Positions 1 through 64,000 of a DNA stretch of 64,000 nucleotides are shown piece after piece. The stretch spans positions 98,323 through 162,322 of the forward strand of contig NZ_JAKLTQ010000009.1 of the NCBI RefSeq assembly GCF_022012395.1, in the 5' to 3' direction. The translations under genes and the position numbers were made by a program. Origin of the DNA: Arthrobacter hankyongi (GTDB lineage: Bacteria; Actinomycetota; Actinomycetes; Actinomycetales; Micrococcaceae). The notes under the pieces were generated by a model. That model worked only from the letters and a program-made list of their open reading frames with translations, ran no database searches and was not told the origin of the DNA. Position 1 is the stretch's first letter. Each line of letters opens with the position of its first letter.

Positions 1-1
1 T

Positions 2-799
2 TCATTTGCTCCTGAGGAAATCGAGGCTTTGTGCGGTCCACTGGTTTTCCAGCCGGATGGTCTCCGCTTCGGAGTCCTGCCGGGGCAGCCAGTGTTCGAC
101 GATCTGGTTGATGTTTCTTTCCTGCGGCTGCAGCTTCCGGACCATGTAGTCATAGTCCAGCAGGCCTTCGCCGAGCGGTGCGCCGGAATACGTGAACCCG
201 ACCCATCCCTCCTTGCGGCTGAACGCAAAGTCTTTGATGTGCATGTTGAGGACATAGGGTGCGACGGCGTCGATCACCTCGCGCGGCATCTCCAGCGCGG
301 CCACGGTATTGGCCGGATCGCTGCAGACGCCCAGCGAAGGGCTGGCCACCCGGCGGATGACCTCGAGCACGTCTGCGGTGGGCACCTGCTCGTAGGTTTC
401 GACGGCGACCTTCACCCCGGCTGCCTCGAAGGCCGGCAGCATCCCGGCGAGGATCGCGGTGGCCTCGTCCACGGTGGGGGAATGCCCGGGAACCTTGAAC
501 ATGGTCCGCAGCAGCGGGGCGTCCAGGATACCGGCGATGTGCAGGAACTTCTGCAGGTGCTCCGGACGGATTCCCTTGGTGCCCAGCTCCAGCGCAATGC
601 CCAGCGAGTCCGCCGTGGCCCGCACGGCCTTCAGCTCCCGGTCCGCCATGGACTCCAGCGGGGCGTAGTCGCAGATCTGGAACAGGTCCACGCCCAGGCC
701 GGCGGTCCGCTCCAGCACCTGGTGCAGGTCCAGCGGGGCCGAAACCTTATCGGAGAGCTGCCAGAAGAAGGCATAGCTGCTCAGGCCGATGCCGCTCAC
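2..799 (-). CDS. TIM-barrel sugar isomerase/epimerase-like protein, candidate 3-oxo-isoapionate decarboxylase
   Basis: A 265-residue xylose-isomerase-like TIM barrel. The GTG start overlaps the stop of the upstream permease gene by 4 bases (GTGA), so the two are translationally coupled. Expected metal ligands are visible at Glu134 (VAVETYEQ), Asp161 (CSDPANT), His187 (NMHIKD) and Glu235 (VEHW). The opening GLSSYAFFWQ and the QICDYAPLES and LELGTKGI segments resemble what I recall of OiaC, which decarboxylates 3-oxo-isoapionate to L-erythrulose in D-apiose breakdown. A lactonase of the same pathway lies 3 kb away under the same operator. The fold is secure; the exact reaction is inferred, and another sugar isomerase or epimerase is possible. 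The gene ends at the window edge, so further operon genes may lie to the left. Confidence 0.85.
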   Translation of the reverse strand: MSGIGLSSYAFFWQLSDKVSAPLDLHQVLERTAGLGVDLFQICDYAPLESMADRELKAVRATADSLGIALELGTKGIRPEHLQKFLHIAGILDAPLLRTMFKVPGHSPTVDEATAILAGMLPAFEAAGVKVAVETYEQVPTADVLEVIRRVASPSLGVCSDPANTVAALEMPREVIDAVAPYVLNMHIKDFAFSRKEGWVGFTYSGAPLGEGLLDYDYMVRKLQPQERNINQIVEHWLPRQDSEAETIRLENQWTAQSLDFLRSK

Positions 800-2154
800 C
801 GGCGGGCTCCCGATTCGGTCAGGACGGGGGACGGGCCGGTACTGTCCGGGCCCGCCTGGCCGGTGCGGCTGAGGACGACCATGAGGAGGGCGGAGAGGAG
901 CATGAAGCCTCCCACCACGAACATCGGCGCGGTGTAGCTGCCGGTCCAGTCCTTGAGCCAGCCGGTGATGTATCCGGCGCTGAAGCCGGCCAGGTTGCCC
1001 ACGGTGTTGATCAGGGCGATGCCGGCTGCCGCGGCGGCCCCGGTCAGGAACTGGGTGGGCACCGTCCAGAAGTTGGGCAGCGCGGCGAAGATGGCCATCG
1101 CCGTGACCGTGATGACGGCGATGGTGGCCGCCGGCGATCCGGCGAACAGCGCCAGCGGGATGCTCAGCCCGCCGATGAGGGCCGGCAGCGCGATATGCCA
1201 GGTGCGCACGCCGCGCCGGGTGGCGTCCCGGGACCAGAGGTAGAGGGCCACGGCGGCCGGGAGGTAGGGGATGGCGGTGATCAGGCCCTTCTGGAACACG
1301 TTGAACGTGGTGCCGTACAGGTCCTCGAAGCCGGTGATGATGGTGGGCAGGTAGAACGCCAGCGCGTACAGGCCGTAGATGAAGCCGAAGTAGATCGTGG
1401 CCAGCATCCAGACCCTGCCGTTGCCGAAGACGGTGCGGATGCCCACGTGCCGGTGGGCGGTGGTGGTCGCGGACTTTTCCCGCGCCAGCGCGCCGGTGAG
1501 CCAGGTCTTTTCCGCGGCCGTGAGCCACTTGGCTTTGGCGGGGGAATCGGCCAGGTAGAACCAGGACACGACGCCGATGAGGATGGCGGGGATAGCGACG
1601 CCGAAGAACATAAAGCGCCAGCCCTCCAGCCCGAAGATGCCGTGCTGCTGCATCAGGGCCCCGGCCAGCGGCGCTCCGATCACGGTGGTCAGGGGCTGGG
1701 CCAGGTAGAACAGGGCCAGGATCTTGGCCCGGTGCCGTGACGGGACCCAGAGGCTGAGGAAGAGGATGGCCCCGGGGAAGAATCCTGCCTCCGCCACGCC
1801 GAGCAGGAAGCGCAGGATGTAGAGGTGCTCCATGCTGCCGACCCAGGTGAACAGCAGCGACACGATGCCCCAGCTGACCATGATCCGGGCCAGCCAGCGC
1901 CGGGCGCCGAACCTGTGCAGGGCCAGGTTGCTGGGCACCTCCAGGAGGATGTAGCCGATGAAGAAAACGCCTGAGGCGAAGCCGAACTGTGCCGCGGAGA
2001 GGCCCAGGCCGTCGTTCATGCCGCCGGGGCCGGCGAAGGCAATGGCGGTGCGGTCCAGGTAGTTGATGAAGAACATTACGGCGACAAACGGCACCAGCCG
2101 GAGGGCCACTTTCCGGATCGCGGATTTTTCAATTGCTGAGGGGGTGGTGTCCAC
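796..2154 (-). CDS. MFS permease, anion:cation symporter (ACS) type
   Basis: A 452-residue twelve-helix major facilitator. The first helix ends in NYLDR (about residues 30-35), a hallmark of the ACS family, which takes up organic and sugar acids. A GTG start at 2154 follows an AGGAG box five bases upstream. It is the first gene of a leftward operon and overlaps the TIM-barrel gene by 4 bases. A sigma70-like promoter with the GTCAACCGGTTGAC palindrome on its -35 box lies about 100 bp upstream. Context suggests import of the substrate handled by this locus, perhaps apionate or a related branched sugar acid. The substrate cannot be read from the sequence. Confidence 0.9.
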   Translation of the reverse strand: MDTTPSAIEKSAIRKVALRLVPFVAVMFFINYLDRTAIAFAGPGGMNDGLGLSAAQFGFASGVFFIGYILLEVPSNLALHRFGARRWLARIMVSWGIVSLLFTWVGSMEHLYILRFLLGVAEAGFFPGAILFLSLWVPSRHRAKILALFYLAQPLTTVIGAPLAGALMQQHGIFGLEGWRFMFFGVAIPAILIGVVSWFYLADSPAKAKWLTAAEKTWLTGALAREKSATTTAHRHVGIRTVFGNGRVWMLATIYFGFIYGLYALAFYLPTIITGFEDLYGTTFNVFQKGLITAIPYLPAAVALYLWSRDATRRGVRTWHIALPALIGGLSIPLALFAGSPAATIAVITVTAMAIFAALPNFWTVPTQFLTGAAAAAGIALINTVGNLAGFSAGYITGWLKDWTGSYTAPMFVVGGFMLLSALLMVVLSRTGQAGPDSTGPSPVLTESGARR

Positions 2155-2260
2155 ATTGACTCCTGGTGGTTGCTGTTCCGCCGGCCTGTGGCCGGGGATG
2201 CCGGAGTGCGGGTGCCGTGGGGCGTGTCCGTGGGGGATTCCCGCCGTACGTGTGACCTAC

Positions 2261-2298
2261 ACCATAGTTGGTAATCGTAAATTGGTCAACCGGTTGAC
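2261..2298 (-). promoter_or_regulatory. Promoter and GntR-type operator of the permease/TIM-barrel operon
   Basis: On the minus strand there is a -35 box TTGACC (2289-2284), exactly 17 bases, and a -10 box TATGGT (2266-2261). The perfect palindrome GTCAACCGGTTGAC (2285-2298) covers the -35 box. The same palindrome sits in the same position at the promoter of the lactonase operon (3758-3771). A regulator bound here would block RNA polymerase. The GntR protein encoded between the two sites is the obvious candidate; that binding is inferred. Confidence 0.75.
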
Positions 2299-2510
2299 TG
2301 ATTTATCGGGGAGTTTGGAGATTTCGCGTCAGGCGGGACCGGTTGGCGCTGCGGGACACTTCCGCGGCCTGACCGGGAAGCTGCCGATGTCCCTGACTGA
2401 TCGGGGCGATGATAGAGGCACCCGTCCGCCGGCGCGGGCACGCCGCCTACCACCGGCCGGGTGTGCCCATGGCTAGTGGTTGGGCCGCGCCGCCCAGGAA
2501 AGGAACCGCC

Positions 2511-2891
2511 ATGTCCGACTCCGTCGTCGAAGCGACCGCACGCTCCTACATCCAGGCCGTGGGCTCCCACGATTTGGGGGCACTTGAATACCTGCTCCAG
2601 GATGATCTCACCGCCACTTTCGCCGGCGCGGCTTTCGATAAGGTCGCCTGGACAACCGCCCTCAAGCGCCTTCTCCCGGTCCTGGTCCGCAACGAGATCC
2701 GGGAGGTCTTCACCGCCGGGGACCGGGCCTGCGTGGTGTATGACTTCGTCACCGACACGGCTGCCGGTGCGGTCAAGTGCATCGAGTTGCTCACCATCAA
2801 TGCGGACAGGATCCGCGAAATCGAACTGATCCTGGACCGGATCGACTTCGCGCCGGTGAACAAGGCGCTGAACGAACGGCTGCCGCGGTAG
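2511..2891 (+). CDS. SnoaL/NTF2-like small protein
   Basis: A 126-residue protein with the alpha+beta cone layout of the NTF2/SnoaL superfamily. It has an N-terminal helix with ATARSYIQAVGSHDLGALEYLL, then strands ending in RIREIELILDRIDF. The ATG at 2511 has a strong AGGAAAGGAA site just upstream; an earlier in-frame ATG lacks one. Members are small hydrolases, isomerases or ligand-binding domains, so no reaction can be assigned. It sits between the permease operon, which is divergent from it, and the GntR regulator gene. Whether it belongs to the catabolic locus is unclear. Confidence 0.8.
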   Translation: MSDSVVEATARSYIQAVGSHDLGALEYLLQDDLTATFAGAAFDKVAWTTALKRLLPVLVRNEIREVFTAGDRACVVYDFVTDTAAGAVKCIELLTINADRIREIELILDRIDFAPVNKALNERLPR

Positions 2892-2977
2892 GGCCCCTTG
2901 GTCCGGTGCATGGTGCGATGGCCACGGCGGCAGGTATTCAGGGTTTCCCTAGGGCTGGCTGCAGGCGGCGGGATTGC

Positions 2978-2983
2978 TAGGCT
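2978..2983 (+). promoter_or_regulatory. -10 box for leaderless transcription of the GntR gene
   Basis: TAGGCT lies 6 bases before the GTG at 2990. This is the leaderless spacing seen repeatedly in the window, and it favours 2990 over the GTG at 2984. Confidence 0.55.
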
Positions 2984-2989
2984 GTGAAG

Positions 2990-3733
2990 GTGTCCGCAGA
3001 ATCCGCCGCCGCATCGGCCAAGATCAGTGCCGCACTGGGTTCCGTCGGCCAGGGCTCGGTGGTTTCCGAGGTGGCCGAACGCCTGCTGGCGTACTTCACC
3101 AGCGGGGAGATCGCGCCCGGAACGCGGCTGCCCGCCGAGCGCCAGCTGGCCGCCTCGCTGGGGGTGGGCCGGTCGGCGGTGCGCGAGGCGCTGGCTGCCC
3201 TGGAGATCCTGGGCATCGTGGTGGTCCGGCCCGGCTCCGGTACGTACCTGCGCGACGGCGCTTCCGAGCTGCTGCCCCGGACCTTGAGCTGGGGGCTGAT
3301 GCTGGGCGAGCCCAGGACGCGGGAGCTTGTCGAACTCCGCGGCGGCCTCGAGGTGCAGGCCGCGCAGCTGGCGGCGCTGCGGATCACCGACGCGGCCCTG
3401 GACCGGATGCGGGCGAACCTGGCCACCATGGCGGAGAACCTGGGCGACCTGGCCGTCTTCGTGGAGGCCGACGCCGCGTTCCACCGCGAGATTGCCGCCG
3501 GCTCCGGAAACCAGGTGCTGCAGGAACTGCTGCAGAGCATCCGGTCCCTGCTGCGGATCTGGGTGGACCGTGCCCTGACCGACCAAGGCCACGCGGCCGC
3601 GGCCCTGGCCGAGCACCGGGAGATTTTCCAGGCCCTCGAGGCCCGCAGTGCCGGCGCGGCTGCCGGCGCCATGCAGTCCCACATGGAGACGGCGGCCCGC
3701 CGCCTGCTGGCGGGATTCGACGCCGCCCGGTAG
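2990..3733 (+). CDS. FadR-subfamily GntR transcriptional regulator
   Basis: 247 residues with an N-terminal winged helix-turn-helix (about 20-85: LPAERQLAASLGVGRSAVREAL, then the wing GSGTYLRDG) and a C-terminal helical FCD ligand domain (about 95-240). The FCD histidines are visible in DAAFHREI, AEHREIF and MQSHMETA, which usually bind a metal that contacts a carboxylate effector. The gene lies between two identical palindromes that overlap the promoters of the flanking operons. It is therefore probably the local repressor, released by a sugar acid or lactone from the pathway. The start at 2990 was chosen over the GTG at 2984 from the position of the -10 box. It may also be controlled indirectly, since neither operator lies at its own promoter. 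Confidence 0.9.
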   Translation: MSAESAAASAKISAALGSVGQGSVVSEVAERLLAYFTSGEIAPGTRLPAERQLAASLGVGRSAVREALAALEILGIVVVRPGSGTYLRDGASELLPRTLSWGLMLGEPRTRELVELRGGLEVQAAQLAALRITDAALDRMRANLATMAENLGDLAVFVEADAAFHREIAAGSGNQVLQELLQSIRSLLRIWVDRALTDQGHAAAALAEHREIFQALEARSAGAAAGAMQSHMETAARRLLAGFDAAR

Positions 3734-3757
3734 CCGCCGGCAGCCTCCCCAGGATTG

Positions 3758-3795
3758 GTCAACCGGTTGACTTGCAGGGGCGGCACTCCCATAAT
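3758..3795 (+). promoter_or_regulatory. Promoter and GntR-type operator of the lactonase/SDR operon
   Basis: The perfect palindrome GTCAACCGGTTGAC (3758-3771) overlaps a -35 box TTGACT (3767-3772). A 17-base spacer leads to a -10 box CATAAT (3790-3795). The geometry mirrors the site at 2285-2298, also in the flanking bases (ATTGG before it on the plus strand). The 5' leader to the GTG at 3894 is about 90 bases. Confidence 0.78.
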
Positions 3796-3893
3796 CGGTA
3801 TGGTCTGAGTCACAGAACCCCGCCAGGGGAACCTGCACCCACTACGCCCGGAACCGCCGCCGAGCGGGCCCCGGCCCGGCAGAGAGCAGCGAC

Positions 3894-5765
3894 GTGTCCT
3901 CCCAACAGCCGGCCCCAGCCTCCAGCCAGCCCGCGCCCCGTGCCGCCCGGGCCGTAAGCTCCCGCCTCGACCCCGAGGTGCGCACGCTGACCGCCGGGCC
4001 CTGGACGGTGGACCTCGTCGGGGACGAATTCGGGCCGATAGCCTACCGCGGCCGCACCGTTCTCCGGGCGGTCCGGGCCGTGGTCCGGGACCATGACTGG
4101 CGCACCCTGGAGCCCTCGGTGCAGCACCTGGAGATCACCGGGAACGGGGCCGGCCTGCAGGTATCCTTGCAGGTCGGCTATGCCGGCTACGGCGCCCGGT
4201 ACGCCGGCCGCCTCACGGTCCGTCTGGCGCCGGAGGCGGTGGAGGTCCACTTCGACGGACACGCCGTGGCCGGGTTCCGCAGCAACCGGATCGGCCTGGT
4301 CGTCCTGCACCCGCCCGGCGACGCCGGACGGGCCGTGACGGTCATCGGCACCGACGGCAGCGCGGTGCCCGCGCACTTTCCGGTGGAGATCAGCCCACAC
4401 CAGCCATTCCTGGACATTGCCGCCCTGGAATGGGCCGACGCCGGTACGGTGTTCACGCTCTCCTTCACCGGCGACGTGTTCGAAACGGAGGACCAGCGCA
4501 ACTGGACCGACGCCAGCTTCAAGACCTACAGCACGCCGCTGTCCCGGCCGTTTCCGGTGTCCGTGGGCGCCGGCGACCTGGTCCGCCAGGGCCTGAGGCT
4601 GCAGGCGGCAGCCGGCAGGGCCGCCGCCGTCGAAACCGCCTTCGGCGGATCCGGCAGGGCGGAACCGGCCGCCATCGGCGGCGCCGTGTCCCGCGTCCCG
4701 CCGCTGGCCCTCGCGGCCGGCGAGGGTGCCGGCGTCGGCGCGAACCACGAGGCACTGCCTCCGCTGCCGGGGCTGGACGCCATCCTGGTGGAACTCACCG
4801 GGCCCGAGGACCAGTGGGAAACGCGGCTCGACGCCGCCGCCCGACAGGCGGCACGCCATGGCGCCGCCCTGGATGTGCGGGTAGTGACGGCCGCACCGGA
4901 ACGGACGGCGGCCGCCCTGGCGGACTGGCCCGGCCGCATCGCCCGGCTGGCGGTCTTCGACCCGGCCAGCCACGTCACCGAGCCAGGAGCCTGGCCGGCA
5001 GCCAGGTCCGCCTTGCTGAGGGCCGGCTTCCGCGGCCAACTGCTGGCCGGTACCCGGGCCCACTTCACCGAACTGAACCGCAACAGCGGCCGGCTGCCGA
5101 CGGCTGCCGACGCCCTGACCTTCAGCATCACGCCGCAGATGCACAGCACCGAAGTCCGCCACCTGGTCGAGACGGTGCCGATGCAGCGGCTGGCCGCGCA
5201 GCAGGCCCTGCGGCTGGCGGCCGGCCGCCCGGTGCATGTCGGGCCGGTGACGCTGCGGCCGCGCTTCAATGCGGTGGCCAGCTCCGGAAACGGTCCGGCC
5301 GCGGAGAGCGACGAACTGCAGGCCGAGCCGTTCACGGCGGCCTGGACGCTGGCCAGCATCGCGGCCCTGTCCCTCGACGGTGTGGCCTCGGTGTGCTACT
5401 TCGAGACCGCCGGGCCGCGCGGCATATCCGCTGCGGACGGCACCCTCTACCCCGTCGGGGAACTGCTCCGGCGCCTGGCCGCGCTGCGGGGCGCGCCGGT
5501 GCTGGCGGTGCCGGCCACCGGTGCCGTGACCCTCTACCCGGTCCGCACGCCGGAGGCCATCCTGCTCTTCGCCGGCAATCTCTCGCCGCGGCCGGCCGAA
5601 ACCGAGGTCCTGCTGCCGGCCGGCAGCGACGCCGCCGAGGCAACGGTGCTCGGAGCCGGCGCCGGCTCGTCGGGAACCCTCACCGCCCGGGACGGCCGCC
5701 GGCTCCGCCTCGCCCTGCAGCCCTGGTCCACCATGCTGGTCCGGATCGGCCGGGGGGCCGGCTGA
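3894..5765 (+). CDS. apnL: D-apionate lactonase-like protein (ApnL family)
   Basis: A 623-residue protein. The segment EDQRNWTDASFKTY at about residues 199-212, followed by a PLSRPFPV stretch, matches my memory of the signature of ApnL, the enzyme that opens D-apionolactone to D-apionate in apiose catabolism. Upstream, LVVLHPP and PHQPFLDI also fit. The length agrees with the family (about 600). There is no signal peptide, so it is cytoplasmic. It is the first gene of an operon with the SDR gene and carries the shared GntR operator at its promoter. The GTG start has only a weak ribosome site (AGAGAG). The family call rests on motif memory; some relatives may act on other aldonolactones. Confidence 0.68.
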   Translation: MSSQQPAPASSQPAPRAARAVSSRLDPEVRTLTAGPWTVDLVGDEFGPIAYRGRTVLRAVRAVVRDHDWRTLEPSVQHLEITGNGAGLQVSLQVGYAGYGARYAGRLTVRLAPEAVEVHFDGHAVAGFRSNRIGLVVLHPPGDAGRAVTVIGTDGSAVPAHFPVEISPHQPFLDIAALEWADAGTVFTLSFTGDVFETEDQRNWTDASFKTYSTPLSRPFPVSVGAGDLVRQGLRLQAAAGRAAAVETAFGGSGRAEPAAIGGAVSRVPPLALAAGEGAGVGANHEALPPLPGLDAILVELTGPEDQWETRLDAAARQAARHGAALDVRVVTAAPERTAAALADWPGRIARLAVFDPASHVTEPGAWPAARSALLRAGFRGQLLAGTRAHFTELNRNSGRLPTAADALTFSITPQMHSTEVRHLVETVPMQRLAAQQALRLAAGRPVHVGPVTLRPRFNAVASSGNGPAAESDELQAEPFTAAWTLASIAALSLDGVASVCYFETAGPRGISAADGTLYPVGELLRRLAALRGAPVLAVPATGAVTLYPVRTPEAILLFAGNLSPRPAETEVLLPAGSDAAEATVLGAGAGSSGTLTARDGRRLRLALQPWSTMLVRIGRGAG

Positions 5766-5832
5766 GCGGCCGGGCCGGACCAAGTCGCGCGGCGTGCCAC
5801 GGCCCGCCGGCAGCAACCGAGAAGGAGAACCA

Positions 5833-6588
5833 ATGGAAGGGCGTCTTGCAGGAAAAACCGCGCTGGTCACCGGGGCCGGATCGGGGATCGGGCTGGCCGT
5901 GGCCCAACGTTTCGCGGCCGAAGCGGCACGGGTCTATTTCGCCGACATCAATCTCGACGCTGCCCGGCAGGCCGCCGCGGCCGCCGGACCGGGCAGCGCC
6001 GCGGCCCTGGCGATGGACATTTCGGACGAGGCCAGCGTCCAAGCGGCCTATGCCGCCATTGCCGCGGACGGTCCGCTGGACATCGTGGTGGCCAACGCCG
6101 GCGTCCAGCTGTTCGGGCAGGACGCCAAGGTCGGGGACCTGGACCTGGCGGTCTGGGAGAAGACCGTCGCCGTCAACCAGCGGGGTGCCTTCCTGACGCT
6201 CAAGCATGCGGTCCGCGCCCTGGCGGGCCGCGGCGGTTCCATCATCTGCACCGGAAGCCCGACGGCGGTGGTCGCCTGCGGGCAGACCTTCACCGCGTAT
6301 TCCAGTTCCAAAGCCGGCGTGCACGGGCTGGCCCGCGTCGTCGCCGCCGACTATGCCGCGGAGGGCATCCGGGTCAACACCGTGGTTCCCGGCTACACCG
6401 AGACGCCGCTGGTGCAGGCGATCGCCTCCAACCCGGCCAGCCGCGCAGGGCTGGTGGACGCCACCATGCTGGGCCGGCCGGGCACGGCCGCCGACGTCGA
6501 AGGCATCATGGTGTTCCTGGCCAGCGACGATTCGGCCTATGCCACCGGGGGGCTGTTCACCGTCGACGGCGGCCTGACCGCCCTCTGA
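5833..6588 (+). CDS. Short-chain dehydrogenase/reductase (classical SDR)
   Basis: 251 residues. The cofactor motif TGAGSGIG is at 13-20, NAG at about 86, and the catalytic Tyr156-x3-Lys160 lies in AYSSSKAG with a Ser about 14 residues before it. Asp in YFADINLD after the second strand favours NAD(H). The ATG at 5833 has GAAGGAGA upstream and lies 67 bases after the lactonase stop, in the same operon. In an apiose/apionate route it could oxidise the sugar to its lactone or act on a later intermediate. The known apiose dehydrogenase (ApsD) is of another family, so this would be a replacement; the substrate is unproven. Confidence 0.88.
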   Translation: MEGRLAGKTALVTGAGSGIGLAVAQRFAAEAARVYFADINLDAARQAAAAAGPGSAAALAMDISDEASVQAAYAAIAADGPLDIVVANAGVQLFGQDAKVGDLDLAVWEKTVAVNQRGAFLTLKHAVRALAGRGGSIICTGSPTAVVACGQTFTAYSSSKAGVHGLARVVAADYAAEGIRVNTVVPGYTETPLVQAIASNPASRAGLVDATMLGRPGTAADVEGIMVFLASDDSAYATGGLFTVDGGLTAL

Positions 6589-6702
6589 ATCCGCCCGCCC
6601 GGACCGGGGCCCCGGGAGCGGCCTCCCATCCTTTTCCCAAGACCCCGGCAGCAAGATCACTGTGTCGGCACCGGGCACGGCAGCGGGGTAGCGGGTGGGG
6701 AG

Positions 6703-7407
6703 ATGGACTTGCACGATGCACAGCAGGCAGCGGAAGCCGGCGCGGACGGGATCGCCGCCCCGGTGCTTTCCCGCCGCCAGTTCGGCCTACTGATCGGCGG
6801 CGGCGCCGTGCTGCTGGCCGCCGGGGGCGCCTTCGGCATCTACGCCAGGACGCGCACCGGCGCCGCAGCAGCTGCCGCCACATCCTTCGGGTCGCTGCAG
6901 CTGCTGCGGGCCGGCCGGCTGGCCCGGCTGGGGACCGACGGGCGTCCGGCCTTCGCCTCCGGCGAGTCCGCCCTGGCCTTACTGACGAAAGGGCCTGCGG
7001 CCGGACCAGCCGGCGGGGCGGGCGTGCGGGAGCCGTCGGTCCATGACCATGCCGGCGGCGTGTCCGGCCACAGTATTCCGGGGACCCGCTGGCCGCCGCC
7101 GGAAAACCACACCTGGGGCGACGTCGTGATCGTCGAGCTCCAGGTGCACAACGCCGGTGCCGGGCCAATGCTGTTCTCGCCCGGCCAGCTCCGGCTCAGG
7201 GCAGGCCGGGCACCGGCCACGATCACACCCCAGGATGCAGGCCGGTCACCAGGCGCCATCGGCCCGGGGGAGACGGTGCTGACCTGGGTCAGCTATCTGG
7301 CGCCGCAGGAGGCCACCGAATTCGAGCTGGACTTCACCGATCCGTTCGATGACGCGGCCATTGCCTTGCCGCTGCCGGCCTTCGCCGCGATCAGGGAGCA
7401 CGCATGA
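6703..7407 (+). CDS. Tat-signal membrane-anchored protein, partner of multicopper oxidase
   Basis: 234 residues. An N-terminal SRRQFGLLIGG followed by an Ala/Gly/Leu-rich stretch to about residue 47 resembles a twin-arginine signal or anchor. Residues 110-130 are His/Gly-rich (VHDHAGG, SGHSIPG). The rest (about 135-225) is a beta-sandwich-like domain with VELQVHNAG and a conserved-looking WVSY segment. No specific family is recognised. The stop overlaps the oxidase start by 4 bases (ATGA), so production of the two is coupled. The oxidase has no signal of its own; this protein could carry it out through Tat or act as its electron or copper partner. That role is inferred. Confidence 0.75.
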   Translation: MDLHDAQQAAEAGADGIAAPVLSRRQFGLLIGGGAVLLAAGGAFGIYARTRTGAAAAAATSFGSLQLLRAGRLARLGTDGRPAFASGESALALLTKGPAAGPAGGAGVREPSVHDHAGGVSGHSIPGTRWPPPENHTWGDVVIVELQVHNAGAGPMLFSPGQLRLRAGRAPATITPQDAGRSPGAIGPGETVLTWVSYLAPQEATEFELDFTDPFDDAAIALPLPAFAAIREHA

Positions 7408-9743
7408 GCCCGCTGCAGATCCACATTAACGAGGGATTCCTGCCGATGGTGGACGGGGCGTTGGTCTACCACCGCGGCTTTGGGGACCGGCCGACCTCGG
7501 TCCAGGACCCCAAGCCGAGCCTCGCGGTCAAGCCGCGGGTCTTCACCGCCGACGGGCGGATCGTGGCGAGCCGGCTGTATCCGCTCAATGCCGCCGCGCC
7601 GCCGAAGGGTCGGCCCGAACCGGCCCTCCAGGATCCGGCGAATCCCGGCCAGTTCCTGGTCCGCCGCCGGTTCTGGGCCAGCTACTTCCCGGAACGGACC
7701 CTGATCGCCGAATCCGGCAGCACCATCAGCCTGCGGGTGACGAACAACCTGGCCCAGCCGCACGTGCTGCAGTTCCTCGACGTCGGCGGGACGGGAGTGC
7801 ACCGCGGCACCGGCAGCATCGCCCCGGGCCGGACCTCCACGCTGGAGTTCGAGGCGCCGGCACCGGGCACCTACGTGTACTGCGATCCTGGGGCCGATCC
7901 CAAGGATCCGAACAAGGATCCGGTCCAGCGGGTGCTCGGGCTGTTCGGTGCCCTGCTGGTGATGGATCCGCGCCAGGCCTGGCGCAGCCACGCGGCCGGC
8001 CCCGAATTCGAACGGCAGTGGGTCTGGATCCTGCACAACGTGGACCCGGCCTGGGCGCGGATCGCCTCCCGCCAGCAGATCGTGGACCCGCAAAAGACCC
8101 CGGTCTTCCCGCGCTACTTCACGCTCAACGGCCGCAGCGGCTTCCAATCGCTGGGCATCAGCACGGACAAGGAGCTGAACCGGATCCGTGAGGAGGACTC
8201 CCTGATGTCAGGCTCCGCCCGGCAGGTCGACGTCCGGGACTTCAGCCAGGTGACGACGGCGGACACGCTGCGGACCGGACAGCTGATGCGCTTCGTCAAT
8301 GCCGGCGTCGTCCACCACCAGCTCCACTTCCACGGCAACCACATCTGGACCGTGCGGCGCAACGGGCAGGACTTCCCCCGCAGCGGCGGTTTCGTGGACG
8401 CCGAAGGGCACGTGGTGCTGCAGCAGTGGGAGGACGTGGTGGAGGTCCATCCGCTGGACCGGAAGGACTCCGTGCTGCCGGTCCGGCGCCCGCCGGAGAC
8501 GACCGACGCGGTCTGGAACGCCCGGCGGGTCGACTGGGACTACCCGATGCACTGCCACGCCGAGCCGTCCCAGGTGGCGGTGGGCGGCATGTATCCGGGC
8601 GGGCTGGTCGGACACTGGACGGTTGCCGCACCGGTCGACGTGCCGGAAGCCGGCCATGTCCATGAGCTGTACCGCAGCCAGGTCGATTTCAGCTCCGACC
8701 AGATCCACGAAGGCCACCCCGAAACCGAATTCCGGCAGGACCCGGACGTGGCGCTGGACTTCAAGTTCTTCAACCGCAAGATGGTCTTCGACGACCGGGG
8801 CGAGTTCGAGATGTGGACCTTCGAGACGGAGGATTCGGGCCGCATCTTCCCGGCGCCGCTGGTCCGCCTGACCGAAGGGGACGTATTCCACGGCACAGTG
8901 CACCCGAGCAAGCGGGTGCACACCATCCACTGGCACGGCATCGAACCGGATCCACGCAACGACGGGGTGGGGCATACCTCCTTCGAGGTCTCCGGCCAGT
9001 ACACCTACCAGTGGCAGCCCGACGTGGGCCGGCCGGGCAACCCGAACTTCGGCGCCTCGGGCACGTACTTCTACCACTGCCACGTCAACACCACGCTGCA
9101 CGTGCAGATGGGGATGTTCGGTCCGCTGATCATCGACCCGAAGGTGCATCCGCGCTTCCCGGCGTCTGCCGGGGCCAGACGTGCCTTCGTCGACGGGCCG
9201 GAATACGACATCGACACCGAAACCATCCTGGTGCCCTATTCGGTGGACCCACGCTGGCACCAGCTCAATCACGCGGCCGGGCTCTCCGGCGACGACGCCG
9301 GCCTGGACCGGTTCCAGCCGCGCCACTTCTATTTGCTCGGCGGGGAATTCGCGCATCCGCAGAAGAAGGAAGGACCCCAGCTGCTGTCCCGGATCCGGGC
9401 CAACGTGGTGCCGCATCCGGTGAAGAAGCCCACGCTGCTGCGGCTGCTCAACGCCAACTACTTCCCGGTTGACGTCCGCTTCACGGATGCAGCCGGCCGG
9501 CCGGCCGTCATGGCCGAACTGATCTCCCACGACGGAAGGCCGTTCCGCGACACCTCCAGCCCCACGGGGGCGGCGCCGCCGGTGCGGCTGATGACCAGCA
9601 AGCTCAACTTCGGCGCGGCCGAGCGCTACGACATGCTGCTCAAACCCCCGGGGCCCGGGACCTTCTGGCTCACCGTGACCCTGATGGACTGGATCACCCG
9701 CAGGGTCCTGTTCACCCGGCGGATCCCCATCACCGCCCAGTGA
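7404..9743 (+). CDS. Multicopper oxidase with permuted copper-binding motifs
   Basis: 779 residues in several cupredoxin domains. The first (about 95-190) has beta-sandwich features but no obvious copper ligands. Then come HHQLHFHGNH (about 302-311) and YPMHCH (about 380-385), which look like the third and fourth motifs of a laccase. HTIHWHG (about 506-512) and YHCHVNTTLHVQMGM (about 556-570) follow and look like the first and second; the last has an HCH-x5-H-x4-M type-1 site. This order is the reverse of the usual laccase order. No signal peptide is visible; the gene is coupled by an ATGA overlap to a Tat-signal protein. The substrate is unknown; phenolics, Cu(I) or Mn(II) are typical of the superfamily. 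Confidence 0.88.
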   Translation: MSPLQIHINEGFLPMVDGALVYHRGFGDRPTSVQDPKPSLAVKPRVFTADGRIVASRLYPLNAAAPPKGRPEPALQDPANPGQFLVRRRFWASYFPERTLIAESGSTISLRVTNNLAQPHVLQFLDVGGTGVHRGTGSIAPGRTSTLEFEAPAPGTYVYCDPGADPKDPNKDPVQRVLGLFGALLVMDPRQAWRSHAAGPEFERQWVWILHNVDPAWARIASRQQIVDPQKTPVFPRYFTLNGRSGFQSLGISTDKELNRIREEDSLMSGSARQVDVRDFSQVTTADTLRTGQLMRFVNAGVVHHQLHFHGNHIWTVRRNGQDFPRSGGFVDAEGHVVLQQWEDVVEVHPLDRKDSVLPVRRPPETTDAVWNARRVDWDYPMHCHAEPSQVAVGGMYPGGLVGHWTVAAPVDVPEAGHVHELYRSQVDFSSDQIHEGHPETEFRQDPDVALDFKFFNRKMVFDDRGEFEMWTFETEDSGRIFPAPLVRLTEGDVFHGTVHPSKRVHTIHWHGIEPDPRNDGVGHTSFEVSGQYTYQWQPDVGRPGNPNFGASGTYFYHCHVNTTLHVQMGMFGPLIIDPKVHPRFPASAGARRAFVDGPEYDIDTETILVPYSVDPRWHQLNHAAGLSGDDAGLDRFQPRHFYLLGGEFAHPQKKEGPQLLSRIRANVVPHPVKKPTLLRLLNANYFPVDVRFTDAAGRPAVMAELISHDGRPFRDTSSPTGAAPPVRLMTSKLNFGAAERYDMLLKPPGPGTFWLTVTLMDWITRRVLFTRRIPITAQ

Positions 9744-9745
9744 GT

Positions 9746-9773
9746 CCCGGTGCCCCGCCGGCGGGGCACCGGG
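9746..9773. terminator. Bidirectional hairpin between oxidase and prolyl oligopeptidase genes
   Basis: A perfect 28-bp palindrome built on CCCGGTGCCCCGCC lies 2 bases after the oxidase stop and 6 bases before the stop of the convergent peptidase gene. There is no T tract, as is common in actinobacteria. Confidence 0.65.
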
Positions 9774-9779
9774 GCAGGC

Positions 9780-11891
9780 TCAGCGGGTCAGCGCCTGCCA
9801 CAGGAACGCATTCGACAGCGCCTGCAGCCGTGCCGCCTGCCGGTTGTCGCTGGCCCCGGCATGCCCGCCCTCGAGCGCCTCGTGGAACCAGACGTTGGCC
9901 ACGCCCAGGTCCTGCATCCGCGCGGCCATCTTCCGTGCCTGCACCGGCCCCACCCGGTCATCCGAGGTGGCGGTCCAGATGAAGGTTTCCGGGTAGTCGG
10001 TACCGGCCTGCAGCAGGTGGTACGGGGAGAAGGTGCGCAGGAACTCCCAATGCTCGGGGTTGTCCGGATCCCCGTATTCGGCGATCCAGGAGTAGCCGGC
10101 GGAGAGCCTGGTGTACCGGCGCATGTCCAGCAGCGGCACCCCGCAGGAGACGGCGCCGAACAGGTGCGGGTAGCTGGTGAGCATGTTGCCCACCAGCAGG
10201 CCGCCGTTGGAGCCGCCCGAGCAGCCCAGGTGCTCCCGGGAGGTGATGCCGCGGTCGATCAGGTCCTGGGCCACCGCGGCGAAGTCCTCGTAGGCCCGGT
10301 GCCGGTTCGCCTGCAGCGCCGCCCGGTGCCAGTCCGGCCCGTACTCGCCGCCGCCGCGGATATTGGCCAGCACGTAGACCCCGCCGCGGCCGTCCGCGGT
10401 GCGCCGCTCCAGCCAGCTGCGCCCCACGGTGCCGCTGTAGGCCGGGGTGCGCGAGATTTCGAAGCCGCCGTAGCCCGAGAGCAGCGTGGGGTTGGCGCCG
10501 TCGGGCACCAGGCCGCTGGGCCCGACCTGGAAGTAGGGGACCCGGGTGCCGTCCTTGGAGGTGGCGAAGTGCTGCTCGACCCGGTAGCCGGAGGCGTCGA
10601 AGAACGACGGCGAGGCCTTGACCGGCACGGTTCCGGCCCCCTGCGCGCCGTCCCGGGCCGGGCGCAGGCCGCCGCGCGAGAGGGTGGAGGGGGTCAGGAA
10701 GCCGGTGGCCACCAGCCAGTAGTCGTCCCCGTCCTCGTCGTCGACGCCGGTGGCCTCCACCGCGTGCAGCGGCGGGCAGTCGGCCAGTTCCCTGGCCGCC
10801 CAGCCGGCGGCCGGGTCCAGCACCAGGATCCGGGAGGAGACATCGGAGAGCAGGTTCAGCAGCAGGTAGTGCTCGGTCCAGCTCCAGGACTGCAGCGAGG
10901 TGCGCTCGTCCGGGCGGAACAGCACCGCCGGTTCGCGTTCACCGGCCAGGAACCGCTCCAGTTCCGCGGCCAGCAGCGAGCCGGCCGGATAGGTGGTGCC
11001 GCCGAGGATCCAGTCGGTGCGCGGGCGCAGCAGCAGCCAGTTGCGGTGCAGGTCCACGTTCACGTCCGTCGGGACGTCGATGGCGGCCCATTCGCCGCCG
11101 CGGCGCAGGTACGTGCGGGAGTTGAAGAAGTCGATCATGTCCACGGCCACGTCCCGCTCGAAGCCTGCGGTGGCGTCGTGGCCGGCAAAGGCGAGCATGT
11201 GGTCCGCGGGCACCTCGAAGTACTCCTCGGCCGCCGCCGCTGCGGTACCGCGGCGCAGGATGCGGCTGCTGCGCGGGTAGGAGGAGCTGGTCAGCGAGCC
11301 GGGGCCGAAGTCCGTGCCGAGCAGGATGCTGTCCGCATCCAGCCAGGAGACGTAGCTCTTGGCCGCCGGGATGTCGAAGCCCCCCGCCGACGGGTCGACG
11401 AAGGCGCGGTCCTCGACGTCGAACTCGCGGATGCGCACCGCGTCGCCGCCGTCGGGGGAGAGCCGCAGCAGCGCGCGGCGGTACTCGCCGGGGCCGTCCG
11501 CATCCTGCGCCGGGCGCAGGAACACGGAGCCGGCGTAGACCCACTCGATGCCCTCGGCCGCGGCAAGCGCGTCCACGTCCAGCAGCACCTCCCAGTCGGG
11601 CGTGTCCTGCCGGTAGCTTTCCCAGCGGGTGCGGCGCAGCAGCCCGCGCGGATGGGCGCGGTCGCGCCAGAAGTTGTAGTACCAGCCGCCGCGCTTGGCG
11701 ACCATGGGGATGCGGTCCTCCGAGTCCAGCACCTGGAGGATGCCAGCCTCCAGCTCCGCGAACTGCTCGTCCACCAGCTTGGCCTCGGTGCGGGCGTTCT
11801 GTTCCCTGACCCAGTCCAGCGGGCCGGTGCCGTAGATGTCCTCGAGCCAGATGAACTCGTCGTGCGGTTCGTGCGCGGTGTCCTGGGTCAT
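9780..11891 (-). CDS. Prolyl oligopeptidase family serine peptidase (S9A)
   Basis: 703 residues with an N-terminal segment and seven-bladed propeller (to about 420) and a C-terminal alpha/beta hydrolase. The nucleophile Ser lies in GCSGGSNGG (about residue 562), the Asp in SDDRVGP (about 643) and the His in EGGHAG (about 678). There is no signal peptide, so it is cytoplasmic, cutting short proline-containing peptides. The ATG at 11891 was chosen because a TAGGAT -10 box sits 7 bases upstream (leaderless) and because the family's PHDEFIWLED opening follows. It is divergent from the AraC-type gene, with 49 bp between start codons. Confidence 0.93.
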   Translation of the reverse strand: MTQDTAHEPHDEFIWLEDIYGTGPLDWVREQNARTEAKLVDEQFAELEAGILQVLDSEDRIPMVAKRGGWYYNFWRDRAHPRGLLRRTRWESYRQDTPDWEVLLDVDALAAAEGIEWVYAGSVFLRPAQDADGPGEYRRALLRLSPDGGDAVRIREFDVEDRAFVDPSAGGFDIPAAKSYVSWLDADSILLGTDFGPGSLTSSSYPRSSRILRRGTAAAAAEEYFEVPADHMLAFAGHDATAGFERDVAVDMIDFFNSRTYLRRGGEWAAIDVPTDVNVDLHRNWLLLRPRTDWILGGTTYPAGSLLAAELERFLAGEREPAVLFRPDERTSLQSWSWTEHYLLLNLLSDVSSRILVLDPAAGWAARELADCPPLHAVEATGVDDEDGDDYWLVATGFLTPSTLSRGGLRPARDGAQGAGTVPVKASPSFFDASGYRVEQHFATSKDGTRVPYFQVGPSGLVPDGANPTLLSGYGGFEISRTPAYSGTVGRSWLERRTADGRGGVYVLANIRGGGEYGPDWHRAALQANRHRAYEDFAAVAQDLIDRGITSREHLGCSGGSNGGLLVGNMLTSYPHLFGAVSCGVPLLDMRRYTRLSAGYSWIAEYGDPDNPEHWEFLRTFSPYHLLQAGTDYPETFIWTATSDDRVGPVQARKMAARMQDLGVANVWFHEALEGGHAGASDNRQAARLQALSNAFLWQALTR

Positions 11892-11898
11892 GGTCACT

Positions 11899-11934
11899 AT
11901 CCTACGAGTGGGCAGGGACGGAGCCGGATACGCT
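11899..11934. promoter_or_regulatory. Divergent pair of leaderless -10 boxes
   Basis: On the minus strand TAGGAT (11904-11899) precedes the peptidase ATG by 7 bases. On the plus strand TACGCT (11929-11934) precedes the AraC-type ATG by 6. The two promoters share a 49-bp gap, so their -35 regions overlap and the genes probably compete or are co-regulated. Confidence 0.6.
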
Positions 11935-11940
11935 GGCCGC

Positions 11941-12816
11941 ATGCGCTCCACACCGACCACGAAGGGCCATCTCACCCCGGGTCCGTCCGCTGCCGTCACG
12001 AGGCTTCCGGTGCCCGGGGACCTCGCCCACCTCGTCCGGCAGGTCTGGATCCCGGAGTGGGACCTGCCGGCGGGGGAGCAGGTGGAGCAGCTGGTGCTGG
12101 GCTACCCGGCCAGCAATGTCGTGGTCGAGCCGCACGGGACCGGGCTCTACGGGCCGACCAGCCGCGCCTCGGTGAAGGTCCTCGCCGGGCGCGGCTGGGC
12201 CGTCGGTGCCCTGCTGCGCCCGGCCGGGTCCCTGCTGTTCAGCGCGCGCCCGGCGGACCTGCTGGACCGGACGGCGCCGGTGGATGCTCCCGGGCTGCAC
12301 CGGGCCGTGGGCCAGGCCATGGCTGCCGCCGGAACCCCGGGTCCCGGCGGGCACCGGGCCCGTGCCGCGGAGCTGCTGCTCGGGTACCTGCGAACCCTGG
12401 CCGCCGGTCCGTCCGGCGAGGACATCGCCCGCGGCGGAGCGCTGGCCAACCGGATGGTCGACCTCATCGACGACGGCGACGTCCGCTCGGTGGCCGGGCT
12501 GGCCGCGCGGCTGAACCTGTCGCAGCGCAGCCTGCAGCGGCTGGCCTCGCGCTACGTGGGCATGTCCGCGGTGCTGATGCTCCGCCGCCGCCGGCTGCAG
12601 GATGCCGCCGAGCGCGTCCGGACGGATCCGGGGACGGACCTGCGCGAGCTGGCCGCGGAGCTGGGCTTCTCCGACCAGGCGCACCTGACCCGGGAATTCC
12701 GGCTCGTGCTGGGGTTCACTCCGCGGCAGTATCCTGCCCCGGGGCCATCGACTTCGCCCACGCGGCGACCCGGCGTGCGCTCTGGGCGTCGGACAGGTCC
12801 TCCACCCGCGTCATGA
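11941..12816 (+). CDS. AraC-family transcriptional regulator
   Basis: 291 residues. The N-terminal half (about 20-160, RQVWIPEWDLPAG onward, with LLRPAGSLLF) is of the DUF6597-like ligand type found in XylS/AraC proteins. The C-terminal half (about 178-265) holds two helix-turn-helix units (SVAGLAARLNLSQRSLQRL and DLRELAAELGFSDQAHLTREF) and ends with the usual GFTPRQY. The last 30 residues are Pro/Arg/Ser-rich and lie in the 101 bp shared with the convergent VOC gene. It is divergent from the prolyl oligopeptidase gene. Its target is unknown. Confidence 0.88.
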   Translation: MRSTPTTKGHLTPGPSAAVTRLPVPGDLAHLVRQVWIPEWDLPAGEQVEQLVLGYPASNVVVEPHGTGLYGPTSRASVKVLAGRGWAVGALLRPAGSLLFSARPADLLDRTAPVDAPGLHRAVGQAMAAAGTPGPGGHRARAAELLLGYLRTLAAGPSGEDIARGGALANRMVDLIDDGDVRSVAGLAARLNLSQRSLQRLASRYVGMSAVLMLRRRRLQDAAERVRTDPGTDLRELAAELGFSDQAHLTREFRLVLGFTPRQYPAPGPSTSPTRRPGVRSGRRTGPPPAS

Positions 12817-13252
12817 CCGACCAGCGGACGCCGTAGGGATCGCGGATGCTGCCGAACCTGTCCCCGGAGACGAACTGTGCGACCGGTTCGCGGACCACCG
12901 CGCCGGCAGCCAGCGCGCGTTCCACCGTGGCGTCGACGTCCGGGACGTAGAGGCCCAGCGAATAGCAGTCGTCCTCCCCGGCGGGCGGACCGACCAGGTG
13001 GAATGCCGGGTTGACCTCGCCGACCTGGAGCCGGCCGCTGCCGAAATCGAGGGTGGCGTGGACGACGACGGGGGTCCCGTCCGGCCCGGGCAGGTCCGTG
13101 CGGTCCACGAGCACGGCGCCGAAGACCCGGGCGTAGAAGCCCAGCGCCCCGGCGGCGTCGGCCAGGGCCAGGAACGGGGTCAGGGAGGTGAAGCCGCGCG
13201 GGACGCCGTGGACGGTGTGCTCGCCGTGCGCGGCCTGGGTGCTGGTATCCAT
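12716..13252 (-). CDS. VOC (glyoxalase/bleomycin-resistance-like) protein, PhnB-like
   Basis: 178 residues. The sequence opens FTSLTPFLALADAAGALGFYARVFGA, typical of the PhnB-like branch of the vicinal oxygen chelate superfamily, and ends with RDPYGVRWSVMTRVEDL. The paired beta-alpha-beta-beta-beta units sit at about 20-80 and 90-155. Its 3' end overlaps the AraC gene by 101 bp in convergent orientation; the overlapped part codes for a disordered-looking tail in both proteins. The ligand or substrate is unknown. Confidence 0.85.
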   Translation of the reverse strand: MDTSTQAAHGEHTVHGVPRGFTSLTPFLALADAAGALGFYARVFGAVLVDRTDLPGPDGTPVVVHATLDFGSGRLQVGEVNPAFHLVGPPAGEDDCYSLGLYVPDVDATVERALAAGAVVREPVAQFVSGDRFGSIRDPYGVRWSVMTRVEDLSDAQSARRVAAWAKSMAPGQDTAAE

Positions 13253-13314
13253 GCCTCCACGCTAGGCGGGCCGCTGCCGGCCGGTCTTGAAGATTTGCGC
13301 CAACGTTGCGGCGA

Positions 13315-13320
13315 TATTCT
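13315..13320 (+). promoter_or_regulatory. -10 box of the FAD/NAD(P)-binding protein gene
   Basis: TATTCT lies 7 bases before the ATG at 13328. The intervening AGGGGAC also resembles a ribosome site, so the mRNA may be leaderless or nearly so. Confidence 0.45.
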
Positions 13321-13327
13321 AGGGGAC

Positions 13328-15280
13328 ATGGATCGCAGGAAGGGCTACCGGGTAGCCATTGTGGGAGCCGGCCCGCGGGGCACCTCGGTGCTCGAACGGC
13401 TGCTGGCCAACCAGCGCCTGCGCGCGGACGGAACCGGCCTGCAGGTCCACCTGGTCGACCCGTACCCGCCCGGCCCGGGCCATGTCTGGCGGCCGGACCA
13501 GTCCCGGCTGTTCCTGATGAACACGCCCGCGCTGTTTCCCACCGTGGTACCCGCGGCCGGGGACAGCGGCGGCGGGCTCGAGGCCGGGCCGGTGGCCGGG
13601 ATGTCCTTCGACGCCTGGCGCGAGGCCGCGGCTGCCGGCCGCCTCCAGGACATTCCGCCGGCGGACCGCGAGGAGGCGGCGGCGCTGGGCCCGGCCGGGT
13701 TTCCCAGCCGTGCGCTGTACGGCCGGTACCTGGCCTGGACCTTCGCCCGGCTGGCCGCGGCGGCGGCCGAGGCCCGGTCGGTGCGGCTGAGCGTGCATGC
13801 CGCCGACGCGGTGCGGCTTTCGGCTGCCGGGGACGGCTACGAACTGACGCTGGCCGACGGCGGCAGGCTCGCCGCCGACGCCGTCGTCCTGGCGCTGGGG
13901 CATGTGCCCGCGGCACTGAACGCCGAGCAGCAGGACCTGCAGGACCAGGCCGCCCGGCACGGACTGCACTACCTGCCGCCGAACGTGCCCGGGGACGTGG
14001 ACTGGAACCGGATCCCGGCCGGCCGGACCCTGCTGGTGCGCGGCCTGGGGCTGAATTTCTTCGATCTGATGGTGCAGCTGACCGAGGGCCGGGGCGGACG
14101 GTTCCGTGCCGCGGCGGACGGGCGGCTGGCCTACGAACCGTCCGGCAAGGAGCCGCTGATCGTCGCCGGTTCGCGCCGCGGCACGCCGTACCGGGCCAAG
14201 GCGGCGCTGGACAGCTACATCCCGGCCAGCCTGTCGCTGGAGCACTTCACCCGCAGTGCCGCCGGGGCCCTGTACGAGGACGGGATCGTGCCCGGCTTCG
14301 ACCACGACTTCTGGCCGCTGCTGCACCGGGACGTGCTGCGCATCTACTACGGCACGCTGGCGCGGGTGGAGCCCGGGGTGGTCAAGGGCCACCCGCTGGT
14401 GTTCCTCGAGGGCCTGGACCAGCTGCTGGCGCTGCAGTCCGTGCGCGGCAGCCGCGCCCTGTTGGACCGGGTCCGCGCCTACGTGGCGGACTTCGTCCCG
14501 GCGGAGCACCGGCTGGACGTGGAGGCGCTGGCCCGGCCGTTCGGCGGCCGGAACTTCGCCTCCGCCGCCGAGTACCACGCGGCGATGCTGGCGTACCTGG
14601 ATGCCGATGCGGCCGGCTCGGCACGGGGCGAGGACGACCCGCTGAAGATGGCGATCGGGGCGCTGAACGCCGGCCGGAGCCTGATCAAGGAGCTGGTGGC
14701 CGACGGCGGACTGACCGAGGAAGCCTGGCAGTCCGAGCTGCGCGGCTGGTTCGAGCCGCTGGTGGAGGGGCTGGCCAGCGGGCCGCCGCCGCTGCGCATC
14801 AGCCAGCTCGCCGCCCTGGTACGGGCCGGGACCGTGGAGTTCGTGGGGCCGGACCCGCACTATTCGGTGGACCCGGAGACCGGCCGGTTCCGGGCCGTTT
14901 CGCCGTGGGTGGCGGACAGCGTGCACGAAGCGGCACACCTGGTGGAGGCGATGATGCCGGCGAACCGGGTGGGCCGGTCGCTGTCCCCGCTGCTGCGCCG
15001 GCTGCTCGAGGACGGCCTGGGCCGGCCGCGGCTGATGCTTGGGGTGGAAGGCGGGCCGGAGGAGACCTCGGGGCTGGACGTGACCAAGCCCCCGTACCGG
15101 CTGGTCGGCGCCAATGGCCGGGTGAACGAGGGCCTGTATGTGCTGGGGCTGCAGCTGTCCTCGGTGCAGTGGGGGACCTCCATCGCGGCCGAGGCCGGCG
15201 CCTCGGTGCACGGCGGTGCCCGGACGCTCAAGGACGCCGACGACATCGCCCGGGACATCCTGGACCGGGCCACCCGCTAA
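13328..15280 (+). CDS. FAD/NAD(P)-binding protein (NAD_binding_9 type)
   Basis: 650 residues. A Rossmann dinucleotide motif VAIVGAGPRGTS (about 9-20) is followed by the N-terminal domain typical of Pfam NAD_binding_9 (DPYPPGPGHVW, FLMNTP). A second region VLALGH (about 190) is the conserved strand of FAD/NAD(P)-dependent oxidoreductases. The C-terminal third (FVGPDPHYSVD, then GWGTSIAAEAG-like SVQWGTSIAAEAGAS) may close the FAD site. It is cytosolic, with no membrane segment. Many actinobacteria encode it as an orphan oxidoreductase of unknown substrate. It stands alone here, 67 bp before the DM13 gene. Confidence 0.85.
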   Translation: MDRRKGYRVAIVGAGPRGTSVLERLLANQRLRADGTGLQVHLVDPYPPGPGHVWRPDQSRLFLMNTPALFPTVVPAAGDSGGGLEAGPVAGMSFDAWREAAAAGRLQDIPPADREEAAALGPAGFPSRALYGRYLAWTFARLAAAAAEARSVRLSVHAADAVRLSAAGDGYELTLADGGRLAADAVVLALGHVPAALNAEQQDLQDQAARHGLHYLPPNVPGDVDWNRIPAGRTLLVRGLGLNFFDLMVQLTEGRGGRFRAAADGRLAYEPSGKEPLIVAGSRRGTPYRAKAALDSYIPASLSLEHFTRSAAGALYEDGIVPGFDHDFWPLLHRDVLRIYYGTLARVEPGVVKGHPLVFLEGLDQLLALQSVRGSRALLDRVRAYVADFVPAEHRLDVEALARPFGGRNFASAAEYHAAMLAYLDADAAGSARGEDDPLKMAIGALNAGRSLIKELVADGGLTEEAWQSELRGWFEPLVEGLASGPPPLRISQLAALVRAGTVEFVGPDPHYSVDPETGRFRAVSPWVADSVHEAAHLVEAMMPANRVGRSLSPLLRRLLEDGLGRPRLMLGVEGGPEETSGLDVTKPPYRLVGANGRVNEGLYVLGLQLSSVQWGTSIAAEAGASVHGGARTLKDADDIARDILDRATR

Positions 15281-15347
15281 GCGCCGGCCAGTCCCCGTCC
15301 ACACCCGGCGGACGGGGCCCGAACTATCGGTACGCCCACATCGTTGT

Positions 15348-15911
15348 ATGGACATGAAACGCCGTTACCTGCTGATCGTTGCCGGCGTGCTGGGCGCGGC
15401 CGTCCTCGCCGCGGGCCTCTTCCTGTTCGAGCCGTGGCGGCTGTGGACCAGTTCAACCGTTGTCGAGCAATTGCCGGGAGCGCCGGCAAGCTCGGCACCG
15501 GCAACGGCCGGGGCACCCTCTGCGCAGGCGCCGTCCACGGCGCGGAGCGAAGCTGCGGTGCCCATCGTGCTGCGCGCCGGCCGGTTCATCAGCCACGAGC
15601 ACGCCACCACCGGCCGGGCACTGGTGGTCCAGTTGCCGGACGGCAGCCGGGTGCTCCGCCTCGAAGGGCTGGATACCTCCGACGGGCCGGACCTGCGGGT
15701 CTGGCTCACGGACGCGCCGGTGCTGGAGGGCCCGGACGGCTGGCATGTCTTCGACGACGGGCGGTATCTGGACCTGGGGGCGCTCAAGGCGAACCGGGGC
15801 GACCACAACTATGTCATCCCGCCGGGGACGGATCTGGAGCAGTACAGTTCGGTGTCCATCTGGTGCCGGCGCTTTGCGGTCTCCTTCGGCGCGGCGTCCC
15901 TGGCCGCCTAA
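15348..15911 (+). CDS. Membrane-anchored DM13-domain protein
   Basis: 187 residues. An N-terminal membrane helix (about 7-26) is followed by a Pro/Ala/Ser linker (to about 70) and a DM13 domain (about 75-185) with FISHEH, LEGLDTSDGPDLRVWL, GDHNYVIP and a Cys in VSIWCRRF. DM13 domains are extracellular and proposed to take part in redox or electron transfer through the conserved Cys; the role in bacteria is unsettled. The start could be the ATG at 15348 or 15354. A long hairpin begins 2 bases after the stop. Confidence 0.85.
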   Translation: MDMKRRYLLIVAGVLGAAVLAAGLFLFEPWRLWTSSTVVEQLPGAPASSAPATAGAPSAQAPSTARSEAAVPIVLRAGRFISHEHATTGRALVVQLPDGSRVLRLEGLDTSDGPDLRVWLTDAPVLEGPDGWHVFDDGRYLDLGALKANRGDHNYVIPPGTDLEQYSSVSIWCRRFAVSFGAASLAA

Positions 15912-15912
15912 A

Positions 15913-15980
15913 CCCCATCGACCTGCCAGCTAACGCCGTTCCCAGGGGTGAAAAGGGCGCTAAGTGGCAGGTCGATGGGG
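15913..15980. repeat. Long intergenic hairpin, family copy 1
   Basis: Arms begin CCCCATCGACCTGCCA and are identical for 16 bp, then imperfect for about 9 more, around an 18-20 base loop. It sits between the convergent DM13 and nuclease genes and could end both transcripts. The arm resembles the hairpin at 58807-58867 (ATCGAC, then TG, then TAA and GCC at matching positions), so both may belong to one dispersed palindromic family. Confidence 0.7.
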
Positions 15981-15988
15981 AGGAGGGG

Positions 15989-18535
15989 CTACTTCTTCTT
16001 GGCGTGCGCCTGGTCCCGGGCCGTAGGCAGGTCCAGGCCGACCACCAGCGGGTCATGGTCGCTGGCCCGGTACATGTCCGGGGCGTAGAAATTGGTGGCG
16101 TTGTAGTTGTACCGGCTGTACTCCAGCGCCACCGGCTCCACCGAGTTGATGTTCCAGATGTCCGCGCCGGCCACCCGGGCATCGGCCTCGGCGGAGGCGA
16201 AGACATGGTCCAGCGAGCCGGACATGCCGTCGAAGCTGTAGGAATACTTGCCGGTCTTGGCACCCTGGCTCACGTAGCCGGCCTGCTCGAGGACGCGGAT
16301 GGGGTCTTCCTGCTCGTAGGAGTTGAAGTCCCCGGCCAGGAACACCTTGTCCGTGCCGGACCGCTTTTTCATGGTCTCGGCGAAGGCCACCAGCGCCTTG
16401 GCCTGGCCCACCCGGTCCGCGTTCCAGCCGCCCTGGCCGTGGTCGGCGTTCTCGCCGGACGCGGGGGCCGAGCCCTTGGACTTGAAGTGGTTGGCGACCA
16501 CGATGAACTTGGTCTTTGCCGAGCCGTGCTTGACCTTGAAGGTCTGGGCCAGCGGCTCGCGGGCGTTGTCGAAGTTCACCTCGTCGGCCAGGATCACGGA
16601 GTCATCGATGGTCTGCACCGCGGTCCGGTTGTAGATGAACGCGGTGCGGATGACATCCTCGTTCTCCAGCGCCGGACGGTCCTCGGGCGAGCGGACGTAG
16701 TCCCAGGTTCCGGGCTTGCCGGCGGCGGCCAGCGCGGCGTTCAGGGCCTGGGCCAGCGTGGCCAGGGCAGCATCGCGGTCCCGGCCGAACTTGGCCGAGT
16801 TCTCGATCTCCTCCAGCGAGACGACGTCGGCGCCCAGGCCGTTGATCGCCGCGACGAGCTTGTCCTGCTGGCGCTGCAGGTTCGCAGCATCGGCCGCCCC
16901 GCGCGCGTCGCAGCCGCCGCGGACCGTCACCGGGTTGCCCGCACGGTCCTCGTAGTAGGTGCAGCCGGGCAGCTGGTCTCCGGTGGTGGTGAAGTAGTTG
17001 AGCACATTGAAGGTGGCGATCCGGATGTTGCCGCCGACCTCCGCGGGAGCCGGGGTGCGGGTGTCCTCGAACCGTGCCGGCTGCACGGCGGCCGCATTCT
17101 CCGCCGTCAGCTGCGCCAGCGGCTGGAAGCGCCACTGGTTGAACCGGTAGTCCAGCACCACGTCGGTGCTGAATTCTGCGGCGGCACCGATGCGCACCGG
17201 CGCGTCCGCGGCCAGGTACGGCAGCGGGATGTCCTTGCCGCCGCGCAGGAAGTCGGTGCTCGCGCCGTCGTCGAGGGTCACTGCGCGGGCGGCGTTTTCC
17301 TCGGTCTGGTGCCAGAACGCGTCCGAGCCGTACGCACCCACCGAAGTGGGCTGCAGCAGCGGGCCGTCGCCGGCGGCCAGGGCGATTTCGCCGTACTGGT
17401 TCAGTCCGTAGTTGTCCGTGACCGTGAAGCTCCCGGCCGGGCGCAGCAGCATGCCCTCGAACTTCTCGCGCTCCGCCTCGGTGGCCGGCCAGCCGATGGC
17501 CGCCGGCTTGACCGCTTCGGCCGGGGCGGACAGCTGGGTGAGCTTGCCGGCCGGGACGGTCAGTTCGGTCAGCCCGCCGAACTCGCTCACGGTGCCGGTG
17601 ACCTCGACGTAGTCGCCCGGCCGGACCTGGCCCACGGTGTCCCGGGAGAACACGAAGACCGCATCCGAGGCGGTGCGCGCCGCGGCGTCCGTGTCCCCGC
17701 CGGTGCCCGGGGTCTGGAGGTAGTAGCCGTTGAACCCGCCGCTGGGGTAGGCGGCGGTGACGACGCCGCGGGTGGTCACCGTTTGCCCGGCCAGCGGGGA
17801 GGCAGCGCCGCTGCCTTGGATCTCGGCGATGGTCCGGAGCGCCGGCTGCGGGTCCGGACCGGGGCCCGGCTGCGTGCCGGACCCGGTCGGGGTGATGGCG
17901 GCGCTGAGGCTGAAGTCCGCCCGGTTGTCGTCGGTGTCGGCGGCCCCGGTGCGGTTGAAGGACTTCACGTCCGTGTTGCCCGACGGCGCCGCCGCGGCCC
18001 GGCCCTCGAAGGTGTTCGAGCTGCCGTAGCCAAGCAGGTCCACCACGTTGGCCCGCTCGCGCACGTCGCCGGTGCCCAGTCCCGCCACGGCGGCGGCCTG
18101 GCTGGCCAGCACCAGCGTTCCGGTGGTGCCCGACGGCGTCAGCGTGCTGAGCAGGTCCGGTGCCGGCAGGTCCGCTCCGCTGGCCCCGTTGGAATTGGCC
18201 TGGACCAGGTAGTAGCCCTTGGCCGCGATGCTGCCCTTCAGCGGCACCACCCCGGTGGGGTTGCCGGTGCCGGAGGCGGAGCGGTACTGCAGCGACCAGC
18301 CGTCCAGGCTGACCGCGGCATCGGTGGGGTTGTAGAGCTCGACGAACTTGTTCTTGAAGGCGGCTCCGGCGCTGCCGCCGGAGAGGTAGGCCTCATTGAT
18401 GACGACGCCGGTGCCTGCGGTGTTCGCGGCCGCCGGCAGCGCCGCCAGCGGCACGGCCGCGAAGCCGGCGGTCAGCGCCGCGGCCAGGGTCCGGCGCACC
18501 GCGGAGGTTCGGGACGCTGTGTGCTGCCCGCTCAT
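15989..18535 (-). CDS. Secreted ExeM/NucH-type extracellular endonuclease
   Basis: 848 residues. A secretion signal (about 1-37, ending near AANTAG) is followed by a lamin-tail domain (about 40-190: VVINEAYLSGG, KFVELYNPTD), an OB-like region (about 225-340: TVTTRGVVTA, DYVEVTGTV) and an endonuclease/exonuclease/phosphatase catalytic domain (about 495-840). Catalytic signatures are EEIENSAK, AGDFNSYEQEDP and the final SDHDPLVV. It degrades extracellular DNA. It ends in a basic AHAKKK tail and has no LPxTG sorting signal, so it is probably released. The start overlaps the 5'-nucleotidase stop by 4 bases (ATGA), forming a two-gene scavenging operon. Confidence 0.92.
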   Translation of the reverse strand: MSGQHTASRTSAVRRTLAAALTAGFAAVPLAALPAAANTAGTGVVINEAYLSGGSAGAAFKNKFVELYNPTDAAVSLDGWSLQYRSASGTGNPTGVVPLKGSIAAKGYYLVQANSNGASGADLPAPDLLSTLTPSGTTGTLVLASQAAAVAGLGTGDVRERANVVDLLGYGSSNTFEGRAAAAPSGNTDVKSFNRTGAADTDDNRADFSLSAAITPTGSGTQPGPGPDPQPALRTIAEIQGSGAASPLAGQTVTTRGVVTAAYPSGGFNGYYLQTPGTGGDTDAAARTASDAVFVFSRDTVGQVRPGDYVEVTGTVSEFGGLTELTVPAGKLTQLSAPAEAVKPAAIGWPATEAEREKFEGMLLRPAGSFTVTDNYGLNQYGEIALAAGDGPLLQPTSVGAYGSDAFWHQTEENAARAVTLDDGASTDFLRGGKDIPLPYLAADAPVRIGAAAEFSTDVVLDYRFNQWRFQPLAQLTAENAAAVQPARFEDTRTPAPAEVGGNIRIATFNVLNYFTTTGDQLPGCTYYEDRAGNPVTVRGGCDARGAADAANLQRQQDKLVAAINGLGADVVSLEEIENSAKFGRDRDAALATLAQALNAALAAAGKPGTWDYVRSPEDRPALENEDVIRTAFIYNRTAVQTIDDSVILADEVNFDNAREPLAQTFKVKHGSAKTKFIVVANHFKSKGSAPASGENADHGQGGWNADRVGQAKALVAFAETMKKRSGTDKVFLAGDFNSYEQEDPIRVLEQAGYVSQGAKTGKYSYSFDGMSGSLDHVFASAEADARVAGADIWNINSVEPVALEYSRYNYNATNFYAPDMYRASDHDPLVVGLDLPTARDQAHAKKK

Positions 18536-20526
18536 CGCTGCACCTTCCGTTCCGAACCTGGGGTGGCCTTGGCCGGGACCTCGGACGGCAGCCGGACCGT
18601 GGTGCCGGATTCCGCGGCCGTCAGCTCGAACCAGCCGCCCTTCAGCGAGGCCGGTGCCCGGAACGCCACGGCGGCGGTGCCGCCGGAGACCGGGTAGCTG
18701 CCCAGCTGCTTGGCCTTGCCCTTGTCCTCGACGTAGCTCAGCGTGAGCCGGGTGTTCGCTGGGCTGCCCAGCGAGGTCAGGTCCAGCTTGGACAGCGTCA
18801 GCTCCACCTGCTGCTTCGGGCCGATGCGGTCCGGGGCGCCCTGCACGACGGCGCTGCGGCGGGCGAAGTCCGGCGCCAGCGGCGAGTTGCCGCCCAGGTA
18901 GGCGATCCAGGCGTCGCGGTCGATCAGGCCCGAATCCTTGGTGTTGCTGCCCTCGGTGAAGACATGGAAGTTGTCCCCGCCCGTGGCCAGGAAGCTGAAG
19001 GTGCCCACGCGGTAGCCACGCTCAGGGCCCAGCGGCTGGCCGTTGATCCAGACCCCGGTGATCCGGCTGCCCTCGGGCCGGGACGGGTCGTAGGTGTAGT
19101 TCATATTCTTGGACAGGCCCAGCTGCAGGTAGGGCCGGCTGGGAACCGTGCCGTCCGCGCTGCGCTGCCACTGCTGTTCCAGCATGGTCTTGACCTGGGC
19201 ACCGGTGAGCGTGGTGGTCCAGAGGTTGTTCAGGAACGGCAGCACCGCATTGGCCTCGGCGTAGCTGACCTTTCCGTCCGGGGCGTAGTAGAGCTCGTTG
19301 CGCAGGCCGCCCGGATTCACGACGCCGATTTCCGCACCGCCGCGATCGCCGGCGGCGAGGCTGGCCAGCACCGAGTCGGCGACCAGGTTGCCCAGCGTGG
19401 ATTCGGAGGCACGGTCGTCGCGCTTGGGGGCGCTGCCCTGCGCGTCCGGCGTGAATGCCGTGGTGATGTCGGCGGTGACGGTGCCCACTTGCTGGGCCCC
19501 GACCTTCTCGGCGTGGGCCAGCGCCGCGTCCACGATGGACTTGACCTCGGCCACGCGCGGGTAGGCGTTCACCAGGGACGCGTCGGCGTCGGCGGTGCGC
19601 TTGACCACGGCGGCGGTGTGGGCGAGCACCTCGTCGGTGGCCGGATCCACGGAGAGCTTGACCTGGCCGACGTTCTCGCCGTAGGAACCGGTCTGAACCA
19701 CCGGGCGGGTCCTGCCGGCGGCGCCGGGGACCGGGGCGTCGAAGCTGTAGCCCAGGTGCGTGTGCCCGTTGAAGATCACGTCCACCTCCGGCGAGGTTTC
19801 CTCCACGATCCGCTTGAAGACCGGGCTGGCGGCGGTAGCCTCGGCCAGGCCGGCGGCCGTGTTGGCGCCTTCGTGGTAGGAGGCGACGACGACATCCGCC
19901 TCGTCGCCGGTGCCGTCGCTGAGCTGTGCGGCCACCCGGTTTACCGCCGCCACCGGATCCCCGAACTCCACTGCGGTGATGCCGCCGGGGCTGACCAGCG
20001 TCGAGGTTTCCTCGGTGACAACCCCGATCACTCCGACCGTCAGGCCGTTGACCGGGACGAGCTGGTATTCCTGCAGGGCCGGGGTGGTGGTGCCGCGCTG
20101 GTAGACGTTGGCGCCCAGCTGCGGGTACTTGGACGCAGGGGTGACGCGCCCGGTCAGGTCCGCGAAACCGGCGTCGAATTCATGGTTGCCCACTGCCGTG
20201 GCGGCCAGACCCAGCGTGTTCAGGACATCGATGGTCGGCTGGTCGTGCTGGACCGAGGAGGCGAACACCGACGCGCCGATGTTGTCCCCGGCGGAGGTGA
20301 AGACCGTCCCCTGCGGGTTTTCCGCCCGCAGCCTTTCCACGGTGCCGGCGAACTTGACGGTGTTCGCGTCGATCCGGCCATGGAAGTCGTTGATGCTCAG
20401 CAGGTTCAGCTCGACCGGCGCTGCCAGGGTCGTATCGTCCGCCACGGCGGGTGCTGCCACGAAGCCGCCGGCCAGCAGGCCGACGGACAGGGCACATCCC
20501 CACGTGGTCTTCGCAGATGAAGCCAT
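18532..20526 (-). CDS. Secreted 5'-nucleotidase/2',3'-cyclic phosphodiesterase (UshA-like)
   Basis: 664 residues with a signal peptide (to about 29, AAPAVADD). The metallophosphatase domain (about 35-290) shows NDFHGRID, GDNIGAS, GNHEFDAGF and NGHTHLGYS, which carry the di-metal ligands. A 5'-nucleotidase C-terminal domain (about 330-530) has VNPGGLRNEL and the substrate loop FSFLATGGDNF. A final beta domain (about 560-650) follows. The ATG at 20526 is chosen for its AAAAGGAAA site. It removes phosphate from the nucleotides released by the nuclease encoded next. An operator-like repeat lies about 140 bp upstream. Confidence 0.93.
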   Translation of the reverse strand: MASSAKTTWGCALSVGLLAGGFVAAPAVADDTTLAAPVELNLLSINDFHGRIDANTVKFAGTVERLRAENPQGTVFTSAGDNIGASVFASSVQHDQPTIDVLNTLGLAATAVGNHEFDAGFADLTGRVTPASKYPQLGANVYQRGTTTPALQEYQLVPVNGLTVGVIGVVTEETSTLVSPGGITAVEFGDPVAAVNRVAAQLSDGTGDEADVVVASYHEGANTAAGLAEATAASPVFKRIVEETSPEVDVIFNGHTHLGYSFDAPVPGAAGRTRPVVQTGSYGENVGQVKLSVDPATDEVLAHTAAVVKRTADADASLVNAYPRVAEVKSIVDAALAHAEKVGAQQVGTVTADITTAFTPDAQGSAPKRDDRASESTLGNLVADSVLASLAAGDRGGAEIGVVNPGGLRNELYYAPDGKVSYAEANAVLPFLNNLWTTTLTGAQVKTMLEQQWQRSADGTVPSRPYLQLGLSKNMNYTYDPSRPEGSRITGVWINGQPLGPERGYRVGTFSFLATGGDNFHVFTEGSNTKDSGLIDRDAWIAYLGGNSPLAPDFARRSAVVQGAPDRIGPKQQVELTLSKLDLTSLGSPANTRLTLSYVEDKGKAKQLGSYPVSGGTAAVAFRAPASLKGGWFELTAAESGTTVRLPSEVPAKATPGSERKVQR

Positions 20527-20661
20527 CGTTTCCTTTTCTCCAGTTCTTCCCGGGTTTGCCCACCGCGGATGGCACACGCAGGGCGTGGGCCCCGGGGAAC
20601 ATGGCGGAGGGACGGCGGCGCAGGCCTGTGCTGCGCCCCCAGGCCATCCCAGCCCGGGCGC

Positions 20662-20688
20662 ATTAACCGGAGATTACCGAACGGTAAT
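20662..20688 (-). promoter_or_regulatory. Candidate operator upstream of the nucleotidase/nuclease operon
   Basis: The inverted repeat ATTACCG-AA-CGGTAAT (20673-20688) lies next to a third half-like element ATTAACC (20662-20668), 11 bases away. An 11-base period is typical of PhoP-type boxes, and a phosphate-scavenging operon lies downstream, but the sequence is not a close PHO-box match. A non-PhoP repressor is equally possible. Confidence 0.3.
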
Positions 20689-20724
20689 TGTGAAAGGAAT
20701 AGTTCATGCCTTAAAGACGGCTGG

Positions 20725-21519
20725 TCAGGGGGAGGAATTGCCGGACCGCGCGTGCATGAGCATAAACGCCGCGCCGGTCGGATCGGCAACCTGGGCCATG
20801 CGGCCGTACGGGGAATCCCAGGCTGCGCGCAGCACCGTGCCGCCAAGTTCCTGCACCCGCCGCACCGCGGTGTCCGTGTCCGGGGTGCCCAGATAGAGCA
20901 GCCAGTGCGAGGACGCTCCGGCCGGCAGGGTGTCCCGGGCATCGAGGATGCCGGCGGTGGAATCCCGGGACGGGCGGTTGAGCGTGTAGCGCAGCTCGTC
21001 GGTGTCGCTCATGGTCTCCGGCCTCCAGCCGAAGGCCTTGGTGTAGAAGGAGACCGCAGCCTCATAGTCGGCGGCGAGCAGTTCGAACCAGCAGGGCGCT
21101 CCGGGTTCGGCGCTGAGCCCGAAGCCCTGGTGTGCCTCGGGCTGCCAGCCGCAGACCACCGCCCCGCCGGGGTCGGCGAAGACCGCCAGCGAGCCCTGGT
21201 TCCCCACCTGCGTCGGTTCCCGCAGGACGCGGCCGCCGGCCTCCGCGACCTTCCGGGCGGTGGCGGCGATGTCCTCGGTGGCGAGGTAGATGGCCCAGGC
21301 GTCCGGGAACTGTCCCTGGTCATTGCGGACCAGGCCGGCAATCGGCAGGCCGTCCTTGGAGAAGAGCCGGTATTCCCGGACGGTCCCGTCTTCCTCGCCC
21401 ATGGTTTCGGACTGCCAGCCGAACAGGGTGCCGTAGAATTCCGTGGCCTTGTCCGGATCCGAGCTCACCAGGTCGATCCAGCACGGCGCACCGGAGGTGA
21501 AATCTGCAGGAACGGGCAT
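20725..21519 (-). CDS. Two-domain VOC family protein
   Basis: 264 residues made of two similar VOC modules (about 10-128 and 140-258). Each opens with GAPCW(I/F)(D/E)L, then FYG/FYTKAFGW, and ends with ADP(G/T)GA and a C-terminal strand. This duplicated layout is common in actinobacterial glyoxalase-like proteins. The start at 21519 (MPVPADF) has a GGAAGGAG ribosome site. It stands alone, 140 bp from tRNA-Ser on the same strand. The ligand is unknown. Confidence 0.88.
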   Translation of the reverse strand: MPVPADFTSGAPCWIDLVSSDPDKATEFYGTLFGWQSETMGEEDGTVREYRLFSKDGLPIAGLVRNDQGQFPDAWAIYLATEDIAATARKVAEAGGRVLREPTQVGNQGSLAVFADPGGAVVCGWQPEAHQGFGLSAEPGAPCWFELLAADYEAAVSFYTKAFGWRPETMSDTDELRYTLNRPSRDSTAGILDARDTLPAGASSHWLLYLGTPDTDTAVRRVQELGGTVLRAAWDSPYGRMAQVADPTGAAFMLMHARSGNSSP

Positions 21520-21613
21520 GGCTGGCTCCTTCCACACTCCCGGATGCGGGTCCAGTATCGAGCCTAGCCCTCGGCTCCGGCAGCCACAACGGCCTGCCGG
21601 GAGCCGGACAAGG

Positions 21614-21654
21614 CCAGGGGCCGGCGGCTTCGCAGCGAAGCCGCCGGCCCCTGG
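21614..21654. terminator. Perfect hairpin downstream of tRNA-Ser
   Basis: A 41-bp perfect palindrome, arms of 20 (starting CCAGGGGCCGGC) around one base, starts 7 bases after the tRNA-Ser 3' end on the minus strand. It is a likely transcript end for the tRNA and lies upstream of the VOC gene. Confidence 0.65.
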
Positions 21655-21661
21655 TCCAGCG

Positions 21662-21749
21662 CGGAAGGTATGGGATTTGAACCCATGAGACGGGGTTGCC
21701 GCCTACTGGTTTTCAAGACCAGCTCCTTCGGCCGCTCGGACAACCTTCC
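21662..21749 (-). tRNA. tRNA-Ser (anticodon UGA)
   Basis: The 88-nt minus-strand cloverleaf has acceptor GGAAGGT pairing with ACCTTCC, an anticodon loop CTTGAAA (anticodon TGA), a long class-II variable arm (GGCGGCAACCCCGTC region) and a T arm GGGTTCAAATCCC. The discriminator is G; CCA is not encoded. Confidence 0.96.
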
Positions 21750-21836
21750 CTCCCTGTAGTCTGACACGGACGGCCCGGCGGCGGCAAAAGCCGCGGACCG
21801 GCCCGATCACCCAGGCGACCTACCGGGAGGCAAGGC

Positions 21837-22817
21837 ATGAAGGCGGTTTTCTACGACGGCGCGGGCGGACCCGAGGTCCTGGTGCTGCGGGAGGTGCCCG
21901 CACCGGTGCCGGCCGGGGGCGAGGTGCTGATCGACGTCGCCGCCGCCGGGCTGAACCGCGCCGACGTGCAGCAGCGCCTCGGGGTCTATCCACCGCCGCC
22001 GGGCGCCTCCGACATCCCCGGGCTGGAAGTCTCCGGCCGGATCGCCGCCGTCGGGCCCGGAGTGGCCGGCTTCGCGCCGGGGGACGAGGTCTGCGCCCTG
22101 CTGGCCGGCGGCGGCTATGCCGAGCAGGTGGCGGTCCCGGCCGGCCAGGTGCTGCCGCTGCCCGACGGGGTGGACCTGGCCACGGCGGCGGCCCTGCCCG
22201 AGGTGGCCGCCACGGTGTTCTCGAACCTGTTCATGGCCGCCGGTGTGCAGGCCGGCGAAAGCGTGCTGATCCACGGCGCCGCCGGCGGCATCGGGACCAT
22301 GGCCGTCCAACTGGTGCGTGCCTTCGGCGCGGTGCCCATGGTGACCGCCGGCAGCCAGGCCAAGCTCGACGTCGTGCGTTCCCTGGGTGCCGAGGTGCTG
22401 ATCAACTACCGCGACGAGGACTTCGTGGCGCGGGTCAAGGACGCCACCGGCGGCCGGGGCGCGGACGTGATCCTCGACGTCGTCGGCGCCAAGTACCTGG
22501 CCCGCAACGTCGAGGCGCTGGCCACCGCCGGCCGGCTGGTGGTGATCGGGCTGCAGGGCGGGGCCAAGGCGGAACTGGATCTGGGCCTGCTGATGCGCAA
22601 GCGGGCGGCCGTCATCGCCACCACGCTGCGGGCCCGGCCGGCGGAGGAGAAGGCGGCCATTATGCGCGCAGTGGCCGAGCACGTCTGGCCGCTGATCGCC
22701 TCCGGCGAGGTCGCGGCCCAGGTGGACCGGAGCTTCCCGCTGGCCGAGGCGGCCGCGGCGCATGAGTACTTCGATTCCGGCGACCACGTGGGCAAGATCC
22801 TGCTGACCATGTCCTGA
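21837..22817 (+). CDS. NAD(P)H:quinone oxidoreductase, zinc-free MDR family
   Basis: 326 residues of the medium-chain dehydrogenase/reductase superfamily. The N-terminal GroES-like part (about 5-120) lacks the cysteine and histidine ligands of zinc alcohol dehydrogenases. The cofactor domain has HGAAGGIGTMAVQL (about 147-160). The sequence closely follows the PIG3/quinone-reductase pattern (AAGLNRADVQQR, G.YPPPPGASD). It should reduce quinones or enones with NADPH. The ATG at 21837 follows a GGGAGG box. It is a single gene between tRNA-Ser and cstA. Confidence 0.9.
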   Translation: MKAVFYDGAGGPEVLVLREVPAPVPAGGEVLIDVAAAGLNRADVQQRLGVYPPPPGASDIPGLEVSGRIAAVGPGVAGFAPGDEVCALLAGGGYAEQVAVPAGQVLPLPDGVDLATAAALPEVAATVFSNLFMAAGVQAGESVLIHGAAGGIGTMAVQLVRAFGAVPMVTAGSQAKLDVVRSLGAEVLINYRDEDFVARVKDATGGRGADVILDVVGAKYLARNVEALATAGRLVVIGLQGGAKAELDLGLLMRKRAAVIATTLRARPAEEKAAIMRAVAEHVWPLIASGEVAAQVDRSFPLAEAAAAHEYFDSGDHVGKILLTMS

Positions 22818-22977
22818 CCGGCCCGGCGCCCGGCAAAGCGCCGGCGGGAGGGCGGGGCGTCCGCCGGGTGCTCTGGAATGCTGCCACCTGCGCTGCTAGC
22901 GTGCTGTTCATACACAACCGGTCTCCATTTCTCAAGAGTTTGACGAGGGAATTTTCCGGGGGCCCTGGCGAGAGGGT

Positions 22978-25278
22978 ATGAGCGAGATGTCAGAGGAACG
23001 CCCGGCACGGCCGGGTCCCGAAGATTCGCCGGCAGATGTCCTGGTCCAGGACCCGAACCTGCCTCCGGTGGCCATCGACCCGGGGGCCCTGGCTGCCGAA
23101 GAACGCCGGTGGACCCCGGCGAAGATCGCCATCTGGGTGGCGATCGCGCTGCTGGGCGGGGTGGCGTGGAGCATCATCGCGATCATCCGGAGCGAACCCA
23201 TCAACGCCATCTGGTTCGTATTCGCGGCCGTGTGCACCTACTTCATTGCCTACCGCTTCTATTCCAAGTTCATCGAGGACAAGATCACCCGGCCCAATGA
23301 CATGCGGGCCACGCCGGCCGAGTACAAGGCCGACGGCAAGGACTACTCGGTCACGGACCGCCGCGTGCTCTACGGGCACCACTTCGCGGCCATTGCCGGC
23401 GCCGGACCGCTGGTCGGCCCCATCCTGGCCGCCCAGATGGGCTACCTGCCGGGTACCATCTGGATCATCGTGGGCGTGGTCCTGGCCGGCGCGGTCCAGG
23501 ACTACCTGGTCCTGTTCTTCTCGATGCGCCGCGGGGGCCGTTCGCTGGGCCAGATGGCGCGCGAGGAACTGGGCTTGGTCGGCGGCACGGCGGCGCTGAT
23601 CGCCACGCTGGCCATCATGATCATCATCGTGGCCATCCTGGCGCTGGTGGTGGTCAATGCGCTGGGCGAGTCCCCGTGGGGCGTCTTCTCGGTGGGCATG
23701 ACCATCCCGATCGCGCTGTTCATGGGCGTCTACCTGCGCTTCCTGCGCCCGGGCAAGGTCGGCGAGGTCTCCATCATCGGGTTCGTGCTGCTGATCGGGG
23801 CGATCATCGGCGGCGGCCTGATCGCCGACACCGCGTGGGGGCAGGCGGTCTTCTCGCTGGACCGCACCACCATCGCCTGGTGCATCATCATCTACGGCTT
23901 CATCGCCGCGGTGCTGCCGGTGTGGCTGCTGCTGGCCCCGCGCGACTACCTGTCCACCTTCATGAAGATCGGCACCATCCTGATGCTGGCCGTGGCGATC
24001 GTGGTGGTCCGCCCCGAAATCAAAGTGCCGGCGGTGAGCGAATTCGCCAGCCGGGCCGACGGACCGGTGGTGCCCGGCACGCTCTTCCCGTTCCTGTTCG
24101 TGACCATTGCCTGCGGCGCGCTGTCCGGCTTCCACGCGCTGATCGCCTCCGGCACCACGCCGAAGATGCTCCACAAGGAGCGGCAGAGCCGCTTCATCGG
24201 CTACGGCGGCATGCTGATGGAGTCCTTTGTGGCGATCATGGCCCTGGTTGCGGCGCTGTCGATCGACCGCGGTATCTACTTCGCGATGAACGTCTCCACC
24301 GCCGCCACCGGCGGCACGGTGGAGGGCGCCGTCGCCTTCGTGAACAGCCTCGGACTCTCCGGAGTGAACCTGACCCCGGATATGCTCACCACGCTAGCCT
24401 CCAATGTCGGCGAGGAGTCGGTGGTCTCGCGCACCGGCGGCGCGCCGACCCTGGCCGTGGGGCTGTCGCAGATCATGCACGGGTTCGTCGGCGGCGTGAG
24501 CATGATGGGCTTCTGGTACCACTTCGCGATCATGTTCGAAGCACTGTTCATCCTGACCGCGGTGGACGCCGGGACCCGGGTGGCGCGGTTCATGCTGCAG
24601 GACACCATCGGCAACGTCATCCCGCAGTTCAAGAACGTCTCCTGGCGGCCCGGTGTCTGGGTCTGCACGGCCATCATGGTGGCCGGCTGGGGGTACATCC
24701 TGATCCTGGGCGTAACGGACCCGCTGGGCGGCATCAACACCTTCTTCCCGCTCTTCGGCATTGCCAACCAGCTGCTGGCGGCCATCGCGCTCGCCGTCTG
24801 CATGGCGATCGTGGCCAAGCAGGGCACGTTCAAGTACCTGTGGGTCGTCGCCGTGCCGCTGGCCTTCGCGTCGGTGGTCACCATCTCGGCCTCGATGCTG
24901 AAGATCTTCTCGCCGGATCCGAAGGTGGGCTACTGGGCGAACCATTTCGCCTACCGGGACGCCCTGGCCGCCGGGGACACCAGCTTCGGCCCGTCGAAGG
25001 ATGTGGCCTCGATGGAAGCGGTGGTGCGCAATACGACGGTCCAAGGCACCCTGTCCATCGTGTTCGTGGTGCTGACCATCATTGTCATCGTCGCGGCCAT
25101 CCTGGCCACGATCAAATCCTGGCGCAACGGAGGCGGCCCGAGCGCGGAGGAGCCGGCGGTGGTCTCCCGGACCTACGCGCCGGCCGGGCTGATCCCGTCC
25201 CCGGCCGAGAAGGAGCTCGAGGCCCGGTGGAACGCCCTGCCCGTCGAGCACCGGCCGTTCCTGCACCGGAGCCACTGA
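22978..25278 (+). CDS. cstA: Carbon starvation protein CstA, pyruvate/peptide transporter
   Basis: 766 residues with about 16-18 membrane helices. Family features are PLVGPILAAQMGYLPG (about 143-158), LVLFFSMRRGGRS and FHALIASGTTPK (about 387-398). CstA/BtsT proteins import pyruvate and need a small YbdD-type partner, which is encoded immediately downstream with a one-base TGATG overlap. A 45-residue acidic N-terminal tail precedes the first helix. Expression is usually raised during carbon limitation; no operator could be identified in the 160-bp upstream gap. Confidence 0.95.
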   Translation: MSEMSEERPARPGPEDSPADVLVQDPNLPPVAIDPGALAAEERRWTPAKIAIWVAIALLGGVAWSIIAIIRSEPINAIWFVFAAVCTYFIAYRFYSKFIEDKITRPNDMRATPAEYKADGKDYSVTDRRVLYGHHFAAIAGAGPLVGPILAAQMGYLPGTIWIIVGVVLAGAVQDYLVLFFSMRRGGRSLGQMAREELGLVGGTAALIATLAIMIIIVAILALVVVNALGESPWGVFSVGMTIPIALFMGVYLRFLRPGKVGEVSIIGFVLLIGAIIGGGLIADTAWGQAVFSLDRTTIAWCIIIYGFIAAVLPVWLLLAPRDYLSTFMKIGTILMLAVAIVVVRPEIKVPAVSEFASRADGPVVPGTLFPFLFVTIACGALSGFHALIASGTTPKMLHKERQSRFIGYGGMLMESFVAIMALVAALSIDRGIYFAMNVSTAATGGTVEGAVAFVNSLGLSGVNLTPDMLTTLASNVGEESVVSRTGGAPTLAVGLSQIMHGFVGGVSMMGFWYHFAIMFEALFILTAVDAGTRVARFMLQDTIGNVIPQFKNVSWRPGVWVCTAIMVAGWGYILILGVTDPLGGINTFFPLFGIANQLLAAIALAVCMAIVAKQGTFKYLWVVAVPLAFASVVTISASMLKIFSPDPKVGYWANHFAYRDALAAGDTSFGPSKDVASMEAVVRNTTVQGTLSIVFVVLTIIVIVAAILATIKSWRNGGGPSAEEPAVVSRTYAPAGLIPSPAEKELEARWNALPVEHRPFLHRSH

Positions 25279-25490
25279 TGGCCGCGGCGGCCCAGGCCCT
25301 GGACGCGCTGCGCCGGGGCTGGCGCGGCTTCGTCTGGTTCTACAAGGGAGTCATGGGCGAAAACGCCTACCAGGCCTACCTGGACCACCACCGGGTGGCG
25401 CATCCGGGCACCTTGCCGATGAGCGAACGGGAATTCTGGCGGGACAAGATGGACCGCCAGGACCGGAACCCGCAGGGCCGCTGCTGCTGA
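25278..25490 (+). CDS. YbdD/YjiX family small protein, CstA partner
   Basis: 70 residues with the family core GENAYQAYLDHH and a MSEREFWRDKMDRQ segment; it ends in RCC. The ATG overlaps the cstA stop (TGATG), so it is translated by reinitiation. In Escherichia coli, YbdD is required for CstA to move pyruvate; the same partnership is likely here. Confidence 0.92.
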   Translation: MAAAAQALDALRRGWRGFVWFYKGVMGENAYQAYLDHHRVAHPGTLPMSEREFWRDKMDRQDRNPQGRCC

Positions 25491-25548
25491 CCCGCACTCC
25501 GCCCCGCCCGCGCCTTGAGTACGCTCGAATCTCCCGCGGGGATCACTG

Positions 25549-25600
25549 ACTGTGCGCCACACCCACGACCGGGCCCCGAAACGTGGGCCTGGCGCACAGT
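25549..25600. repeat. Long intergenic hairpin
   Basis: Arms of 19 bp (ACTGTGCGCCA, then CCCACG) with two mismatches surround a 14-base loop. It lies after ybdD and before the next plus-strand gene, so it may act as a terminator. It is similar in size to the hairpins at 15913 and 58807 but different in sequence. Confidence 0.6.
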
Positions 25601-25677
25601 GAGCGGACAGCTGCGGCCCGGCGGCGTCACCGCGCGTCACTTTGCCGGTGCCGCGGCCGTCCCCGGGCACCCCGGGA

Positions 25678-25683
25678 TACCAT
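25678..25683 (+). promoter_or_regulatory. Leaderless -10 box
   Basis: TACCAT ends 6 bases before the ATG at 25690. This supports that start over the upstream in-frame ATG at 25642. Confidence 0.45.
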
Positions 25684-25689
25684 CTGGCT

Positions 25690-26088
25690 ATGCCCCAAGT
25701 GCTTGATGCAGCCGGACTGATCTCCGAAGTGCTCACCTGGGTGATGCTCGGCCCGGGACTGCTGCTGCTGCTCGCCGGCGGGGTGGTCCGCCTGCTCGGT
25801 GCGAGCTGGCACCGCGCGGAGGGCGTGGCCTTCGCCGACGGACGCCGCCGCGGGGTGCGCTGGTTCGATCACAAACATGGCTTCGTGGAAGGTGTTTTCC
25901 CGGACGGGGACGCCGCGCCTCCGGCCGCCGGAACCGACGTGCTGGTCTATTACGACGCCCGGAACCCGGCCCGCTGGCAGGTCGACGAGCCGCAGCTGCC
26001 CGGCCATACCCTGCTGCTGCTCGGCAAGATCCTCACCGGCGTGGGCGTGCTGGCGGCGGTGGTCGGGCTGGTGGCGATGCTCTTCTGA
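25690..26088 (+). CDS. Small two-helix membrane protein, DUF3592-like
   Basis: 132 residues with membrane helices at about 13-35 and 108-131. Between them is a soluble beta-rich part (RAEGVAFADGRRRGVRWFDHKHGFVEGVFPDG, then VLVYYDARNPARWQVD). The V.YDP-like segment VYYDARNPA is typical of DUF3592-type envelope proteins. The function is unknown. It stands alone between cstA-ybdD and bpa. Confidence 0.7.
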   Translation: MPQVLDAAGLISEVLTWVMLGPGLLLLLAGGVVRLLGASWHRAEGVAFADGRRRGVRWFDHKHGFVEGVFPDGDAAPPAAGTDVLVYYDARNPARWQVDEPQLPGHTLLLLGKILTGVGVLAAVVGLVAMLF

Positions 26089-26165
26089 CCGGCGCGTTCC
26101 CCGGACCCGGGGAGCCGGCGGCAGGTCCATGACGGTTCACCGGATCCGTCTGGCAAGATGAGACC

Positions 26166-26798
26166 ATGAGCGATGAGCAGCCGACACGGGCAGACGAACC
26201 AGTGATCGAGGGCGCGCTCGCCGGCGGCGCCGAAGCCGCAGCGGCGCCGGCGGACCGGCACGGCCGGAACGGCAAAAGCAGGCCCTCCTCCCTGCACGAC
26301 CTGGTGGACGAACCGGCCAAGGTGATGCGCATCGGCACCATGGTCCGCCAGCTGCTCGAGGAGGTGCGCAGTGCCCCGCTCGACGACGGCGCCCGGCGCC
26401 GCCTGGCTGAGATCCATGCGCGTTCCATCAAAGAGCTCGAAGACGGGCTGGCCCCTGAACTGGTCGAGGAGCTGCGCCGGATCGACCTGCCCTTCCCGAA
26501 GGAATCCACGCCCACGGACGCCGAGCTGCGCATCGCCCAGGCCCAGCTGGTCGGCTGGCTCGAAGGGCTCTTCCACGGCATCCAGACGGCCATCGCCGCC
26601 CAGCAGGCAGCCAACCAGCACCTGGCGGCGCAGCTGCAGATGCGCCAGCTGCCGCCGGGCACCATGATCGCCCCCGGCGTCGTCATCGGCGAGGACGGCG
26701 AGCCGCGGCGCGCTGCCGGCTCCGAAACCGAGAACACGCCGCGTCCGGCCGGCCCCCGCGACGAGGGCCAGCCCTCGGGTCCCGGCCAGTACCTGTAG
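26166..26798 (+). CDS. bpa: Bacterial proteasome activator Bpa/PafE
   Basis: 210 residues. The central helical bundle (about 40-165) contains PAKVMRIGTMVRQLLEEVR, IKELEDGLAPELVEELRRI and LVGWLEGLFHGIQTAIAAQQ, characteristic of Bpa. Disordered tails flank it, and the protein ends in GQYL, the motif with penultimate Tyr that docks into the 20S proteasome and opens its gate. Bpa forms a ring that feeds unfolded proteins to the proteasome without ATP. The ATG at 26166 has a CAAGAT element 6 bases before it. The next gene starts 5 bases after the stop. The proteasome genes themselves are outside the window. Confidence 0.93.
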   Translation: MSDEQPTRADEPVIEGALAGGAEAAAAPADRHGRNGKSRPSSLHDLVDEPAKVMRIGTMVRQLLEEVRSAPLDDGARRRLAEIHARSIKELEDGLAPELVEELRRIDLPFPKESTPTDAELRIAQAQLVGWLEGLFHGIQTAIAAQQAANQHLAAQLQMRQLPPGTMIAPGVVIGEDGEPRRAAGSETENTPRPAGPRDEGQPSGPGQYL

Positions 26799-26803
26799 CA
26801 CCG

Positions 26804-27277
26804 GTGGCGTTCTTCGGGGCCGCCCGGCAGGCCCGCCGGGACGACAAGGAACTTGGCAAGGGGCTCTGGCGCCGCCTGCACGACAGGTACCGGCGCGGAC
26901 TGGACCGCTACCACCAGATCCTCGAGGGTGTGGCGGACGAGGCCCTGTATGCCGAACTGGTGGCCGTGGCAGACCAGCTCTCCGGCCAGCTGCCCGAAGT
27001 GCGCCGCTGCTGCACGGCTGCCCAGCGCGAAGCGCCCAGCGAGGGCATGGACGTCCCCGGCGGCCGGCTCGGACGGATGCACCGGTACCTGTCCAAGGCC
27101 GGCAACTCGGTGGCCGCCGCGGCCGAGGCGGCGGCAATGGCCAGGCTGGCCGGCGAGCAGCGCGGTCCGCTGGGCGACGCCGGGGTCCCCGCCGCGGTGG
27201 CCAGCGTCCGGCGCCAGGCCGCGGTGGTGCTCGAAGACATTGCCGAAGCGGTCCGCTGCCTCGAAGCGCGGGACTAG
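26804..27277 (+). CDS. Helical protein of unknown function, co-transcribed with bpa
   Basis: 157 residues beginning at a GTG 5 bases after the bpa stop. It is almost wholly alpha-helical by eye, with a basic N terminus (RQARRDDKELGKGLWRRL) and Ala-rich helices; there is no membrane segment or signal. No family is recognised. Tight linkage suggests a link with proteasome feeding or simple co-expression. Its stop codon shares CTAG with the stop of convergent malQ. Confidence 0.75.
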   Translation: MAFFGAARQARRDDKELGKGLWRRLHDRYRRGLDRYHQILEGVADEALYAELVAVADQLSGQLPEVRRCCTAAQREAPSEGMDVPGGRLGRMHRYLSKAGNSVAAAAEAAAMARLAGEQRGPLGDAGVPAAVASVRRQAAVVLEDIAEAVRCLEARD

Positions 27278-29445
27278 GCCGGCTGCCGGCGGCGCAGGCT
27301 TTCCTCCACCGCCGCCAGCAGCGAGCCGAACCGGGCATCCCCGGCCAGGTCCTCGATGAGCACCGCGTCCCCCTCGGCATCGGCCAGCGGCACCCGCCAG
27401 TTCGGGTACTCGTCCCGGGTTCCGGGCTGGTTCTGCGCCCGCCGCTCGCCGACGGCGTCCACCAGGGACACCCCCAGCAGGACCGACGGCGACTGCGCCA
27501 GCAGCCGGTAGAGCGCCTCGATCACCTGCCCGTCCGGCAGCCGGCCGGTGTCCGCCGGCAGCAGGCCGCGCCGGCGGACCAGATCCAGCACGGCCGCCAG
27601 GGCCTCCTCATGCAGGGCTTGTTCGTCCGTCAGCGCGCGGTTGAGCAGACCCAGCTGGTCCCGCAGCCGGACGTGCTCCCCGGCCAGGTAGCCCGCGGTC
27701 GGCGGCAGGTCGTGCGTGTTGACGCTGGCCAGGCACAGCGCGCGGTATGCCTCCGGGGGCAGCGGGGCGCCGGCGTCGTCGGACTCGAACCAGAGGATGG
27801 AGGTGCCCAGGATGCCGCGCTCGGCCAGATAGTCCCGCACCCACGGTTCCACGGTGCCCAGGTCCTCGCCGATCACGACGGCACCGGCGCGCTCGGCCTC
27901 GAGCGCGAGGATGCCCACCAGCGCCTCATGGTCGTAGTAGACGTAGGCACCGTCGCCGGGGGCGTTGCCCTCCGGCACCCACCACAGCCGGAACAGGCCC
28001 AGAATATGGTCCACCCGCACGCCCCCGGCGTGGCGCAGCACCGTGCGCAGCATGTCGCGCAGCGGCGCATAGCCGGCCTCGGCGAGCCGCTGCGGATGCC
28101 ACGGCGGCTGCGACCAGTCCTGGCCCTGCTGGTTGTACATGTCCGGCGGCGCGCCCACGCTCATCCCCGGAACCAGCACCGGGCGCAGCGTCCACGCGTC
28201 GGCGCTGGCCAGGTCCGCACCGACGGCCAGGTCGTGCACCACGCCCAGCCGCATGCCGGCGGCCGTGGCGGCACGCTGGGCGGACTCCAGCTGCTCGTCG
28301 CAGAGCCACTGCAGCCAGCAGTGGAAACCGACCCGGTCCGCCAGTCGCGCGCGGGCCTGCTCCGCCGCGACCGAGGCCGGGCCGCCGAAGTCCTGCCAGA
28401 ACGGGTCCTCGGGCCCAAGTTCCTCGCGCAGCGCACTCCAGAGCGCAAAATCCTCCAGCCCGGACCCCTGCTGGGCGCGGAAGGCCTCGAAGGACTGCTG
28501 GCGCGCCGGCGAGCGCTCCACCGCGTAGAGCAGTTCGAGCGCCTCCAGCTTCGCCGCGTAGGCCGTGTCCCGGTCCAGCTTCCCGGCATCCAGGTTCAGC
28601 GGGTGCACCTGCTTGGCCAGCTCGTCCACCTGCCGGCGCAGCTTGCGCTTCAGGTAGGCCAGCTCCGGCACCGCCTCGATGCGCAGGTAGAGCGGGTTGA
28701 AGAACCGGCGGGTCGACGGCGAATAGGGCGAGGGCTGCAGCGGCGGTGCCGGCTCGGCCGCGTGCAGCGGGTTGACCAGGACAAAGTCCGCCCCGTGCCC
28801 GCCGCCGAGGGCGGCCAGATCCGCCAGATCGGCGAAGTCCCCGATGCCCCAGGACCGCTTCGAGCGCACCGAGTACAGCTGCGCGGCCAGGCCCCAGCCG
28901 CGGCGCTGCTCCAGCGGCGCGGCCGTGGTGAGCCGCTGTGGCACCACCACGAGGGTGGCCTTCGTGTGCCGGTCGCCGGAGGCAGCGTGCAGCACGTGCC
29001 AGCCCAGCGGCAGGTCCCGCGGCAGCTCGAAGGTCGCCCGGCCGGTCAGCACGCCGTCGACCAGCCGCGGGTTCACCCAGAGGTCGCGCTGGACCGGGTG
29101 GTGCCTGCCGCCGTCCTCGGCCTCGATCCACAGCCGGACCGGCTCGCCGTGTCGGACATGCACCGGCACCAGGGTTTCGGTACCGGCGCGGCCGACGACG
29201 GCGGGCGGCAGCATCCGCCGCCACGGCGCCAGTTCGGCGTCCTCGAGGGCGGCGTCGAGCAGTTCGTCCGTCCCGGCCTTCACCCCCAGCCCGGCAATGA
29301 TCTTCACCAGGGTCTCCGGCGCGACGTCGTGCGGCTGCCGGTCCCAGCCGGAGAAGGAGGTCCCGATGCGGTGCGCCTGAGCCAGGGCCTGGAGCCTGGC
29401 CAGATCCAGCCGGCTGGTTCCGGGTGCAGTGGGTGCTGTGTTCAT
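27274..29445 (-). CDS. malQ: 4-alpha-glucanotransferase (amylomaltase)
   Basis: 723 residues of glycoside hydrolase family 77. The catalytic Asp lies in VRVDHILGLFR (about 477), the acid/base Glu in VVIGEDLG (about 524) and the third carboxylate in NTHDLPPTAGY (about 578). It moves alpha-1,4-glucan segments between maltodextrins, in maltose or glycogen use. An N-terminal extension of about 150 residues before the barrel is usual for actinobacterial MalQ. The start at 29445 follows GAGGCGGA; a TAGGCT -10 box lies about 70 bases upstream (29518-29513). The stop overlaps that of the convergent upstream gene by 4 bases. Confidence 0.95.
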   Translation of the reverse strand: MNTAPTAPGTSRLDLARLQALAQAHRIGTSFSGWDRQPHDVAPETLVKIIAGLGVKAGTDELLDAALEDAELAPWRRMLPPAVVGRAGTETLVPVHVRHGEPVRLWIEAEDGGRHHPVQRDLWVNPRLVDGVLTGRATFELPRDLPLGWHVLHAASGDRHTKATLVVVPQRLTTAAPLEQRRGWGLAAQLYSVRSKRSWGIGDFADLADLAALGGGHGADFVLVNPLHAAEPAPPLQPSPYSPSTRRFFNPLYLRIEAVPELAYLKRKLRRQVDELAKQVHPLNLDAGKLDRDTAYAAKLEALELLYAVERSPARQQSFEAFRAQQGSGLEDFALWSALREELGPEDPFWQDFGGPASVAAEQARARLADRVGFHCWLQWLCDEQLESAQRAATAAGMRLGVVHDLAVGADLASADAWTLRPVLVPGMSVGAPPDMYNQQGQDWSQPPWHPQRLAEAGYAPLRDMLRTVLRHAGGVRVDHILGLFRLWWVPEGNAPGDGAYVYYDHEALVGILALEAERAGAVVIGEDLGTVEPWVRDYLAERGILGTSILWFESDDAGAPLPPEAYRALCLASVNTHDLPPTAGYLAGEHVRLRDQLGLLNRALTDEQALHEEALAAVLDLVRRRGLLPADTGRLPDGQVIEALYRLLAQSPSVLLGVSLVDAVGERRAQNQPGTRDEYPNWRVPLADAEGDAVLIEDLAGDARFGSLLAAVEESLRRRQPA

Positions 29446-29603
29446 CAGGTCCGCCTCGTTTCCTGCCGCGGCGGTGCCGGGCCGTTGCGATCTGGAAGGG
29501 AACTGATGATCAGCCTAACCGATCGGCCGGCCCCCTGCCGCCGGGGCCGGACCCGCCACTTGCATGTTGATATGTCCCCAAATGCAGGATCCGCAGCGCC
29601 CGG

Positions 29604-29845
29604 TCAGCCCCCGGCCGGCAGCCAGCTGCGGACAACCCCGCCGTAGGTACCGGGCGCGGCCGGCTCGATGGCCCGGTCGCGGATGCCGAGGATCCCGGTC
29701 CAGGCCTTGTGGACCAGGTCGTAGCTGTCGACGTCGGCATCGGTCTCGCCCGGTTCCCGGTAGGTCATCCACTTGTCCCCGCCGGCATGAAGAGATTGAG
29801 CAGGTACCGGGTGCCGTCGCGCACCTGCACGTCGTTCGTGGTCAT
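29604..29845 (-). pseudogene. Frameshifted small hypothetical gene
   Basis: Reading starts at ATG 29845 (MTTNDVQVRDGTRYLLNLF, then MPAG) and hits a TGA after 26 codons. If one G is added in the run CCCC (plus strand 29777-29780), the frame continues as DKWMTYREPGETDADVDSYD and on through WTGILGIRD to VRSWLPAGG and TGA at 29604. The whole would be about 80 residues. Either a base was lost from the gene or the run was misread in the assembly. The protein has no family I recognise and no membrane segment. Confidence 0.6.
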
Positions 29846-30155
29846 TAAGAGCAGGATCGCGACGAGGATTTTTCTCGTAAACACTGTCTCCTGGGTGAGG
29901 ACCTCTGGACCGGTTTCCTGGCGCCGCTCCTGTATGGTTCCGGGCGGGAGCACAGTCTTCCGGCGGGACGGTGGAACTGGGGCAAGACTAACCGGCGGCG
30001 GAGCGCCCGGCCAGACTTCGCCGTCGCCGGCTGTCCCCAAGCGTCCCGATCGGGGAACCGGCCCCGGGCCCTCGTCCGCCCGCACGATGTCCGGCCGCCG
30101 GACCGTCTACGCTGGAAGGCACGAGCCGGCAGGCGGCCGGCCCGGAGGGGAGAGC
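29846..30155. other. 310-bp region without a supported gene
   Basis: Open frames here are compositional shadows. The right end holds TACGCT (30109-30114), a possible -10 for the HNH gene with a leader of about 40 bases containing its GGAGGGGAGA ribosome site. The region is otherwise featureless by eye. Confidence 0.5.
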
Positions 30156-31013
30156 ATGGCGGCAATCATCTTGGCCTGGAACCCGGAACTGTGGGACGGG
30201 TGGCAGCCGGCCTATCCGGAAGCCGTCGATCTGGTCGCCGCCACGGGCGCCTTCCAGGCGCACTGGAGCGTGGGCCGGCACCGGAACATCGAAGCCGGCA
30301 GCGAGGCCTGGCTGCTGCTGCAGGGCGGGCAGGGCCGCGGGCTCATCGGCCACGCCACCGTTACTTCCGAACCCTACCCCGGGCCCCATTTCCGCCGGCC
30401 CTCCGCCACGGCCAACTACGTGGAGGTGGTCTTCGACGTGCTGCTGCCGCGCGGCGACGAAATCCCCGCCGCCGAACTGCTCGCCCGCGTGCCCGGGATC
30501 CCGTGGAAGGCGGTGCGCGGCTCCGGCCTGGCCGTGCCCGCCGGCAGCGAACCGGCCTTGCGCACGCTCTGGGCCGACCATGTCCTGCCATCCGCCCAGG
30601 ACCCGACGCTGCCGGTGCCAGGCACGCTGCCCGGGGAGGCCGTGACCCGGGTGCTGGCCAACCGGTACGAGCGCGATGTCCGGGCCCGCCGCGACTGCCT
30701 CGAACACCACGGGCTCAGCTGCGCCGCCTGCGGCTTCAATTTCGAGGCCGTCTACGGGGAGATCGGGCACGAATTCATCCACGTCCACCACCTCGTGCCG
30801 GTGGCGCTGCTCGGCCCCGGCTACGAGCTCGACCCGCTGACGGACCTGGTCCCGCTGTGCGCGAACTGCCATGCTATGGTCCACACCCGTCCGGACCCGA
30901 TCCGGCCCGCCGAACTGCGCCGGATCATCGATGCCTCGCGCGCCGTCGCCGCCGAGGTGGCGACGCCGGAAGAGGAAGCAGCCCTGGACGAAGCCCGCCG
31001 CATGCTGGGCTGA
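30156..31013 (+). CDS. EVE-like/HNH predicted modification-dependent restriction endonuclease
   Basis: 285 residues. The N-terminal half (about 1-150) looks like an EVE/PUA-type modified-base pocket: LAWNPELW, HWSVGRHRNIEAGSEAWLL, RGLIGHATV, then SEPYP and ANYVEVVF. The C-terminal half (about 180-250) is a McrA-like HNH nuclease: CAACGF (a zinc CxxC), EFIHVHHLVPVAL, DLVPLCANCHAMVH (second CxxC and the final His). This pairing occurs in type IV enzymes such as VcaM4I, which cut DNA containing modified cytosine. The ATG has a strong GGAGGGGAG site. It stands alone, with no methylase beside it, as expected for type IV. Cutting specificity is inferred. Confidence 0.82.
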   Translation: MAAIILAWNPELWDGWQPAYPEAVDLVAATGAFQAHWSVGRHRNIEAGSEAWLLLQGGQGRGLIGHATVTSEPYPGPHFRRPSATANYVEVVFDVLLPRGDEIPAAELLARVPGIPWKAVRGSGLAVPAGSEPALRTLWADHVLPSAQDPTLPVPGTLPGEAVTRVLANRYERDVRARRDCLEHHGLSCAACGFNFEAVYGEIGHEFIHVHHLVPVALLGPGYELDPLTDLVPLCANCHAMVHTRPDPIRPAELRRIIDASRAVAAEVATPEEEAALDEARRMLG

Positions 31014-31138
31014 AGCCGCCGCGGCGGGCCCGGCGCGTGACGTGCGAGGCCGCGGCGCTTACGATATGGGAAGCCGGACCAGGACGGCCGCGCGGGCGGG
31101 TTCCGTGGTCCGCCGGCACAACCAGGCAGGAGAACGAC

Positions 31139-31426
31139 TTGGCTGAAGACGACGTCATTTTCTCCGTGACCGCGACGCCGCGGGCAGGCGGCGGGCAGGG
31201 TTTCCGCAACGGCATTGAGCAACTCGCGGCCGCCCGCGTGGGTGGCGCCGTCTTCCGGGTCAACGAAGTGGACGATGACAGCGCCAGGCTGACCGGCAGG
31301 ATCCCGGTCAAGCTGGCCACCAGCGATGCAGAACTGGCCGCCTACCTCCAGGACGAGATCGAGTCCCAGGAGGGCATCAGCCTGGACCTGGACGTGACCA
31401 TCGAGGGCGACGTCGAGGCCGGCTGA
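31139..31426 (+). CDS. Small acidic hypothetical protein
   Basis: 95 residues starting at a TTG preceded by AGGAGAACGAC. The sequence alternates predicted strands and acidic helices (DDVIFSVTATP, RVNEVDDDSARLTG, then LDLDVTIEGDVEAG), suggesting a small beta-rich domain. No family is recognised. It follows the HNH gene by 125 bp with its own TACGAT -10 element (about 31061), so it is probably a separate unit. The 277 bp after it show nothing convincing. Confidence 0.65.
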   Translation: MAEDDVIFSVTATPRAGGGQGFRNGIEQLAAARVGGAVFRVNEVDDDSARLTGRIPVKLATSDAELAAYLQDEIESQEGISLDLDVTIEGDVEAG

Positions 31427-31703
31427 CGGCCGGGCGCGGCGCCTCCGCTTCGGCTGCCCGGAGGGGGCCGGGAGCCCGACGACGGTGCGGGCGCCGGACC
31501 CCCGGCCGGCGGCGGAGCCTGGCTCAACGCCGCCCTCCCGGGACGGGAAATCGGTCCAGCCGGTCCGTTGGGGGATGGCCGGTGGATCGGTTAACCCGCG
31601 ACTCCAAGAATAGTAGCGCCGCAGGTCAGGGCAAGGTCCGGCACCCGGATCCGCCCGAGCGGGTACCCGAAATTCATCGGGCCCGCCGGCTGGCCGGGAC
31701 GGG

Positions 31704-32522
31704 TCAGTCCAGCAGCCGCTTCAGCGTGTCGCGGGCCTCGTCCAGGGCGCACCTGAGCCGGGGCATCCTGCTGCCGGGCAGCAGCACCCGCGGCCCCTTG
31801 CTCCAGACCTCGGACAGGTCGGCGATTTCCGGCGTGTCCCAGGCCGCCAGGCGGAACGCCTCGACGGCGGGCAGGTAGGCCGCGCCCAGTTCCGCCGCCC
31901 CCGGATGGGCGATGATGCCGTACCGGCCGAACAGGCAGGTGACCCGGTCCACGAGGTTCGGTGTTTCCAGCAGCAGGTAGCGCGGGTCCTGCCCGAGCTG
32001 TGCCGCCGCGTGCCTGGCGTACTTCAGGGCCCGGCCGGTCTGGCTGCCCCGCCGGCTGTGCTCCAGGCTGTAGGAGACCATTTCCAGCAGGCTGTAGATC
32101 CTGGAACCGAAGTCGAATTCCAGCCAGTCCTGGATCGTGGCCGCCTTGTCCCAGGCGTCGCTCCGCTCCGGCGTCTCCGGCGGACTGTCCCGCCGCGTGT
32201 CCCAGATCCGCACCGTTTCGTTCAGCGCCTCGTCCAGGGTGTCGTGCAGCACCGAGCAGAGCAGGACGCCCATGTCGCCCACTCCCCAGCGCAGCAGGCA
32301 CAGCGTATTGCGCAGGATCCGGTCCAGCCGCAGGTTGCTGAACGGCCCGGGCGGCTCGTCCAGGATCTGGCCGTGGTGCACGCGGACGGCGGCATCCAGC
32401 GCGTAGCCGAGATACTCCTTGTCCGCGTCGGCAAAATCCTCGGTCATCTGCATGATCCCGGCCAGGAGCAGTGCCGTGTCCGTCCGGCTGGACCCCGTGG
32501 CCGCGGGGGAGTCCGGCGTCAT
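31704..32522 (-). CDS. HD-domain protein resembling (p)ppGpp hydrolases
   Basis: 272 residues. ALDAAVRVHHGQ (about 50-61) and LCSVLHDTLDEA (about 93-104) resemble the first His and the HD/ED pair of the RelA/SpoT hydrolase fold (MESH1-like). The Arg/Lys region expected between them is altered. The rest is helical with Trp/Leu-rich repeats. There is no synthetase or TGS domain. It may hydrolyse a nucleotide or be an inactive relative. The start at 32522 follows GGAGGATGATGGG; the in-frame ATG at 32591 has no ribosome site. Confidence 0.6.
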   Translation of the reverse strand: MTPDSPAATGSSRTDTALLLAGIMQMTEDFADADKEYLGYALDAAVRVHHGQILDEPPGPFSNLRLDRILRNTLCLLRWGVGDMGVLLCSVLHDTLDEALNETVRIWDTRRDSPPETPERSDAWDKAATIQDWLEFDFGSRIYSLLEMVSYSLEHSRRGSQTGRALKYARHAAAQLGQDPRYLLLETPNLVDRVTCLFGRYGIIAHPGAAELGAAYLPAVEAFRLAAWDTPEIADLSEVWSKGPRVLLPGSRMPRLRCALDEARDTLKRLLD

Positions 32523-32629
32523 GCGCCCATCATCCTCCGGCGCCCTGACGCTGGGAAGACCCGGGGCGCCGGCGCGCTGCCGCCCTGCCAACGCTGCAGG
32601 GAGCTGCTTTCCGGGCCGTCAGGCAGCGC

Positions 32630-32809
32630 TCAGGCCGCGCGCCAGCGCAGCCGGTTTTCCGTGGCGGAGGTCCTGCAGGTGCAGGTCCTGCCGTTGGTCT
32701 TGCCGGTGTCCTTCCGGTCTTTCAGGGACGAGGCGCAGAAGGCACCGGGGGAGACTTCATTCCTCTGCGTTTCCGGCTGTGGCCAGATACCTGAATCTGC
32801 GGCGCTGGG
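32630..32809 (-). pseudogene. Cys-rich gene fragment without a start codon
   Basis: One minus-strand frame reads NEVSPGAFCASSLKDRKD, then TNGRTCTCRTSATENRLRWR and AA, and stops at 32630. The Cys pattern and the TSATxxRLRW ending resemble a C-terminal motif I have seen in actinobacterial phage- or plasmid-type proteins. No in-frame start with a ribosome site exists; an ATG with GAGGA at about 32760 is one frame off, so it may be frameshifted or truncated. Evidence is limited to this short stretch. Confidence 0.35.
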
Positions 32810-32820
32810 CCCGGGACGAC

Positions 32821-32857
32821 CCGGCGGCCGGCGGGATCGACTCCCGCCGGCCGCCGG
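32821..32857. terminator. Strong hairpin after the Ala/Lys-rich gene
   Basis: Perfect 16-bp arms (CCGGCGGCCGGCGGGA) surround a 5-base loop, about 45 bp beyond the stop of the minus-strand gene at 32903. Confidence 0.7.
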
Positions 32858-32902
32858 ACCGCTATGGATTGTGCTGGCTGCTTCTACTGCTGCGCCGCCG
32901 GG

Positions 32903-33400
32903 TCAGGCGGCGTCCTGCTCCAGCTCATCGGCGTCCTGCTCGAGCTCGGCTGCTGCGGCTTCCTTGGCGGCGGCCTTCTTCGCGGCCTTCTTCGCCTCGG
33001 CCGCAGCCTTCTTGGCGGCGATCCTGGCCTTGACTGCTGCCTTCTTCGCAGCGGCGGCCTCCTTCTTCAGGGCCTTGGTCGCCTTGGCCTGCAGCTTCTT
33101 TTCCAGCGCCGCGGACTTCGCCTCGGCCTTCTTCGCCTCGGCCGCAGCCTTCTTGGCGGCCGCCGCTTCCTTCTTGGCCGCGACCTTCGCCTTGACGGCT
33201 TCCTGCTTGGCGGCGGCCGCCTGCTTCTTCAGCGCCGCGGCGGCGTGGGCTTCGGCAGACTTGCCGGGAGCAGCCGGGGCCGACGCCGAGGGCACCGGAG
33301 CGGGAACGGTTTCCTCCGCCGCCACGGCGGCGCCGGCCCCGCCGGAAAGGATGACCCCTGCCGCGAGCAGGCCGGCGGCGAATTTCGATGCGAATGACAT
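32903..33400 (-). CDS. Secreted Ala/Lys-rich coiled-coil protein
   Basis: 165 residues. A signal peptide (about 1-28, SGGAGAAVAAEE) is followed by a Pro/Ala linker and then about 110 residues built almost only of Ala, Lys and Glu in repeated AAKKAAAEAKKA units. These would form one long, positively charged helix. The end turns acidic (ELEQDADELEQDAA). The composition is like histone H1 tails or eukaryotic-like DNA-binding tails, but export suggests binding to cell wall, teichoic-type polymers or extracellular DNA. MSFASK (33400) is taken as the start; an ATG at 33415 is also in frame. Function is unknown. Confidence 0.72.
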   Translation of the reverse strand: MSFASKFAAGLLAAGVILSGGAGAAVAAEETVPAPVPSASAPAAPGKSAEAHAAAALKKQAAAAKQEAVKAKVAAKKEAAAAKKAAAEAKKAEAKSAALEKKLQAKATKALKKEAAAAKKAAVKARIAAKKAAAEAKKAAKKAAAKEAAAAELEQDADELEQDAA

Positions 33401-33567
33401 GAACGTATACCCCAATGCTGTAGAACCGAGATGCTGCCGGGATAAACCTTTTACCCCGGAGCCGATCCTAAAGTCTTTTTCGCACCTGTACAGGGGTGCG
33501 GCACGAAAGCGGCGGTCCCGGGCCCGAATTCTCCAGCAGCGTCCCCCACGGATGCCGCGGGCCGGCG

Positions 33568-34035
33568 CTACGCTGCCAGGCGCCGCCGGACGATCTCGCT
33601 GACGGCCTTGCCGTCGAAGCGGCCGGCGACCCTCGCGGTCACCGGCTTCATCACCAACCCCATCTGGCGCGGGGACAGTTCCATTCCGCCGGCTTCCAGG
33701 GCGGCGATTTCCTCGTCGACGATGGCCTCCACCTCGGCGGTGGTGAGCGGCTGGGGCAGGTAGGCCTCGATGACCTCGGCCTCGGCGATCTCCGTGGCCG
33801 CCCGTCCGGCCTCGCCCGCCTCGGAGTAAATGCGGGCGGTGTCGCGCCGCTTGGCGGCCTCCTTCTGCAGCAGGGCGGTGGTCTGGGCATCGTCCAGTTC
33901 AACCGGCGTCTTGCCGGACTTCTCGCGCGTGGCGATCTCGCCCAGGACATTCCGCAGGGTGGTCAGGGCCGTCTTGTTGCCTGACTTCATATGGGTGACG
34001 ACGTCGGCGTGCAGGCGCTCTTTCAGGGTGCTCAT
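33568..34035 (-). CDS. GatB/YqeY domain-containing protein
   Basis: 155 residues matching the YqeY family over its whole length: LKERLHADVVTHMKSGNK, LRNVLGEIATREK, EAYLPQPLTTAEVEAIV and MGLVMKPVTARVAGRFDG. The domain is related to the tail of the GatB subunit of tRNA amidotransferase; the role of the free protein is not settled. It is cytosolic. The start ATG at 34035 has AAGGACACC upstream. It is a single gene. Confidence 0.93.
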   Translation of the reverse strand: MSTLKERLHADVVTHMKSGNKTALTTLRNVLGEIATREKSGKTPVELDDAQTTALLQKEAAKRRDTARIYSEAGEAGRAATEIAEAEVIEAYLPQPLTTAEVEAIVDEEIAALEAGGMELSPRQMGLVMKPVTARVAGRFDGKAVSEIVRRRLAA

Positions 34036-34117
34036 GGTGTCCTTCGTTTCTGCGATGGCATTGTTCCGCCGGATCCGGCGTTGCCAGCAAAAACACTAGT
34101 ACCGTCTCCGGCCGCCG

Positions 34118-34401
34118 TTAGGCATCGCTGGGGAATTCGTGCCGCCGGGGCGGGTACTTGAGCCGGCGGTATTCGGTGGGGCTGAGGCCGAAGCGGCGTT
34201 TAAATGCCGTGTTGAGCGCGAACGGCCCGCCATAGCCCACTTCGCGTGCGATCCGTGCGGTGGTCATAGTGGGGGCCGCGAGCAGTTCGCTGGCCAGCAG
34301 CATCCGCCAGTTTGCCAGATAAGTCATGGGCGGTTCGCCCACGGCGGCGCGGAAGCGGCTGGCGAGCGTCGCACGCGTGACGTGCAGCCAACGGGCCGCG
34401 C
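34118..34401 (-). pseudogene. AraC-family regulator, only the DNA-binding end left
   Basis: The frame ending at TAA 34118 reads WLHVTRATLASRFRAAVGEP, then PMTYLANWRM and IAREVGYGGPFALNTAFKRR to GLSPTEYRRL. That is the C-terminal double helix-turn-helix of a cupin-type AraC regulator. Going upstream the frame runs into unrelated sequence at about 34391-34403 and a stop soon after; the ligand domain and start are gone. The break coincides with that of the facing DUF1772 fragment. Confidence 0.75.
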
Positions 34402-34551
34402 AACAATGCCCTGGGACGAATCACCGCCGACGGCACCGGCGCCGCGAACGCTCGGCAAGACTTCGAACGCCCCTGGAACCGGGCCAACCACACCCGGTGC
34501 GTACTGGCGCTGGCCGGCGCCGCCGGTCTGGCGGTTTCACTGGCACGGTAA
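34402..34551 (+). pseudogene. DUF1772 (anthrone-oxygenase-like) gene, 3' fragment
   Basis: The plus frame reads NNALGRITADGTGAANARQD, then FERPWNRANHTRCVLALAGA and ends AVSLAR at TAA 34549. The NN-x-L near the break, the PWNRxNHxR and the final membrane helix are features of the DUF1772 C-terminal half. The first helices and the start codon are missing. The fragment begins exactly where the AraC fragment on the other strand ends. Confidence 0.65.
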
Positions 34552-34589
34552 GTTCCGGCCCCACCCCGCTGCCAGGAGTCCAGACTGCG

Positions 34590-35006
34590 CTATTGTTCGA
34601 CCGCTCCAATCTGCTTCATCAGCCCCAGCATGTCGGTGGCGCCCCAGTGCTCGGTGACCTTGCCGTCCTTCGTGCGGATGATGTCGATGCCTCCGAACTC
34701 GACCGTCCGCCCGGTGGGTGCCACACCCATCAGTTCGCCCTGATGGGTGCCGGTGAGGACAACATGGACCGCTTCCAGGTCCCCGTCGACCAGAGCCGGC
34801 TCCAGGGTCTTTACCGTGATGTCCGGGAAGGCCGTCCGCATCACGTTGACAAAGAACCTGATCCCTTCCCGTCCGGCCGGCTGCCCGGGCAGGGCGTCCT
34901 CATGATCGGTATAGTCCTCCGCTGCCCGTTCATCGATGAGCGAGAGGTCCCCACCCTGCAGGGTTTCCCTGTAGAACCGCTGGATCAGCCCAGTTCCGCT
35001 TTCCAT
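34590..35006 (-). CDS. SnoaL-like/ester cyclase family protein
   Basis: 138 residues of the SnoaL polyketide-cyclase type: FYRETLQGGDLSLIDERAAEDYTDH, then REGIRFFVNVMRTAFPDI and HWGATDMLGLMKQIG. Start ATG 35006 has AAGGAGTCGG upstream. Proteins of this group often act as small cyclases or hydrolases, and many have no known substrate. It stands next to the deletion scar and could once have belonged to the same AraC-controlled unit. Confidence 0.85.
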   Translation of the reverse strand: MESGTGLIQRFYRETLQGGDLSLIDERAAEDYTDHEDALPGQPAGREGIRFFVNVMRTAFPDITVKTLEPALVDGDLEAVHVVLTGTHQGELMGVAPTGRTVEFGGIDIIRTKDGKVTEHWGATDMLGLMKQIGAVEQ

Positions 35007-35233
35007 CTCCGACTCCTTGAATCCGGGTCCTGCATATCGTTGGCGCACGGGCCGGTGACCTCGTCCCGGCCCCGCCATACCGATGATGCACCGCTGCCGT
35101 TACCGGATCCGGTCCAACTCCCTCAAACTGCTTGACTCGCGTGCCGTTCCCTGCCCACTGTGGAGCTATAGGTCGGGGGCCGATTGCACCCGCAAGCGGC
35201 GCCGGCATGGCTCTTCCGCAGGAAGTGAGCGTC

Positions 35234-36670
35234 ATGGCTTCTCACCGCGAACTCAAGAAGACCCTCAAGCCCCGGCATCTGTCGATGATCGCCATCGCCG
35301 GCGTCATCGGCGCGGGGCTCTTCGTTGGCTCCGGCGCGGCGATCCAGCAGGCCGGGCCGGGCATCCTGGTCGCCTACATCGCCGCCGGCATCGTCGTCGT
35401 CTTCGTGATGCGCATGCTCGGCGAGATGGCCGCCGCCAACCCGGAGACGGGCTCGTTCTCCGCCTATGCCGACAAGGCCCTGGGCCGGTGGGCCGGCTTC
35501 AGCATCGGCTGGCTCTACGCCTGGTTCTGGATCATTGTCCTGGGCATCGAGGCCACCGCCGGTGCGGCGATCATGCACCGCTGGGTCCCGGGAGTCGAGC
35601 AGTGGAGCTGGGCGCTGATCCTCATGATCGCGCTCACGCTCACGAACGTGTGGAGCGTGAAGTCCTACGGTGAGTTCGAGTTCTGGTTCGCCTCGATCAA
35701 GGTCACGGCCATCATCCTCTTCCTCATTGCCGGCGTCGCCGCGATCCTGGGCCTCATCCCCGGCGTCCCGGCCCCCGGCCTGTCGAACCTCGTCGGCCAC
35801 GGAGGATTCATGCCCAACGGCGCCAGCGCGGTCCTGGCCGGCATCCTCGTGGTGGTGTTCTCCTTCTTCGGCGCGGAGATCGCCACGATTGCCGCCGGCG
35901 AATCCGCCGACCCGGTCACCGCCGTGCGCAAGGCCGTGACTTCCACGGTGTGGCGGATCCTGATCTTCTATATCGGATCGATTGCAGTGGTCGTGACCCT
36001 GCTCCCGTGGAACGACGCGTCGGTGGCCAAGAGTCCCTACGTTGCGGTGATCGAGAGCTTCGGCATCCCGGCCGCCGGGACGATCATGGACATCGTCGTG
36101 CTCACCTCGGTCCTGTCCTGCCTGAATTCGGGCCTCTACACGGCCAGCCGCATGATCTTCTCGCTCTCGACCCGGGGGGATGCTCCGGGAGCCTGGAGCC
36201 ACATCTCACGGCGCGGCGTGCCGGTCGGTGCGGTCCTCGCCTCGACAGTCGTGGGCTTCATTACGGTCGGGTTGAACTATCTCTGGCCGGACACCGTCTT
36301 CCTGTTCCTGGTGAACACCTCGGGTGCGATCGCCCTGTTCGTCTGGCTCGTGATCGCCTGCTCACAGCTCGTGCTGCGCCGCCATGCCGACGCCGCCGGC
36401 ACCAAGCTGGCCATCCGGATGTGGCTCTACCCATATCTGACGTGGATCTCGATCATCGCCATCCTGGCCATGATCGTGGGCATGCTCGTCCTCGACAGCA
36501 CACGCGAGTCGCTGCTCCTCTCCGTCGGGCTCGCCGCCGTCGTCGTGGCGATCGGCGTGATCCGGTACCGGCGCCAGCTCAGCCCGGTCGGCCCGCACGA
36601 GCACACCGCGGCCGAAGACCGCGCCGAGCTCCTCGAGGAGGACGCCGAAGCCCACGGCCACGGAGCCTGA
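35234..36670 (+). CDS. Amino-acid permease, APC superfamily (GabP/AnsP-like)
   Basis: 478 residues with twelve membrane helices. The AAT-family opening LSMIAIAGVIGAGLFVGSG (about 16-34), the GEMAAANPETGSFSAYA loop and the FFGAEIATIAAGES motif in helix 6 (about 217-230) point to proton-driven uptake of GABA or another small amino acid. An acidic/His-rich tail (ELLEEDAEAHGHG) follows the last helix. Start 35234 (MASHREL) has AGGAAGTGA upstream; an earlier in-frame ATG has none. The substrate is uncertain. Confidence 0.9.
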   Translation: MASHRELKKTLKPRHLSMIAIAGVIGAGLFVGSGAAIQQAGPGILVAYIAAGIVVVFVMRMLGEMAAANPETGSFSAYADKALGRWAGFSIGWLYAWFWIIVLGIEATAGAAIMHRWVPGVEQWSWALILMIALTLTNVWSVKSYGEFEFWFASIKVTAIILFLIAGVAAILGLIPGVPAPGLSNLVGHGGFMPNGASAVLAGILVVVFSFFGAEIATIAAGESADPVTAVRKAVTSTVWRILIFYIGSIAVVVTLLPWNDASVAKSPYVAVIESFGIPAAGTIMDIVVLTSVLSCLNSGLYTASRMIFSLSTRGDAPGAWSHISRRGVPVGAVLASTVVGFITVGLNYLWPDTVFLFLVNTSGAIALFVWLVIACSQLVLRRHADAAGTKLAIRMWLYPYLTWISIIAILAMIVGMLVLDSTRESLLLSVGLAAVVVAIGVIRYRRQLSPVGPHEHTAAEDRAELLEEDAEAHGHGA

Positions 36671-36709
36671 GCAGGGCCGCCGGCCCCGGCCGCGCGCAGC
36701 GGCCGCCCC

Positions 36710-36745
36710 GGGTGCGGCCCCTTCCCGGCAGGAAGGGCCGCACCC
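36710..36745. terminator. Hairpin between permease and alcohol dehydrogenase genes
   Basis: GGGTGCGGCCC arms with TTCC/GGAA at the tip and one bulged C form a strong hairpin between two convergent genes, 40 bp after the permease stop. Confidence 0.65.
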
Positions 36746-36757
36746 GCTGGGTGGGTT

Positions 36758-37780
36758 TCAGGGAGTGAGCAGGACCTTGATGGCGCGGCGCTCGTCCATG
36801 GCCCGGTAGGCCTCGGCGGCCTGCTCGAGCGGCAGGGTGAGGTCGAAGACCTCGCCGGGGTTGATCTCGCCGTTCATGATCAGCTCGATCAGCTCGGGCA
36901 GGAAGCGGCGCACCGGGGCCGGCCCGCCGTGCAGGTGGACGCCGGAGAAGAAGAGCTTGGCGCCGTCCAGCGAGACCCCGTGCGAGACGCCGACGAAGCC
37001 GACGTGGCCGCCGGGCCGGGTGGCATGGATGGCCTGCATCATCGACTCCTGGGTACCCACGGCCTCGATGACCGAGTGTGCGCCCAACCCGTTGGTGAGC
37101 TCCTTGATCTTCGCCACGCCCTCGGCCCCGCGTTCTTCGACGATGTCGGTGGCGCCGAACTTCGTCGCCAGGGCCTGGCGGTCGGCGTGCCGGCTCATCG
37201 CGATGATGCGCTCGGCCCCGAGCCGGCTGGCGGCAAGGATGCCGAGCAGCCCCACCGCCCCGTCGCCCACGACGGCGACCGTCTTGCCCGGGCCTGCTTC
37301 GGCCGCGACGGCGGCGAACCAGCCGGTGCCGAGCACATCCGAGGCGGCCAGCAGGCTGGGGATCTGCTCCGGGGTTGGCTGGGTGCCGGTGGCCACGAGC
37401 GTGCCGTCGGCCAGCGGAATGCGGGCGTATTCGGACTGCGCGCCGGTGGCGGCGCCGGGCTGCCGGTTAATGCAGTGCGTCTGGTAGCCGGCCTGGCAGA
37501 TCTCGCAGGTGTTGTCCGAGGCGAGGAACGAGCCGACGACGAAGTCGCCGACCTTGATGTTCCTGACCTCCGGTCCGATCTCCTCGACAACGCCGACGTA
37601 CTCGTGGCCCATCGGTGAGGGTCCGTCGACCGGCTGGAGGCCGCGGTAGGGCCACAGGTCCGAGCCGCAGACACAGGCGGCGGCAACGCGGATGACCGCG
37701 TCGGTGGGCTCGACGATTCCCGGGCGCTCGCGTTCCTCGACGCGGACGTCGCCGGGGGCGTACATGATGACTCCACGCAT
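36758..37780 (-). CDS. Zinc-dependent alcohol dehydrogenase (MDR family)
   Basis: 340 residues. The catalytic zinc ligands are Cys38 in CVCGSDLW and the His-Glu of MGHEYVGVVEE; the structural-zinc lobe is reduced (CEICQAGYQTHC). The cofactor site is VAVVGDGAVGLLG (about 168-180). It should oxidise or reduce an alcohol/aldehyde with NAD(P). The start follows a GGAGAAGGAGA site. It precedes the efflux-pump gene's 3' end by 39 bp on the same strand, so it is probably the second gene of that unit. The physiological substrate is unknown. Confidence 0.92.
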   Translation of the reverse strand: MRGVIMYAPGDVRVEERERPGIVEPTDAVIRVAAACVCGSDLWPYRGLQPVDGPSPMGHEYVGVVEEIGPEVRNIKVGDFVVGSFLASDNTCEICQAGYQTHCINRQPGAATGAQSEYARIPLADGTLVATGTQPTPEQIPSLLAASDVLGTGWFAAVAAEAGPGKTVAVVGDGAVGLLGILAASRLGAERIIAMSRHADRQALATKFGATDIVEERGAEGVAKIKELTNGLGAHSVIEAVGTQESMMQAIHATRPGGHVGFVGVSHGVSLDGAKLFFSGVHLHGGPAPVRRFLPELIELIMNGEINPGEVFDLTLPLEQAAEAYRAMDERRAIKVLLTP

Positions 37781-37819
37781 GGTGGGATTCTCCTTCTCCT
37801 GGATGGTTTCGGGGTCAGA

Positions 37820-39082
37820 TCAGCGGGCGGCAGAACCTGCGGTTTGCGGTTCTGCGGCGGATTCTTCCACGGCGCCGGCCGGAAGCCGCCGGATCAGGAA
37901 CACCGCGTGCGCGGCGACGGCGAGGGCGGCCGAGACTGCGGTGACGACGCCCAGCGGCAGCATCGTGGCGGCGCCGGCGAGTCCCACGAAGGGGGCAGCG
38001 ATCCCGCCGAAGGCGAACCGGGCCATGCCGAGCAGCGAGGACGCGGTGCCGGCCAGTTGCGGATAACCCGCCAGGGCGAGCGCCGTCGTCGGCGGGGTGG
38101 TGACGGCGACGCCGCCGACCATCACCAGCAGCGACACGACCACGGCGGCCAGCGGCAGGGCGGACAGCCCCGCGGCGAGCAGGCCGAGCGCGCCGGAGGC
38201 GCACATGGCCAGACCGACGGCGAGTGTTCCCCGCATGCTCCAGCGCTCGCTCGTGCGGCCGGCGAGGTAGCCGAAGACCATGAATCCGGCCGAGTTCAGG
38301 CCGAACGCCAGCGCGTACTGCTGTGGGGAGAGTCCGTAGCTGCCCTGCAGCACGTAGGTGGCCCCGGCAAGGTAGGCGAACAGGGCGGCGTTGACGAACC
38401 CCTGCACGAGCACGGCGCCGGCGAACGCACGGTTCGACAGCAGCGCGCGGAAATCACGGCCGGTCTGCGCCAGTCCGCCCATGGTGCGGTGCTGCGGCGG
38501 CAGGGTCTCGCGGTAGGCGAGTGTGACGGCGGTGAGGAGGGCCGCGCCGACCGCCGCGAGGAACACGAACAGGCCGCGCCAGTCCGTGACCGTGGCGAGT
38601 TGACCGCCCAGCAGCGGCCCGATCACGGCGGCGAGACCGCCGAGCACCGTCATGCGGCCGTAGTAGCGGATCAGCTCCCCGCCGGAGTAGATGTCACGGC
38701 CGGCCGCTTGGGCGATCACCAGGCCCGCCCCGCCTGCGAGGCCTTGGGCCAGGCGGGCCAGGATCAGCGTTTCGACGGTCGGGCTGGCCGCGCACACCAG
38801 CGAGGTGGCAATGTAGGCGGCGACGCCGGCGTACAGCGGGAGGGATCGTCCGAACCTGTCCGAGAGCGGTCCGGCGAGCAGCTGGCCGAGCGCCAGTCCG
38901 ACCAGGCACGCGGTGACGGTCAGCTGGGCCACCGACGTCGCGGCGCCGAGTTCGTGCGTCAGTGCGGGCAGCACCGGCAGGTAGAGGTCCATCGAGACCG
39001 GACCGAACACGGTCAGCGCCAGCAACAGCGCCGGCAGCAGCCGCCCGGCGGGCCGTTGGGGGAGGGCAGGGAGATTGGGCAC
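37820..39082 (-). CDS. Bcr/CflA-type multidrug efflux MFS transporter
   Basis: 420 residues, twelve helices. MDLYLPVLPALTHELG in helix 1 (about 31-46), GQLLAGPLSDRFGRS after helix 2 (about 66-80) and the motif-C-like LGGLAAVIGPLLGG (about 147-160) mark the DHA1 Bcr/CflA group, which pumps out drugs such as bicyclomycin or chloramphenicol. Start 39082 has GGAAGGG upstream. It is divergent from an XRE-type regulator gene 100 bp away, which may control it, together with the alcohol dehydrogenase gene downstream. Confidence 0.9.
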   Translation of the reverse strand: MPNLPALPQRPAGRLLPALLLALTVFGPVSMDLYLPVLPALTHELGAATSVAQLTVTACLVGLALGQLLAGPLSDRFGRSLPLYAGVAAYIATSLVCAASPTVETLILARLAQGLAGGAGLVIAQAAGRDIYSGGELIRYYGRMTVLGGLAAVIGPLLGGQLATVTDWRGLFVFLAAVGAALLTAVTLAYRETLPPQHRTMGGLAQTGRDFRALLSNRAFAGAVLVQGFVNAALFAYLAGATYVLQGSYGLSPQQYALAFGLNSAGFMVFGYLAGRTSERWSMRGTLAVGLAMCASGALGLLAAGLSALPLAAVVVSLLVMVGGVAVTTPPTTALALAGYPQLAGTASSLLGMARFAFGGIAAPFVGLAGAATMLPLGVVTAVSAALAVAAHAVFLIRRLPAGAVEESAAEPQTAGSAAR

Positions 39083-39170
39083 CCTTCCAGTAAAGGACGT
39101 CCGGCCGCGCAGTGGGAGTCCCTGTCAAGGGGTGTACTGGCAGGGCACCCCAAGCCTGCCGGGGCCGACC

Positions 39171-39176
39171 TATCCT
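39171..39176 (+). promoter_or_regulatory. Leaderless -10 box of the XRE regulator
   Basis: TATCCT ends 6 bases before the ATG at 39183. A GGGGTG/CACCCC inverted repeat (about 39130-39152) lies over the -35 area and could be an operator; that part is weak. Confidence 0.5.
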
Positions 39177-39182
39177 GACCGT

Positions 39183-40073
39183 ATGGACAGTCGGGAAGAA
39201 GTCCGCGAATTCCTCATGTCGCGGCGGGCCAAGGTCACCCCGGAGCAGGCCGGGATCGCCGCCGGCCCGAAGCGGCGCGTTCCCGGCCTGCGGCGGACCG
39301 AGGTCGCGCTGCTGGCCGGGGTGAGCGTCGAGTACTACGCCAAGCTGGAACGCGGCGCGATCGCCGGGGCATCCTCGTCCGTGCTCGACGCCGTCGCGCG
39401 GGCCCTGCAGCTGGACGACACGGAGCGCACGCACCTCTTCGACCTCGCGCGCGCCGCCGACGGCATCCCCACGTCCGGGCGTCCGCGCCGCCGCGCGACC
39501 CGGCAGGCCGCCGCCCGCCCCAGCCTGCACTGGGCGCTGGACGCGATCACCGACGGCATCGCCTTTGTCCGCAACCAGCAGCAGGACCTGCTCGCCGTCA
39601 ACGCGCTGGGCCGCGCCTTCTACTCACCGATGATCGGCGACGGCGGGCGCACCCCGAACCTGGCCCGCTTCCAGTTCCTCGATCCGGCCTCCCGTGAGTT
39701 CTACCCCGACTGGGAGGCGTTCGCACAGATGTGCGTGGCGATCATGCGTGCCGAGGCAGGCCGCGACCCTCACGACCGCGGCCTGCAGGACCTCGTCGGC
39801 GAGCTCTCGACGCAGAGCGGAACCTTCCGCAGGCTCTGGGGCGCACACGATGTGCGGACCCACGGCACCGGCACCAAGCGGTTCAACCATCCTGACGTCG
39901 GCGAACTCGTCCTCGCCTACGAGGAACTGGCCATCACCGCCGAACCCGGGCTGGTCCTGATGATCTACACCGCCGAACCCGGCAGCGCATCCGCCGAGCG
40001 TCTTCGGCTGCTGGCCTCCCTGGCAGCGGAGCAGACGGCCCAGATTGCATTGCAGCGCGGCCACCTGCGCTGA
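39183..40073 (+). CDS. XRE-family regulator with MmyB-like ligand domain
   Basis: 296 residues. The N-terminal helix-turn-helix (about 30-85) contains the typical RVPGLRRTEVALLAGVSVEY-YAKLERG sequence. The C-terminal part (about 115-290, NQQQDLLAVNALGRAFYSPM, then RFNHPDVGELVLAYE) is the MmyB-like ligand-binding PAS-type domain. Such regulators commonly sit beside and control short-chain or MDR dehydrogenases and MFS pumps. The start at 39183 is fixed by the leaderless -10 box. The cupin gene follows 44 bp later on the same strand. Confidence 0.92.
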   Translation: MDSREEVREFLMSRRAKVTPEQAGIAAGPKRRVPGLRRTEVALLAGVSVEYYAKLERGAIAGASSSVLDAVARALQLDDTERTHLFDLARAADGIPTSGRPRRRATRQAAARPSLHWALDAITDGIAFVRNQQQDLLAVNALGRAFYSPMIGDGGRTPNLARFQFLDPASREFYPDWEAFAQMCVAIMRAEAGRDPHDRGLQDLVGELSTQSGTFRRLWGAHDVRTHGTGTKRFNHPDVGELVLAYEELAITAEPGLVLMIYTAEPGSASAERLRLLASLAAEQTAQIALQRGHLR

Positions 40074-40117
40074 CCATGCAACCGAAAGAACCCGGAAGAA
40101 CAACGGAAGGAACCTGC

Positions 40118-40528
40118 ATGAGCACGCAGCTGCAACCGAAAACCCCGACCGTAAAGGGGCCGGCCGAATGGTTCACGGGGGATGTGTACTTCAACGCCTA
40201 CTATGCAGGAAGCGAGCCTTCCCGGACCCGTCTGAACCTGGTGCGCTTCACCCCGGGCGCGCACACGGCCTGGCACAAGCACGCCGTCGGGCAGACGCTG
40301 CACGTGACCGAGGGGGTCGGGTACGTGCAGTCCCGCGGCGAGGAGATCATCGAACTGCATCCCGGCGACACCGTATACACCCCGGCGGGGGAATGGCACT
40401 GGCACGGCGCCACGGCCGGCAACTTCATGTGCCACCTCGCCCTGTGGGAGGCCCCCGCACCCGGCAGCGGCGAGCCGGAGACCACCTGGGGCGAGCTGCT
40501 CACGGCAGACGAGTACCCCGCGGCGTGA
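40118..40528 (+). CDS. Cupin-domain protein, carboxymuconolactone-cupin type
   Basis: 136 residues of a single cupin barrel. Metal ligands are expected from HTAWHKHAVGQTLHV (two His and Gln) and the second motif PAGEWHWHGA. The family (QdoI/YhhW-like small cupins) includes dioxygenases and isomerases. ATG 40118 has ACGGAAGGAA upstream. It follows the XRE gene and probably shares its transcript. It may detoxify a compound sensed by the regulator; that is a guess from position. Confidence 0.87.
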   Translation: MSTQLQPKTPTVKGPAEWFTGDVYFNAYYAGSEPSRTRLNLVRFTPGAHTAWHKHAVGQTLHVTEGVGYVQSRGEEIIELHPGDTVYTPAGEWHWHGATAGNFMCHLALWEAPAPGSGEPETTWGELLTADEYPAA

Positions 40529-40615
40529 GCCGGACGGCGGAACAGCTTCCGGGAGTAGGCACAGGGTTCCCCATGCAACATTCGTGCGACATGGTCGTCC
40601 GATTCCCGACGGCAG

Positions 40616-41188
40616 TCAGCGCCAGGGGATCCGTGAACGGACCCGGTCGATTTCCGGGAGCGCGTATCCGGAGTCAACCGGGATTCCCCACCGGTCGGTC
40701 CAGCGCCAGAACCGTTCCGCCTCGGCGAGCAGCTCGCGGCAGAAGGTGATGGGTTCGACGCGGGCCTTGGTGTCACCGATGGTGATCAGCGCACCGCCGC
40801 GGATCCGTTCCAGGATGATCGGGGCGGGACTGTCCGGGAAGGACATTTCTCCCCGGCCGGTGGACAGGTATCCGTCGACCACCTCAACCAGGTAGTGCCA
40901 GAGGCCGCAGATGTCGTCCCACATTGGGACACCGACCAGGGGGATCCCCTGCCAGCTAAGGGTCACGACGCCGTCGTTGTACGTGAAACGGTACCGTTCC
41001 CCGGTGCGCAGCCAGGCCTTCTTGGCCGCTTCCTCGTCGGCGTAGAGGTCCACCAGGCACTTATCCGGATTCTCGGTGAAGTCCTCAAGATCCTGAACCA
41101 ACCGCACGAGAATGCCGGTTGTGCCGATCAGGTGCCGTGTTTCCGAAGTCCAAGCTCTGGGCTCCTTCAGGTCTGCCGGTCCTGGCAC
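40616..41188 (-). CDS. Hypothetical protein
   Basis: About 190 residues, depending on the start; GTG 41188 is proposed, 8 bases after the stop of the M16-type gene, but no ribosome site is visible. The coherent part runs from LIGTTGILVRLVQDLEDFTE through GLWHYLVEVVDGYLSTG to RFWRWTDRWGIPVDSGYALP. It is soluble, Trp-rich and acidic. No family is recognised. It is probably co-transcribed with the peptidase gene. Confidence 0.65.
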   Translation of the reverse strand: MPGPADLKEPRAWTSETRHLIGTTGILVRLVQDLEDFTENPDKCLVDLYADEEAAKKAWLRTGERYRFTYNDGVVTLSWQGIPLVGVPMWDDICGLWHYLVEVVDGYLSTGRGEMSFPDSPAPIILERIRGGALITIGDTKARVEPITFCRELLAEAERFWRWTDRWGIPVDSGYALPEIDRVRSRIPWR

Positions 41189-41196
41189 TGTTGGGC

Positions 41197-42744
41197 TTAC
41201 GAGGTTGCGTGGCTGCTGCCCCTCGGGTTTTCGATAGCGCCAGGACTGGCAATGCACTGTAGCCGTTCCGGGACGGCGGAGCGGATTTGCGTGACGGCGT
41301 CGTCGCCGCGGCGGAACCAGGCCGAGACGAAGCCGAGTTGGAATGCGTCCCGCGTGTACAGTGTGATCCCCTCGGCGCCGCCGGCGATTGGTTCCCGTTC
41401 CAGTCCGACGATCGCTTCCCAAGGCATGGCCGTGGTCTCGCCGAGCAGGGTCAGCACCAGGCCCTCCTCGCCGACGACGAGACGGGTATCCTCCGGGACG
41501 CCGGCGAATCTGGCCATCAGCCCCCGTTTGTAGGTCCGGCCCTGCACATGGGTCTTTTCCTCTGTCCGGCGCGGCGGGAAAACGACGCCGGTGCGTGCAT
41601 CCACGTCCTCGGGGATGGCCTCCGCTGGGAGCCCGACCAGCAGCGTGCTGTCCAGGTCGGCCAGCAGGCTGGCGGTGAGCGCCGGCGTGTAGTTCCGCAC
41701 TGCCGCCGCGACGTCGTCCCAACGCCAAGGGCGCTGGCCGCACAGTTCGGCTACTGCCGTCTGGTAGGCATCGTCCTGTTCGGCCCCGGGCTCGGCCCGG
41801 TCCGAGGCCAGCCGGACTGCGGCGCGGCGCGCTTCCTCCGGGGAAATCCCTGCATCCCGAAGGCTCCGCAGTTCGTCGATGACGCGGCCGGCCGCTTCGG
41901 CCGCGTTCCGCGGGGCCACGTCAATGGTGGCGACCATGAGCCCGCTGTGGTCATCGACTGTGACGCCGCTGCAGGCGGCGCCGTAGACCAGCCCGTCCCG
42001 GCGGCGCAGTCCCTCGTGGATGCGCCGTTCCAGCGTCCGGCAAACCAACGGGGCGATGCCGGCGGTATCGTCCTGGTCGCCGGGAACCTGGAAGGAGAGC
42101 ACCAGTTGCGTTCCGCCGCTGGCGTATTCGGCCGGACCGCGTGCAACGACACGGGCGGCGGCGCGCAAGGGCCGCCGCGGTCCCTCGGGCAGCGGCAGGC
42201 GCAGGCCGGCCGGTGGGGCCGCCGTACACACCAGGACAGCATTGCCCCGGGTGAAGTATTCCGCAGCGTGCCTGGACACGTCCGCGGCCGTGAGGCGGTC
42301 GAGGTACTTCTCCTCGACGGCGGCCAGCCCGGGCCCGGCCAGGCCGTAGTGGTTCGACAGTGCTTCGGCGATTTCCGCCGGAATGGGTGTCGTCCTGCCC
42401 TCAGCCTCGAGCACGGCGCGTTCCCTGGCCAGCATGGGTTCGTCGATACGCCCCTCGGCCAAGGCCGAGAGTGATCCGCACACGGCTGCCAGGGACCGTG
42501 CGACCTCTCCGGGGGCGCCCTCGAACGTGAACTCCGTGATGCCCAGGGCCACCTGGCCGTTGAACTCGTGGTCGGGAACCGGGATGGCGGCGAACGCCAG
42601 GTGTTCGACCAGGTGGGTGATCCCGGCCGTGCCGAACGTTTCGTCCCGCACTCCGCAGCGGAAGACCAGCGACGCGGCGAAGCGGCCGGGCTGTTCGGTC
42701 CAACGGACCGGTACACCATCGACCACGGCGGAATGGATCGTCAC
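41197..42744 (-). CDS. M16 peptidase-like protein with C-terminal PH-like domain
   Basis: 515 residues. The first part (about 1-400) resembles an insulinase/M16 peptidase: HLVEHLAF (about 44-51) is the inverted zinc motif HxxEH, and Glu in LARERAVLEAE (about 105-115) the third ligand. A second M16-like half follows (TQLVLSFQVPG, GLVYGAACSG). The last 90 residues (RLVVGEEGLVLTLLGE, AMPWEAIVGLE, GITLYTRDAFQLGFVSAW) look like a bacterial PH-like domain. There is no signal peptide. The two-part build is unusual. It starts at ATG 42744; the hypothetical gene follows. Confidence 0.8.
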   Translation of the reverse strand: MTIHSAVVDGVPVRWTEQPGRFAASLVFRCGVRDETFGTAGITHLVEHLAFAAIPVPDHEFNGQVALGITEFTFEGAPGEVARSLAAVCGSLSALAEGRIDEPMLARERAVLEAEGRTTPIPAEIAEALSNHYGLAGPGLAAVEEKYLDRLTAADVSRHAAEYFTRGNAVLVCTAAPPAGLRLPLPEGPRRPLRAAARVVARGPAEYASGGTQLVLSFQVPGDQDDTAGIAPLVCRTLERRIHEGLRRRDGLVYGAACSGVTVDDHSGLMVATIDVAPRNAAEAAGRVIDELRSLRDAGISPEEARRAAVRLASDRAEPGAEQDDAYQTAVAELCGQRPWRWDDVAAAVRNYTPALTASLLADLDSTLLVGLPAEAIPEDVDARTGVVFPPRRTEEKTHVQGRTYKRGLMARFAGVPEDTRLVVGEEGLVLTLLGETTAMPWEAIVGLEREPIAGGAEGITLYTRDAFQLGFVSAWFRRGDDAVTQIRSAVPERLQCIASPGAIENPRGSSHATS

Positions 42745-42821
42745 GTTCGTCAGCCCCTAACAGCAGGTGGGAAGGCCCCGGTTGGTGCCTGCGGCGATCC
42801 TATCCGGCGGCCGGCCCGGTG

Positions 42822-43478
42822 TCAGGGACCGTCCAGGCTCGCCTCGGGCTGTGTCATGAAGCGGTCCAGAGTCAGGTCCAGCCCGTACTCGAACTCCGCC
42901 GCGTCGTCGAGCTGGTCCAGGTACGGTCCGATTTCGGCCACGTTCGGCAGGTGCCGGGTAATGGTGCGTTCGCTCAGCGGTCCGGCCGCCAGCTGTGTGG
43001 CCGGATGCTCGGTGAAGTAGCGGCCGGCCTCTGTCATGGCCGTCCCCAGCGAGTAGGCGGCCAGCGCCCGGTAGGCCCGAGCGGTGTCCCGGGCGCTGAT
43101 ACCCTCCCGGCGCAGGGCCCGGCAGCCGGCCTCGACGAAAGCCAGGGCGTCCAGCGTGCGCGGCGGCCGGCTGGCAATCAGCGTAATGGCGTTGGGGTGG
43201 CGCAGCAGCATCCCGCGGACCGACATCATGATCCGGATCAGCGTGTCGCGGGGCCCACCCTGGCTGCCGGACGGAGCCTCGATTTCCCCGTAGAGCAGCT
43301 GGGCCACGCCGTCGAGCAGCGCATCCCGGTCCGTGAAGTAGGAATAGATGGTCATCGGGGCCACACCCAGGGCGGCCGCGAGCTTGCGCATGCTCAGCCC
43401 GTCGAGCCCCAGTTCGTCGATCATTTCCAGCGCCTTGCGGGCTACGTCTTCGCCGGTGAGGTGGGTTCGGTGCGGCAT
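42822..43478 (-). CDS. TetR-family repressor of the adjacent ABC exporter
   Basis: 218 residues. The helix-turn-helix is at about 10-55 (ALEMIDELGLDGLSMRKLAAALGV-type sequence, then MTIYSYFTDRDALLDG). The C-terminal ligand domain is of the TetR_C type with AYRALAAYSLGTAMTEAGR. Start 43478 has GAGGAGG upstream. It is divergent from the ABC transporter genes, with a perfect long inverted repeat between them. It very likely represses both, with release by the exported compound. Confidence 0.93.
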   Translation of the reverse strand: MPHRTHLTGEDVARKALEMIDELGLDGLSMRKLAAALGVAPMTIYSYFTDRDALLDGVAQLLYGEIEAPSGSQGGPRDTLIRIMMSVRGMLLRHPNAITLIASRPPRTLDALAFVEAGCRALRREGISARDTARAYRALAAYSLGTAMTEAGRYFTEHPATQLAAGPLSERTITRHLPNVAEIGPYLDQLDDAAEFEYGLDLTLDRFMTQPEASLDGP

Positions 43479-43526
43479 GGATCCTCCTCGTGGCAAAGCG
43501 TGAGCAGCCACTATACACCCGCGCGT

Positions 43527-43565
43527 TTTTGTACGTTGTACAATTCCGACGTACAACGTACAAAA
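43527..43565. promoter_or_regulatory. Mirrored TetR operator with divergent promoters inside
   Basis: Perfect 15-bp arms TTTTGTACGTTGTAC and their complement flank a 9-bp centre. Each arm holds a smaller TTGTAC/GTACAA pair. Read in either direction the element gives TTGTAC, 17 bases, TACAAA, so matching -35/-10 boxes of the two divergent promoters lie wholly inside the operator. Repressor binding would switch off both sides at once. Confidence 0.8.
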
Positions 43566-43618
43566 CAGCTTGTCAACGCCATTCTTCATCCCACTTGCAC
43601 CTTTTGAAAGGATCTTTC

Positions 43619-44386
43619 ATGACCAGCACCTCCGTGGCGAAACCGCCACGCGGCACCGGGCAGTCGATTGCGGCACGCGTCGAGCAGGCGACGAAAACCT
43701 ACGGCAGCGGGGATGCCGCCGTCGTCGCCCTCGACGCGGTGACCGTGGACTTCGCCGCCGGCGCGTTCACGGCGATCATGGGCCCCTCCGGCTCGGGCAA
43801 GTCCACGCTGCTGCACTGCATGGCCGGGCTGGACACGCTTTCCTCCGGGCAGGCCTTCATCGGCGGCACCGACATTGCCAGCCTGTCGGACAAGGAGCTG
43901 ACTCTGCTGCGCCGGGACCGGTTGGGCTTTATCTTCCAGGCCTTCAACCTGCTGCCGGTGCTGACCGCCCGGGAAAACATCACCCTGCCGCTGGATCTGG
44001 CCGGCCGCAAGGTCGACGGCGAATGGTTCGAGAAGGTCATCGCGAGCCTGGGGCTGGGCGAACGGCTGGGCCACCGGCCCGCGCAGCTTTCCGGTGGCCA
44101 GCAGCAGCGCGTGGCCGTGGCCCGCGCCCTTGCCACCAAGCCGGAGGTGGTCTTCGGCGACGAGCCTACCGGCGCCCTGGACTCGCGCACCGGGGCCGAG
44201 CTGCTGGGGTTCCTGCGCTCGGCGGTGGACGACCTCGGCCAGACCGTGGTCATGGTGACGCATGATCCGGTGGCTGCCTCATATGCGGACCGTGTGGTCT
44301 TCCTGGCCGACGGCCGCGTGGTGGATGAGCTGCAGGCTCCCACCCGGGACGGCGTGCTGGAAATGATGAAGCGGCTGGGAGGCTAG
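43619..44386 (+). CDS. ABC transporter ATP-binding protein (MacB/LolD type)
   Basis: 255 residues. Walker A GPSGSGKS (about 59-66), Q-loop FIFQAFNLLPVLT, signature LSGGQQQR (about 158-165), Walker B VVFGDEP and the switch His in MVTHDP. The sequence is that of the LolD/MacB group that powers FtsX-type permeases. The permease gene starts 2 bases after the stop. Start 43619 follows GAAAGGATC. It is expressed from the TetR-controlled promoter. Confidence 0.95.
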   Translation: MTSTSVAKPPRGTGQSIAARVEQATKTYGSGDAAVVALDAVTVDFAAGAFTAIMGPSGSGKSTLLHCMAGLDTLSSGQAFIGGTDIASLSDKELTLLRRDRLGFIFQAFNLLPVLTARENITLPLDLAGRKVDGEWFEKVIASLGLGERLGHRPAQLSGGQQQRVAVARALATKPEVVFGDEPTGALDSRTGAELLGFLRSAVDDLGQTVVMVTHDPVAASYADRVVFLADGRVVDELQAPTRDGVLEMMKRLGG

Positions 44387-44388
44387 CC

Positions 44389-46917
44389 ATGCTGCGCTAT
44401 TCGCTGCGCTCGCTGCTGGCGCACAAGCTCCGGCTCGTGCTCACCGTCGCCGCGGTCACGGTCGGGGTGGCTTTCGTGTCCGCGTCCTTCGTCCTCTCGG
44501 ACACCATGGGCAAGGCGTTCGACGAACTCTTCGCCGGCCTGGCGAAGGGCACCGACGTCGTGGTCCGCGCCGAGTCCATCGACGCCAATGCCACCGCCCG
44601 GGGCCAGGTCCGCCCCCTGGACGAAGACATTGTCGACACCGTCCGGAAGGTCTCCGGGGTCGCCGCGGCCGAAGGCTCGGTGACCGGCTTCGCACTGATC
44701 CTGGACAAGGACGGCCAGCCGATCCAGCCCGGCGGCGCCCCCACGCTGGGCTCAAGCACCTCCACGGACAGCGACCTGTCCGGCAATTTCTCCCTCCGTT
44801 CGGGCCAGGTGCCCGCCGCGCCGGACGAGATGGCCGTGGATGCCGCGTCGGCGGCCAAGGCCGGTTACAAAGTCGGGGACCGGGCCGCGGTGATCTTCGA
44901 GGACGGCACCGAGGAGTTCACCATCACCGGAATCGTCGGTTTCGGGGACACTGACAGCCTTGCCGGCGCCACGCTGGCTTCGTTCGAAACCGCCACGGCG
45001 CAGAAACTGCTGGGTAAGGCCGGGAAGTTCGACCAGATCGACGTTCGCGCCGCCGACGGAATTTCCGCGGTGGACCTGCGCGACGAACTGGCACAGGCCC
45101 TCCCGGCCGGTACCGAGGCCCTGACCGCCGACCAGGTGTCCGGCGAATCCGCCCAGGCCATCCGCGATGGTCTGGGTATCTTCACCAACGTGCTCCTCAC
45201 CTTTGCCGGTGTCTCGCTGCTGGTGGGCTCCTTTGTCATCTGGAATACGTTCAATGTCCTGGTGGCGCAGCGCCGCCGCGAGGTGGCGCTGCTGCGCGCC
45301 GTCGGCGCCAAGGGAGGCCAAGTGCTCGGCGGCATCATCCTGGAAGCCGGGCTGATCGGCCTCGTCTCCGCAGGCCTGGGGCTGGCAGCGGGCGTGGGCC
45401 TGGCCGGCGGCATCCGCTCGCTGCTGGCCGCGGTGGGGATTGAAGTGCCCACCACTGCTGCCGTGGTCGAACCGCGGACGATCGTCGCCGCGCTGCTGGT
45501 CGGCGTGGTCATTACCGTCGTTGCCGCCGTCGTTCCTGCCGTCTCCGCTACCCGTGTGGCCCCGATGGAGGCGCTGCGGACCGCCACCCCGGCGGACGGC
45601 AGCATCGGCCGGAGCCGCTCCACGGTGGGCATCCTGCTGCTGGCTGCCTCGGCCGCAGCCTTGGCCACCGCGGCGCTGCTGAAGGACCAGTTGGTGCTGA
45701 CCGGCCTTGGTGCGCTGGCCGGCTTCGCCGGCCTGGTAGTCGCCGGACCGCTGCTGGCCCGCGCGATGGCGGGACTGGCCAACCGTGGCCGTGCCGGCGG
45801 CGGATGGAGCCTGGCCGCGCGCAACATCACGCGTGCCCCGAAGCGCGCCGCCGCCACTGCGCTGGCCCTGACCATCGGCCTGACCGTGGTCTGTGCCGTC
45901 GCCGTGGTGGCATCATCAACCAAGGCCTCGGTGACCGACCTGCTCAGTGGCGGCAACAGGGCGGACCTCATCCTCCAGGCCGCCTCACCGACCGGTGGCG
46001 TCAGCCCGGCGGTGGCCCGGATCCTGGACCAGCAGGCGGAGGTCGACGCCGTGCTGGAACTGCGCTTCTCCCAGGCCACTGTGGCCAACAAGTCAGCCAG
46101 CATCATCGGCCTGACCCGGGACACCGTGGACCACGTTATGGACCTGGGCATTACCGCCGGTTCACTGGCCGACTTCCGCAACGGCAGTCTGCTGCTCTCC
46201 ACCAAGCAGGCGAAGCAACTCGATGCCGGCGTCGGCGACACGGTAACCATCACGTTCCCGGAGACAGGTGAGCGAAGCTACGAGGTCGCCGCCCTCTTCG
46301 AGCGCGACGCGCTGGTCGGGGCGGGCTACCTGCTGACCCTCGACGACTATGCCGGCAATGTCACCTCGCGGATGGACGCCGCCGTCATGGTCACGGCCGC
46401 ATCCGGGGTGGCAGCCGGAAAGCTCCAGCAGCAGGTCGACGACGCGTTGGCGGACTTCCCGAATGTGCAGGTCAGCGATCCGACCGAGTTCGCCAAATCC
46501 CAGCAGGCCTCGGTGGACCAGATGCTCGGCCTGGTCACGGCGCTGCTGGCGCTGGCTGTCATCGTCGCGGTGCTGGGCATCATTAACACCTTGGTGCTTT
46601 CGGTGGTCGAACGGACCCGGGAACTGGGCCTGATGCGTGCCGTCGGGGCCACCCGCCGCCAGGTCCGCACCGTGATCCGGCGCGAGTCGGTGCTGATGTC
46701 CCTCTTCGGCGCCATTGCCGGCGTGCTGCTGGGCACGGGAGCCGGCATCGCGCTGGCCCGCGCGATGAACGGCGAAGGCATCAGCAGCCTGGATGTTCCA
46801 CTCGCCTCGCTGGCGGTCTACGTGGTCGTGGCGGCCGTGATCGGGGTCCTGGCCGCCATCGGCCCTGCCCGCCGGGCCAGCCGGGTGGACGTGCTGCGGG
46901 CCATCACCGTGGATTGA
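44389..46917 (+). CDS. FtsX-like ABC transporter permease
   Basis: 842 residues. The layout is one helix (about 15-37), a 230-residue extracellular domain, three helices (about 265-385), a short middle helix pair (about 410-450), a second FtsX half with extracellular domain (about 480-700) and three more helices (about 715-830). The repeated GxxRAVGAxxxQV motif (LLRAVGAKGGQV, LMRAVGATRRQV) after each half is typical. With the ATPase it forms a type-VII exporter, probably for an antimicrobial or lipid-like compound. It ends at a strong terminator. Confidence 0.93.
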   Translation: MLRYSLRSLLAHKLRLVLTVAAVTVGVAFVSASFVLSDTMGKAFDELFAGLAKGTDVVVRAESIDANATARGQVRPLDEDIVDTVRKVSGVAAAEGSVTGFALILDKDGQPIQPGGAPTLGSSTSTDSDLSGNFSLRSGQVPAAPDEMAVDAASAAKAGYKVGDRAAVIFEDGTEEFTITGIVGFGDTDSLAGATLASFETATAQKLLGKAGKFDQIDVRAADGISAVDLRDELAQALPAGTEALTADQVSGESAQAIRDGLGIFTNVLLTFAGVSLLVGSFVIWNTFNVLVAQRRREVALLRAVGAKGGQVLGGIILEAGLIGLVSAGLGLAAGVGLAGGIRSLLAAVGIEVPTTAAVVEPRTIVAALLVGVVITVVAAVVPAVSATRVAPMEALRTATPADGSIGRSRSTVGILLLAASAAALATAALLKDQLVLTGLGALAGFAGLVVAGPLLARAMAGLANRGRAGGGWSLAARNITRAPKRAAATALALTIGLTVVCAVAVVASSTKASVTDLLSGGNRADLILQAASPTGGVSPAVARILDQQAEVDAVLELRFSQATVANKSASIIGLTRDTVDHVMDLGITAGSLADFRNGSLLLSTKQAKQLDAGVGDTVTITFPETGERSYEVAALFERDALVGAGYLLTLDDYAGNVTSRMDAAVMVTAASGVAAGKLQQQVDDALADFPNVQVSDPTEFAKSQQASVDQMLGLVTALLALAVIVAVLGIINTLVLSVVERTRELGLMRAVGATRRQVRTVIRRESVLMSLFGAIAGVLLGTGAGIALARAMNGEGISSLDVPLASLAVYVVVAAVIGVLAAIGPARRASRVDVLRAITVD

Positions 46918-46918
46918 C

Positions 46919-46957
46919 TTCCGTGCCTGCCGGCGGCGGCCGCCGGCAGGCACGGAA
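46919..46957. terminator. Terminator of the ABC exporter operon
   Basis: A near-perfect 39-bp palindrome with 19-bp arms (TTCCGTGCCTGCCGGCGGC) starts 1 base after the permease stop. Confidence 0.75.
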
Positions 46958-47122
46958 GCGACGGACTGTCGACAGCACCGAGCCAGCTAACTAGAGTGCG
47001 AACCGTGGAGTTCTTTGCTGCGGGCAGGGCCCGCGCCTGAGGGACGGCCCGATCGGCCGTGACCAGAACCGTTGCCGCGCAGGCAGCGGGTATCCATCAA
47101 ACCCTCACCAGAAAGGCATCCC

Positions 47123-47458
47123 ATGGACATCCGTCCGCTCACACCCCAGGACCTGCCCGTCCTCCTTGATCTCACCATCGGCACCTTCGGACCGTTCTAC
47201 GAGGACTCTTAGCGGCCGCTTGTCGGTGAAGCCGTCTTCCGGAACCGCCGTGGCCGGTGGCGCGAGGATTACCATCGGCATCTGGCCGCCCTCGACAACC
47301 CCGGCGAGGGCCGGTCCGCCTCGGTTGCCGATGACAACGGAACCGTTCTCGGTTCCGTTGGTTGGACCGTGCAGCCCGACGAGGCCCACGGAGAGATCGA
47401 CATTCTTGCCGTCAGCTCATCCACGTTCACTATCGTCAATTACACCAAGGCAGTCTGA
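47123..47458 (+). pseudogene. GNAT acetyltransferase pseudogene
   Basis: The frame from ATG 47123 (MDIRPLTPQDLPVLLDL) has a normal AAAGG site and reads as a GNAT N-terminus (TIGTFGPFYEDS). A TAG at 47210 interrupts it, yet the frame stays open and family-like afterwards (RPLVGEAVFRNRRGRW, HRHLAALDNPGEG, GSVGWTVQPD, HGEIDILAVSSS). The acetyl-CoA loop expected after LAVSS is missing: the frame jumps to TIVNYTKAV, which looks like the usual C-terminal end, and TGA. So there is both a nonsense change and an internal deletion. The 265 bp after it up to the small leader ORF hold no clear gene. Confidence 0.75.
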
Positions 47459-47723
47459 CGGAATGGCGCGGGCGGGCTTACCGGCCCACCCGCGCCATTC
47501 AAGGCGGTCAATTACCGCTCACTCCTGTCTGGGCCATCCGCCGCCTCGCAGCCCAGCCGGGGATGCAGGAGCCGGTCCGGGTTGGCAGTCCTGCGGCGGG
47601 AAACCGCCCTGGTCAGCCACAGATGCTCTTTGGCAGCCCCGCGGGCGAGCGGCCGGTGCCTGCGGATGACAAAGTCCGCCCTCCTCGGATAAGCTCCCGA
47701 CATCGTCCATCCAAGGGGGCAGC

Positions 47724-47780
47724 ATGAAACCCGTGCGGTTGTGGCACGACGCTTTTACTGGCGTCCCGGCATGCTGCTGA
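47724..47780 (+). CDS. Possible 18-codon leader peptide ending in Cys-Cys
   Basis: ATG 47724 has a strong AAGGGGG ribosome site and reads MKPVRLWHDAFTGVPACC before TGA. It ends 13 bases before the ATG of the next membrane protein gene. Actinobacteria use small upstream ORFs rich in Cys codons near the end for cysteine-linked attenuation, but the downstream gene here has no known tie to sulfur. It may be only a coupling ORF or chance. Confidence 0.35.
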   Translation: MKPVRLWHDAFTGVPACC

Positions 47781-47793
47781 CGTCCGGCACACC

Positions 47794-48897
47794 ATGAGCC
47801 GGCCGCTTCCGTTTGGGCGGATCCGCCGCCACCTCAGCCAGAGCGCGGCGCCGGTCGAATCCGCGGCGGTGATCCTCGCGGGGGCCATGTTCGTGATCTC
47901 GGCACTGGCCGCGCTGGTGGTGTTCCGGGGCCGGTACGTCCCGATTTCCGGGCGCGGCTCCATCGGCCAGTTCGTCGCGCTGGCAGGGGCGGCCGCCGCC
48001 GTCGTCGTCCTGGTCGGGGCGGTGATGGCGGTGCGGACCCGGCACCCTTCGGCGGCCGGTGCGGGGCCCTCCGGCCCGCCGCGCGAGCGCCTCGGCTGGT
48101 ACGACATCGCCGCCTTGGCCCTGGCCTATGCACTCATTGCGCTGCTCGGCTGGACCGCCATCGCCAACGTGGTCAGCGACAGCTTCCAAGGCGCCGTGGT
48201 CTACAGCCTGTCCGCCGCCCTGCTGGCGGGCGTCGCCGTCGCCGTGACAAGTTACGCGGTTTTCCTGTCGGCGACCCACCTCACGCCGATGTCGCTATCA
48301 CTCACGCTCGCCCTGTTCCTTGTGGTGGGAATCTTCGCGAGCATGCTCACCGCCAGTGATCCGCTCTGGTGGCAGGAGAACCTGAGCATGCTCGGCGTCA
48401 CCGGGGACCTGTCGGCCCGCACCTTCAATCTCACCCTCATCATCGCCGGCGTCGTCATGACGACGATCGCCCACTATGCCACCTCGGCGCTACCCGCCCG
48501 GACGCGCCAGGAACAGCGGGGACGGCGCCGGGTCCGGTCAGGCCTCGCCCTGATCGGCATCCTCCTCGCCTGCGTCGGCATCTTCCCGGTGGACGAGTTC
48601 CTGGTCCTGCACACCCTCGCCGCGAGCGGCATGGCGGTGGTCTACATCGCCTTGGTCGCAGCACTGGGGCGGCTCGTTCCCGGCCTGCCGCGGACCTTCC
48701 TCGTGCTGGGGTACGTCTTTATTGCGGTGATCCTTGTCCTGGCAATGTTCTTCGCCACCGGCTACTACACCCTGACGGCGGTTGAGCTCGTCGCCTTCCT
48801 GCTCATCTTCGGCTGGCTCATGGTCCTGATCCGCAACACCGGCGCGATGCGCACCTCGGCCCAGGCCGCGGAGCCCGTGGACCAACGGGCGGGCTGA
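47794..48897 (+). CDS. Eight- to nine-helix membrane protein of unknown function, DUF998-like
   Basis: 367 residues with membrane helices at about 23-43, 60-80, 105-130, 140-165, 170-188, 210-230, 248-268, 275-295 and 305-345. The loop DPLWWQENLSMLG before helix 6, followed by SARTFNLTLIIAG, recalls DUF998/Frag1-type proteins. The function is unknown. No ribosome site is clear directly before ATG 47794; it may rely on the upstream 18-codon ORF. It faces the convergent betT gene with 19 bp between stops. Confidence 0.75.
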   Translation: MSRPLPFGRIRRHLSQSAAPVESAAVILAGAMFVISALAALVVFRGRYVPISGRGSIGQFVALAGAAAAVVVLVGAVMAVRTRHPSAAGAGPSGPPRERLGWYDIAALALAYALIALLGWTAIANVVSDSFQGAVVYSLSAALLAGVAVAVTSYAVFLSATHLTPMSLSLTLALFLVVGIFASMLTASDPLWWQENLSMLGVTGDLSARTFNLTLIIAGVVMTTIAHYATSALPARTRQEQRGRRRVRSGLALIGILLACVGIFPVDEFLVLHTLAASGMAVVYIALVAALGRLVPGLPRTFLVLGYVFIAVILVLAMFFATGYYTLTAVELVAFLLIFGWLMVLIRNTGAMRTSAQAAEPVDQRAG

Positions 48898-48916
48898 AGC
48901 CCGGGCCGCCTGCCGG

Positions 48917-51184
48917 TCATTCCCGCCCGCCGCCGCCCGCCGCCTCGTCGTCGGGCTCCTCGGCAGGCTGCACCTGCATGATGCCGCCGGTGACCGGATC
49001 GACCGGAGGGGTGAGTACCGAGGCGTAATCGCGCTCGCTGGAGTACGTTAGGAAGCCCAGATGCGCCTCGTAGCGGTCCAGGACGTCGTCGATGACCTGC
49101 TGACGGGTCACCCCCATCAGGTCGTAGCCCTCGGATCCGGTCTGCGTGAACACTTCCACCCGGTAGTAGACGTCGGTTTCGCGGGACATGCGTCCGCCGA
49201 ACATCGGCACCGGGGCTTCTACGGCCTGCACCTGGTACAGGAAGCTGCGGTGGTCCGGAATGGTGACCACCAGGACATGACTGGCGATTCCGCTCTGTTC
49301 GTTCGGCGCGATGTCCAGGGAGGCCTGGTAGCCCTGCTTCGCGAACTCCTTGACCACATCGCCCAGCGCGGGCTGCACCGTGCGTTCCATGAACTGGGCC
49401 ACCTGCTTCTTCGATGGATAGGCACGCATGCCCGCCAGCCGCTGGCGCCAGGTGCGTTCGGGCGCGTAGCCGCCGTGGGCCGCCATGGAATGCCGGCGCA
49501 GCACCTGGCCCTCGCGGTCGGCCCGCTCCATCCGCAGGACCTTGGAGAACGAGGCCATCACCAGGTAGGCGATGACCGTCACCGGCAGGGCGAAGATGAG
49601 CGTGGCATATTCCATGGTGGTCACGCCGCCGGCGACCAGCATGGCGATGGTCAGCAGCGCGGTGAGTACCGCCCAGAAGATGCGCAGCCATTTGGCCCCG
49701 TCCTGGGACGGATCCGGGATCGAGGAGGAGAAATTGGACATCACCATGGCACCGGAGTTGGCGCTCGTGAGGTAGAACAGCAGTCCGGACAAGGTGGCCA
49801 GCCCGATCAGGAAAGCCGCTCCGGGGAACATCTCCAGCAGGGCATACCAGCCCTGTTCCGGACTGTCCATGGCCAGCCGGGCGAACTCCTTGTTCCCGTT
49901 AAGCACCTCGTGCAGGGCGCTGTTGCCGAAGATGGTCACGATCAGGAAATCGCACAGTACCGGGGCGGTGATGGCGGCGATGACGAACTCGCGCAGCGTC
50001 CGGCCGCGCGAGATGCGGGCCAGGAAGAGACCCACGAATGGTCCCCAGGCCAGCCAGAAGGCCCAGAAGAACAGGGTCCAGGCCGCCATCCACTCCGAGC
50101 CGCCCTCTTCGTAGGCAAAGGTCTGCAGGGTGCGCGCGGGCAGGGTCAGCACGAACCGGCCGATGTTCTCCACGATCGCGTTGAGCAGGAACGAGGTCCG
50201 GCCGGTCACGAGGATGTACAGCAGCATGGCCGCCGCACTCCAGATGTTCAGCTCGGAGATCCAGCGGATCCCCCTGTCCACTCCGGAGGTGCAGGCCGCG
50301 ACGGTCATGACGACGGCGACGATGACCAGTGCGATCTGCAGGGCCAGGCCCTGCTGCAGGCCGAAGAGCCACGCGAAGCCGACGTTCAGCAGCACGACGC
50401 CGATGCCCATCGAGGTTGCCACGCCGAACACCGTGCCGACCAGGGCAACGATGTCGATCACGTCGCCGGCGGCGCCGCGGACGCGCTTTCCCAGCAGCGG
50501 ATATAGGGCCGCCCGGATGGACAGCGGCATGCCCCAGCGGTAGGCAAAGTAGCCCATGGCCATGCCGAGCAGTGCGTAGATGGACCAGCCGGCTATGCCG
50601 TAGTGGAACATCGTCCACACCACGGCATCCTGGGCGGCGGCGGCCGTCTGGCCCTCACCTGCCGGCGGGTTCACGTATTGGGTGATGGGTCCGGTCACGG
50701 AGTAGAAGAGCAGATCGATGCCCACGCCCGCGGCGAACAGCATGGCCACCCAGGTGAAGAGCTTGTACTGCGGACGGGAATGGTCCGGTCCGAGCCGGAC
50801 GGAGCCTTCCTTGGAGAAGGCGACCCACAGGACGAAGAGGATCACCAAGGTGACGGTGAGGACGTAGTACCAGCCCAGGTTCTCCGCGATCCATTCCACC
50901 ACGGTGTGCATGATGCCGGCCGCGTGCGTGGGCGTGAGCATGGCCCACACGGAGAAGACGGCGGTGATGGCCGAGGCGATGATGAATACGCGCCAGTTGA
51001 TCCGGGGCCCGGGCTCCTCGGTCAGCTCAGCGGGCCCCCGGATGAGCTCCTGGCTGGAGACGGGAGGGCGGTTCTCTTCATCGAAGCCGGGGCGCCGCCG
51101 CTCCGTGCCGCCGAGTTGCCGCCGTTCGACCAGGGCCTTCGTTGGCTCGTCCTCCGTGCGGCGCTTGTCTTCCGCGTCAGGCAT
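48917..51184 (-). CDS. betT: BCCT-family choline/glycine betaine transporter with long C-terminal domain
   Basis: 755 residues. An acidic N-terminal tail of about 60 residues precedes twelve helices (about 65-560). The BCCT Trp segment WTLFFWAFWLAWGPFVGLFLARIS (in two parts, about 365-390) binds the quaternary amine. A C-terminal cytoplasmic domain of about 200 residues, with FMERTVQPALGDVVKEF and DVYYRVEVFTQTGSEGYDLMG, is the part that senses osmotic state in BetT. The start at 51184 has GAGGAGGAC. It should import choline or betaine under osmotic stress; no betaine synthesis genes are in view. Confidence 0.92.
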   Translation of the reverse strand: MPDAEDKRRTEDEPTKALVERRQLGGTERRRPGFDEENRPPVSSQELIRGPAELTEEPGPRINWRVFIIASAITAVFSVWAMLTPTHAAGIMHTVVEWIAENLGWYYVLTVTLVILFVLWVAFSKEGSVRLGPDHSRPQYKLFTWVAMLFAAGVGIDLLFYSVTGPITQYVNPPAGEGQTAAAAQDAVVWTMFHYGIAGWSIYALLGMAMGYFAYRWGMPLSIRAALYPLLGKRVRGAAGDVIDIVALVGTVFGVATSMGIGVVLLNVGFAWLFGLQQGLALQIALVIVAVVMTVAACTSGVDRGIRWISELNIWSAAAMLLYILVTGRTSFLLNAIVENIGRFVLTLPARTLQTFAYEEGGSEWMAAWTLFFWAFWLAWGPFVGLFLARISRGRTLREFVIAAITAPVLCDFLIVTIFGNSALHEVLNGNKEFARLAMDSPEQGWYALLEMFPGAAFLIGLATLSGLLFYLTSANSGAMVMSNFSSSIPDPSQDGAKWLRIFWAVLTALLTIAMLVAGGVTTMEYATLIFALPVTVIAYLVMASFSKVLRMERADREGQVLRRHSMAAHGGYAPERTWRQRLAGMRAYPSKKQVAQFMERTVQPALGDVVKEFAKQGYQASLDIAPNEQSGIASHVLVVTIPDHRSFLYQVQAVEAPVPMFGGRMSRETDVYYRVEVFTQTGSEGYDLMGVTRQQVIDDVLDRYEAHLGFLTYSSERDYASVLTPPVDPVTGGIMQVQPAEEPDDEAAGGGGRE

Positions 51185-51481
51185 GCGGTCCTCCTCGATC
51201 CGGCGATGAACTCGGGCCGCCGTCGCCATGGACGGATATCGTTGGCCTCAGGTCCGGTTGGAGAGGAGGTCTTGCACCGAGGGCGCCTTGTCTTATTGCT
51301 TGCAGGTCATGCTAGTACCGCCGCCGCAGTCGCTTCAGCAGAATAAGTGGCCGGATCCACCCGGCAGGGACGCGTGGGGATCCCGCTGCCGTCACAGGGG
51401 CAGGCCCCCGGAGAACGAGGACCCGGGGTCGAGGCAGCTACCGGAGCCAGAGCCGGCGATGTCGTCCCGGGGCTGCCGGCC

Positions 51482-51991
51482 CTACCGCCAGAGGAAGGCC
51501 AGGGCGGCCGTCCCGATGCTGCACGGAATCCAGGACAGGCAGAAAAGCAGGATGGCATCACGGTGCGCTTTACTGCCTGAGCCACGGGGGACAATGAACG
51601 ATCGAACGGCCATGTATAGCGCGGAGAGCATCATCCCGGATCCCCAGTTGACACGCGCCGGAAGCCCGGCCAGGATCCCAAGGACGGCGGCAGCGGCACC
51701 CAGCAGGCAGGCGAACAGCACCGCCTGCGGTACCAGGGGCAGCGACCGGAGCCGGGCAACCGGGCGGGGCCATTCGTGAAGGCGGCCGCTGGCGCGTCGC
51801 TGGAACGCCTTCTGTAGATCCCTGCCGGTAGCCGGATGCGGGTACCAGACGTTGGTGCATCCGGGCCCGGTGCACCTGAGCTCGACTATGGCTTCGCTGC
51901 TTCCGGGTTCGCCCAGGTAAACGGTGCATGTTTCAAAGGCCAGACCGTGGCATGGCGTGCCGGACCCCAGGACGTCGGAATGCTCGGCCAT
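51482..51991 (-). CDS. Small membrane protein with Cys-rich N-terminal region
   Basis: 169 residues. The soluble N-terminal part (about 1-75) has Cys in TPCHG, FETC and RCTGPGC, which may bind zinc. Helices at about 88-110, 115-130 and 145-165 follow. No family is recognised. Start 51991 has GAGGGGGGAC. A single gene 297 bp from betT; that gap shows no clear feature. Confidence 0.68.
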   Translation of the reverse strand: MAEHSDVLGSGTPCHGLAFETCTVYLGEPGSSEAIVELRCTGPGCTNVWYPHPATGRDLQKAFQRRASGRLHEWPRPVARLRSLPLVPQAVLFACLLGAAAAVLGILAGLPARVNWGSGMMLSALYMAVRSFIVPRGSGSKAHRDAILLFCLSWIPCSIGTAALAFLWR

Positions 51992-52386
51992 GTCTGTCCC
52001 CCCTCGGAATCGGATGGCGTTGCTCACCATGGATAGCAGCCGGAACGGCAGCTTCCCAATTCCGCCGTGTAATGCGTGTCACAATCGGGTGCTCCAGTGC
52101 CGGGCCCGCACCGGCGGACGCGGCTGCTCTCCCCGAACCCGCCGCCTCTTCGGCAGCTGGCGGGGGCTGGACGTCGAACTGGGCGGCCAGACCGGACCGG
52201 CCCGGGAGGGGATTGGCAAGGCAGTCACGGACTGCCTTGCAGCCGGTGCCGGATATCCGTGGGCCACAGGCTGGTCGTGCTGATCTGCGGTACCTGGCTG
52301 ATGGGGAACGGCAAGAGCCTGGAGTAATTGTGCCGGAAAGCCTCGGCGTATTCAGGCGTGGCCGGGCGGCCGTTCCGGTGGCAAGC
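51992..52386. other. 395-bp region without a supported gene
   Basis: One plus frame reads FGSWRGLDVELGGQTGPARE and stops at about 52281, but it has no start, ribosome site or recognised family, so it may be a relic or chance. Nothing else stands out before the tRNA-Thr terminator. Confidence 0.4.
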
Positions 52387-52422
52387 AAAAACCCCCGGAA
52401 CCGCGGGGGTTCCGGGGGTTTT
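52387..52422 (-). terminator. Rho-independent terminator of tRNA-Thr
   Basis: Minus strand: AAAACCCCCGGAACC and its complement around a short GC loop, ending in a T run. It starts 6 bases after the tRNA 3' end. Confidence 0.85.
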
Positions 52423-52428
52423 CCCTGG

Positions 52429-52501
52429 AGCCTCCTGCCGGAATCGAACCGGCGACCTTTTCATTACGAGTGAAACGCTCTACCAACTGAGCTAAGGAGG
52501 C
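52429..52501 (-). tRNA. tRNA-Thr (anticodon CGU)
   Basis: The 73-nt cloverleaf has acceptor GCCTCCT pairing with AGGAGGC, D arm GCTCAGTTGGTAGAGC, anticodon loop CTCGTAA (anticodon CGT) and T arm CCGGTTCGATTCCGG. The discriminator is T; CCA is not encoded. Confidence 0.97.
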
Positions 52502-52737
52502 CTGCGGACCGTCCCGGCTGCCCGGGTCGAATCCAACAAGGATCAACTATAGGAGAGCGGAGGCGGGGCGGTCAAAGCGACACCGTGTGGGTGATGCAGG
52601 CCACAGTTCCGGTGATGTTCACCGGCCGGTCCGGTGCACGTAAGGCATTGTCGGCATGGCCGGGGCAGCATGGAGGGCACTCGCGGCCCGGTATGGCGGC
52701 CGCCCCAGTTACTGCACAGAGCAAGGAGGGCCGGCGC

Positions 52738-53451
52738 ATGACGGACAGGACGGCAGGGCTGCGCCTGGCAGTGCTGGATTTGGCCGGGACCATGGTGGAC
52801 GACGGCGGGCTGCGCGGGCAGGCGCTGGCTGCGGCGCTCGGGCCTTGGGGCGTGCACCCCGGCCCGGCCGGACCGGAGGCGGTGGCGTCCGTGGCCCGGC
52901 AGGCGGCCGGCGCGGCGGAGGAGCAGCTCTTCGAGCGGCTGTTCCCGCAGGACCGGGCCACCGCCCGGCAGGCCGCAGCGGTTTTCGAGGACACCTACCA
53001 GGCACTGCTGGCCGAGCACGGGGTCCGGCCGGCGCCCGGGGCGGCGGAAGCTGTCGGCCGGCTGCGCGAGGCGGGCCTGGCGGTCTGCCTGTGCAGCGGC
53101 GGTTCGCGCCGCAGCCTGAACCTGGTCCTGGACGCGCTGGACTGGATGGGGCTGGCGGATCTGAGCCTGTGCCCCTCCGACGCCGGGCGCGGCCGGCCGT
53201 ATCCGGACATGGTGCTCACCGCGCTGCTGGCCCTGGACGTCGAAGATGTCCGGCAGGTACTGGTGGCCGGCGGCACGGCGGCGGCCGTGCAGGCCGGCCT
53301 GCGTTCCGGGGCCGGGCTGGTGGCCGGCGTGCTCACCGGCGCGCGCAGCGCCGGTGAGCTGACCGCGGCCGGTGCCTCCGCCGTCGTCGGCTCGGTCCGG
53401 GAATTGCCGGACCTGGTGTGCGGCGCCGGCCGGCTACGGCAGGCCGGCTAG
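52738..53451 (+). CDS. HAD-superfamily phosphatase, phosphonatase-like
   Basis: 237 residues. Motif I is LAVLDLAGTMVDD (Asp nucleophile at about 14; AGT as in phosphonoacetaldehyde hydrolase rather than the usual DGT), motif II CLCSGGSRR (about 120) and motif III/IV region PSDAGRGRPYPDMVLTAL with VLVAGGTAAAV. The helical cap lies at about 25-90. It is probably a phosphatase or phosphonatase-like hydrolase. In motif IV Asp is replaced by the GGTA region, so activity may differ. Start 52738 has AAGGAGGG. Its stop shares CTAG with the convergent peptidase gene. Confidence 0.85.
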   Translation: MTDRTAGLRLAVLDLAGTMVDDGGLRGQALAAALGPWGVHPGPAGPEAVASVARQAAGAAEEQLFERLFPQDRATARQAAAVFEDTYQALLAEHGVRPAPGAAEAVGRLREAGLAVCLCSGGSRRSLNLVLDALDWMGLADLSLCPSDAGRGRPYPDMVLTALLALDVEDVRQVLVAGGTAAAVQAGLRSGAGLVAGVLTGARSAGELTAAGASAVVGSVRELPDLVCGAGRLRQAG

Positions 53452-54968
53452 CACTTGGTCCCGTCCGCCGGCACCTTGCCGTCGACAAAGTAGTTGTCCA
53501 CCGCGTCCTTGATGCAGCTGTTGGCTCCGCTCCGGTAGGCGGTGTGGCCCTCGCCCTTGAAGGTGACCAGCGAGGCCGAAGACAGCTGGTCGGCCAGGGA
53601 CTCCGCCCAGGCATACGGGGTGGCGGGATCCCCGGTGGTGCCGATGACCACGATCGGCGCGGCACCCTCGGCCTTGACCGGGGCGGGTTTGCGCACCGGC
53701 TTGTACGGCCAGTTCTCGCAGGTGGTGCCGCCGTAGGCCAGGTAGCGGCCGAAGGTGGGGGAGGCCTGTTCCAGCTCGGCGGCCTCCTTGCGCATGGTCG
53801 GCAGGTCCGAGGCCATCGGGTAGTCCAGGCAGTTCACCGCGGTGAAGGCGAAGGTGGTGTTGCCGGTGTAGTGGCCGTCCGGGTCCCGCTGCGCGTTCTG
53901 GTCAGCCAGCCAGAGCATCTGGGTGGGGTCGCCCTGCAGGGCCGAGGTCAGGGCCAGCGTCAGCGCCGGCCAGTTCGCCTCGTCGTACAACGGGGTGATC
54001 AGTCCGCTCACGAAGGTGTTCACCGGGACCAGCCGGCCGTCCTGGGCCGTCAGCGGGCTGGCCTCGACGGAGCGGATCAGGTCCCGCACCTGGGCCACGG
54101 CCTCGTCCGCGCTGCCGCTGAGCGGGCAGCCGGAGCCGGCCAGGCAGGATTCCACGTAGCTGCGCAGCGCCTGCTCGAAGCCCTTGGCCTGGCCCAGCGT
54201 CACCGCCTGGCTGTCCAGAGCCGGATCCAGCGCGCCGTCGAGCACTAGGCGCCCCACCCGCTCCGGGAACAGCTCGGCGTACTGGGCGCCGAGGAAGGTG
54301 CCGTAGGACCAGCCCAGGTAGTCCAGCTTCGCCTGGCCGAGGGCGGCGCGCAGGATGTCCAGGTCCTTGGTGGCACTGAGCGTGTCGACGTGGCCGAGCA
54401 CGGGGCCGGTCTTTTCAGCGCACTTGGCGCCGAGCTCGGTCGCGTCCTTGACCGCCTGCGCGATCCCCTGGTCCGAGTCGATGTCGTAGGACTCCTCGCG
54501 GGCGGCGTCCTGCTCCTTGTCCGTCAGGCAGGTCACCGGGGCGGAGCGCTTGATCCCGCGCGGGTCGAAGCCCACGATGCTGTAGCTGCCGCGCAGCTTG
54601 TCGGTGGTCATGACGTCCACGCCGTCGCGGACAAAGTCATAGCCGGAGGCGCCGGGACCGCCGGGGTTGACCAGGATCGAGCCCTGGGAACCGCCGGTGG
54701 TGCGGATGGCGGCAATCTTGATGCGCTTGCCGCCGGGGTCGGCATAGTCCATCGGCACCTCGATGTCGGCGCATTCGAAGCGGCCCTCGCACCGTTTCCA
54801 GTGGACCTGCTGCTCGTAGTACGGCCGCAGCCCCTCCGCAACCTCCCCGGTAACGTCCGCGGTGGCCTGGCCGGTGGACGCCGGGGCGGAACAGCCGGCC
54901 AGCAGTGCGGCCAGGGCGGCCGCCCCGGCGATGAGTGCCCGGCCGGTGCTGCGGCGGGATCGGGGCAT
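53448..54968 (-). CDS. Lipoprotein alpha/beta hydrolase, tripeptidyl aminopeptidase (TAP-like)
   Basis: 506 residues. A lipobox LLAGC (Cys at about 26) anchors it outside the membrane. The oxyanion/first strand is NPGGPGASGYDF (about 100-110), the nucleophile Ser in GWSYGTFLGAQYAE (about 225), then the Asp in GTTGDPATPYAWA and the His in GEGHTAYRSG near the end with the TAP-like C-terminal domain. It should clip tripeptides from N-termini in the cell envelope, or act as a related esterase. Start 54968 has AGGAGAAG upstream. It is a single gene just after holB on the same strand. Confidence 0.92.
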   Translation of the reverse strand: MPRSRRSTGRALIAGAAALAALLAGCSAPASTGQATADVTGEVAEGLRPYYEQQVHWKRCEGRFECADIEVPMDYADPGGKRIKIAAIRTTGGSQGSILVNPGGPGASGYDFVRDGVDVMTTDKLRGSYSIVGFDPRGIKRSAPVTCLTDKEQDAAREESYDIDSDQGIAQAVKDATELGAKCAEKTGPVLGHVDTLSATKDLDILRAALGQAKLDYLGWSYGTFLGAQYAELFPERVGRLVLDGALDPALDSQAVTLGQAKGFEQALRSYVESCLAGSGCPLSGSADEAVAQVRDLIRSVEASPLTAQDGRLVPVNTFVSGLITPLYDEANWPALTLALTSALQGDPTQMLWLADQNAQRDPDGHYTGNTTFAFTAVNCLDYPMASDLPTMRKEAAELEQASPTFGRYLAYGGTTCENWPYKPVRKPAPVKAEGAAPIVVIGTTGDPATPYAWAESLADQLSSASLVTFKGEGHTAYRSGANSCIKDAVDNYFVDGKVPADGTKC

Positions 54969-55047
54969 GGTGTCTTCTCCTGGTCGGCTCGGGTGTGTTC
55001 TCAAGGGTGGTGGGGTGGAGTCCGGCCCGTGGTCCGCCGGGAGGGGC

Positions 55048-56187
55048 CTAAAGCAGGCTGACCGCCATGGCCTCCATGGCCAGGACGGGCGAGACATTGG
55101 TGCTCAGGCGCTGCCGCGCTTCGGCGATGGCGTCCATTCTACCCAGCGTCTGTTCCGGCCCGGACCGGCCGGCATAGGCCTCCAGTTCGCTGCGCAGCTG
55201 TTCGTTGATCAGCTGGGTGCCGGTCTCCAGCTGCAGGGTCAGCACGTCCCGGAAGAACGTGGTCAGGTCGATCATCACCCGGTCCAGCGAGTCGCTGACG
55301 CTGCGCTTGGCGCGGCGCTTCTGCTCCTCCTCGAGCTGCTTGAGCTGGCTGCGGATGGCCGGCGGCAGGGTGCCCGTCTCCGGGGCGCCGAGGGCACGCA
55401 GCAGCGCCTCGCGTTCGGCCTCGTTGCGGGCTTCGGAGGCGGCCGCCGCGTCCGCGTTGGCGATGTCCACCAGCTCGCCGGCGGCGATGACGGCGTCGGA
55501 CACCCCGCGCAGGCGCAGCGGCAGGCGCACGATCCGGTCGCGGCGCTCGCGGGCCTCCTGGTCCGTGGCCAGCCGGCGGGCGATGCCGATATGGCTCTGC
55601 GACACCCGGGCGGCAAAGTCGGCCAGGGCCGGGTCCGCCCCGTCGCGGCGCACCAGCAGCTCGGCCACGTCCTGCTGCGGCGGCGTGCGCAGGCCCACCG
55701 GCCGGCAGCGCGAGCGGATGGTCACCAGCACGTCTGCCGGGCTGGGTGCGCACAGGATCCAGATGGTCCGCGGCGGCGGTTCCTCGATGGCCTTCAGCAG
55801 CACGTTGGTGGTGCGCTCGGCCATCCGGTCCGCGTCCTCGACGATCATGATCCGCCAGCGGCCGGAGGAGGGCTTGTCCTGGGCCTTGGCCACCCATTCG
55901 CGCACCTCCTGGATGGTGAAGGACACGTTCTCGGTGGCCATCACCATCACGTCGGCATTGGAGCCGCTCATCGCGGTGTGGCACGCGCGGCACTGGCCGC
56001 AGCCGCGGGCCGCCGGGTCCGGCTGCTCGCAGAGCAGGGCCGCGGCGAAGGCGCGGGCGGCATTGGTGCGGCCGGAACCGGGCGGGCCGGTGAACAGCCA
56101 GGCGTGGGTGGGCCGTTCCGACGCCGCGGCCCGGCCGAGCTGTTCGACGACGGCGCCCTGGCCGGGCAGGTCGGTCCAGACGCTCAC
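55048..56187 (-). CDS. holB: DNA polymerase III subunit delta' (clamp loader)
   Basis: 379 residues. AAA+ P-loop GPPGSGRT (Arg in place of Lys, so ATP binding is likely lost, as in delta'), a four-Cys zinc module CEQPDP...GCGQCRACH, the VEDADRM box II and the sensor-1 SRC motif (TIRSRCRPV). The C-terminal domain holds the collar helices. Part of the clamp loader that places the sliding clamp. The GTG start overlaps the tmk stop by 4 bases (GTGA), so both form an operon as in many actinobacteria. Confidence 0.95.
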   Translation of the reverse strand: MSVWTDLPGQGAVVEQLGRAAASERPTHAWLFTGPPGSGRTNAARAFAAALLCEQPDPAARGCGQCRACHTAMSGSNADVMVMATENVSFTIQEVREWVAKAQDKPSSGRWRIMIVEDADRMAERTTNVLLKAIEEPPPRTIWILCAPSPADVLVTIRSRCRPVGLRTPPQQDVAELLVRRDGADPALADFAARVSQSHIGIARRLATDQEARERRDRIVRLPLRLRGVSDAVIAAGELVDIANADAAAASEARNEAEREALLRALGAPETGTLPPAIRSQLKQLEEEQKRRAKRSVSDSLDRVMIDLTTFFRDVLTLQLETGTQLINEQLRSELEAYAGRSGPEQTLGRMDAIAEARQRLSTNVSPVLAMEAMAVSLL

Positions 56188-56867
56188 GGCAGCAGCTCCG
56201 TAATCCGGCCGGCGACGGCCTCGGCGAGCTCGTCCCGGCCAGCCCGCGCATCCAGTACCAGATAGTGGTCCGGGTCCGCTACGGCCAGCTCCAGGAAGGC
56301 GGCGCGGATCCGGGAGTGGAAATCGTCCGGCTCGGACTCGAGCCGGTCCTCGGCAGCGTCCTGGGCGGTGCGGCGGTGCCGGCCCTGCTCCGGGTCGACG
56401 TCCAGCAGCACCGTCAGGTCCGGCAGCACCGCTTCGGTGGCCCACAGGTTCAGCCCGCGCACCGTGGCCAGGCCCAGGCCGCGCCCGGCGCCCTGGTAGG
56501 CGATCGAGGAGTCCATGTAGCGGTCGCAGATGACAACGTCGCCGCGCTCGAGCGCCGGCCGGATCACCTGGGCCACGTGGGCGGCGCGGGAGGCGGCGAA
56601 CAGCAGCGCCTCGGTGCGCGGGTCGATGCTGCCGTGGCCGTGCTCGAGCACCAGTGCGCGCAGCTTTTCGCCGATCGGGGTGCCGCCCGGTTCGCGGGTG
56701 CGCAGCACGGTGCGCCCGGCGGCTTCCAGCCGCTGCTGCAGGGCCGCGGCCTGGGTTGATTTGCCGGCGCCGTCGCCGCCTTCGAAGGCGATGAAGACGC
56801 CCGGGTAGCTGTGCTGCGCGGCCGGGACCTCCGGCCGGGCGGACGGGAACGGGCTCTGGGAACTCAC
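56184..56867 (-). CDS. tmk: Thymidylate kinase
   Basis: 227 residues. P-loop FEGGDGAGKST (about 27-37), DR motif CDRYMDSSIAYQG (about 112-124) and the lid with RTAQDAAEDR. It phosphorylates dTMP to dTDP. A 20-residue N-terminal tail precedes the core. It is the first gene of the tmk-holB unit. Confidence 0.96.
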   Translation of the reverse strand: MSSQSPFPSARPEVPAAQHSYPGVFIAFEGGDGAGKSTQAAALQQRLEAAGRTVLRTREPGGTPIGEKLRALVLEHGHGSIDPRTEALLFAASRAAHVAQVIRPALERGDVVICDRYMDSSIAYQGAGRGLGLATVRGLNLWATEAVLPDLTVLLDVDPEQGRHRRTAQDAAEDRLESEPDDFHSRIRAAFLELAVADPDHYLVLDARAGRDELAEAVAGRITELLP

Positions 56868-56880
56868 CTGTTCAGCCTAC

Positions 56881-56951
56881 CGTTCGCTGCCTTCCCCGCA
56901 CGCTTCGCGCACGGGGGCCCCGGGCAGCTCTCTGGCCGAGGGTCCCGCCGC
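56881..56951. repeat. Dispersed intergenic repeat, copy A
   Basis: About 55 bp (CGTTCGC, then CCCCGCACGCTTCGCGCACGG and CTCTCTGG) matches 59835-59890. The last part (GAGGGTCCCGCCGCGAG) is inverted relative to copy B, whose end reads CGCCGCGGGACCCTCGG. Open frames across it and on to 57150 are probably not real genes. The rest of the 368-bp gap to 57236 holds no other clear feature. Confidence 0.6.
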
Positions 56952-57223
56952 GAGCGGGTGGGGTAGGCCCTGTCGCGTCGCTGGCGCGCCACACCGGGAC
57001 CCGGCTGCCCCACCCTTGCGAGCGGTGGGAGGCGGGGAGGTGCTGCCGTCCGCTACGGGTCCCATCCACGGTGCGCAGGACACTGCTTTGGAACGAGTGT
57101 GCAGCAGACCCTTGTATGGCGCCCCCAGGCTGCGCCCGGTGCACACTCATTCACCGGATTGCGTGCCAACCGGAACGGACGCCGCCGGAACCGCCGGATT
57201 AACGGGCGCCGGGGCCACCGGAC

Positions 57224-57229
57224 TAACCT
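57224..57229 (+). promoter_or_regulatory. Leaderless -10 box
   Basis: TAACCT ends 6 bases before the ATG at 57236. Confidence 0.55.
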
Positions 57230-57235
57230 GCTGTC

Positions 57236-58402
57236 ATGACTGACGCCCCCTCCGCCGCCGGAAGCCACCCGGACCACCTTGCCCCCGACACCGTCGTCGT
57301 CGCTGCCGGCCGGCCCGAACGCACCCACGATGCCCCGGTGAATCCGCCGGTGGTGCTGTCGTCCACCTTCATCGGCCGGGGCGAGGTTGTGCACGGGGAC
57401 CGCGCGTACGGGCGCTACTCCAACCCGTCCTGGGATCCGTTCGAGGAAACCCTGGCCGAGCTCGAGGGCTCCGGGCTGCCGGCGCTGGTGTTCGCCTCGG
57501 GCCTGGCGGCGGTCTCCGCGGCGATGTCGCTGCTGCCGCCCGGCGGCGTCCTGGTGATGCCGCAGCACAGCTACCAGGGCAGCCTGGCCGTTGCCGAACA
57601 GCTGGCCGCCCGCGGCGCCCTGACGCTGCGCACCGTGGAGATCGCGGATACCGAGGCGGTGAAGGCGCAGCTGGCCGGCGCGGGCATGCTGTGGCTGGAA
57701 AGCCCGACCAACCCGATGCTCGAGATCGCCGAGTTGCAGGTCCTGGCCGAGGCCGCGCACGCCGCCGGCGCCTTGGTGGTCGCGGACAATACCTTCTCCA
57801 CGCCGCTGGGCCAGCGCCCGCTGGAAAGCGGTGTCGACGTCGTCGTCCATTCGGTGACCAAGTACCTGGCCGGCCATTCCGACGTCGTGCTCGGCGCCGT
57901 GGTGACCCCCGACGAGGAGCTGCGCGCCCGGCTGGTCGAGCACCGCTCGCTGCACGGGGCCATCGCCGGACCGTTCGAAACCTGGCTGGCGCTGCGCGGG
58001 GTGCGCACGATGGCGCTGCGGATCGAGCGCTCGCAGGCGACGGCGGCCCTGCTGGCCGAGCGGCTGCTGGGGCATCCGGCGATCGAGGCCGTGCGCTACC
58101 CGGGGCTGCCGCAGGACCCCGGGCACGAGCGCGCCAAGGCCCAGATGGACGGCTTCGGTTCGATCGTCGCGATCGTGATCAAGGGCGGCGCGGAGGCGGC
58201 GGACATGGTGGTCGAGGCGCTGCGGCTGTGGGTTCCGGCCACCTCGCTCGGCGGTGTGGAGTCACTGATCGAGCGGCGGCGCCGCCACGTGAACGAGCCG
58301 GCAAGCGTGCCGCAGGGCCTGCTGCGGCTGTCCGTGGGGATCGAAAACGCCGAGGACCTGTGGGCCGACCTGGCCCAGGCGCTGGAAAAAGCGCAGGCCT
58401 GA
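57236..58402 (+). CDS. Trans-sulfuration PLP enzyme (cystathionine gamma-synthase/beta-lyase type)
   Basis: 388 residues of the Cys/Met-metabolism PLP family. The Schiff-base Lys is in HSVTKYLAGHSD (about 207), the phosphate contacts in FASGLAAVSAAM and YGRYSNPSWDPFEE, and the PLP Asp in VVADNTFSTP (about 182). It probably makes or splits cystathionine, or acts as methionine gamma-lyase; the substrate side cannot be decided here. The start is fixed by the leaderless -10. A 47-bp gap leads to the DUF2516 gene. Confidence 0.88.
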   Translation: MTDAPSAAGSHPDHLAPDTVVVAAGRPERTHDAPVNPPVVLSSTFIGRGEVVHGDRAYGRYSNPSWDPFEETLAELEGSGLPALVFASGLAAVSAAMSLLPPGGVLVMPQHSYQGSLAVAEQLAARGALTLRTVEIADTEAVKAQLAGAGMLWLESPTNPMLEIAELQVLAEAAHAAGALVVADNTFSTPLGQRPLESGVDVVVHSVTKYLAGHSDVVLGAVVTPDEELRARLVEHRSLHGAIAGPFETWLALRGVRTMALRIERSQATAALLAERLLGHPAIEAVRYPGLPQDPGHERAKAQMDGFGSIVAIVIKGGAEAADMVVEALRLWVPATSLGGVESLIERRRRHVNEPASVPQGLLRLSVGIENAEDLWADLAQALEKAQA

Positions 58403-58437
58403 GGGCCCCGGTCATTCTGCGCAGCGCCATCTGCGGT

Positions 58438-58443
58438 TAGGCT
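58438..58443 (+). promoter_or_regulatory. Leaderless -10 box of the DUF2516 gene
   Basis: TAGGCT ends 6 bases before the GTG at 58450. Confidence 0.55.
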
Positions 58444-58449
58444 GTAATC

Positions 58450-58785
58450 GTGGAGATTGTCTTTTTGCTCGAGCAGTGGTTGTGGCTGGCCCTCGGCGTG
58501 GTGGCCCTGGCCATCGAACTGTGGGCGCTGGCCGATTGCCTCAGGCGCAAGGGGGACCACTTCCAGGTCGCCTTCAAGCGGACCAAGGGTTTCTGGACCG
58601 GCCTGACGGCAGCCTCCGCGGCGGTCGGGGCGCTGGCCCTGTTCGGTTCCGGTCTGCCGACGCTGATGCTGTTCCAGCTGGCCGCGGTCAGCGTCGCCGC
58701 GGTGTACCTGGCGGACGTCAAGCCGGCGCTGAACGAGCTCAAGGGCTCCGGCGGCAGTGCCTACGGGCCCCACGGTTCCTGGTAG
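58450..58785 (+). CDS. DUF2516 family membrane protein
   Basis: 111 residues with three hydrophobic helices (about 8-28, 50-66, 68-88) and the family features ALADCLRRKGDHF and FKRTKGFW after helix 1. It is conserved in actinobacteria, and its function is unknown. GTG start by leaderless promoter. A perfect 28-bp-arm hairpin follows the stop. Confidence 0.9.
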   Translation: MEIVFLLEQWLWLALGVVALAIELWALADCLRRKGDHFQVAFKRTKGFWTGLTAASAAVGALALFGSGLPTLMLFQLAAVSVAAVYLADVKPALNELKGSGGSAYGPHGSW

Positions 58786-58806
58786 CCGCGCACCCTCGGC
58801 GTTCCC

Positions 58807-58867
58807 ATCGACTTGACGGATAATGCCCGTTTCAGTGGCTGAAACGGGCATTATCCGTCAAGTCGAT
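58807..58867. repeat. Perfect long intergenic hairpin, family copy 2
   Basis: Perfect 28-bp arms (ATCGACTTGACGGATAATGC...) with a 5-base loop lie between the convergent DUF2516 and methyltransferase genes and end right at the latter's stop. The arm shares the ATCGAC-x-TG-x-C-x-G-x-TAA-x-GCC pattern with the hairpin at 15913, so it looks like a relative. Confidence 0.78.
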
Positions 58868-59716
58868 CTAATTTGGGGGCGACGCGGGCGCGACGGCCGG
58901 CCAGGCGACGGTCACCTCGCCCAGCCGCCAGCGGTCCGGGCCGTCCAGCAGCGGCCAGCCGGCCGCGCGCAGGGCCCGGCACATCGCCAGCCAGCGCTGC
59001 CGGTTGCCGAAGGAGGCCAGCGCCGAGGCCTCAAGCCAGGCCTGGTCCAGGGCCTGCAGGTAGCGGTGGACCGGCTCGCCTGCGACATTGCGGTGGATCA
59101 GGGCCTTGGGCAGGCGTTCGGCCACATCCGAGGGCAGCTCGAAGGCGCCGAAGCGCAGGGAAATGCTCAGCGAGAGCGGGCCCTTAGGACCGATGGCCGC
59201 CCAGCTGGCCCGCCGGCCGATCTCATCGCAGGTGCCGTCGATGAACAGCCCGCCGGGGGCCAGCCGGGCCCGAACCGTGTCCCAGTGCGCGGCGTACTCG
59301 GACTCGTCGTACTGGCGCAGCACATTGAAGGCACGCACCACGGCGGGGCGGCGGCCGTCCACCGGAATTTCGAAGCCGCCCTGCCGGAAGGACAGGCCCG
59401 GGCGCTCCAGCGGCTTGGCGCGGCGCACGCGTTCGGGTTCGATCTCGATGCCGACCACCTCGACGTCGGCGCGCACCCGGCTGAGCCGGTGGTGGAGCTC
59501 GACGGCGGTGGTCGGGGCCGCGCCGTAGCCCAGGTCCACGACCAGCGGGTCGGCGGCCTGCCGCAGGCGCCGGCCGTGCGGGCCGGCCAGCCAGCGGTCC
59601 ATGCGCCGCAGCCGGTTCGGATTGGTGGTGCCCCGGGTGATGCTGCCGATGGGTTTGCCGCCGCGCCGGCTGCCGGGTCGTCCCGGGCCGGTGGGGAGGG
59701 TCAGCTGCTGGGGCAC
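58868..59716 (-). CDS. Class I SAM-dependent methyltransferase-like protein
   Basis: 282 residues. VVDLGYGAAPTTAVELHHRL (about 78-97) is the Rossmann motif I with an unusual GYGAAP in place of GxGxG; VVGIEIEPERV follows as the acidic loop binding the SAM ribose, then AFNVLRQYDES. The substrate is unknown. The GTG at 59716 is chosen for a TATCCT -10 box 8 bases upstream; the longer in-frame reading enters a repeat and is rejected. Confidence 0.82.
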   Translation of the reverse strand: MPQQLTLPTGPGRPGSRRGGKPIGSITRGTTNPNRLRRMDRWLAGPHGRRLRQAADPLVVDLGYGAAPTTAVELHHRLSRVRADVEVVGIEIEPERVRRAKPLERPGLSFRQGGFEIPVDGRRPAVVRAFNVLRQYDESEYAAHWDTVRARLAPGGLFIDGTCDEIGRRASWAAIGPKGPLSLSISLRFGAFELPSDVAERLPKALIHRNVAGEPVHRYLQALDQAWLEASALASFGNRQRWLAMCRALRAAGWPLLDGPDRWRLGEVTVAWPAVAPASPPN

Positions 59717-59724
59717 AAGGCACA

Positions 59725-59730
59725 AGGATA
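59725..59730 (-). promoter_or_regulatory. -10 box of the methyltransferase gene
   Basis: TATCCT on the minus strand ends 8 bases before the GTG at 59716. Confidence 0.45.
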
Positions 59731-59834
59731 AGGGCCCGGCAGGCACGCCCCGGCCGCTGCCGCCGTCCACGTGGGCAACGTCACGCCGGGCATTGACCCG
59801 GACCACACCCGTGGCCCTGGCGTCGTCGTCGCCT

Positions 59835-59926
59835 CCCCGTTCGCAGCCTCCCCCGCACGCTTCGCGCACGGGGACCCCTGGCCGCTCTCTTGGCTCGCTT
59901 CGCTTCGCCGCGGGACCCTCGGCTCC
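59835..59926. repeat. Dispersed intergenic repeat, copy B
   Basis: The first 55 bp match 56881-56935; a GCTTCGCTTCGCC stretch follows, then the inverted counterpart of the distal part of copy A. It fills the gap between the divergent methyltransferase and aldo/keto reductase genes. Confidence 0.6.
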
Positions 59927-59929
59927 TAG

Positions 59930-61005
<1,076 letters not shown>

Positions 61006-61006
61006 C

Positions 61007-61012
61007 TAGGAT
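61007..61012 (+). promoter_or_regulatory. Leaderless -10 box of gpmA
   Basis: TAGGAT ends 7 bases before the ATG at 61020. Confidence 0.6.
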
Positions 61013-61019
61013 TGCAGCC

Positions 61020-61778
61020 ATGACTGCTTCCGCAAAATACAAGCTTATTCTGCTGCGCCACGGCCAGAGCGACTGGAATGAAAAGAACCTTTTCACCGGC
61101 TGGGTGGACGTGCCGCTGACCGAGCAGGGCCGCAAGGAAGCGGAGCGCGGCGGCGAACTGCTGGCCGAGGCCGGCCTGCTGCCGGACGTGCTCTACACCT
61201 CCCGGCTCAAGCGCGCCATCGTGACGGCCAACCTCGCCCTCGAGGCCGCGGACCGCAGCTGGATCGACGTCAAGCGCAGCTGGCGCCTGAACGAGCGCCA
61301 CTACGGGGCGCTGCAGGGCAAGGACAAGGCCCAGATCCGCGAGGAGTTCGGCGACGAGCAGTTCATGCTCTGGCGCCGTTCCTACGACACCCCGCCGCCG
61401 GGCCTGGACGATGCCAGCGAATGGTCGCAGGTCAACGACCCGCGCTACGCGGACCTGGGCGCGGACGTACCGCGGACCGAATGCCTCAAGGACGTGCTCG
61501 AGCGCTTCCTGCCGTACTGGGAGTCGGACATTTCCGTGGACGTCAAGGCCGGCAAGACGGTGCTGGTGGCGGCGCATGGCAACTCGCTGCGCGCGCTGGT
61601 CAAGCACCTGGACGGGATCAGTGACGAGGACATCGCCGGGCTGAACATCCCCACCGGCATCCCGCTGGTGTACGAACTGGACGAGAACCTCAAGCCGGTC
61701 AAGGCCGGCGGCACCTACCTGGATGCCGACGCCGCGGCCGCGGCCATCGAAGCGGTCGCCAACCAAGGCAAAAAGTAA
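61020..61778 (+). CDS. gpmA: 2,3-bisphosphoglycerate-dependent phosphoglycerate mutase
   Basis: 252 residues. The phosphorylated His14 is in [18 protein letters not shown], Glu in [11 protein letters not shown] and the second His in [11 protein letters not shown] (about 186). It interconverts 3- and 2-phosphoglycerate in glycolysis. Length and motifs are normal. It is a single gene ended by a strong terminator, next to the phoU-senX3 region. Confidence 0.97.
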
Positions 61779-61793
61779 GGCCGGAAACCAGAT

Positions 61794-61833
61794 ACGGCGG
61801 GAGGCCGGGGCAGGTGCCCCGGCCTCCCGCCGT
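61794..61833. terminator. Terminator between gpmA and phoU
   Basis: A perfect hairpin of 19-bp arms (ACGGCGGGAGGCCGGGGCA) around GG lies between two convergent genes. Confidence 0.8.
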
Positions 61834-61888
61834 CGTTCTGCGGCCGGTCCTGCTTACCGCAGGCCTGTGCCGGGCCCGGACGCCCTGG

Positions 61889-62536
61889 TTAGGCGGGCTG
61901 CCATTCGCCGGTCACCAGGTAGGTGACCTTGCGCGCCACCGACACCCCGTGGTCCGCGAAGCGCTCGAAGTACCGGCTGGCCAGGGACACGTCCACGGTC
62001 GTCGGTGCCGAGGCGGCCCAGTCCGGGGAAGCAATGGCCGTGAAGACCCCGGCATGCAGCTCGTTGACCCGGGCATTGTGGGCGTTGATCTCGTTGGCCA
62101 GCTTCAGGTCCCGGTTATCCAGCAACCCGGTGAGCTTGCGGGCAATGGCGATGTCCAGTTCGGCCATCTCGGCGAAAGTGTCCTTCATGGACTCCGGTAC
62201 CACGTGCTCCGGGAACCGCATCCGGGCCAGCTGGGCGACGTGCCGCGCCAGGTCGCCCATGCGCTCGAGCGAGGCGCTCATCCGCAGCGCACCGACGATC
62301 ATCCGCAGGTCCGAGGCGACCGGACCCTGCAGCGCGAGAATGTCGATGGCCCGTTCGTCCAGGTCCCGCTGCAGGAAATCGATCCGTGCGTCCGCGGCAA
62401 TGACGTCCTGCGCCAGTTCGGTGTCCGCCATGGTGAAAGCCTCGTTGGCCTTCTCCATGGCTTCGGTGACCAACTGGGCAATCTCGATCAGTTCCTCGCC
62501 TACCTGGTGAAGTTCGGCCTGGAAAACCTTGCGCAC
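61889..62536 (-). CDS. phoU: Phosphate signalling regulator PhoU
   Basis: 215 residues in two three-helix PhoU repeats (about 5-110 and 115-205). The metal-binding E/D motifs are ARIDFLQRDLDERAI and NDRDLKLANEINAHN-like residues. It links the Pst transporter to the SenX3 kinase and keeps the PHO regulon off when phosphate is ample. GTG start (MRKVF) with AAAGGATC. It is divergent from senX3 across a PHO-type box. Confidence 0.95.
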   Translation of the reverse strand: MRKVFQAELHQVGEELIEIAQLVTEAMEKANEAFTMADTELAQDVIAADARIDFLQRDLDERAIDILALQGPVASDLRMIVGALRMSASLERMGDLARHVAQLARMRFPEHVVPESMKDTFAEMAELDIAIARKLTGLLDNRDLKLANEINAHNARVNELHAGVFTAIASPDWAASAPTTVDVSLASRYFERFADHGVSVARKVTYLVTGEWQPA

Positions 62537-62587
62537 TGAGAGATCCTTTCGATAGCCCTAAGCTCGGCGGTGGTCATAGGCATGGCC

Positions 62588-62653
62588 ACCATAGTTGGAC
62601 GCTGCCAGTGCAGCATGAACTGCCGGCATGCTTTTTATGAACGTTAGTTGAAC
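62588..62653 (-). promoter_or_regulatory. PHO-type box and promoter between phoU and senX3
   Basis: Minus strand: GTTCA repeats start at 62653, 62642 and 62620, spaced 11 and 22 bases, the direct-repeat phasing of PhoP/RegX3-type boxes (GTTCAAC, GTTCATA, GTTCATG). A TATGGT -10 for phoU follows at 62593-62588. The box could be used by RegX3 to control phoU and perhaps senX3. Confidence 0.65.
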
Positions 62654-62700
62654 CCCCGTCCGAAAGCCACAAAGGGGCGTGGGGCCCGGAAACCAGCCGT

Positions 62701-62706
62701 TAAGCT
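62701..62706 (+). promoter_or_regulatory. Leaderless -10 box of senX3
   Basis: TAAGCT ends 6 bases before the GTG at 62713. Confidence 0.55.
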
Positions 62707-62712
62707 GGTTAC

Positions 62713-63924
62713 GTGACTCCACTGATCATCGCGCTGCTTTCGGGGCTCATCGGCCTCGCACTGGGTGCCTTTGGCGTCCTGGCGTTCCACCTGAGCGAGC
62801 GCCAGCGGCGGGAGCGCGTCGAGGTCGGGGAGCCGGTGCTGCCCGAGGGGGCCGCCGAGGTGCTCTCGGTGATCGGGCGGGCCTACGTGATCGTGGATGT
62901 GATCGACGGCGTGGTCCGGGCCAGCCCCGCCGCCTACGCCTTCGGGCTCGTCCGCGGGCACACGGTGGTGCACAAGGAGCTGCTGGAGCTGACCGGCCGG
63001 GTGCGCCGCGACGGCGTGATCGAGGAACGGCAGCTGGAGCTGCCGCGCGGGCCGCTGGGCCAGGGCACCATCATCGTCCAGGTCCGGGTTGCGCCGATCG
63101 GGGACGAGTACATCCTGCTGCTGGCCGATGACCGGACCGAGATCACCCGGACCGAAGCGATGCGCAACGACTTCGTCGCCAACGTCTCGCACGAACTGAA
63201 GACCCCCGTCGGGGCCATTTCCCTGCTTGCCGAAACGATTGAGGGCGCCGCCGACGACGAAGTCGCCGTGCGCCGGTTCGCCAAACGCATGCAGAAGGAA
63301 TCGGTGCGGCTGACCGCGCTGGTCCAGGACATTATCGAACTGGGCCGGCTGCAGGGCGCCGACGTGGTGCGGAGCGGCAGGCCGGTGGACCTCAACGCCG
63401 TGGTGGCCGAGGCGGTGGACCGGAACAAGCTGCCGGCCGAGGCCAAGGACATCAGCATCGTCGTCGGCGGGAAGCTGTCCCTGCCCGTCTTCGGGGACCA
63501 GGACCTGCTGATGACGGCGCTGCGCAACCTGATCGACAACGCGATCCGCTACGCCCCGGAGCACACCAAGGTCGGGGTGGGACTGCGCTCGCGCGAAGGG
63601 CTGGCGGTCATCTCGGTGACCGACCAGGGGCCGGGCATCCCGCCGGACGAGCAGGAGCGTATCTTTGAACGCTTCTACCGGGTGGATGCCGCCCGGTCCC
63701 GCCAGACCGGCGGCACCGGCCTGGGGCTGAGCATCGTCAAGCACGTCATCGCCCAGCACGGCGGCGAAGTGTCGGTCTGGTCGCAGCCGGGCCAGGGATC
63801 CACCTTTACCGTGCGCCTGCCCGAAATGGAGCAGGACCTGGATGAAGGCCAGGCCGGGGACACCCCGGCCAGCCAGCGCACCGATGGTGCCGAAGATAGC
63901 CGCGAACAAGGAGTGAGTGCTTGA
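62713..63924 (+). CDS. senX3: Phosphate-sensing histidine kinase SenX3
   Basis: 403 residues. One N-terminal membrane helix is evident (about 3-25); a PAS-like domain follows (about 50-145, AYVIVDVIDGVVRASPAAYAFG). His159 in VSHELKTP is the phosphoacceptor. The ATPase domain has N box LIDNAIRYAPE (about 272-282), DQGPGIP and GGTGLGLSIVKHV. It phosphorylates RegX3 when phosphate is low. The stop overlaps regX3 by 4 bases (TTGA). Confidence 0.95.
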   Translation: MTPLIIALLSGLIGLALGAFGVLAFHLSERQRRERVEVGEPVLPEGAAEVLSVIGRAYVIVDVIDGVVRASPAAYAFGLVRGHTVVHKELLELTGRVRRDGVIEERQLELPRGPLGQGTIIVQVRVAPIGDEYILLLADDRTEITRTEAMRNDFVANVSHELKTPVGAISLLAETIEGAADDEVAVRRFAKRMQKESVRLTALVQDIIELGRLQGADVVRSGRPVDLNAVVAEAVDRNKLPAEAKDISIVVGGKLSLPVFGDQDLLMTALRNLIDNAIRYAPEHTKVGVGLRSREGLAVISVTDQGPGIPPDEQERIFERFYRVDAARSRQTGGTGLGLSIVKHVIAQHGGEVSVWSQPGQGSTFTVRLPEMEQDLDEGQAGDTPASQRTDGAEDSREQGVSA

Positions 63925-64000
63925 CCCGCATTTTGATCGTCGAGGACGAAGAGTCGCTGAGCGATCCGCTGAGCTACCTCTTGGACAAAGAGGGCTTCGA
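63921..64000 (+). CDS. regX3: Response regulator RegX3 (partial, cut by window end)
   Basis: The visible 26 codons read TRILIVEDEESLSDPLSYLL, then DKEGF, the start of a receiver domain with the acidic pair EDEE. TTG start overlaps the senX3 stop (TTGA) after AAGGAG. The rest lies outside the window. As in other actinobacteria it should switch on phosphate-starvation genes. Confidence 0.92.
   Translation, partial: MTRILIVEDEESLSDPLSYLLDKEGF

Follow-up and report, generated by a model that had tools for sequence, protein, structure and literature searches.

A two-operon Arthrobacter locus probably devoted to oxidative D-apiose and D-apionate breakdown, with an SDR as candidate first dehydrogenase

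Described apiose and apionate systems and the Arthrobacter hankyongi locus

The oxidative D-apiose clusters of Rhizobium and Shinella (L111 and L112) resemble the locus analysed here in carrying ApnL and ApnO homologues and a dehydrogenase gene that adjoins ApnL, and L111 also shares a GntR-type regulator, named NanR. They differ from it in having ApsD, a dehydrogenase of the Gfo/Idh type, where our locus has a short-chain dehydrogenase/reductase (SDR), as well as an OiaX/OiaK branch and an ABC transporter; moreover, their ApnLs pass the equivalog model NF049900 (818 and 1055 bits), whereas ours does not. The plasmid operons of Erwinia sp. E602 and Pantoea sp. At-9b (L113 and L114) carry genes for an MFS permease, a kinase, a triose-phosphate-isomerase-type protein, OiaC (55% identical to ours) and ApnO (65-67%), and the Erwinia permease is 71% identical to ours, but their regulator is different and no adjoining ApnL or SDR is annotated within the stretch examined. 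The pBB1 cluster of Cupriavidus necator N-1 (L115) has a GntR regulator (35%), an MFS permease (70%) and an ApnO homologue in a row, but these are followed by OiaX/OiaK homologues, and there is no ApnL match within the stretch. Finally, the Pectobacterium/E. coli cluster has in common with our locus the use of D-apiose, which is proposed here, but is set apart by its description as an isomerase/kinase/transketolase route; for E. coli, two putative oxidoreductases have been proposed as substitutes for the missing first enzyme (PMC13001218, in the part of that source covered here).

The DNA that we analysed, hereafter the window, is a stretch of 64,000 nucleotides (C67:98323-162322) from an assembly of 5,186,447 bases in 67 contigs. 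We consider it likely that the locus below, a module of two operons with one FadR-type GntR regulator, serves oxidative D-apiose/D-apionate breakdown in a variant form found in Actinobacteria, with an SDR as first dehydrogenase; what each enzyme does, which way the regulator acts and what induces the operons are proposed from sequence. The features are as follows (window coordinates).

L004:19140-20000, equal to window positions -860 to 0, minus strand: ApnO-like gene, outside the window, following the OiaC-like gene in the leftward operon
2-799, minus strand: OiaC-like TIM-barrel enzyme (PF01261, 63 bits), which adjoins ApnO in relatives
796-2154, minus strand: MFS permease of the anion:cation symporter type (PF07690), probably for sugar-acid uptake
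2261-2289, minus strand: promoter-like site of the leftward operon, TTGACC-17-TATGGT
2285-2298: left operator, perfect palindrome GTCAACCGGTTGAC
2511-2891, plus strand: gene for a small SnoaL-like protein (PF12680, 27.8 bits against a cut-off of 27), between the left operator and the regulator
2984-3733, plus strand: FadR-type GntR regulator (PF00392, 66.6 bits; PF07729 (FCD), 92.2 bits)
3758-3771: right operator, identical perfect palindrome GTCAACCGGTTGAC
3767-3795, plus strand: promoter-like site of the rightward operon, TTGACT-17-CATAAT
3894-5765, plus strand: ApnL-like protein, a distant homologue of D-apionate lactonase (NF049900, 191 bits)
5833-6588, plus strand: SDR, proposed D-apiose 1-dehydrogenase (PF13561, 184 bits)

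Pfam and NCBIfam matches agree with the gene order given in the initial annotation, i.e. TIM barrel and permease on one side, ApnL-like protein and SDR on the other and the regulator between them, the latter having both the GntR DNA-binding and the FCD domain. The SnoaL-like gene, which had no match in any other related locus compared, probably lies outside the core of the module. Neither this gene nor the ApnO-like gene figured in the earlier description.

ApnO had been guessed to lie left of the window, and inspection of the left flank located an ApnO-like gene there, in the same direction as the TIM-barrel gene and 1 bp from its stop. It encodes a protein of 286 amino acids with NAD-binding (PF03446, 3.8e-09) and PGDH_C (PF16896, 4.4e-57) domains, which matches PDB 5t57 (E 9.7e-64), presumably the ApnO of Cupriavidus, and may thus be a D-apionate oxidoisomerase. 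The next gene to the left on the same strand encodes a GGDEF domain, which makes MFS-oiaC-apnO the probable extent of the leftward operon. The assignment of 2-799 to OiaC holds for the fold, a xylose-isomerase-like TIM barrel in which E134, D161, H187 and E235 are conserved in all 36 aligned homologues, but there is no curated OiaC model among its profile matches; we take these four residues to be the metal site, by analogy with the xylose-isomerase-like fold family.

The ApnL identity stood in part as well. The protein matches NF049900 over residues 12-586 of 595, and it retains the ApnL signature residues (35 alignment columns are invariant in 38 homologues, and 33 and 32 of them agree with the two control ApnLs of L111 and L112, including the block FE.EDQRNW), but its 191 bits fall below the equivalog cut-off of 750. 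We therefore regard it as a full-length yet distant ApnL with putative lactone hydrolase activity, and the current model apparently misses an actinobacterial branch. Its structure model (pLDDT 90.6) matched GH30 xylanases and other glycosidases in part only (TM by query at most 0.42 among the 50 matches listed), so that the fold leaves the substrate unsettled, and a PDB sequence search gave no match at E up to 1.

Ten Arthrobacter loci (L031, L033, L034, L037, L039, L042, L045, L059, L061 and L077) have full operons, with genes for ApnO, OiaC, TIM-type and RPI-type isomerases, a dihydroxyacetone-kinase-type kinase, MFS permease, GntR and ApnL, and six of them also have the SDR. Identity to the window proteins is 88-89% for ApnO, 80-85% for OiaC, 82-85% for the permease, 81-86% for GntR and 48-56% for ApnL, which appears to diverge faster than the other module proteins across these operons. 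Beyond Arthrobacter, the ApnO-OiaC-ApnL neighbourhood recurs in loci of Actinobacteria, Bacteroidota and Acidobacteriota.

A rare palindrome at both outward promoters

As initially described, one perfect 14-bp palindrome lies at the -35 boxes of both outward operons, each with a 17-base spacer to its -10 box; the earlier wording that it covers these boxes is nearly exact, since only one base of each hexamer falls outside it. The two promoter sites are two of the three promoter-like hits in 2100-4000, where shuffled sequence gave a mean of 0.2. Across all 5,186,447 bases, the exact palindrome occurs only at these two sites, and it is thus not spread over unrelated promoters. A single further site has one mismatch (C5:104241) and was discounted as an operator on account of its position inside a predicted ORF. 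Allowing up to three mismatches gives five matches in the window where 2.62 would be expected; as 12 of 100 shuffles also reached five, matches at this level carry no meaning and were not counted as sites.

A survey of 27 hand-chosen genomes found the exact 14-mer 24 times, in 14 of the genomes; the 12 that gave no ApnO match all lack it. ApnO is present in 13 of the 14, and the fourteenth (G301) shows an MFS permease and a GntR regulator. Conversely, G225 has ApnO and only a variant of the palindrome with two mismatches. Twenty-three of the 24 exact sites lie directly at a gene of the set, ABC transporter-apiosidase-SDR operons included; the odd one (L055) precedes a gene for 617 amino acids without family match, itself within an apiosidase-ApnL-SDR cluster. 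In related loci the operator precedes MFS or OiaC as well as ApnL, or heads an ABC-apiosidase operon, and the accompanying promoter hexamers resemble those of the window. Four of the full-operon loci (L037, L039, L059 and L077) have the left operator only, and the ApnL copies of L036, L038, L041, L043 and L054 have no operator at up to two mismatches. Given this co-occurrence and conservation, the palindrome is the predicted binding site of the GntR regulator, and such a short exact operator may help to locate apiose genes in other genomes, apiosidase-like genes remote from the core among them.

An SDR in the place of ApsD

The dehydrogenase of the window locus is an SDR and not a Gfo/Idh/MocA-type protein. 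Its residues N115, S142, Y156 and K160 are invariant in all 19 aligned sequences, and it is 79-91% conserved among the aligned Arthrobacter loci. The initial annotation had suggested that it may replace ApsD, an idea that gains support from gene neighbourhoods, mutual exclusion and co-occurrence. We took a census of the best 80 of 245 confirmed ApnL-like places in genome contigs, where the threshold for the SDR was 60% identity across 100 aa, or else 79% across 40 aa, and that for ApsD was 33% across 250 aa. The SDR was found in 23 of 38 actinobacterial and in 0 of 42 other loci, ApsD in one of the 38 and in 19 of the 42; no locus among these 80 had both, and 37 had neither, although the absence of either gene is weak evidence because each locus was taken with flanks of 8 kb or as far as its contig reached. 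In a quick tree, all 23 SDR-linked ApnLs fell within one clade of 36 rows (SH-aLRT 100) that holds no ApsD-linked row. As the SDR/ApsD split tracks phylum, it may reflect few events.

Among 295 genomes of the family, in which only the nine best candidates per genome were scored, the SDR was found in seven (E up to 1e-75), ApnL in 10 and ApnO in 12 (E up to 1e-60), and the seven SDR genomes, from five genera, are exactly the seven with both ApnL and ApnO. The pattern is looser among 12 genomes reached via loci, where the SDR was found at E 1e-90 in six only, and in G296 and G297 the ApnO module and ApnL are accompanied by neither an SDR at that threshold nor an ApsD-grade match. None of 15 related genome entries, about 14 distinct genomes since G238 and G306 look like one, has an ApsD-grade match, the top score being 93 bits where the ApsD-like genes of three positive genomes reach 261-272.

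The SDR is thus a probable D-apiose 1-dehydrogenase, and a protein placed only generically by family models gains a testable role. It also seems fairly probable to us that, in Actinobacteria, a distinct SDR family is a non-orthologous replacement of ApsD, and that one GntR regulator reading ATTGGTCAACCGGTTGAC unites scattered pieces (ABC transporter-apiosidase, ApnL, SDR, ApnO-OiaC-kinase-isomerases and MFS permease) as a single regulon whose members have moved or been lost piecewise.

Proposed pathway, its alternatives and the L-erythrulose branch

The steps proposed below are based on the reactions of the known oxidative apiose/apionate pathway as reportedly established by Carter et al. in 2018. 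The pathway probably starts at D-apiose. Oxidation of its C1 by the SDR would yield D-apionolactone, and ring opening by the ApnL-like protein would then give D-apionate, a compound that may also enter through the MFS permease. The ApnO encoded left of the window would convert D-apionate to 3-oxo-isoapionate, the OiaC-like TIM barrel would decarboxylate the latter to L-erythrulose, and a kinase and two isomerases encoded at a separate locus would lead from there to D-erythrose 4-phosphate. GntR would repress both operons through the palindrome over each -35 box until released by a pathway intermediate. Since no PF13204 apiosidase was found in the window genome, the organism may feed on free D-apiose, or on apionolactone or apionate released by others. 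On this proposal, oxidative apiose/apionate breakdown would extend to soil Actinobacteria. The oxidative pathway itself is already known; the exchange of its first enzyme and the clean regulon would set the present form apart. The parts compared of the literature, including PMC13001218, PMC6302742 and PMC11747546, mention neither an SDR D-apiose dehydrogenase nor an Arthrobacter apiose pathway; the founding paper (Carter et al., 2018) lay outside this comparison.

The module might instead serve D-apionate and its lactone only, with the SDR oxidising, for example, a branched or four-carbon polyol and D-apiose not being a substrate. The permease does resemble sugar-acid transporters (268 bits with the D-galactonate transporter model, under its cut-off of 395), the best models for the SDR include polyol and butanediol dehydrogenases, and the window genome has no PF13204 apiosidase. 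Moreover, matches to ApnL and to the SDR are both lacking in five of the 12 ApnO-bearing genomes of the family; ApnO can therefore function without the two. However, use of apiose in the absence of ApsD would require an NAD-dependent enzyme to form the lactone, and in relatives apiosidase-like genes directly precede ApnL-SDR (L046, L048 and L055, called by Pfam; L047, L056 and L058, by similarity) or the SDR itself, as in G301, where operator, ABC transporter and apiosidase-like gene are followed directly by the SDR with no ApnL between. G116 has an apiosidase-like gene, ApnO, OiaC, three L-erythrulose-type genes, GntR, ApnL and the SDR within 12 kb. We thus hold a restriction to apionate to be unlikely.

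Still less probable is a pathway for another sugar acid, in which the ApnL-like protein would open a different aldonolactone and the corresponding acid would be the substrate of the ApnO- and OiaC-like enzymes. The breadth of the PF13204 family, the low NF049900 score and the modest identity of ApnL to the Arthrobacter full-operon copies would fit such a shift, but the protein has its signature residues in common with ApnLs that score above the cut-off, and this and the joint presence of ApnO, OiaC and L-erythrulose-type genes speak for D-apionate. That the usual pathway operates with an ApsD encoded elsewhere, the SDR being incidental, is hardly credible: Gfo/Idh-type genes exist in the window genome, but the best of them matches ApsD at 78 bits and 29% identity, against the 261-272 bits of the positive genomes, and an incidental SDR sits poorly with its conservation in the aligned Arthrobacter loci. 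D-apiose oxidation by the SDR is therefore the reading that we prefer.

The locus had also been described as a compact, single-regulator apionate module. This is upheld by the one GntR regulator and by the rare palindrome at module genes here and in relatives, but not for the L-erythrulose steps. The kinase and two isomerases of the full operons fit an L-erythrulose branch with LerK, LerI and DerI, and their genes are absent from the window locus and from that of A. mobilis E918; the module is thus not self-contained, as genes of the same operon in relatives sit elsewhere here. Their homologues in the window genome are grouped on C1 (63%, 54% and 76% identical to the operon genes of relatives), where no operator was found at up to two mismatches, and the DerI model is matched at 152 bits against a cut-off of 240. 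Judged by eye, this C1 group stands next to probable ABC transporter genes.

Divergence and neighbourhoods of the ApnL-like gene

The ApnL-like protein of the putative D-apiose/D-apionate module (window 3894-5765) diverges much faster than its operon partners, with identities of 48-56% as against 80-89% across ten full operons of Arthrobacter (L031, L033, L034, L037, L039, L042, L045, L059, L061 and L077). At two other loci, ApnL-like genes are surrounded by histidine-utilisation genes (L036:8001-9911 and L037:8001-9758): urocanase and aromatic lyase genes lie upstream of the ApnL-like gene at L036, and a formimidoylglutamase gene lies downstream of it at L037. A search of the L036 locus for ApnO, the SDR and the operator (the 14-bp palindrome, with up to two mismatches) recovered none of them. 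In Arthrobacter sp. Hiyo8 (L044), the matches to oiaC, the L-erythrulose kinase-type gene lerK and the SDR are broken into pieces, perhaps reflecting sequencing errors or decay.

Genes adjoining the operator

In the window, the left operator is separated from the GntR gene by a SnoaL-like gene (2511-2891), whereas in relatives the operator lies near the GntR start; this SnoaL-like gene had no match in any other related locus compared. In A. mobilis (L030:1113-2804), the operator precedes the oiaC-like gene itself, and no MFS gene match was obtained in the 12.8 kb of sequence covered at that locus.

At another ApnL-like locus, an exact operator is followed by the gene of a 617-aa protein (L055:10621-12474), which adjoins apiosidase, ApnL and SDR genes. 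Pfam and NCBIfam searches with this protein, a candidate new apioside enzyme, returned no match; an ORF of equal length occupies the corresponding position at L057.

Loci outside the module

A separate kinase/isomerase locus is present on contig C1 of the window's own genome (L124:6447-9503), apparently alongside ABC transporter genes and devoid of the operator at up to two mismatches; it possibly serves tetritols. Within the window, the genes for a DUF4352 protein and then a 779-aa multicopper-oxidase-like protein (6703-9743) are outside the module.
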